From a virus, in IMG/VR virus record IMGVR_UViG_3300017987_000401, positions 1 through 21,639 of that record: a stretch of 21,639 nt of DNA; one strand, given 5' to 3'. The first letter of the stretch is position 1; every line of letters starts with the position of its first letter. Shown one piece after another: positions 1 through 21,639 of the stretch. A program made the translations under genes and the position numbers. Below the pieces are notes generated by a model, which was given only the letters and a program-made list of their open reading frames with translations, had not been told where the DNA came from and ran no database searches.

Positions 1-91
1 CGGAGTGTTCGGAAAGTCGGCCGGCGTATTGCGTGTGGCCCATGACTTCGACGATCGCCCATAGTTCGGTGGGTTCGGGTTTGGTTTCCAT
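1..91 (-). CDS. Conserved small phage protein, N-terminal part only
   Basis: The frame opens at an ATG with GGAG eight bases upstream and runs without a stop to the left edge, so the C-terminus is missing. The visible 30 residues begin METKPEPTELWAIVEVMGH and continue with TQYAGRLSEHS. The pattern 'ELWAIVExMGHxxxAGRxSE' is one I associate with a short conserved protein found in many phages and prophages; its function is not established. It lies 56 nt downstream of the MazG-like gene and is probably the next gene of the early operon. Family assignment is from memory of the motif only. Confidence 0.7.
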   Translation of the reverse strand, partial: METKPEPTELWAIVEVMGHTQYAGRLSEHS

Positions 92-147
92 TGGTTTAGC
101 TCCGGGGTTCTTTTTTGCTTGGCATGTTTCGGTCCTTTCGGTCTTTT

Positions 148-465
148 CTAAACTCTCTTCCCGCCGTGTCGGAATCCCCGCGTTCGGTTGCGGTCGATCT
201 TCGCGGCGACGACTTCGTCGAGGTCGATTTCCAGTCCCGGCGCGGCGTCGAGGATACGAATCAAAACGTCGGCGAGTTCTTCGGCGAAGTTCTCGCGATC
301 GTTGTTGCGAAATGCTTCGAGCGCTTCGGAAACTTCCGAGTGAATAAGGGCAAGGCAGGCTGGCACCCGGTAAGGGTTCGACCAGTCGGGCGGTTCCAGT
401 AGCTTCCACCCGTTCGCCCGGTTCACGTTTCGGATTTGCCTAGCCAGGTTGTTGAGGTATCCCAT
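148..465 (-). CDS. MazG-like nucleotide pyrophosphohydrolase
   Basis: A 105-residue all-alpha protein of the MazG/dUTPase-like NTP pyrophosphohydrolase superfamily. These enzymes cleave (d)NTPs to NMP and pyrophosphate and are common in phages, where they may clean the nucleotide pool or lower (p)ppGpp-type alarm signals. The metal-binding signature is visible as SEVSEALEAF near residue 43, followed about 18 residues later by EELADVLIRILD, the usual ExxE...ExxD arrangement. The C-terminal KxxRNxxRxxxHGGK is typical of the phage subgroup. The ATG is preceded by AAAGG, which overlaps the end of the upstream gene (stop at 468), so translation is probably coupled. The exact substrate cannot be read from the sequence. 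Confidence 0.85.
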   Translation of the reverse strand: MGYLNNLARQIRNVNRANGWKLLEPPDWSNPYRVPACLALIHSEVSEALEAFRNNDRENFAEELADVLIRILDAAPGLEIDLDEVVAAKIDRNRTRGFRHGGKRV

Positions 466-467
466 AA

Positions 468-1127
468 TCAAAACCTTTCTTCGACCAGGTCGGCCGGCGT
501 AATAATCCGTTCCTCGACGTCCCATCGATAATGGACCCCGTCGCCCGACTTGTTTTGATGCTCCCATTTCTGCCAACCGTGCAAAACGAATGTTCGATCG
601 GGCGTCGACAACCAGTCGGCCAAAAATTCGCGAAGTTCGGGTTTGACTAGGTAATCGCGAACGTGGCCGGCGATCCCGGCGCGGCTGGTCGATTGGACCC
701 CGACGACCCCCGGTTCGCCCGGTCGAAACGCGATAATGTCGAGGCACCCGAAAAGGTCTTTTCGGTATCCGACGTTTCCCCGGTCGGCCTTCGGCGCGGC
801 CTGGTGCCTGGTCGTGTCGGCGAGTGCGTCGCGTTCGGCGTCGGTGATCGTTAGCCCCCACCCGTCGCCCCCGTCGCCGATCGGGCGGGCGCGTCCGACC
901 AGGGCGACCAGGAATTGCACAAGCCGGTTCCGTTCCTCGACGATCGCGTCGAGCCGGTCGGCGATCGCCGTGGGCGATCCGAATGGTTTCCATTGCTCGA
1001 CGACTTCGGCGACGTAGCCGGCCTTTCGAAGGTGGGCTAGTGATCGCTGGGCGCCCTTGACTTCGCTCGCGCGTTGCTTCGCGGGTTTGGGTGGCGCGTC
1101 GGTTTCGAATAGGGTTTTTTGGTTCAT
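468..1127 (-). CDS. PD-(D/E)XK-fold nuclease-like protein with N-terminal QKTLF motif
   Basis: 219 residues. The C-terminal half contains YRKDLFGCLDIIAF (D130) and then VVGVQSTSR (Q145-S-T147), followed by HVRDYL and a VLHGWQKWEH segment. This is the layout of small phage nuclease-fold proteins of the Holliday-junction-resolvase/VRR-NUC type, but the usual (D/E)-x-K is replaced by Q-x-T, so the active site may be degenerate. N-terminal AHLRKAGYVAEVVEQW belongs to the same fold. Between them (about residues 54-115) is a helical insert, including ERNRLVQFLVALVG and GLTITDAERDALAD, that I do not expect in this family. The protein starts MNQKTLFE, which resembles a beta-clamp-binding QxxLF motif. 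The ATG overlaps the upstream stop (ATGA). Confidence 0.65.
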   Translation of the reverse strand: MNQKTLFETDAPPKPAKQRASEVKGAQRSLAHLRKAGYVAEVVEQWKPFGSPTAIADRLDAIVEERNRLVQFLVALVGRARPIGDGGDGWGLTITDAERDALADTTRHQAAPKADRGNVGYRKDLFGCLDIIAFRPGEPGVVGVQSTSRAGIAGHVRDYLVKPELREFLADWLSTPDRTFVLHGWQKWEHQNKSGDGVHYRWDVEERIITPADLVEERF

Positions 1128-1315
1128 TCGAATAGCGTTCCTTGCGGCGTTTCTTGTGGCATGTTCGCCGGCCGGCAGTCGGGCGAGTAGACCCGGGCGT
1201 CGGTCGTTTCCTGGCGGTCGCATTCGCCGCAATACCAGGCGATTCGGCCGTCGCGGATTCCGATCGCGTAGTTCGGCGAATCGCAGTTCGGGCAATTTAT
1301 GTCGACGGCGTTCAT
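1124..1315 (-). CDS. Small zinc-ribbon protein ending in QGTLFE
   Basis: 63 residues. CPNC and CGEC are separated by about 15 residues, a classical four-cysteine zinc ribbon, so the product probably binds one zinc and may bind nucleic acid. The last residues are PQGTLFE, similar to a sliding-clamp-binding motif and nearly identical to the end of the gene upstream. The start overlaps the upstream stop as ATGA, and its own stop overlaps the next gene in the same way. Its first 15 bases (ATGAACGCCGTCGAC) are identical to those of the late-region zinc-ribbon gene at 10084, suggesting shared ancestry of the two starts. No specific function can be assigned. Confidence 0.75.
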   Translation of the reverse strand: MNAVDINCPNCDSPNYAIGIRDGRIAWYCGECDRQETTDARVYSPDCRPANMPQETPQGTLFE

Positions 1316-1512
1316 GCGAATAGCGTTCCTTGTCGAAGTCGCTCGGCGAGTCGGTTCGCTTCGTCGAGGTCCCAAGTAAAGGCGACGGAAACCCGAACGG
1401 GCGTTTGAGGGTCGGCCGGCCGAAACCCGGGCAACGGGGGGTCGCCGACGAACGCCAGGTCGTCGGCGGGTGTCCATTTTGTTCTACGGGGAAACACCCG
1501 AATCGCTTTCAT
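1312..1512 (-). CDS. Short 'MKAIRVFPRRTK' phage protein (possibly truncated family member)
   Basis: 66 residues starting MKAIRVFPRRTKWTPADD and containing FVGDPPL and VSVAFTWDLDEANRLAE. I recall longer phage proteins with this N-terminus followed by 'GGPA' and a cysteine-rich, radical-SAM-like part. Here the protein stops right after the FTWD helix and ends RQGTLFA. It would therefore be an N-terminal module only, but that comparison is from memory. The start is coupled to the helicase-loader stop by an ATGA overlap, and its stop is coupled to the zinc-ribbon gene. The function is unknown. The terminal QGTLF could bind the DNA polymerase sliding clamp. Confidence 0.65.
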   Translation of the reverse strand: MKAIRVFPRRTKWTPADDLAFVGDPPLPGFRPADPQTPVRVSVAFTWDLDEANRLAERLRQGTLFA

Positions 1513-2123
1513 GCGCTCATTCTCCGATCGGGGCCGGCGAGTTCGAAATGTGTCCCGCAAAGAAGCCGCGACGCGATCCGCTCGTCGTAGAGTGTCGCGA
1601 TCCGGCCCGGCTCGCAATTACTGATATAGACCCCGACCCGGCCGGCGTATTGCTCGCGAAGGTCGAGGGTCTTTTTCAAGGTGGAATAGTGCAGGTCGCC
1701 GATCTTGACCCGGGCCCCGATCTCGTCGACGACCAGTAGCGGCGACGTCTTGACCGTATCGTGCCAAAAATAGTCTTCCGGCCGATAGCCAAGCCCGGCC
1801 AGGTCCTCGGCGAGAATGTAGCACGCGCCGCGCGTGACCCGGTCGGTCAAGGCCAGGGCGCCGAGTGTCTTGCCGGCGCCGACCTGACCGTAGAGGAACA
1901 ACGGCCAGGGCGCCCGGCCCGTGCAAAGTGCGCCGAACGCCTCGCGAAGCCCCGGGTCGACGTCGTCCCATCGACGGTCAAGGGTCGACCGAATCTTCGG
2001 CAGGTGTCGGGCCTGGTCGGGCGGGCACATTGCCACCCGGCGGTGTCCCGGTGGTCGGTTTGAAGCTCCGGTCGGGTACTTGGTATCCGGGTGTGTGAAT
2101 TCGGCCGGTTGTTGGGTTTCCAT
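1509..2123 (-). CDS. DnaC-like helicase loader (AAA+ ATPase)
   Basis: 204 residues. Walker A is GQVGAGKT at residues 79-86 and Walker B is LLVVDE at 129-134, followed by a sensor-1-like VYISN and an arginine-rich IASRLL segment. The architecture and position directly after the initiator gene match phage helicase loaders of the DnaC/lambda P functional class, which deliver the host replicative helicase to the phage origin. The N-terminal 30 residues are poorly ordered (rich in P, T and G). The start chosen has GGGAG eight bases upstream. It overlaps the initiator gene by 146 nt in another frame. A later ATG at 2030 would shorten the overlap but has a weaker ribosome binding site. Confidence 0.85.
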   Translation of the reverse strand: METQQPAEFTHPDTKYPTGASNRPPGHRRVAMCPPDQARHLPKIRSTLDRRWDDVDPGLREAFGALCTGRAPWPLFLYGQVGAGKTLGALALTDRVTRGACYILAEDLAGLGYRPEDYFWHDTVKTSPLLVVDEIGARVKIGDLHYSTLKKTLDLREQYAGRVGVYISNCEPGRIATLYDERIASRLLCGTHFELAGPDRRMSA

Positions 2124-2856
2124 GCGTCACGCTCCCTTTGGCTGGTATCTCCATAAACTGCTGAACCTTCGACCCGTCGCGAACGATCAGTTCGAGCGAG
2201 TCGAATTTCTTGCCCCGGTCGTTGTCCCCCTGGTGGAAGGGGGAGCGGTGGCAACCGTCGATCGCGGCCGTCAGGTCGTCGACCGAATAACCTTCGTCGA
2301 GTCGGGCCTTGATAAGCCTGCATTCCTTGCTGGTGGCCTTCGGCTTCCGGTGGGCTCTTGGGTGGTAGGTCCGGTAATGATCGAATACAAGACGAACGTC
2401 GGCCCCTGGCGCCCCTTGTGGCCCCTCCGACTTCTTTTGTTTGTTTTCTTGTTTATTATCTTCTCTTCTCTTCTCTTCTCTGGTCCGCATTTTGTCCGCT
2501 TGCAAAGCGGACATTTTGCGGACACTATTTTTCCTTACGGCGTCTTGCGCCCGGCGCTTCGCCGACCGGCCGTTGTGTTCCGCAAACCGTGGAATAGAAA
2601 CACCTTCGGGCGACACGTCGAGCCACCCGACCTTGTGAAGTTCGGCGGCGAACCCGGCGATTCCCGTTTCGCTGTCGACGACTTCGGCCGTGTAACCGGG
2701 CAAGGTCCCGTCGGCCGAATGGGCGTCGGCGATACCCCACAACCAGAACAGCGCGCCGATGGTCCGCACCTTGTCCGCTTTCAATGCGGACGAAATGCGG
2801 ACAACCCGGGGGTCGGTCCACAAGTCGCAACGCATCTTGATCCAGTCGCCGGCCAT
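1978..2856 (-). CDS. Replication initiator / replisome organiser (lambda O-like) with origin inside the gene
   Basis: 292 residues. Residues 1-100 (WIKMRCDLWTDPRV..., GALFWLWGIAD, VGWLDV..., IPRFAEHNGRSAKRRA) look like the winged-helix N-terminal domain of phage replisome organisers. A basic, charged linker follows (residues 126-142, EEKRREDNKQENKQKK), then a C-terminal domain and a P/T/G-rich tail. A 14-residue motif occurs twice (residues 19-32 and 112-125, VRxxSALxADKxRT). At DNA level these copies are two symmetric GTCCGC modules, so the gene probably contains the phage origin as in lambda O. The gene begins 2 nt after the upstream stop and overlaps the DnaC-like gene, as lambda O precedes P. 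The DNA-binding role is inferred from fold and context. Confidence 0.75.
   Translation of the reverse strand: MAGDWIKMRCDLWTDPRVVRISSALKADKVRTIGALFWLWGIADAHSADGTLPGYTAEVVDSETGIAGFAAELHKVGWLDVSPEGVSIPRFAEHNGRSAKRRAQDAVRKNSVRKMSALQADKMRTREEKRREDNKQENKQKKSEGPQGAPGADVRLVFDHYRTYHPRAHRKPKATSKECRLIKARLDEGYSVDDLTAAIDGCHRSPFHQGDNDRGKKFDSLELIVRDGSKVQQFMEIPAKGSVTHGNPTTGRIHTPGYQVPDRSFKPTTGTPPGGNVPARPGPTPAEDSVDP
2431..2482 (-). other. Purine-rich/AT-rich tract, probable DNA unwinding element
   Basis: Read on the minus strand this stretch is almost pure purine (repeats of AGAGA) passing into an A-rich run with ATAATAAAC and AAGAAAACAAAC. It is far more AT-rich than anything nearby. It directly abuts the GTCCGC module at 2483-2523 inside the initiator gene, the same iteron-then-AT-rich layout as lambda ori. 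It encodes the charged linker of the initiator. Confidence 0.55.
2483..2523. repeat. Origin-like iteron module A
   Basis: A 41-bp symmetric module: GTCCGC-N5-GTCCGC-N7-GCGGAC-N5-GCGGAC, i.e. two direct hexamers followed by two inverted hexamers. Both N5 spacers are ATTTT and the centre is TTGCAAA. It sits inside the initiator gene next to an AT-rich purine tract. Probable initiator binding sites; a long cruciform is also possible. Confidence 0.65.
2762..2802. repeat. Origin-like iteron module B
   Basis: A second 41-bp module with exactly the same hexamer spacing as the one at 2483-2523 (GTCCGC-N5-GTCCGC-N7-GCGGAC-N5-GCGGAC), but with different spacer bases (ACCTT, TTTCAAT, GAAAT). It lies 93 codons upstream in the same reading frame of the initiator gene, near the protein's N-terminus. 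Confidence 0.65.
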
Positions 2857-2858
2857 TG

Positions 2859-3269
2859 TTATCCGTCCCCCTGTTCGCGTTCCCAAGGCTTCGGCAGGTC
2901 GCAAGCCCATAGGGTACATTCGGCGGAAGTGCCCCCGGGTCGGCCGCATGTGCCGTCGGGGTCTTTGTGCGGGCAACCCTCCCCCCAATGTTCCGACCAG
3001 TCGAGGGCGTCGCGGGCCTGGTCGATTAGGAAGGGCAGGGCGTTTAGCAGTTCGACGACCTGGCCGGCGATCTCTTCGTCGACGACCTGGCCGATATAGT
3101 AGCTGGAACAAAGCCACAACGGCCCCGGCGATCCCGGGTCGTCGCCGTGGGCAACGGGTGCGAGTTCGAAGGGCCCGTCGTGGTCGGCGTCGAAGGGCCC
3201 GTCGTGGCCGGCGTAGAGGTCGGCGAGTCGGTCGAGGGCGTCGGCGGTTAGCATTGCGGGGGTTAGCAT
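2859..3269 (-). CDS. Acidic phage protein of unknown function
   Basis: 136 residues starting MLTPAMLTADALDRLADLYA. The protein is acidic, with a short internal repeat (GHDGPFDADHDGPFELAP) and three cysteines near the C-terminus (GEGCPHKDPDGTC...SAEC). I do not recognise a family. Two in-frame ATGs lie 15 nt apart, each in the sequence GCAATGCTAACC. The first overlaps the upstream stop (3263) and was chosen for coupling, but the second (3254) is possible. The gene ends 2 nt before the initiator start, so it belongs to the replication operon. Confidence 0.6.
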   Translation of the reverse strand: MLTPAMLTADALDRLADLYAGHDGPFDADHDGPFELAPVAHGDDPGSPGPLWLCSSYYIGQVVDEEIAGQVVELLNALPFLIDQARDALDWSEHWGEGCPHKDPDGTCGRPGGTSAECTLWACDLPKPWEREQGDG

Positions 3270-3646
3270 TGCGGGCCCCCTAGTGCCTGATATTCTTCGT
3301 GCCGTTCGCACAACTCCCGTACCCCGTTGTCGCCCCCGTTCTCGTCGAACCACCACGCGACGGCGGCGGCGGCGATCGTTCGTTCGGTGACCTTGTCGCC
3401 GTCGAGTTCCCAAGCGAGCCCGACGTCGTCGCCGTTTATAACCAAAACGATCGACCGGCATCGCATCTCGTCGACGTCGACGACGCCACCTTCGGCCGGG
3501 TGGCAATCGTCGGGGTCGGCGTTTATGACGGCCGGCCGGTAGGCTTCGACCGTATAGTCGACTTCGACGGCGAGTCGTAGCGTTCCGAACGTGCCTAGTT
3601 GGATTTCCTCTTCGACTTCAAGGGTTCGCCGGGTTTGTCTTGGCAT
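3263..3646 (-). CDS. Phage protein of unknown function
   Basis: 127 residues starting MPRQTRRTLEVEEEIQLGTF. It is acidic and rich in beta-type segments (TLRLAVEVDYTVEAY, CRSIVLVINGDDVGLAWELDG), with a helical C-terminus (TIAAAAVAWWFDENGG, VRELCERHEEYQA). AAGG lies upstream of the ATG. The first 52 nt overlap the 3' end of the DUF5131 gene in another frame, which argues for tight operon packing. I do not recognise a family. Confidence 0.65.
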   Translation of the reverse strand: MPRQTRRTLEVEEEIQLGTFGTLRLAVEVDYTVEAYRPAVINADPDDCHPAEGGVVDVDEMRCRSIVLVINGDDVGLAWELDGDKVTERTIAAAAVAWWFDENGGDNGVRELCERHEEYQALGGPQC

Positions 3647-4374
3647 GGTTTCGCCTTTCTGGGGTATTCTCGAATTTGTAGGTCGGCTGGGAATTTCTCG
3701 ACGTCGCGTTCGACCCGGCCGTCGATGTCGAGTTGTTTGACGAACGTTGCGACCCCGGCCTGTTTGCATTGCTTGACCAGGTCGCGCACCCATTCGATTG
3801 AGCAACGCCGGCGCCGGTGCCCCGATTCGCAACCAACAATCACCCAGTCGAGATAATGAACGAAGCCGGCGTCGATCGGTTGTAGCATCGGTTCGACAGA
3901 AACGAATCGAACGGCGGCGGGGATAGAAAGCAAGATCGAAACGCGTTCGCGGTAGGCTTCTCGGTTCTCGGTCGTGGTTCCGATCCAAACGTTTGGCAAG
4001 TCGGTGTCGGCGGGCGTCGACTCGAACCATTTCCGCATATTTGCGGGGCGCTTGGTCAACACCTGGAAAGTGTGTTGCGGTAGCGTTCCCATAATTTGCC
4101 AAACCGCGTCGATCCAGTCGGGGTCGACGTCGTCGTGGAATAGATCGCCCATCGAACAAACGAACACCCGTCGCGGTTTCCGCCACCTGTACGGCTCTTG
4201 AAGTCGCAGCGGGTGAAACGTTACCCGAAAGGGCTCGTCGGCGGGGTAGCCGAATCGGCCGGCGAGTCGCTTTGCCATTCGTTCGGCGTAGCAATGTTGA
4301 CAACCCGTCGAGATTTTTGAGCACCCCGTTACGGGATTCCATGTTTCGTCGGTCCAGTGGATTTTGGTCGGCAT
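3595..4374 (-). CDS. Phage Gp37/Gp68 family (DUF5131) protein
   Basis: 259 residues starting MPTKIHWTDETWNPVTGC, the hallmark N-terminus of the DUF5131 'phage Gp37/Gp68' family. Cysteines C18, C25 and C28 (GCSKISTGCQHCYAERMA) form a cluster reminiscent of the iron-sulphur ligands of radical SAM or photoproduct-lyase-like proteins. Other family landmarks are RVFVCSMGDLFHDDVD, FQVLTKRPANM, NVWIGTTTEN, RFVSVEPML, DWVIVGCESG and FVKQL. The length is normal. The biochemical reaction is not established; a nucleic-acid-directed radical reaction is a plausible guess from the cysteine pattern. It stands alone after a 104-nt gap containing a large inverted repeat, so it may have its own regulation. Confidence 0.88.
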   Translation of the reverse strand: MPTKIHWTDETWNPVTGCSKISTGCQHCYAERMAKRLAGRFGYPADEPFRVTFHPLRLQEPYRWRKPRRVFVCSMGDLFHDDVDPDWIDAVWQIMGTLPQHTFQVLTKRPANMRKWFESTPADTDLPNVWIGTTTENREAYRERVSILLSIPAAVRFVSVEPMLQPIDAGFVHYLDWVIVGCESGHRRRRCSIEWVRDLVKQCKQAGVATFVKQLDIDGRVERDVEKFPADLQIREYPRKAKPCQDKPGEPLKSKRKSN

Positions 4375-4394
4375 AGCGTCGCGCCTTTTCAAGA

Positions 4395-4469
4395 GCCCCG
4401 GGCCGGTTACTTGCACCCCAAACGGTGTTAAACGTCGTTGGTTGTGTTTGGGTTAGCCGGTCCCGGGGC
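4395..4469. repeat. 75-nt imperfect cruciform / nested hairpin
   Basis: Outer arms GCCCCGGG (4395-4402) and CCCGGGGC (4462-4469) are perfect, extended inward by CCGG/CCGG with one bulge. A second inner stem is CCCAAAC/GTTTGGG, with a 20-odd nt loop. It fills most of the gap between the genes ending at 4479 and starting at 4374. On the plus strand a T-rich run follows a few bases beyond; on the minus strand only TCTTG follows. It may be a terminator, attenuator or protein-binding site. Confidence 0.5.
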
Positions 4470-4478
4470 GTGTGGGTT

Positions 4479-4805
4479 TTATTTTTTTGCCTTGTGCCCC
4501 TTGGGTCGGACTCGAATGCAATCGACGGTCTTCCCAGCGAGTTCGGTTTCGGAAGGGTAAAGGGTGATCGACTTGCCGGCCCATTGGTCGGTGTCGTCGC
4601 CGTGTAGTTCGATGATCCGACTTAGGTTGGTTCGGTTGAGAACAAGCCCCCGCCCGCCGTGTTCCTTGAAGAAAATAATTCCCTTCGTTTTCTTTTCCTC
4701 GCCGACCTCTCCGAAGCCGACCGAATCGATCACGACCGATACGTCGCGGCCTTCGAGTTCTTCGGCGCACAGGTGGGGCGGGGGGCAAAGGTCGATCGCT
4801 TTCAT
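4479..4805 (-). CDS. Conserved phage protein of the recombination cluster
   Basis: 108 residues starting MKAIDLCPPPHL. Landmarks are AEELEGRDVSVVIDSVGF, IIFFKEHGGRGLVLNRTN, HGDDTDQWAGKSITLYPSE and DCIRVRPKGHKAKK. The pattern 'LVLNrTN...D..dW.GK.I.LY...T...G' belongs to a widespread small phage family, usually unannotated, that is often found near RecE/RecT or single-strand-binding genes; a beta-rich OB-like fold seems likely. It follows the RecE-like nuclease by 19 nt, with AAAGGA upstream of the ATG, which suggests a role in phage recombination or replication. The function is inferred from context only. Confidence 0.7.
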   Translation of the reverse strand: MKAIDLCPPPHLCAEELEGRDVSVVIDSVGFGEVGEEKKTKGIIFFKEHGGRGLVLNRTNLSRIIELHGDDTDQWAGKSITLYPSETELAGKTVDCIRVRPKGHKAKK

Positions 4806-4824
4806 GGTCTGGGTGTCCTTTCGG

Positions 4825-5985
4825 TTAGATACTGAGTGTTTTCCCGCCGACGACCAGGTCGACGGGTGCGAGTCTGCTTTCGGGCATTTCCCACCCGTCG
4901 GGGTCGCGGTAGTTCGGCCAGGTGCCGGCGGCCGTGCATTCGGCGATTTGGTCGAGGGCGCGGCGGTACTTGATCCGGCCGGTTCGGATTGTATCGTAGA
5001 GAACGGGCGCCGATCGCACGCCATAGGGCGATTCCTTTTCGGCGGCGACAATACAACGTTCGATCGCCTGGCCCGTCAAGACCGTGTAGCCGTCGCCGTA
5101 GAATGCGAGTTGTCGGTCGTATCGCCATTTTGCGATCGACCAAACGAAGTCTTCGCCGGCGTCTTCGGTGCTTTTGAAGTCGGCCAGTCGGGGAATACTC
5201 TCGTCGAGGGCGTCGACGCGGCACTTGCATAATAGGCCCGTGTCGGGGTCGTTCCATACTAGGGTTACTTCGAACCGCACGGTCGGCCCGGTTAGGTACG
5301 CTTGGGCGCGGGTGCTGTTGCGAATGCTGCCGGCGACCCCGATCATTCGGTTGTACCAGTCGCGGGAAACGATCGACTTATCGGCGTTCACCCGTTCGAA
5401 TTCGGCGACCTTCTCTTTGTAGGCGGTCGTTGCGGTCGGTTTGGCATATTCCGACCCGTCGTCGCGCCGAAGGTCTTTCGCAAAGTCGGGCATAACGACA
5501 TAGCGGGCGGCGATTGCCAGGGGTTCGAGTGCGGCGGTATGCAAGAAAGTGCCTAGCGCGAACGTGTCGCTTGTTCGTTCCGGCCGCGCGAGTTCGGCCC
5601 GGTAGTGTGCCGGCGACTTCTCCATCGGCGTCAAGCTCGAATTGTTGACGGCGGCGATTTCGCGATAGATTTCGAACGGCACGTCGTAATAGATTCCCGG
5701 CTGTGTGAGGTCGACGCCCGGTTGCCAGTCGACGCGCGGCGGGTCCTTCTTGATGTTGCCGTAAAAGGTTGGGCCCGGCGATACGGTGACGGTTTCGGGT
5801 TGCCCCGGCGCGTCGATCGCGGCGTGACCGGCCTCGGCTTGCTTTGCGTCGACCTTTCGAAGCCGGTAGAATTTCGTTCGAACGCTGCCGGCCGATCGCC
5901 CTAGTCGTTCGGCAATCTGGCGGTACGAGTGGCCGGCGGCCGTCATTTCGCGAAGCCGGTCGGTTTCGTCTGTGGCCCATCTCAT
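4825..5985 (-). CDS. RecE-like PD-(D/E)XK exonuclease with N-terminal HTH domain
   Basis: 386 residues. Residues 1-42 (TDETDRLREMTAAGHSYRQIAERLGRS..VRTKFYRL) form a Myb/SANT or GcrA-like helix-turn-helix. After a linker, GIYYDVPFEIYREIAAVNNSSL begins the RecE/exodeoxyribonuclease VIII-type PD-(D/E)XK domain. Its landmarks are SPAHYRAEL, FALGTFLHTAALEP (H149), CRVDALD (D258), LADFKST (D269-x-K271) and a conserved YDRQLAFY segment. Such enzymes resect double-stranded DNA to give 3' tails for annealing-type phage recombination. No separate RecT/Beta annealase is recognised in the window. The HTH fusion is unusual to my knowledge. The start overlaps the upstream stop as ATGA. Confidence 0.82.
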   Translation of the reverse strand: MRWATDETDRLREMTAAGHSYRQIAERLGRSAGSVRTKFYRLRKVDAKQAEAGHAAIDAPGQPETVTVSPGPTFYGNIKKDPPRVDWQPGVDLTQPGIYYDVPFEIYREIAAVNNSSLTPMEKSPAHYRAELARPERTSDTFALGTFLHTAALEPLAIAARYVVMPDFAKDLRRDDGSEYAKPTATTAYKEKVAEFERVNADKSIVSRDWYNRMIGVAGSIRNSTRAQAYLTGPTVRFEVTLVWNDPDTGLLCKCRVDALDESIPRLADFKSTEDAGEDFVWSIAKWRYDRQLAFYGDGYTVLTGQAIERCIVAAEKESPYGVRSAPVLYDTIRTGRIKYRRALDQIAECTAAGTWPNYRDPDGWEMPESRLAPVDLVVGGKTLSI

Positions 5986-6647
5986 TTGGCGGGGTTCCTT
6001 TCAAGTTTGGCGGCTTGCTTGTGTCCGCAAACGTGGCAACGTCCGTCGCCGATCGCCCTTGCGGTGTAGGTGAGTCGTCGACCGCAATCGACGCAAGCGT
6101 CGTCGGTCAAGGCGTGTTTGCCTTCGAGTGCGATTGCCTGGTCGATCGCGGCTTCGACCTTCGAATATGAGTTGTCAAGAAACCCGTCGGGGTTGGCGAT
6201 CGGGCGGCGATTCATTTCGCGAACGGCTTCGACCAGGGCGGCGAATTGAATTTCCGTCGGGCCCCCGTTGAGGAGGTCGGCGGCTTTGCGACAAGTCGGG
6301 TTTTTGGGGTCGCAAATATGTTCTTGCCCGGTGTTCGAATCGAATTCGACTTGACACATTGGGCAAAAGACATTTGCGTCGCCGCAAGCCCCGATTGTGT
6401 CGAAGCCGTCGAGGGTGTCGGTGTGTTTGCAATTCGGGTTCGGACAAGTAAGAAGGTCGGCGGCGAGTTTGTGCCCGTCGGTGTCGATCGGCCGCGCCTT
6501 CGGGTAGTGTTCGCCTCTCGCGATTTGCATTTTACGGGGCGCGTCGACCCCTACGATCGCGTAACTCTTCGCGGTGCGGGCGACGGTGATCGTTATATCG
6601 TCGCCGATCTGGATTGTTTCGCCGGGTTTGCGTTTTAGAACTAGCAT
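5982..6647 (-). CDS. CsrA-domain protein fused to a Cys-rich zinc-binding region
   Basis: 221 residues. Residues 1-50 are a clear CsrA/RsmA domain (MLVLKRKPGETIQIGDDITI, then VGVDAPRKMQIARGEHY). CsrA proteins bind GGA motifs in mRNA leaders and control translation. The key RNA-binding arginine equivalent to R44 is present (QIAR44). A normal CsrA ends near residue 60-70. Here some 160 residues follow with cysteines at 68, 73, 88, 95, 98, 112, 119, 185, 188, 204 and 207, including CPNPNC, CPMC and CVDC...CHVC, consistent with two or three zinc ribbons. The gene begins 42 nt after the winged-helix-like gene and its stop overlaps the RecE-like start, so it belongs to the early operon. Confidence 0.85.
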   Translation of the reverse strand: MLVLKRKPGETIQIGDDITITVARTAKSYAIVGVDAPRKMQIARGEHYPKARPIDTDGHKLAADLLTCPNPNCKHTDTLDGFDTIGACGDANVFCPMCQVEFDSNTGQEHICDPKNPTCRKAADLLNGGPTEIQFAALVEAVREMNRRPIANPDGFLDNSYSKVEAAIDQAIALEGKHALTDDACVDCGRRLTYTARAIGDGRCHVCGHKQAAKLERNPAK

Positions 6648-6689
6648 TTCGAATCCGTTCGTTCTGGGGTTCTGGGTTGGTTCCGTTCG

Positions 6690-7301
6690 TTACAGTAGCG
6701 ACAGGCTTTCTCCGCCAGTGTCGAAAAGGTGCCCGGTAGAGTCGGGGCGGGGGTTGCTGCGTAGGTAGTCTTCGATGATTCGAATTCGTTCTTCGAGTCG
6801 ATCGACCCGGGCGGCGGCCGATCCGTTGCCGTTCTTCGCGTGGCCATTGGGCCAGGTGAGTCCCAAATCGCGGACCATCGCCCCGACCGTGTTCGCGGCG
6901 ATGTCGATCGACAGTTCGCCTTTGATCTGTTCGGCGACGGCTGGCTGTGTGGGTCGGGTTTCGGTGATCGTGGCCCATTGCTGGCGAAGCCAGTCGGCGA
7001 CGCGCACTTTTTCAGCGAATGGTAGCTTGTTGACTTTGCGGGCGGGTTTGCAAAAGCCGGCGGTCTGGTCGGTGCGGGCGGCGTATCTTCGCGGTTGTCC
7101 TTCCTCGTCGACTTCGTTTGCGGTTGCTGCGATCCGGCCGGCGTCGTATAGGTCGGCGAGTATGCTTGCGATTCCTTTACGCGTTGCGGCGGGTCGTGTT
7201 TTCGTGGCTGCGTCGACCAGGTCGTCGAGCGATAGCCACACGTTCGAACGGTTGAGTCTATCGATTAGCAGTTCGGCGGTACTCGGGCGATTGTCCTTCA
7301 T
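6690..7301 (-). CDS. Putative winged-helix early regulator or replication-accessory protein
   Basis: 203 residues. The N-terminal 75 residues (STAELLIDRLNRSNVWLSLDDLVDA.., ATRKGIASILADLYDAGRIA, QPRRYA) look like a winged helix. A second helical segment around residues 95-150 (VADWLRQQW, AVAEQIKGELSIDIAANTVGAMVRDLGL) could be another HTH, followed by a short coiled coil (VDRLEERIRIIEDYL). The ATG has AGGA upstream. It is the first gene after a double terminator, so an early promoter should lie in 7302-7400. The stretch GGGAA-AGAA-TTCCC at about 7354-7367 is a candidate operator. No family is firmly recognised. Confidence 0.6.
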   Translation of the reverse strand: MKDNRPSTAELLIDRLNRSNVWLSLDDLVDAATKTRPAATRKGIASILADLYDAGRIAATANEVDEEGQPRRYAARTDQTAGFCKPARKVNKLPFAEKVRVADWLRQQWATITETRPTQPAVAEQIKGELSIDIAANTVGAMVRDLGLTWPNGHAKNGNGSAAARVDRLEERIRIIEDYLRSNPRPDSTGHLFDTGGESLSLL

Positions 7302-7401
7302 GGTCTGGGTTCCTGTTTTCTGGGTTCTGGGGTGGTAGAAATAGCCGGCGTGGGAATTCTTTCCCTTGGGGCGCCTGTGAAGCCCGTTCGCCGGCGTCTG
7401 T

Positions 7402-7453
7402 AAACAAAAACCCCGGGGCGATCGGCAAGGAGGTAAACCGCCCGCGCCCGGGG
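7402..7453 (-). terminator. Intrinsic terminator between csrA-like gene and early operon
   Basis: The stem CCCCGGG...CCCGGGG (7447-7453 with 7411-7417) is followed on the minus strand by TTTTTGTTT. The loop contains ACCTCCTTGCC, i.e. an anti-Shine-Dalgarno-like CCUCCUU in the RNA. It lies in the gap 7302-7577, which otherwise holds a bidirectional hairpin and a short leader for the gene starting at 7301. No gene is seen in that gap. Confidence 0.65.
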
Positions 7454-7467
7454 CTGCGCAAAGAAAC

Positions 7468-7515
7468 AACGCGATAGGCGCGCACCTTTCACGGCGGCGC
7501 ATATCGCGTTTTTTT
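7468..7515 (+). terminator. Bidirectional-type hairpin terminator, stronger on plus strand
   Basis: The perfect 9-bp arms AACGCGATA (7468-7476) and TATCGCGTT (7502-7510) enclose an inner GC stem. On the plus strand a run of seven T follows. On the minus strand it is followed by GTTGTTTCTTTG, a weaker tract. It lies just after the csrA-like stop (7578). A strong plus-strand terminator is odd because no plus-strand gene exists here; it may block antisense transcription. Confidence 0.6.
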
Positions 7516-7577
7516 GTGTTCGAATATCTGGGTTTCCGTCCATCGGCAAGATCCGTTGCCTGTGCGCGGGTTAGGCG

Positions 7578-7769
7578 CTAGCGTGTCCGTTTTCGTCCGT
7601 TTCGCATCTTGTCGCGTCTGACCTTCTGCCGATCGACCTCGATGTCGCGCGGGGCGTCGACCCCGACGCGAATCGAGCAACCGGGCCGGCTACAATCGCA
7701 ACCGAACAAGGTCACTTGCGCGGCTCCGATGTAGAACGGTTCTCCGACGCGGATTCCAAGAACTAACAT
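7578..7769 (-). CDS. csrA: Phage CsrA-like RNA-binding regulator with Cys insertion
   Basis: 63 residues, normal CsrA length. MLVLGIRVGEPFYIGAAQVT and IRVGVDAPRDIEVDRQKV match the CsrA beta-strand core, and the arginine corresponding to R44 is kept (R47). The loop between strands carries an insertion with three cysteines (GCDCSRPGC, residues 23-31) not seen in ordinary CsrA, which might bind metal or sense redox. The ATG has GGGAG eight bases upstream. The gene is isolated between the integrase terminator and a double terminator, so it has its own promoter; TTTACT and TATGAA about 15 bases apart are a weak candidate. CsrA-type proteins regulate translation by binding GGA in leaders; the target here, host or phage, is unknown. 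Confidence 0.85.
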   Translation of the reverse strand: MLVLGIRVGEPFYIGAAQVTLFGCDCSRPGCSIRVGVDAPRDIEVDRQKVRRDKMRNGRKRTR

Positions 7770-7814
7770 TGCAATAACTCCCTTTTCATAGGTGCGCATC
7801 CGTGAAGTAAACCA

Positions 7815-7878
7815 ACAAACAACAAGCCGGGCGCGGAATCCGTTCCGGCAAAAGGGCTCCGTCCGGTTCGCGCCCGGC
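7815..7878 (-). terminator. Terminator after integrase
   Basis: The perfect 10-bp arms GCCGGGCGCG and CGCGCCCGGC (7826-7835 with 7869-7878) are followed on the minus strand by TTGTTGTTTGTTGG. The element begins 23 nt after the integrase stop and separates integrase from the csrA-like gene. Confidence 0.7.
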
Positions 7879-7900
7879 AGAAACGTTAGAAGGTCGCCCG

Positions 7901-8788
7901 CTACTTTTTGAGGGGCGGCAAGAAGTCGACGGCCGACGGTTGTTTCGCGATTCGCGGGTCGATGTAGTGGCGTTCGGTCGTCTTGTAGTCTGCGTGGCCG
8001 GCTTGACGTCGGGCGGCGTCGGGCCCGGCTAGTGCGGCCGTGTAAGATAGGTTCGTTCGGCGTAGCTTGTGGAATAGATCGCGGCGCCCGGGTTCCGACG
8101 GTATCCCCGCCTGTTCGACGATCTTTCGAAACGATCGCCAGAAGTGGCGCCGACAGTGGGGCCAGGGCCAAACCAGGTCGCGGCCGGCGTCGTAGTGCGC
8201 GGCGATCGCGGCGATTGCCTGGTCGGGTAGCCAGTGCAGCCGATCGCGACGCGTCTTGCCTTGCCGTGTGACCAGGTATCGGTCGGCCAGGTTGACGTCG
8301 GCCGATCGGGTCGAGCGTAGCGTCGAGACACGGGCCCCGGTCCAATAGGTGACGATTACCAGGGACGACCAGAATGGCCCCCGCCGGATCCCGGTCGGGA
8401 ATTCGCCCTTGACCGCACGGCACGCGACGACCAGGGCGTCGACCTGGTCGATCGTCCATGCCTCCGGGAGTCGTTGCGGTTCGGCGGCGGTGGCGATCTT
8501 CCCGGGCGGTTCGCAAAACCCTTCCTCGACCGCCGCGTTCCATAGGGTGAGGATCGCCCGCCGTTTGCTGTTGACCGTGGCGGCCGACCTTGACTTGAGG
8601 TAGTCGGCCAGGAATCGGCGGAATAGGTGGGTAGTAAGTTCGGAAAACCGCACGGGTGCGCCGTTCCACTCGTCGAGGACGGCGACGGCGATCGCGTATT
8701 GTTCCTGCGTCGACCTGGCGATCCCCAACCGGGCGGGGATATACCAGTTTGTGAGAAATTCGGCGAGTGTTGGAATCGATTGGATCAT
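7901..8788 (-). CDS. int: Tyrosine site-specific recombinase (phage integrase)
   Basis: 295 residues. An N-terminal SAM-like core-binding domain spans about residues 5-90 (TLAEFLTNWYIPARLGIARSTQEQY...). The catalytic domain carries the complete tyrosine-recombinase set: R153 (TGARVSTLR), K178 (RQGKTRRD), H240-K-L-R243, H265 (QAGHADYKT) and the nucleophile Y275 (RHYID). It should catalyse integration and excision between attP and a host attB, with a candidate attP about 0.8 kb upstream at 9578-9707. The ATG lies only 12 nt below a palindromic operator that overlaps the probable promoter, so expression is probably repressed by a phage regulator. No excisionase gene was recognised. Confidence 0.95.
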   Translation of the reverse strand: MIQSIPTLAEFLTNWYIPARLGIARSTQEQYAIAVAVLDEWNGAPVRFSELTTHLFRRFLADYLKSRSAATVNSKRRAILTLWNAAVEEGFCEPPGKIATAAEPQRLPEAWTIDQVDALVVACRAVKGEFPTGIRRGPFWSSLVIVTYWTGARVSTLRSTRSADVNLADRYLVTRQGKTRRDRLHWLPDQAIAAIAAHYDAGRDLVWPWPHCRRHFWRSFRKIVEQAGIPSEPGRRDLFHKLRRTNLSYTAALAGPDAARRQAGHADYKTTERHYIDPRIAKQPSAVDFLPPLKK

Positions 8789-8799
8789 AGCAAAGGCGA

Positions 8800-8817
8800 A
8801 AGTGTAGTGTTACACTT
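8800..8817. promoter_or_regulatory. 18-bp palindromic operator upstream of integrase
   Basis: The arms AAGTGTA and TACACTT are perfect inverted copies around GTGT. It overlaps the -10 and spacer of the likely integrase promoter and lies 12 nt above the ATG, a good repressor site. Confidence 0.6.
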
Positions 8818-8828
8818 GTAATTGTAAT
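8801..8828 (-). promoter_or_regulatory. Candidate integrase promoter
   Basis: On the minus strand, ATTACA and TACACT are spaced by 16 bp (each 4/6 to sigma70 consensus) within the only AT-rich patch of the region (two TGTAATT copies on the plus strand). The predicted start would leave a very short leader before the ATG at 8788. Confidence 0.4.
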
Positions 8829-8977
8829 TCGCTGCCGACACGGCCCGGGGGCTTTTCCACGGTCCCCCCCGACTCCCGCCCCTCTTGCTGCGGTGCAAGG
8901 GGTCGGGTCGTATCGGTCGTGTCGATTGATCCGTCGGATTCCGTTCATTTTTCTATGGGTTTGGGTGGCACGGCGAC

Positions 8978-9035
8978 AAAAATCCCCCCGCCCGGCTTGC
9001 GGCCGGGTTGGGTCGCAAGCGCCGGAACGGGGGGG
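8978..9035 (-). terminator. Strong intrinsic terminator between regulator and integrase
   Basis: CCCCCC (8984-8989) pairs with GGGGGG (9030-9035) and an inner CCGGC-CGCAA-GCCGG stem forms on the minus strand, followed by ATTTTT. The remaining interval 8829-8977 holds two further GC-rich hairpins and no supported gene. Confidence 0.75.
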
Positions 9036-9157
9036 AGGTTTCGGGGTGCGCATCGGTGCGCGTGATACCCGGCCGCATTCATCGCAAAATACCGTTAAGG
9101 GTCAGCGGCGACCCGGTTTGCCAGAGTGGCAAGAAGTCGCCGGTGTCACTTCGAACA
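8978..9157 (-). ncRNA. Candidate structured small RNA from the duplicated promoter
   Basis: A transcript starting about 7 nt after the TATAAT at 9164-9169 and ending at the strong terminator would be about 180 nt. It would fold into consecutive simple hairpins: CGGTGT/ACACCG (9141-9160, only partly inside the RNA), TTGCCA-CTC-TGGCAA (9118-9132), GGGTC/GACCC (9099-9114) and GCGCA-CCGA-TGCGC (9048-9061), then the terminator. No convincing ORF with a ribosome binding site is contained. The function is unknown. It could be an antisense or regulatory RNA of the switch region, or simply a transcribed leader. Confidence 0.4.
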
Positions 9158-9158
9158 C
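9139..9158. promoter_or_regulatory. Operator-like element, copy 2
   Basis: GCCGGTGTCACTTCGAACAC contains the palindrome GGTGT-N8-ACACC. Seventeen of 20 bases match the element at 9492-9511, which is in the opposite orientation. It covers the predicted start of the promoter at 9164-9191. Confidence 0.5.
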
Positions 9159-9163
9159 CGACG

Positions 9164-9191
9164 ATTATAGCGGGGTGCTATTATGCTTCAA
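9164..9191 (-). promoter_or_regulatory. Second copy of the regulator promoter, at the gene's 3' end
   Basis: TTGAAG and a perfect TATAAT are separated by 16 bp on the minus strand. About 24 of 30 positions, including the CCCGCTATAAT block, match the promoter at 9448-9475. The -35 lies in the last codons of the Xre-like gene and reads toward the hairpin RNA and integrase. Confidence 0.6.
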
Positions 9192-9441
9192 CCCCACTTT
9201 CCAGAATTTTCGAAAAAATTTCTGGGGTCAAGAGGGCGTCGGGCGTGGTTCTGAGCGCTTCCGATAGGTCGGCGATTACGTCGAATTGCGGAACCCGTTG
9301 TCCCGACTCAAGTTGCGCCCAGTACGCTTGTGTGATCCCGGCGGCGGCGGCGGCGGCGGCCTGGGTCAAGCCGAGTTCGGCCCGCCGCGATTTGAGGTTG
9401 CCCTTTAGCACGTTTCGAAGGTCTGTTGCGGTCATTTCCAT
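9181..9441 (-). CDS. Xre/Cro-family transcriptional regulator
   Basis: 86 residues with one HTH_3-type domain at about 16-70 (LKSRRAELGLTQ..., GITQAYWAQLESGQRVP, DVIADLSEALRTTPDALL). Helix 2, where TQEELAEKLGIS is usual, is TQAAAAAAAGIT, seven consecutive alanines coded by a GCC-rich triplet run. There is no C-terminal oligomerisation or LexA-like domain, so it is a small Cro/C-protein-like regulator. It lies between candidate attP and integrase. Its ATG coincides with the predicted transcription start of a consensus promoter, so the mRNA is probably leaderless like lambda cI from PRM. Two promoter-like copies bracket it, consistent with autoregulation and control of downstream transcription. 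Confidence 0.88.
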   Translation of the reverse strand: MEMTATDLRNVLKGNLKSRRAELGLTQAAAAAAAGITQAYWAQLESGQRVPQFDVIADLSEALRTTPDALLTPEIFSKILESGVEA

Positions 9442-9447
9442 AGCCCC

Positions 9448-9475
9448 ATTATAGCGGGTTGCGATAGTGTTTCAA
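9448..9475 (-). promoter_or_regulatory. Sigma70-type promoter of the Xre-like regulator (leaderless)
   Basis: TTGAAA (9470-9475) and perfect TATAAT (9448-9453) have a 16-bp spacer. Six bases separate the -10 from the A of the regulator ATG at 9441, so +1 should be the start codon itself. Confidence 0.75.
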
Positions 9476-9477
9476 GG

Positions 9478-9545
9478 CCGAATGGGGCGTTGTGTTCGAA
9501 GCAACACCGACAAAAGCGGTTTTCCCGGGGGAAAGCCCCATTCGG
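9478..9545. repeat. Long inverted repeat upstream of regulator promoter
   Basis: Perfect 11-bp arms CCGAATGGGGC (9478-9488) and GCCCCATTCGG (9535-9545) enclose two smaller hairpins (GTGTT/AACAC and TTTCCC/GGGAAA), giving a three-way-junction-like structure directly upstream of the -35 box. Confidence 0.5.
9492..9511. promoter_or_regulatory. Operator-like element, copy 1
   Basis: On the minus strand GTCGGTGTTGCTTCGAACAC, 17/20 identical to the element at 9139-9158. It lies 17 bp upstream of the regulator's -35 box, in the loop of the 9478-9545 inverted repeat. Confidence 0.5.
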
Positions 9546-9577
9546 TCAAGTTCGACCGGGCGGCCGGCCCGGTTAAG

Positions 9578-9632
9578 TGGGCGATACTGGGCTTGAACCA
9601 GTGACCCCTAGCTTGTCGATCTAGGAGGCGCA
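9578..9632 (-). other. attP: tRNA 3'-half look-alike, candidate attP core
   Basis: On the minus strand a perfect T-arm (ACTGG-TTCAAGC-CCAGT, 9586-9602) with consensus TTCRANY loop is followed by ATCGCCC-A, like the 3' strand of an acceptor stem plus discriminator. It is preceded by a 5-nt variable loop and an anticodon-arm-like CTAG...CTAG. No matching 5' acceptor strand or D-arm exists, so it is not a working tRNA. Phages that integrate into tRNA genes carry such 3' halves as attP cores. The position, between the tail genes and regulator/integrase, fits. Confidence 0.5.
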
Positions 9633-9665
9633 GAGGGGCCCGGTGACGGCTGAAGTATTACCGTA

Positions 9666-9707
9666 TTACCGATTCGCTTACCGATTCGCTTACCGATTCG
9701 CTTACCG
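9666..9707. repeat. Three tandem 12-bp repeats (TTACCGATTCGC) plus partial copy
   Basis: Perfect head-to-tail copies lie at 9666-9677, 9678-9689 and 9690-9701, with TTACCG again at 9702 and a further TTACCG at 9658. They are 30-100 bp from the tRNA-like core. Likely integrase arm-type or accessory binding sites. Confidence 0.6.
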
Positions 9708-9766
9708 GCGATGTGTTTCGAGTCGATCGGGGGCGTCGAAGGGCGTAGGGCGACGCGTGGCGGGCA

Positions 9767-9798
9767 TAGAAAAGCCCGCTCGGATTGCCCGGGCGGGC
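9767..9798 (-). terminator. Terminator closing the late operon
   Basis: GCCCGC/GCGGGC arms (9793-9798 with 9774-9779) are followed by TTTTCTA on the minus strand. It lies 38 nt after the last late gene and before the attachment/regulatory region. Confidence 0.75.
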
Positions 9799-9835
9799 GT
9801 GTAGGAAAGTAGACTTGATCCGGCTTCCGATCTTC

Positions 9836-10084
9836 TTAGTCGGTCTGTCCGGTCGCGGGGGGTCCCTCCTGCAAAAACGTGTCGCGATTGTGGCGAACCT
9901 TACTTGCGGTTCGCCGTGATTGCTTGCACCCGGTCGGGTCGATCCCCGAAACGATCGTCGCCGGGTCGCCGTTCGGGCAGTTTCTTCGTGGGGCGACCTG
10001 GCCGGCGAATTCATACCCGCATAGAACGCATTGCAAGGGCGGGTCTTTGCCGGTCGGTTCGAATTGGCAGTCGACGGCGTTCAT
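9836..10084 (-). CDS. Small zinc-ribbon-like protein at the end of the tail module
   Basis: 82 residues. CVLCGYEFAG followed by APRRNCP and a later TGCKQS suggests a small zinc-binding knuckle. The first 15 bases equal those of the early zinc-ribbon gene starting at 1315 (both begin MNAVD). The start overlaps the upstream stop as ATGA. The gene is the last one before a terminator and may be structural or accessory. The function is unknown. Confidence 0.6.
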   Translation of the reverse strand: MNAVDCQFEPTGKDPPLQCVLCGYEFAGQVAPRRNCPNGDPATIVSGIDPTGCKQSRRTASKVRHNRDTFLQEGPPATGQTD

Positions 10085-10629
10085 AGGGCGGTTACTAGAC
10101 AGGTTGCCGGCCCGTCGCATTGCCAGAGGGCAACGCTAAGAGTCAGGGATTCATTATTGAACGTCGAACAAGCCGGTTTCGACGCGTAGGTCTTGCCGAA
10201 GTTGAAACTGTACCCGGTCTGCGGGTCGAGGTCGGCGTCGTCGAACACCCACACGTGATATTGGTTTCCTATGTAGGTCAGCCGCAAAACCAGGTATCTT
10301 TGGCACGGCGGCGACCCGGGGAATTCGTAGTGCCAAAGGCAGACCGGCCCGACCCCCATCTCGACGACCTGGCGGTTGCCGACGACGAACGTCCCGTTGT
10401 AGTTGGTACAGTTGGCACAATAGGGGTTCGCGTTGCCCGAAAGCCCGGCGATTGTGATTGAGAATTCGTCGGGCGGCGATCCGTCGCAGTATTCGCAATC
10501 GACGCAACAACAGGGGTATCCATAACCGTATTCTCGCCACGGTGGCAACCGGCGGCGATCGCGGCGAGTGTTGACCAGGTCGAGCGGGTCGCCCGGTAGC
10601 CAGATATTACGGGGGGCGGTTTCGATCAT
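10081..10629 (-). CDS. Cys-rich distal tail / tail-tip protein (putative)
   Basis: 182 residues starting MIETAPRNIWLPGDPLDL. Cysteines cluster as YPCCCVDCEYCDG, CANCTNYNG, VCLWHYEF, PPCQRYLVLRL, ACSTF, QCDGPATC. The remainder is beta-rich (FSITIAGLSG, YHVWVFDDADL). I have seen similar Cys-rich proteins as unknowns in planctomycete-type genomes, but cannot name a family. Position after the tape measure and other distal genes suggests a tail-tip or receptor-binding part stabilised by disulphides or metal. The start chosen overlaps the upstream stop as ATGA. Confidence 0.6.
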   Translation of the reverse strand: MIETAPRNIWLPGDPLDLVNTRRDRRRLPPWREYGYGYPCCCVDCEYCDGSPPDEFSITIAGLSGNANPYCANCTNYNGTFVVGNRQVVEMGVGPVCLWHYEFPGSPPCQRYLVLRLTYIGNQYHVWVFDDADLDPQTGYSFNFGKTYASKPACSTFNNESLTLSVALWQCDGPATCLVTAL

Positions 10630-11405
10630 GCTGGACAATCCCCGGCGAATACAATCCACGCGCCGGCGTGTTGATCCCATATCGCCTCGATGTAAGTATC
10701 ATCGTCGAGGGCGCCGCTGTGCGAGTTGGGAACGCTGGTCGGGGCGGTCGTGCCCGTGCCCGGGTAGGTCGTCGCGCCCGGGGGTAGTAGTATCGTAACG
10801 TTGTCGACGTCGATCGTTTCGTCGCTGTCGGCGACGTCGCCGTCGACCTGGCATTTGATATGAGTCGCCGACCCGACGCCCCGACCGATTCGGACAAGCC
10901 CCCATTTGCTCGCCCCCGTTCCCGATTCCTTCCATAGAATCTGTGCGGCGCCGTGAATTGCGGTTTGAAGCTCGCCGGTGTCGCTGTTCTTGACGTCGGC
11001 GAATTCGTGGTCGGCGTCGCCGACGTTTAGCTTCGCGACGGTCAAGCCCGAAACGATCGCAAGCCCGATCTTGCCGGCTCGAATCGGCTCTTGGAGAATT
11101 ACGAATTTCCCGGTGTGGTCGGCCGTGGTCGGGGTGGTGCCCGTGAGGGCGGGCAGGGCCTTAAAATGTCTGGGGTTCGTGTCTTCGTCGATCAGGACCC
11201 CCGATATTCCAAGGGCCCCGAAACGATCAACCAACGACGCGGTAGTGTTTTTGACCCGAATTAGCCCGGGGTTCGCGTAGCGGCGTAGGGCGTCGCGGGC
11301 GCGGTTTAACCGCTGCGACTTAATCCAGTTGACGGCGTCGACCTGGTCGTTGAAGAACCCGGCGGGGTATTCGAAGCTATCGCCGGCGTTTACCTTTTTT
11401 GCCAC
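10626..11405 (-). CDS. Putative distal tail protein, beta-rich
   Basis: 259 residues. The N-terminal helix (FFNDQVDAVNWIKSQRLNRARDALRR) is followed by a beta-rich body: GLIRVKNTTASLVDRFGALGISGVLI, GKFVILQEPIRAGKIGLAIVSG, LTVAKLNVGD, and a P/T/G-rich linker before DTYIEAIWDQHAGAWIVFAG. This looks like a structural appendage protein but no family is firmly recognised. The GTG start at 11405 has GGAG eight bases upstream and overlaps the preceding small gene by 29 nt. Upstream in-frame codons lack a better site. It is tightly coupled with the Cys-rich gene that follows. Confidence 0.6.
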   Translation of the reverse strand: MAKKVNAGDSFEYPAGFFNDQVDAVNWIKSQRLNRARDALRRYANPGLIRVKNTTASLVDRFGALGISGVLIDEDTNPRHFKALPALTGTTPTTADHTGKFVILQEPIRAGKIGLAIVSGLTVAKLNVGDADHEFADVKNSDTGELQTAIHGAAQILWKESGTGASKWGLVRIGRGVGSATHIKCQVDGDVADSDETIDVDNVTILLPPGATTYPGTGTTAPTSVPNSHSGALDDDTYIEAIWDQHAGAWIVFAGDCPA

Positions 11406-11604
11406 GGGCGGCGCTCCGTATTTCGTTTTGAACGATTTCGTGGAACCTGGCCGGCGACATGCCGGCGGCGACGGCCTGAGTCTGGGCGGCGCGAATCCTG
11501 TTTTCGAGGGCGGCGATCCGGCGTCGGGGTTCGTTCGGTGCGACAATTCGAAACGGCAAGGCGGCCAGGCGGTGGCGCTTCTGTAGTGTGGAGAATTGCG
11601 GCAT
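11377..11604 (-). CDS. Small basic phage protein of unknown function
   Basis: 75 residues, strongly basic at both ends (LQKRHRLAALP..., ARGKKGKRRR), with a central helix (RRRIAALENRIRAAQTQAVAAGM) that may coil. It starts 3 nt after the preceding stop and overlaps the next gene. I recognise no family. It might be an assembly or nucleic-acid-binding accessory of the tail module. Confidence 0.55.
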   Translation of the reverse strand: MPQFSTLQKRHRLAALPFRIVAPNEPRRRIAALENRIRAAQTQAVAAGMSPARFHEIVQNEIRSAARGKKGKRRR

Positions 11605-11607
11605 TGT

Positions 11608-12417
11608 TTAGAGTCCTATGTCGTAAAAATCGCCCGATTCGTAGACCTGTTCGATGTAGACGAATCGGGGGACCTTAATCAAGGTGTCTTCGTCTTCGTC
11701 GTCTTCGTACATAACCCAAAGATATTCCCACCCCTTCTTGTTGACGATCGCCCAATCGGCGATTTGCAAGCCGAATTGATTGGGGATCGCGGCGTGGTGA
11801 AATTGTAGTTCCCAATTCGTGTCGCTGGTTCGCACGGCCCCTTGTGCGCCGAGAAACAGAACTTCGCCGGCTTCGAACGTGTTACCCCCGGCGTTGGTGT
11901 AGACGTCGTCGTTCGTCTTGCCCGTGAGTCGGTAGAGTTTATCGATATAGGCGGCCGACACGCTCGACACGCAAAGGGTATCCGACCAGGAGAATTTTGG
12001 AACGGTAATATCGCACCCCTCGACGCCGACCCCGGGAACGACCCCGATCGCCTGGTTCATGTCGGGCGCGTTGCCGGCCGAAGCCGCCGAGAATCGGGTG
12101 TTGAGTGATTGGGTAATGTGGTCGGTGCCGCCCGTGGTGTCGAATCGAAACGACGATTCGCCCGGCGACTTGGGGGTCTCTTTTCCGCCCCCGTCTGCGT
12201 CGCCGTAAGCCACGCGAAAAACGAATCGTTCGGCGCGGGTCTGCTTCTCAAGGACAACGTCTTTTCGAGCCAACCCGTCGTAGGTGCTGGGCGACTCCGA
12301 TTCAACGTTCGCTTTGGCGATCAGGTCCGAATCGGTCCCGGTGACGGCATAGGCGAACGTTCGGCCGGTGTCGCCACCCGTTCGGCTTCCCTTGAGTTCG
12401 TGAACCTCGATCGCCAT
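11608..12417 (-). CDS. Putative minor tail / distal tail structural protein
   Basis: 269 residues. It contains beta-rich segments with aromatic-acidic character, e.g. ERFVFRVAYGDADG, GEVLFLGAQGAVRTSDTNWE, LQFHHAAIPNQFGLQIADW, KKGWEYLWVMYEDDEDEDT. The start is 3 nt after the tape-measure stop, the place where distal-tail proteins are encoded in siphophages. I do not recognise a named family, so the role is inferred from position. Confidence 0.6.
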   Translation of the reverse strand: MAIEVHELKGSRTGGDTGRTFAYAVTGTDSDLIAKANVESESPSTYDGLARKDVVLEKQTRAERFVFRVAYGDADGGGKETPKSPGESSFRFDTTGGTDHITQSLNTRFSAASAGNAPDMNQAIGVVPGVGVEGCDITVPKFSWSDTLCVSSVSAAYIDKLYRLTGKTNDDVYTNAGGNTFEAGEVLFLGAQGAVRTSDTNWELQFHHAAIPNQFGLQIADWAIVNKKGWEYLWVMYEDDEDEDTLIKVPRFVYIEQVYESGDFYDIGL

Positions 12418-12420
12418 AGG

Positions 12421-14775
12421 TTAGTTCCCCGCTGCGAAAACGATCCCGCCCGTAGTGGCACGGCGGGCGAGTGTGTCTAGGTGGCGGTCCATCGATTCGA
12501 AGAGTTTCGTGTTTTTCTCTTCCGACGTCTTCGACCCGATCCCCTGCCGATTGAGTGCGGCGGTTGAGAACATACCGCGAACCTCTCGCGACCTGGCCTC
12601 GCCCCTCCACGCCTCGGCGAGTCGGTTCGCCCCGGCGTCGACCTGGGTCTGCCAGTCGGCCCAAATATCGCGGTTCGCCTCTTCCCGTTCTTTTTGGTAC
12701 TTCTCGAATAGTTGGCGCTCTTCGATCAAGGCGGCTTCGTCAAGTAGGTGAAGGTCGCGGCCTTCCTTGCGTGCGAGTGCGATCTTTTTCTCGTAGCCTA
12801 GCCGTAAGATCGCTAGTTCGCGTTTTTCGGCGTCTTCGATGTCTTGTAGTTTCAGTTCTCGGATTCTGTGTTGAAGTTCGGCGTTTTTCTCAAGGTAGGC
12901 GGTGTGCGGGTCGATCGACGCGTCGCCCGTCGGGGTCCCGCCCGTTGAGGTTTCGCCCGGCTTCCCGCCCCCGCCCGTGACGTCGCCTTCGCCCGATTCA
13001 AGGGCGGTTATTTCTGCTTGGATCGCGGCATATTGAGCAAGATACGCCCGGGCCCGTTTGGTCCGGCCTCGCTGTTGTCCCTTGATCTGTTTCGCGACGT
13101 CGACGGGTCGTTGCCCGGTGAAGAACCCGGTTAAAATGGTTCCGAGATTGCTGCCCCCTTCCTCTTCCATGAGTTTTGAGATTTTGGCCTTTGTCTCCAT
13201 CGCTTCGGCTTGTAGATCGGCGATCCGGCCGGCGGTCATGGCGGCGTTTAGCTTCTTTTGCGCGGTGGTAAGCCCCGTGATCTTTCCGGTTGTCTGGTCG
13301 ATCTTGACGCCGAGATTCCCGTATTTCGCTTCGAGCCCCAATAGGATCGAATTCGCGTTTTCTAGTTCGGCGTTCGTCAAGTGCTGCTTGCCGGCCAGGT
13401 CTTCGAGCGATTCCATTAGTTTCAGGTCGGCGGCGCGGGTTGCGTCGGCTTCCTTCCTGGCGTCTGCCATCGATTGCGACGTCGCGGCCATCGACGCCGA
13501 CCACCCGACGGCATGAACGGCGACCAGGGCGCCGAGTGCGACGATCGGGTTCATTGCGACGAACACGGCGGCGGCCATTGCTTTTGCAGCAACCCCGACG
13601 GCGATCATCGCGACCCCGACCCCGCCGAGTGTGACGGCGAGTCGCGCGGCGCCCGAAATGAATCCCGGGTTGGCCTCCACCCATTCGGTGATCGACAGCA
13701 AAAACGTTTTGACCTGGCCGGTTAGTTCTTTTAACCCTAGCGACTTGCCGATCGCGGCTAGAAATTTCACCCCGGCTTGTTTGGCCTGGTCGAAGCCGTG
13801 GGAAATCGTGGCGGTCATTTTGGCGTAGGCTTCTTCCATGCGGCCGGCCCGGTTTGCCATAAGGTCGATGTCGCCGGTTAGATCCTCCATACTCTTCAGC
13901 GCGGGCAATACCCCGCGAAGGGCGCGAATGTTCGGAAATAGCTTCGCGACGGCGTCGGGCGGTAGTGCGGCGATCCGCTGGAATACTCCGACTATTCCTT
14001 CGGCTTTGAGGGTGGCCGACGATAACTCGAACCCGAGGGTCTTCGCGTAGGCGGCGGCCTGGTCGGACGGTTTCAAGAAGGTCATGATAACGCGATTGAC
14101 CGAAGTGATCGCGTTTTCGGTCTTGATGCCGACCCGGGTCAAGGTGGCGACCGACGCGCCGAGTTCTTCGAGGGAAACGCCGGCCGTCGCGGCGTTGGTC
14201 GCGACCAGACCGATCGACGGCGCGAGTTCGGCAAAAGTCGTCTTTCCTCGTTTGACCACGGCGAACAATAGATCGGAAACCGATTCGGCCTGGTCGGCCG
14301 ATAGGCTGTAGGCGTTCAAGATCGTGGTGATCGCGTCGGCGGCGGTCCCCGTGTCGGTCATGCCGGCTTTGGCGGATTTCGCGGCGACGGTTAGGACGTC
14401 GAGCGCCTTCGCGGGGGCGATCGACGCCGATAGAATATCGTAGAGCCCCTTCGATAGAGTTTCGGTCGACTCGCCGACGTCGATCGATAGCGCCCGAACG
14501 CCGGCCCGGTAGCGGTCCATATGCGCGGTGTCGTCGAGCATCGTGGACACGTTCGCGAGTTGCTTTTCGTAATCGGCGAACGCCTTCCCGCCGAGTAGTA
14601 GCGGCGCGGCGAGAACGGCCGTTGCCATTGCGACTTGCCGGCCGATTCCGATTGCGGTCGCGCCGAACGCCTGTAGGCGTCGTTGGGCGTTGCGAAGCCC
14701 GGCCCGATAGCGACCGTCTTTCGTGAACAGTTCGACGTAAGCGCCCCCGGCCTTGATTTCGCGGCCTACTCCCAT
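12421..14775 (-). CDS. Tail tape measure protein
   Basis: 784 residues, TP901-type tape measure. Landmarks are FADYEKQLANVSTML near residue 70, LYDILSASIAPAKALDVLTVAAKSAKAGM, a TTFAELAPSIGLVATNAATAGVSLEELGASVATLTRVGI block, and hydrophobic segments around 370-430 (AARLAVTLGGVGVAMIAVGV, AMAAAVFVAMNPIVALGALV). A long charged coiled coil follows near 650-730 (KRELAILRLGYEKKIALARK, LIEERQLFEKYQKEREEA). The protein sets tail length and occupies the tail lumen until DNA ejection. GAGGG lies six bases before the ATG, and the gene starts 1 nt after the chaperone ORF stop. The length suggests a tail a little shorter than lambda's. Confidence 0.95.
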   Translation of the reverse strand: MGVGREIKAGGAYVELFTKDGRYRAGLRNAQRRLQAFGATAIGIGRQVAMATAVLAAPLLLGGKAFADYEKQLANVSTMLDDTAHMDRYRAGVRALSIDVGESTETLSKGLYDILSASIAPAKALDVLTVAAKSAKAGMTDTGTAADAITTILNAYSLSADQAESVSDLLFAVVKRGKTTFAELAPSIGLVATNAATAGVSLEELGASVATLTRVGIKTENAITSVNRVIMTFLKPSDQAAAYAKTLGFELSSATLKAEGIVGVFQRIAALPPDAVAKLFPNIRALRGVLPALKSMEDLTGDIDLMANRAGRMEEAYAKMTATISHGFDQAKQAGVKFLAAIGKSLGLKELTGQVKTFLLSITEWVEANPGFISGAARLAVTLGGVGVAMIAVGVAAKAMAAAVFVAMNPIVALGALVAVHAVGWSASMAATSQSMADARKEADATRAADLKLMESLEDLAGKQHLTNAELENANSILLGLEAKYGNLGVKIDQTTGKITGLTTAQKKLNAAMTAGRIADLQAEAMETKAKISKLMEEEGGSNLGTILTGFFTGQRPVDVAKQIKGQQRGRTKRARAYLAQYAAIQAEITALESGEGDVTGGGGKPGETSTGGTPTGDASIDPHTAYLEKNAELQHRIRELKLQDIEDAEKRELAILRLGYEKKIALARKEGRDLHLLDEAALIEERQLFEKYQKEREEANRDIWADWQTQVDAGANRLAEAWRGEARSREVRGMFSTAALNRQGIGSKTSEEKNTKLFESMDRHLDTLARRATTGGIVFAAGN

Positions 14776-14776
14776 T

Positions 14777-15052
14777 TCATTCCCTCACGCCCCGGGGGTT
14801 TAATACGAATATTTCCTTGAATTCGTCGCGGCTTATAGCGTCGTCGTCGCGGCCGTCTTCGTCTTCGTCGTTGCGGTGGTAGGGGTGGTATTTATCGATC
14901 GGAACACCTTTTTCGGTTGCTAGGCTTTCGACTTGTGCCATAAGCGCGCTTGTGTGCGTCCAGAGCGAATCGGCCTTGCCTTCGGCCATGTAGCTGAGTT
15001 CGCGAAGCGTCAATCGCCAGGGCTCGACGCCGATGATCCCGGCGAGTTCCCA
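14777..15052 (-). CDS. Downstream tail-assembly-chaperone ORF, probably made by frameshift
   Basis: The frame from 15052 reads WELAGIIGVEPWRLTLREL then SYMAEGKADSLWTHTSALMA and ends with an acidic segment (NDEDEDGRDDD). The 'W.LAGI.GI.PW..T.REL..M..G' pattern resembles tail assembly chaperone ORFs of siphophages and gene transfer agents. The conserved part begins before the stop of the upstream chaperone gene (15010) and is in the -1 frame relative to it, as in lambda G/GT. No canonical slippery heptamer is evident in the overlap. A TTG overlapping the upstream TGA (15013) or the ATG at 14989 could start a shorter product. The coordinates give the conserved region, not a proven start. Confidence 0.65.
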   Translation of the reverse strand, partial: WELAGIIGVEPWRLTLRELSYMAEGKADSLWTHTSALMAQVESLATEKGVPIDKYHPYHRNDEDEDGRDDDAISRDEFKEIFVLNPRGVRE

Positions 15053-15504
15053 ACATCGGCGATACGGGCATCGACTTCGGCCTCGACCGTCGACATGAGG
15101 TCGTCGAGTTTCGCCGTCACTTCCGGCGAATCCTGCTTCCGATCTAGCATCGTCTGGACCCGATCGTTCCACTCCCGCATTTTCTTCAATGCCTTCTTGC
15201 CCCGGGCCCTCTCCCGGGGTCGGGAAAAATCCACGATTTCCTCTAGAAGCGCGTCGACCGCGTGTGCGATCGTGTCGCCGGCCATTGCGGCGCCGAATTG
15301 CTCGTCGGAAACCCCTCGTTCCTTTGCCTGGTCTTCGCACAATACAAACAGCGTATCGACCAGGGCGATCGGGTCGCCGGCGAGTGTCGCCGAGATTTTT
15401 GGGTCGAGTAGGTCGATCTTGATCGCCTGCCTAACGCGCTTGACGGTCGCGACATTGACCGCGACCGCCCATTCGGTTCCGTTGGTGTCCTTGAAGCTGT
15501 GCAT
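15010..15504 (-). CDS. Tail assembly chaperone, upstream ORF (lambda gpG-like)
   Basis: 164 residues starting MHSFKDTNGTEWAVAVNVAT. A small N-terminal beta sheet precedes a helical body (ATVKRVRQAIKIDLLD, IALVDTLFVLCEDQAKERGVSDEQF, IAHAVDALLEEIVDFS), typical of siphophage tail assembly chaperones that coat the tape measure during tail assembly. The tail end is polar (NSPGSSASSPGD). GGAGG lies nine bases before the ATG. It sits between the tail tube gene and the tape measure with an overlapping -1-frame ORF, as expected for this gene pair. A hairpin terminator/attenuator precedes it. Confidence 0.8.
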   Translation of the reverse strand: MHSFKDTNGTEWAVAVNVATVKRVRQAIKIDLLDPKISATLAGDPIALVDTLFVLCEDQAKERGVSDEQFGAAMAGDTIAHAVDALLEEIVDFSRPRERARGKKALKKMREWNDRVQTMLDRKQDSPEVTAKLDDLMSTVEAEVDARIADVGNSPGSSASSPGD

Positions 15505-15536
15505 TCGCTTTCCCTCCCGGTAGTGTTCCCCCGCGT

Positions 15537-15578
15537 AAAGAATGGGGCGGCCGCGCCGGGGGGAATCGCGACCGCCCC
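15537..15578 (-). terminator. Terminator/attenuator after tail tube gene
   Basis: GGGGCGGTCGCG pairs with CGCGGCCGCCCC (12 bp, one G-U) on the minus strand, followed by ATTCTTT. It lies 12 nt after the tail-tube stop and would lower transcription into the chaperone and tape-measure genes. Confidence 0.7.
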
Positions 15579-15590
15579 TTCGTCGCCTGT

Positions 15591-16079
15591 CTACGTTGTG
15601 ACCGTTACCCATTGCGGTGGCACGGTGGCGCGGCCCGGTTTGATCGATACGTCGATCGTGGATTTGCCTTTGAGCGGTTCGCCCCGGGCGAATTTGCTTA
15701 CCTTCCAGTCGGCCCATACGCCTTGACTGCCGGCGGTTCCCGACGGGCCGTCAAGGCACGCGATCGCGATCGCCGTGTTGTTGAGCCACGCATTACGCAA
15801 AGCTAACCAACCGGCGTCGGTGTTGTCGTTGCGAATCGAGAAGTCGACCGAACAGTCTTTGAGCCCCTGGTCGGTGATTACCCAGTCGCCGGCCCGGTCC
15901 GAATCGTCGTCTTCGACGTGTTCCATATTGAGGTTCGCGTCGCGAACGGTGGTAATCTCGGATAGGTTCGCCGGCGCGCTGCCGGAAACTTCAATATCAC
16001 TCGTCCCGTCCCACCCCGAACGGGTTCCCGTGGTGAGATATTCGAGGGACATTTCGAAGCCAAAGGGTGATTCGCCCAT
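15591..16079 (-). CDS. Major tail tube protein
   Basis: 162 residues. The C-terminal half (DFSIRNDNTDAGWLALRNAWLN, IAIACLDGPSG, DWKVSKFARGEPLKGKSTID, VSIKPG) matches the beta-sandwich tail tube proteins of the lambda gpV/TP901-1 type, which stack as hexameric rings around the tape measure. The ribosome binding site AAGGAAAC is the same as that of the cement protein and the internal capsid start, consistent with high expression. A terminator follows directly, which fits the need for many copies. Confidence 0.85.
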   Translation of the reverse strand: MGESPFGFEMSLEYLTTGTRSGWDGTSDIEVSGSAPANLSEITTVRDANLNMEHVEDDDSDRAGDWVITDQGLKDCSVDFSIRNDNTDAGWLALRNAWLNNTAIAIACLDGPSGTAGSQGVWADWKVSKFARGEPLKGKSTIDVSIKPGRATVPPQWVTVTT

Positions 16080-16103
16080 GATTTGTTTCCTTGTGTTTTC
16101 GGT

Positions 16104-16508
16104 TTAGGTGATCTGGCCGCCCCACATTGCGGGCATTCGCGGCGCGGTGGTCTTGAGTGCCGGCCACATTGTCGGGCGCGGCGTAAAGTGTTGGCCCTTG
16201 TAGTGCCCGCCGAGTTCATGAGCGCGGCCGGCGGTGCCGAACAGTCGCCGCGACGGCCCCACGACGGCATAGCCCCGCGACCGATCGGCGGCGTAGAGAA
16301 TCGCGCGTCGCATCTTGCGGCGGCCGTGCGTATAGGGCGGCGTCCCCTTCGGCGAGTGTTTGGTCTTCTTGCTGCGAAACTTGATCGATCGAATCGCCGT
16401 CTTGCGCACCGACCCGGCGGCGTGTGTGATTGTGCGGATTTCCGCGCGCTTGGCCTTGCGTCGTAGTGGCCCCGCGTCGAATTTCGTTTTGCATCCGAAG
16501 CCGATCAT
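16104..16508 (-). CDS. HK97 gp10-like head-tail/neck protein
   Basis: 134 residues, basic. KRAEIRTITHAAGSVRKTAIRSIKF begins the domain, and the C-terminal HELGGHYKG...PRPTMWPALKTTAPRM is the typical 'E.G......RPFM.PAL' ending of HK97 gp10/lambda Z-type tail completion proteins, which act at the head-tail interface. The start shares a base with the upstream stop (TAATG). A Cys at residue 6 (GFGCKTKFD) is not conserved to my knowledge. Confidence 0.8.
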   Translation of the reverse strand: MIGFGCKTKFDAGPLRRKAKRAEIRTITHAAGSVRKTAIRSIKFRSKKTKHSPKGTPPYTHGRRKMRRAILYAADRSRGYAVVGPSRRLFGTAGRAHELGGHYKGQHFTPRPTMWPALKTTAPRMPAMWGGQIT

Positions 16509-16966
16509 TATTCCCCCCGATCAAGTTTGAGGGTGACGATCGCCGTAAATATCCGGTGATCGGTCAAGTCGTCCCCAAGGATAACGTAGGGCGCCGCGAC
16601 GACCATCGGGTTTGGATCGCTGCCTAGTCGGGTTTGGTAGAATAGGCTGCGAATTTCTTCGGCCAGGTAAACCAGCGAATCGACTTCGGAGTTCTTGAGG
16701 TTCCCGTCGGTTTCGACTTCGGTCAATTTCTTTTGCACACCGACTAAAACATCTTGCATTTCGTCGCCGTGGTCGCGGGTGCCCCCGTCGGGGCTTTCCT
16801 CGAATACGCTGGGAACAACCGTAACGCGAAGCGCCGATACGCTTTCGGCGTCTTTCCAGAACGGCGACCATTTCCGCGCGGCGGTAAACGTAGCGGATAA
16901 CGTCGCCGCGTTGAGGGTTTCGACGATTTTGTCGCCGTAGATCGCTACGTTTGGGTTAGTCGCCAT
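16508..16966 (-). CDS. Putative tail terminator (lambda gpU-like)
   Basis: 152 residues: ALRVTVVPSVFEESPDGGTRDHGDEMQDVLVGVQKKL, a helical EVDSLVYLAEEIRSLFYQTRLG and a final beta hairpin (RIFTAIVTLKLDRG). This alpha/beta arrangement, the length and its position in the connector cluster just before the tail tube fit tail terminator proteins that cap the tube and join it to the head. No unambiguous signature motif is present, so the call rests on pattern plus synteny. It overlaps both neighbours by one base. Confidence 0.6.
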   Translation of the reverse strand: MATNPNVAIYGDKIVETLNAATLSATFTAARKWSPFWKDAESVSALRVTVVPSVFEESPDGGTRDHGDEMQDVLVGVQKKLTEVETDGNLKNSEVDSLVYLAEEIRSLFYQTRLGSDPNPMVVAAPYVILGDDLTDHRIFTAIVTLKLDRGE

Positions 16967-17343
16967 TACGAATCGATTTCCTTGGTGTGGATTCGGTATC
17001 GGCCGCGAAAGCGATCGCGGCTAAAACAGCGGTTGCCGTCGATCGCGTTCACTTCGTATTCGACCGTCGTTGCCCCGTGTCGTTCGCGGATAATGTCGCC
17101 GCGTCGGGGCGTGATCTTGCCGGTCGAAAGCGCGAGTTCGTCAACCAGAATCAAGAAGTCGCGGCTTTCTGAAATGATCGGGACCCCCTCGGCGGTAGTC
17201 TCGAATTCGGTTTGCCCGATCAGGGCGTTGCACTGACAACGATCCTCGCCCCGGCCATAGATAACGACCCGCGACGCGTGGTCGCGTTGCTTGCGGTGGA
17301 GCCAGTCGACCCCACGTTCGGCAAGGCTGCGATTTACTCCCAT
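16966..17343 (-). CDS. Putative head-tail connector/stopper protein
   Basis: 125 residues starting MGVNRSLAERGVDWLHRKQRDHASR. The rest is beta-rich (RVVIYGRGEDRCQCNALIG, DFLILVDELAL, ITPRRGDIIRE, TTVEYEVNAI, RFRGRYRIHTKEI), resembling lambda FII or HK97 stopper-type beta-barrel joining proteins. It follows the cement protein and precedes the tail terminator, where such connectors are encoded. There is no strong ribosome binding site, so it may depend on coupling across the 36-nt gap. Confidence 0.6.
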   Translation of the reverse strand: MGVNRSLAERGVDWLHRKQRDHASRVVIYGRGEDRCQCNALIGQTEFETTAEGVPIISESRDFLILVDELALSTGKITPRRGDIIRERHGATTVEYEVNAIDGNRCFSRDRFRGRYRIHTKEIDS

Positions 17344-17379
17344 TGAAACGCCCCGATCGGGTTTCGGTTGTCTGGTTGG

Positions 17380-17727
17380 TTACGACGCCATTTCGCTGAG
17401 ATTGACGTCGACGGTCGCGTCGTCGTCGCCGGCGGCCCCGACGGTCTTCCCAAGCATCTTATGAGTCGACGCGGTTTCGGTGGCCTGCTCGTTGGTGGCG
17501 TCCCAATAGACGATCTTCCCGTCGGCGATCGCCTCGCCGGTCCCGGTCGCCTTCGGGCAGGTGACAACCCCGCGCACAACAAGCTGGCCGAGTGCGTTCG
17601 CGGCGATGTCCTTCGGCGCGTGGGCGACCCGGTCGCCGATAACGACCATGTCGCCGGCCGATACGGCGGCCGATGGCGTATGATCGACGGTATCGCCGGG
17701 GGCCTTGTAAGTCGTTGTGTATGCCAT
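17380..17727 (-). CDS. DUF2190-type capsid cement/decoration protein
   Basis: 115 residues. The pattern YKAPGDTVDHTPSAAVSAGDMVVIGDRVA, then LVVRGVVTCPKATG, GKIVYWDATNEQAT, MLGKTVGAAGDDDATVDVNL, is the DUF2190 fold, a small beta protein known or predicted to decorate HK97-fold capsids at three-fold axes. A consensus AAGGAAACC lies before the ATG. It is the first gene after the capsid gene and its terminator. Lambda places its decoration gene (D) before the capsid gene, so the order is reversed. Confidence 0.82.
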   Translation of the reverse strand: MAYTTTYKAPGDTVDHTPSAAVSAGDMVVIGDRVAHAPKDIAANALGQLVVRGVVTCPKATGTGEAIADGKIVYWDATNEQATETASTHKMLGKTVGAAGDDDATVDVNLSEMAS

Positions 17728-17785
17728 TTGTTGGTTTCCTTTTCTAGTGGGGGCTTGTTTTGGTTTGGTTCGGTTGTTTGGCGGA

Positions 17786-17826
17786 AGAGAAACCCGGCCG
17801 GTCGCCCGCCAAGCCGGCCGGCCGGG
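17786..17826 (-). terminator. Terminator/attenuator after major capsid gene
   Basis: CCCGGCCGG (17818-17826 on the minus strand) pairs with CCGGCCGGG (17793-17801), followed by TTTCTCTT. It lies 13 nt below the capsid stop. Confidence 0.6.
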
Positions 17827-17838
17827 TGCGAAGGGTTC

Positions 17839-19353
17839 CTACGCTGCGCCCTTGCTCATAACCCCGCCGCGCTTGTCGACCTGGCAAACGCCGAAGTCGA
17901 TATACCCGCGCCACGCCTTCCCGAGATATTCGGCCGGCTGGTCGGCTTCCTCGACGATCGGCTTCTCGGCTCCGTTGAGATACGCGATCCCGAAACATGC
18001 GACGTCGGCCGGGTCGCCGAGTAAGTACCATGCGGTGGCGCTGTAGCCGGTATAGCTACTGTTGGACAGGTAGGGCGAAACGAGCGGCTGATACTTGTTC
18101 TTGAACGTGTTCGCGCTCCCGATCTTCGCTTTCGTCGACGTCCCGATCACAACGTTTGTCGACGTGAAAAGTTCGTCGGCCGTTTCTTCGAGTTCGGGGG
18201 GTACAAGTAAGAATTTCGGTGTGATTGCGATCGGCTTCCCGTCGGCGTCGGTGAGTTGCCGAATCGTTTGAACGGCGGTTGCAAGCGCCGATGCCTGTAG
18301 GACCGTTCCGGCGCCGCTAATGTAGTTGGAATTTCCGCTCCCGAAAAACGACCCCGAATTCGCAAGAACCAGGGTCCAAAAGGCATTCTCAATCGCGAGC
18401 GCGGCGCCCCGGCCCAACATAACCGGGATTTGCGTAAACGCGTTGAGGTCGTCGTTGATGATGTCCTGCCGGGTGATTCCGAAAATTTTCCCGTAGGTGT
18501 CGACCGAATAGGTAAAGCTATCTTCGTCGAGGTTTCCATACTTGAGTTCCCCGGCCGGTCCGACCTTGGTCAAGGTGGGGTCGCCCGTGGTTCGGTAGCC
18601 GGTATGTGTCTTGAAGTCGTTCGCGGACAGTTTCGCGGCGACCTGGCGGGATACCATCGGCACGGCCTTGTAAGCGGCCATAAGGGTCTTGTTCGCACTA
18701 TCGCCCAAAACCCCCGACAGACTCGCCGTCGAGAATGCGGCCTTGATCGCGGTCGCATAGTCGCCGGCGCTGGCGCCCGGTCTGGGCACGGGCAAGCCGT
18801 CGAGCGAACAGCACATCGCGGTCAATTCCTTGACGCCAATGTGACGATACTTGTGGGCGGCTTCGAGGGTCTTTTCGTCGTAGTCACCTTCCACACGTTC
18901 CGACGGCTCGGCGCTGCCCAACCGAATCGCGGCTTCGAGAATCTTCCCCGACGCCTTCGAGTCGTCGACGTGGATTCCCGGGCCCATCGTGGGGCGTTGG
19001 GCGCGGAGTTCGGCGAGTTCGGTTTCCCGGGCGACTTCGCGCTTTGTCTCGTCTGCCGACCATCCCTCGCGAAGTGCCTTCGCGGCGATCGCGGGGAAGT
19101 TCTTCGCCTCGGCTTCGATCGCGGCGATTCGATCGAGTTCGTCGGCGCGGGCGGCGGCGATGTCGGGGGTCTGGCCGGCGTCGTCGTCTTTCGATTCGGC
19201 TTCGATCTTCTCGGCCGGCTTTCCCTTGCCGGCTTCGGCCTCGATCTTGGCTTGGTCGGCGTCGAACATCGCTTGCAAGTTCGCTTTGACGTCGTCGGTC
19301 AGGGTTTCGAGGTCAAACCCCTTCGCTTTTAGCCATTTTTCGAATTCGTTCAT
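17839..19353 (-). CDS. Major capsid protein produced from internal start (proposed)
   Basis: An in-frame ATG (codon 198 of the fusion) has AAGGAAACC in front, the same ribosome binding site as the cement and tail tube genes. Translation from here gives a 504-residue protein, MNEFEKWLKAKGFDLETL.... It has about 110 charged helical residues (a delta/scaffold-like region similar in role to the HK97 gp5 N-terminus), then an HK97-fold capsid. Landmarks of the capsid part are KTLEAAHKYRHIG, GNLDEDSFTYSVDTYGKIFG, TRQDIINDDLNAFTQIP and FLLVPPELEETADELF. The separate product is an inference from the sequence. Confidence 0.65.
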   Translation of the reverse strand: MNEFEKWLKAKGFDLETLTDDVKANLQAMFDADQAKIEAEAGKGKPAEKIEAESKDDDAGQTPDIAAARADELDRIAAIEAEAKNFPAIAAKALREGWSADETKREVARETELAELRAQRPTMGPGIHVDDSKASGKILEAAIRLGSAEPSERVEGDYDEKTLEAAHKYRHIGVKELTAMCCSLDGLPVPRPGASAGDYATAIKAAFSTASLSGVLGDSANKTLMAAYKAVPMVSRQVAAKLSANDFKTHTGYRTTGDPTLTKVGPAGELKYGNLDEDSFTYSVDTYGKIFGITRQDIINDDLNAFTQIPVMLGRGAALAIENAFWTLVLANSGSFFGSGNSNYISGAGTVLQASALATAVQTIRQLTDADGKPIAITPKFLLVPPELEETADELFTSTNVVIGTSTKAKIGSANTFKNKYQPLVSPYLSNSSYTGYSATAWYLLGDPADVACFGIAYLNGAEKPIVEEADQPAEYLGKAWRGYIDFGVCQVDKRGGVMSKGAA

Positions 19354-19944
19354 TTTCTGGTTTCCTTGTAAAAGGGGTTCGGTCGCGATCGCCGCGACTT
19401 TGACATTCGATTTTGAATCCGCCCCGCGCGGGACGAATGAAACTTCGCCTAGTGTGGTTTTACGGGCAATCAATAGTGGCCCGACGAATTGCTTCCCGTT
19501 GACCGTTACCCGTTCGCCGTCGTCGACGCGTACCAGTTTTTGAACGCTCGCGCCGATCGACAGTTGCCAGGGGAAGCCGTTCCGGGCGTTTGCGACGACT
19601 TCCTTTGCGGCGTCGCCGGTTCCCGAAATGATCCCCTCGACGCGCACCTTTTGTGCCTCGACGGGAACGGCCGTCGTATGCCCGACGATCTTCGCGGGGT
19701 CGTGTTGGCGAAACACTGGGTTCGATTGGTTTGTTACCCGCAAGCCGGCCAGGTCGACGACAACCGGGCGATAGAACCCGTTTAGTTGCATGGGCCCGCC
19801 GTTGTAAACCACCCCCGCGAACGTCTTGGGCTTGTTGTCTTCGGCTTCGCCTCGGATTTCGAGGGCGTCGGGGGCGGCGAGTAGTTCGAAGCCGGCGGGT
19901 TGCGTTTTCGGCGCGGCGGCTTGGATCATTGGGTAACGTGTCAT
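17839..19944 (-). CDS. Prohead protease-major capsid protein fusion
   Basis: A single 701-codon frame. Residues 1-197 form a S78/HK97-type prohead protease: FRQHDPAKIVGHT (H81), PWQLSIGASV (S129) and LGEVSFVPRGAD (E167) give the His-Ser-Glu set. Residues 198-310 are charged helices like a scaffolding delta domain (KIEAEAGKGKPAEKIEAESK). Residues 320-701 are an HK97-fold major capsid protein with late landmarks YQPLVSPYLS, AWYLLGDPADVACFGIAYLNG and GYIDFGVCQVDKRGG. In most phages protease and capsid are separate genes. The start overlaps the portal stop as ATGA. An internal ribosome binding site at the domain junction suggests both a long and a short product. No stop or frameshift separates the parts. 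Confidence 0.9.
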   Translation of the reverse strand: MTRYPMIQAAAPKTQPAGFELLAAPDALEIRGEAEDNKPKTFAGVVYNGGPMQLNGFYRPVVVDLAGLRVTNQSNPVFRQHDPAKIVGHTTAVPVEAQKVRVEGIISGTGDAAKEVVANARNGFPWQLSIGASVQKLVRVDDGERVTVNGKQFVGPLLIARKTTLGEVSFVPRGADSKSNVKVAAIATEPLLQGNQKMNEFEKWLKAKGFDLETLTDDVKANLQAMFDADQAKIEAEAGKGKPAEKIEAESKDDDAGQTPDIAAARADELDRIAAIEAEAKNFPAIAAKALREGWSADETKREVARETELAELRAQRPTMGPGIHVDDSKASGKILEAAIRLGSAEPSERVEGDYDEKTLEAAHKYRHIGVKELTAMCCSLDGLPVPRPGASAGDYATAIKAAFSTASLSGVLGDSANKTLMAAYKAVPMVSRQVAAKLSANDFKTHTGYRTTGDPTLTKVGPAGELKYGNLDEDSFTYSVDTYGKIFGITRQDIINDDLNAFTQIPVMLGRGAALAIENAFWTLVLANSGSFFGSGNSNYISGAGTVLQASALATAVQTIRQLTDADGKPIAITPKFLLVPPELEETADELFTSTNVVIGTSTKAKIGSANTFKNKYQPLVSPYLSNSSYTGYSATAWYLLGDPADVACFGIAYLNGAEKPIVEEADQPAEYLGKAWRGYIDFGVCQVDKRGGVMSKGAA
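19350..19368 (-). promoter_or_regulatory. Internal ribosome binding site at protease-capsid junction
   Basis: On the minus strand ACAAGGAAACCAGAAAATG: AAGGAAACC lies seven bases before an in-frame ATG exactly at the end of the protease domain. The same AAGGAAAC core precedes the cement and tail tube genes. Confidence 0.7.
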
Positions 19945-21389
19945 TTGGTTGGCTCCGGTTTGGCAATCGCTGGCGGCGCGGCTTGCGCGGTGGTCAAGCC
20001 GAGTTCTTTGCATAGGGCGACTTCTTTCGCGCGTTGTCGGAGTTCGGTTTCCCAGTCGAGCCCGGCGTCGCCGTAGAGTCGGGCAAGAGTCGTCGCGTTG
20101 TTCGCAAGTAACACCTTTGCGGCGGTCGCCTCCTTGACCGGGTCGACGTGTTTTCGCGAGTCCCAGCGCCATTGATGAGGCAAGTCGAAGCCGATGTTTC
20201 GCAACCCCGGCGGGATAAGGTCGGCGACTAGAATCGCCTCTTCCCACCATGCGGATAATAGACGGTCAAGAACCTGAGTCTCGAAAACGAATCGTTCGAT
20301 CTGGATTGCGAGAAAATACGTCTGGTGATCGAGTCGGCCCGACGCGTAGTTGTACCCCGACGAATCGCCGGCGGCGATGTTGAACGGCATATTGAGGCAA
20401 CGCGCGATCTCTCGAAGTACGGCGCCGACGAATTCGACGTAGGTCGTCGACGGGTGTTCGGCCTTCATCTGGTGTAGCTTCGACCCCCGGGGCAATGTCA
20501 AGAAGAGTCGCCGTTCGAGTTCGAACGCGTCGCCGGCTTCGATCGCCTCTTCGACGTCGCCGTCGTCGGCGTCGATCGGGGCGTTTTCCGTTTCCATCGC
20601 GCCGGCGATGTCGGCGGCCGTTTCGGCGGCGGCGATCGTTGCTTCGCAAAACCTCCGAAGCTCGGCGAACAGTCCAAGGGCCGGCGTGATCTCGGGAATC
20701 CCCCGGCGTTGCCCGGGTCGATCGGCGCGGAATAGGTGGATCATGTTCGCGGCGTCGATCGGGTCGGCCTGGTAGGAGATTGCGAAGGATTCGTCGCCCG
20801 GGTGCGACCGCAAAACGTGATATTTCGACGGGTTCCCGTGCGCGTCGTATTCGACCCCGTCTTCGCGGTTGTCGCTTTCGCCGGCGAAAAGGTAGTCGTC
20901 GGTGATCCGGTCGCATTCGAATAGTTCTAAGTCGAGTTTGACCCGTGATCGAATCGCCGGGTTCGTTGCGATTGTCGCGAACCCCTCGCCGTCGCCCGTT
21001 TTGGAGAGTTTCAACGTGTGTAGCTTGCAGGCTAAGTTCGCGGCGCGCGACCATTGCTCCCAAGCGGCCTCAATCCGGTGGTTTGCGTCGGGGTCGGGCG
21101 TGCCGAGTTGCAATCGGGGCCCGGTGCCGATCGTGTCGTTTGCCAAGGTCAAGGTAATGCCCCGGGCGAATGAGTTGTTCGCGATTTCGTATCGCGAGCG
21201 GTTGCGGAGTTTCTTGCGAACGGCGAGCGAGTTCGCGGCGGTGGCCGACAAGTGGTCGGCGTTTGCCCAGTGTCGCGAGTTGTCGGTCGTGGTCGCGGCG
21301 TTGTCGTAGGTCGCGGCGACCTGGCGTCGTTCGCGCGGTAAGGGGCGATCGTCGGGCCCGTAGAGTTTTACGCGTCGGGTTCGCATCAT
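19941..21389 (-). CDS. Phage portal protein, lambda gpB type
   Basis: 482 residues from the ATG that overlaps the upstream stop. Landmarks are RRQVAATYDNAATTTDNSRHWANADHLSA, ARGITLTLANDTIGTGPRLQ, LKLSKTGDGEGFATI, ELFECDRI, DGVEYDAHGNPSKYHVL, MIHLFRADRPGQRRGIPEITPAL and GSKLHQMKAEHPSTTYVEF. This is the lambda-family portal signature. The dodecameric portal sits at one capsid vertex and is the channel for DNA packaging and ejection. The C-terminal tail is rich in A, T and P. A GTG six bases earlier in frame is possible, but the overlap favours the ATG. The following protease-capsid gene begins at its stop. Confidence 0.95.
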   Translation of the reverse strand: MMRTRRVKLYGPDDRPLPRERRQVAATYDNAATTTDNSRHWANADHLSATAANSLAVRKKLRNRSRYEIANNSFARGITLTLANDTIGTGPRLQLGTPDPDANHRIEAAWEQWSRAANLACKLHTLKLSKTGDGEGFATIATNPAIRSRVKLDLELFECDRITDDYLFAGESDNREDGVEYDAHGNPSKYHVLRSHPGDESFAISYQADPIDAANMIHLFRADRPGQRRGIPEITPALGLFAELRRFCEATIAAAETAADIAGAMETENAPIDADDGDVEEAIEAGDAFELERRLFLTLPRGSKLHQMKAEHPSTTYVEFVGAVLREIARCLNMPFNIAAGDSSGYNYASGRLDHQTYFLAIQIERFVFETQVLDRLLSAWWEEAILVADLIPPGLRNIGFDLPHQWRWDSRKHVDPVKEATAAKVLLANNATTLARLYGDAGLDWETELRQRAKEVALCKELGLTTAQAAPPAIAKPEPTK

Positions 21390-21583
21390 TGGCACCCCGG
21401 CGGCTTGAATTTGGCGACCAGGAGACCCCGGTGTTTTTTCTTCGCGATCGCGGCGCCGTTAATGTAGGCGTCGGCGTCCATCTGGTCGCGTAGCGAATGG
21501 GCCTGCATCGAACCCCCGTCGTCGCTGGCCTGGCGGGGCTCTTTGGCGGCTTGTTCGATTTCGGTTTGAATTTCGGTCGCCAT
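21386..21583 (-). CDS. gpW-like small head completion protein
   Basis: 65 residues starting MATEIQTEIEQAAKEPRQAS. The second half (HSLRDQMDADAYINGAAIAKKKHRGLLVAKFKPPGCQ region) has the 'L.DQ..AD.Y......A..K..RGL....F.PPG' pattern of the short proteins encoded between terminase and portal in lambda-like phages. These proteins (lambda gpW and analogues) seal the filled head. The ATG has a modest AGGT upstream. The in-frame TTG further upstream is less likely. The stop is coupled to the portal start. Confidence 0.65.
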   Translation of the reverse strand: MATEIQTEIEQAAKEPRQASDDGGSMQAHSLRDQMDADAYINGAAIAKKKHRGLLVAKFKPPGCQ

Positions 21584-21639
21584 GTTTTGACCTGCGGGCG
21601 ACCCCAAAAGAAAAGCCCCTTCGGTCCTTCTCGCGAGAA
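21584..21639 (-). other. Upstream edge: palindrome and partial terminator-like sequence
   Basis: At the right end TTCTCGCGAGAA (21628-21639) is a perfect palindrome. On the minus strand it is followed by GAAGG...GGGGCTTTTCTTTTGG, which resembles the descending arm of a terminator whose other arm may lie outside the window. Terminase genes would be expected further right. Confidence 0.3.

Follow-up and report, generated by a model that had tools for sequence, protein, structure and literature searches.

The initiator gene of this viral DNA raises the question of why it twice carries the same arrangement of four hexamers, and whether these hexamers have been kept as DNA sites of a replication origin or for the peptide that they encode. 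We examined this question in the window, that is, the whole stretch of 21,639 nucleotides that was analysed (IMG/VR virus record IMGVR_UViG_3300017987_000401), and in its relatives. An earlier note on this DNA had proposed a probable phage origin inside the initiator gene, with the protein repeat as a possible by-product.

Hexamer modules and purine tract in the initiator gene

Both modules are exact copies of GTCCGC-N5-GTCCGC-N7-GCGGAC-N5-GCGGAC and lie within the initiator gene on the minus strand (2856-1978). Module 1 (2762..2802, minus strand) has its hexamers at +54, +65, +78 and +89 of the gene and encodes VRISSALKADKVRT (residues 19-32 of the initiator) inside the winged-helix domain, and module 2 (2483..2523, minus strand) has them at +333, +344, +357 and +368 and encodes VRKMSALQADKMRT (residues 112-125). 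They share one frame, with an offset of 279 bp (93 codons). The earlier description of two modules of identical geometry, 93 codons apart in frame, was thus exact, and the pair is unique in the window, since the search for more GTCCGC modules that the earlier note had suggested returned only these two at up to 3 mismatches. The chance expectation of a module was 0 (none in 100 dinucleotide shuffles of the window), and the modules account for 8 of the window's 11 GTCCGC/GCGGAC hexamers. An avoidance of GTCCGC outside the initiator gene was also considered (3 seen vs 33.5 expected from dinucleotides), but this reading was dropped because a maximum-order Markov model expects 3.7.

On the coding strand, module 2 is followed directly on its 3′ side by a 5-bp-phased purine tract, AGAGAAGAGAAGAGAAGAGAAGA (2459..2481, minus strand, exact match), which is built of the units TAGAG-AAGAG-AAGAG-AAGAG-AAGA, encodes REEKRRED and is followed by an A-rich run. 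Together, they form an AT-rich, strand-asymmetric region (2420..2482), a candidate unwinding element that lies directly beside the iterons, as in lambda-type origins. The GC content is 38% at 2420-2499, compared to about 62% around it, and the AT skew is -0.84. The AT-rich run that had been described as touching one module is therefore real, but the phased purine tract had been missed as a separate conserved element. Among relatives, the tract windows reach a median 98th percentile of AT content within their own gene (n = 84). The 25 dereplicated relatives that have REEKRRE all use one set of codons for it (AGA GAA GAG AAG AGA AGA GAA); AGA makes up about 15% of the Arg codons elsewhere, yet it is fixed in the tract. 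In two loci (L095 and L096), the identical tract DNA is read as LEKRREEK. The Vibrio group keeps the 5-bp phasing with a changed sequence (TAGAT-AAGAG-TAGAG), and in the 'Rac' ydaU the period is 6 bp (AGAGGA repeats).

The initiator gene (1978..2856, minus strand) encodes 292 aa, comprising a winged-helix domain (residues 1-95), a basic helix (97-119), a linker and a weakly Phg_2220_C-like C-terminus, and it is the linker stretch that encodes module 2 and the purine tract. Among the PHROG families, phrog_2509, 'replication initiation protein', matches best (E = 1e-50, residues 1-144), significantly so over the N-terminal domain, while the 'O-like' phrog_18020 matches weakly (1.2e-5). No lambda O-type Pfam model matches the initiator, the weak Phg_2220_C match being the only one in Pfam. 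Over its first 135 residues, the initiator shares about 60% identity with the 'DNA replication protein' of the Salmonella phage epsilon15. An AlphaFold model of residues 1-120 predicts a winged-helix-like domain with pLDDT above 90 over most of the domain, followed by the long basic helix at pLDDT 73-76. The codons of this helix (SAKRRAQDAVRK..., 2500..2568, minus strand) encode a candidate iteron-recognition helix, of which residues 101, 105 and 109 track the iteron word (see below). No significant Foldseek match to the model was found in the PDB, nor did a sequence search against solved structures return any. For residues 29-92, VIA-align gave a weak similarity to CRP-type winged helices (Z of about 6), perhaps no more than a common arrangement of the fold.

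The gene after the initiator (1509..2123, minus strand) encodes a DnaC-like helicase loader (phrog_50, E = 1.7e-11; PRK06835 ATP-binding protein, E = 2.6e-7), so that a loader gene is adjacent to the initiator gene as in the lambda-type architecture. No promoter-like sites were found near the initiator gene. Elsewhere in the window, all on the minus strand, are a gene for a protein with a CsrA-like N-terminal domain and Cys-rich zinc-finger-like motifs (5982-6647; phrog_9500, E = 1.6e-9), a second CsrA-like start downstream, seen by eye as the MLVLGIRVGEPF segment within the ORF 7578-9053, an Exonuclease VIII-like PD-(D/E)XK protein with an N-terminal sigma-region-4-like HTH (4825-5985; phrog_412, DUF3799) and, within the early region, a DUF5131 protein (3595-4416; Pfam E = 1e-80; phrog_2045).

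Conservation of the hexamers in relatives

A scan of IMG/VR by the module DNA alone returned at least 120 contigs, nearly all of which encode an initiator homologue and have the module within the matched gene or a little past it. Where present in relatives, module 1 is at gene +54, and module 2 ranges from +333 to +396 with the length of the linker. For the codon test we used 50 dereplicated relatives found by protein similarity only, which avoids selection by pattern. At the module positions, the hexamer-compatible codon was used for V (GTC) in 32/33 cases, R (CGC) in 38/41, S (TCC) in 41/41, A (GCG) in 40/42, D (GAC) in 42/42 and R (CGG) in 30/39, while the same third bases elsewhere in these genes account for 26, 31, 38, 25, 49 and 25%, respectively. 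The third position is thus fixed at 93-100% in five of the six module positions tested, compared to 25-49% elsewhere, and the hexamers are kept by synonymous choice, which the earlier note had suggested checking. That note had also named relatives that keep the protein motif without the hexamers as the case against its proposal; in the protein-found set, 41 of the 43 motif copies retain at least 20 of the 24 hexamer bases. One of the two exceptions (L148) has mainly lost the first outer hexamer, and the other (L322) keeps a VRxxxAxxAxxxRT peptide over partly altered words (GTTCGC...GCGAAC).

The hexamers are also not tied to one reading frame. Among the dereplicated genes, single GTCCGC hexamers were found in all three frames, and in a divergent group (L027, L072 and L099) a perfect module lies in a different frame, where it encodes a different peptide. 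The initiator ORF of L103 is only 133 residues long, and past its stop codon lie eight hexamers in an array and a purine tract (about 1344-1480, minus strand). This may be a natural separation of initiator and origin or, because an overlapping ORF in another frame spans the array and runs into stops at the tract, a frameshifted gene. Module 1 is absent in many relatives, and in four of them (L038, L047, L091 and L204), which keep the domain and module 2, the peptide at its position is unrelated. Taken together, the fixed wobble positions, the arrays in other frames and outside the ORF, and the relatives that lack both module 1 and its peptide strongly support that the hexamers have been selected as DNA and that the protein repeat VRxxSALxADKxRT is their by-product, as had been proposed. 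This would make the locus a strong case of DNA sites dictating a protein sequence.

The geometry of the half-sites is rigid as well. In 87 dereplicated genes, a set whose counts are inflated because it includes loci fetched by pattern (the codon test is free of this), neighbouring GTCCGC hexamers stand 13 bp apart across the dyad (-/+) 104 times, compared to 3.2 in synonymous-codon shuffles, in tandem at 11 bp 79 times (-/-, vs 2.2) and 64 times (+/+, vs 2.4), and tail to tail at 10 bp 8 times (vs 0.3). The spacers between hexamers are A/T-rich (64-89%). Many genes have extra sites at +100 and +110, and in others the cluster 2 arrays consist of five to seven.

Iteron words and the initiator helix

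Relatives without GTCCGC have another repeated word (GTAACG, GTCACG, GTCTAC and others) in a similar geometry, in which the -/+ spacing of 13 bp is kept. GTAACG occurs in the phage 'Rac' of strain 442/2, in the Xanthomonas phage Olaya, in L301-L307 and in others, and GTCACG/GTCACA occurs in the Vibrio phage 1.211.A group. Clusters 1 and 2 have the same word in 64 of the 66 genes that carry both, and one of the two mismatches (L099) looks like a chance word match. A hexamer-blind scan of IMG/VR by the purine tract alone gave 94 new loci, 92 of them with enough upstream sequence; 89 of these 92 match the initiator family, most have an array beside the tract, and six words were added (GTCTAC, GTCCCG, GTCCGA, GTCCCC, GTCGCA and CTAACG), while five of the tract-only loci had no clear iteron word. 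The system, with one word in both clusters, half-sites at -/+ 13 bp and 11-12 bp, and a phased purine tract, is present in the window, and sites in the initiator gene recur across phages of Salmonella, Klebsiella, Pseudomonas, Xanthomonas, Cobetia and Vibrio and in Burkholderiales prophages.

The word co-varies with residues 97-112 of the initiator, which read AKRRAxD/ExxRK with GTCCGC, AKxRAxTAKRV with GTAACG, AKKRxxDAERK, or A/G at 105, with GTCACG, and K105/Q109 with GTCTAC. GTCCGC goes with R101, D/E105 and K109, and GTAACG with T105 and V109; over 65 rows, the occurrence of the GTAACG word matches that of the T105 plus V/A109 signature in every case (46/46 and 19/19). In the set selected by the tract, blind to the hexamer, 17/17 distinct helices with GTCCGC have an acidic residue 105, compared to 2/34 with non-GTCC words. 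The tree of residues 1-92 requires five to six word switches, two of them on well-supported branches. Since the helix codons and cluster 2 are neighbours in the gene, recombination could have moved them jointly as one block, but a block starting at the helix fails to explain why cluster 1, located upstream of the codons for the helix, agrees as well.

These observations suggest, tentatively and at somewhat less than even odds, a modular and re-writable origin code, in which helix residues 101, 105 and 109 would set the word (at least eight words), helix and iterons would switch together on the same protein body, the invariant 5-bp-phased AGA tract would be a DnaA-trio-like element engaged by the initiator or the loader while the DNA is being opened, and the origin DNA would partly dictate amino acids of the domain and linker throughout the initiator family. 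If so, it would offer a readable specificity code with natural replicates, and replicon compatibility among co-resident prophages and initiator-origin co-evolution would become directly testable.

Some sites and look-alikes lie outside the initiator gene. In the class B relatives L243 and L321, dyads precede the initiator start by 32 and 55 bp, and in Olaya (L400) GTAACG dyads or arrays at 7397-7430 and 23003-23045 lie near other gene boundaries, where they are possibly initiator-controlled operators or secondary sites. In two Rac-type prophages, YdaU (E. coli MG1655 ydaU, L397:7120-7977, and L207:1228-2016) shares the C-terminus but differs in the N-terminal domain (DUF1376-type vs phrog_2509-type), a domain swap that also removes the iterons. 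Experimental support from oriJ of E. coli K-12 was rejected because MG1655 ydaU has this different N-terminal domain and lacks iteron words. In the rumen Bacteroidetes MAG RUG13410, about 45 chromosomal, apparently intergenic GTCCGCTTGTT arrays were seen (L325-L396, for example L331:5940-6035 and L342:2490-2600); these were discarded as family members, being long intergenic hairpins, unrelated to an initiator, in which the module match is coincidental.

A proposed origin inside the initiator gene and its alternatives

The whole is best explained by a phage replication origin embedded in the initiator gene, to which we assign a probability of about 0.8. We infer it from how the family is annotated, the helicase loader next to the gene, a tract of the unwinding type and the co-variation of word and initiator helix, as arrays and an asymmetric, easily opened tract in an initiator gene next to a loader gene reproduce the lambda plan. 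The earlier proposal is partly supported, strongly as to the hexamers being kept as DNA and by analogy as to the origin itself. The GC-skew analysis that had been suggested was uninformative, as the cumulative skew is monotonic with transcription and marks no origin. In this origin, initiator dimers would probably bind the 19-bp dyad GTCCGC-N7-GCGGAC, with further protomers stacking on the outer half-sites one helical turn (11 bp) away, and the hexamer would be read mainly by the basic helix 97-119 beside the winged-helix domain. The complex on module 2, perhaps joined to that on module 1 by a 279 bp loop, would strain and open the adjacent AT-rich, 5-bp-phased purine tract, whereupon the neighbouring DnaC-like loader would deliver the host helicase.

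The arrays could instead be operators, at which the initiator or another regulator would bind its own gene and block transcription or limit the copy number, with the origin elsewhere. The dyads just upstream of the start codon in the two class B relatives, those near other genes in Olaya and the position of module 1 in the coding region, far from the tract, would fit. However, an operator would not need an invariant phased purine tract at a fixed position, which adjoins the arrays in nearly every word class, and nearly every relative has its array at the linker, where single genes hold as many as 9 to 12 sites in total; we therefore consider this explanation unlikely. The class B dyads upstream of the gene and the two distant loci in Olaya do speak against a single-origin reading, in that the iteron word is not exclusive to one origin, and they suggest that the initiator may also regulate transcription.

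Binding by a host or another phage protein, in partition, packaging or recombination, is very unlikely, since the word changes in step with the initiator's own helix residues and the sites stay in the initiator gene across all the host groups named above. We give equally little weight to hairpins, whether an attenuator or terminator in the RNA or a cruciform extruded from the DNA. The palindromic relation among the four hexamers would fit, but the N5 spacers pair less than when shuffled among modules (0.38 vs 0.45), which is evidence against a hairpin, no Rfam match was found, and some arrays have direct half-sites only or unequal numbers of them. Least probable of all is that VRxxSALxADKxRT was duplicated for its function as a peptide, with the DNA symmetry as a by-product. 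The window copies do share one frame and encode similar peptides, but this is contradicted by the fixed third positions and by relatives in which the same domain has an unrelated peptide where module 1 would lie, and the frame-shifted arrays and the array past the initiator stop codon already refute it, unless all are sequencing artefacts.

Hence, we retain the embedded origin, which would allow the origins of many temperate phages without an annotated one to be placed to about 100 bp by nothing but their sequence. Epsilon15 is an example, as its record lists sites for the repressor, IHF and integrase and no origin. The N-terminal 135 residues of the initiator here are homologous to those of other phrog_2509 and phrog_9474 initiators (epsilon15, phiPSA1 and the 'Rac' YdaU of 442/2), and the epsilon15 and phiPSA1 groups have perfect or near-perfect modules in the same places and the same purine tract. 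The C-terminal domain is DnaT-like in epsilon15 and weakly Phg_2220_C-like here, and 'Rac' uses GTAACG, unlike GTCCGC here. In a bacterial basal origin, high-affinity DnaA boxes are followed by DnaA-trios in the region to be opened. The present layout is similar in that binding sites lie beside a short-period repeat in the region to open, and differs in that the AGA-containing purine units have a period of 5 (or 6) bp rather than 3 bp and lie inside a phage gene.

Origins inside initiator genes are already known from lambda and Stx phages. In the mostly open-access literature searched, we found no description of the two-cluster layout, of the codon-invariant phased purine tract, which would be a second origin element, or of the joint switching of word and helix. 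The earlier contrast with 'four simple iterons' in lambda was overstated, as two O proteins bind each lambda iteron, itself an inverted repeat of 18-19 bp, and the iterons lie next to a 39-bp AT-rich unwinding region (PMC7466680, PMC6022878); the 19 bp GTCCGC-N7-GCGGAC core therefore resembles one lambda iteron. Like lambda ori in gene O and the Stx-phage origins, the putative origin here lies inside the initiator gene with a helicase-loader gene next to it, and has inverted-repeat candidate iterons of 18-19 bp with A-rich spacers, an adjacent AT-rich strand-asymmetric tract and extra iterons that lengthen the protein (PMC7466680, PMC6022878). Unlike in lambda, the initiator matches no lambda O model, outer half-sites 11 bp away flank the iterons, a second cluster lies about 280 bp upstream inside the domain-coding region, the purine tract is phased at 5 bp, and the word varies within the family together with the protein helix.
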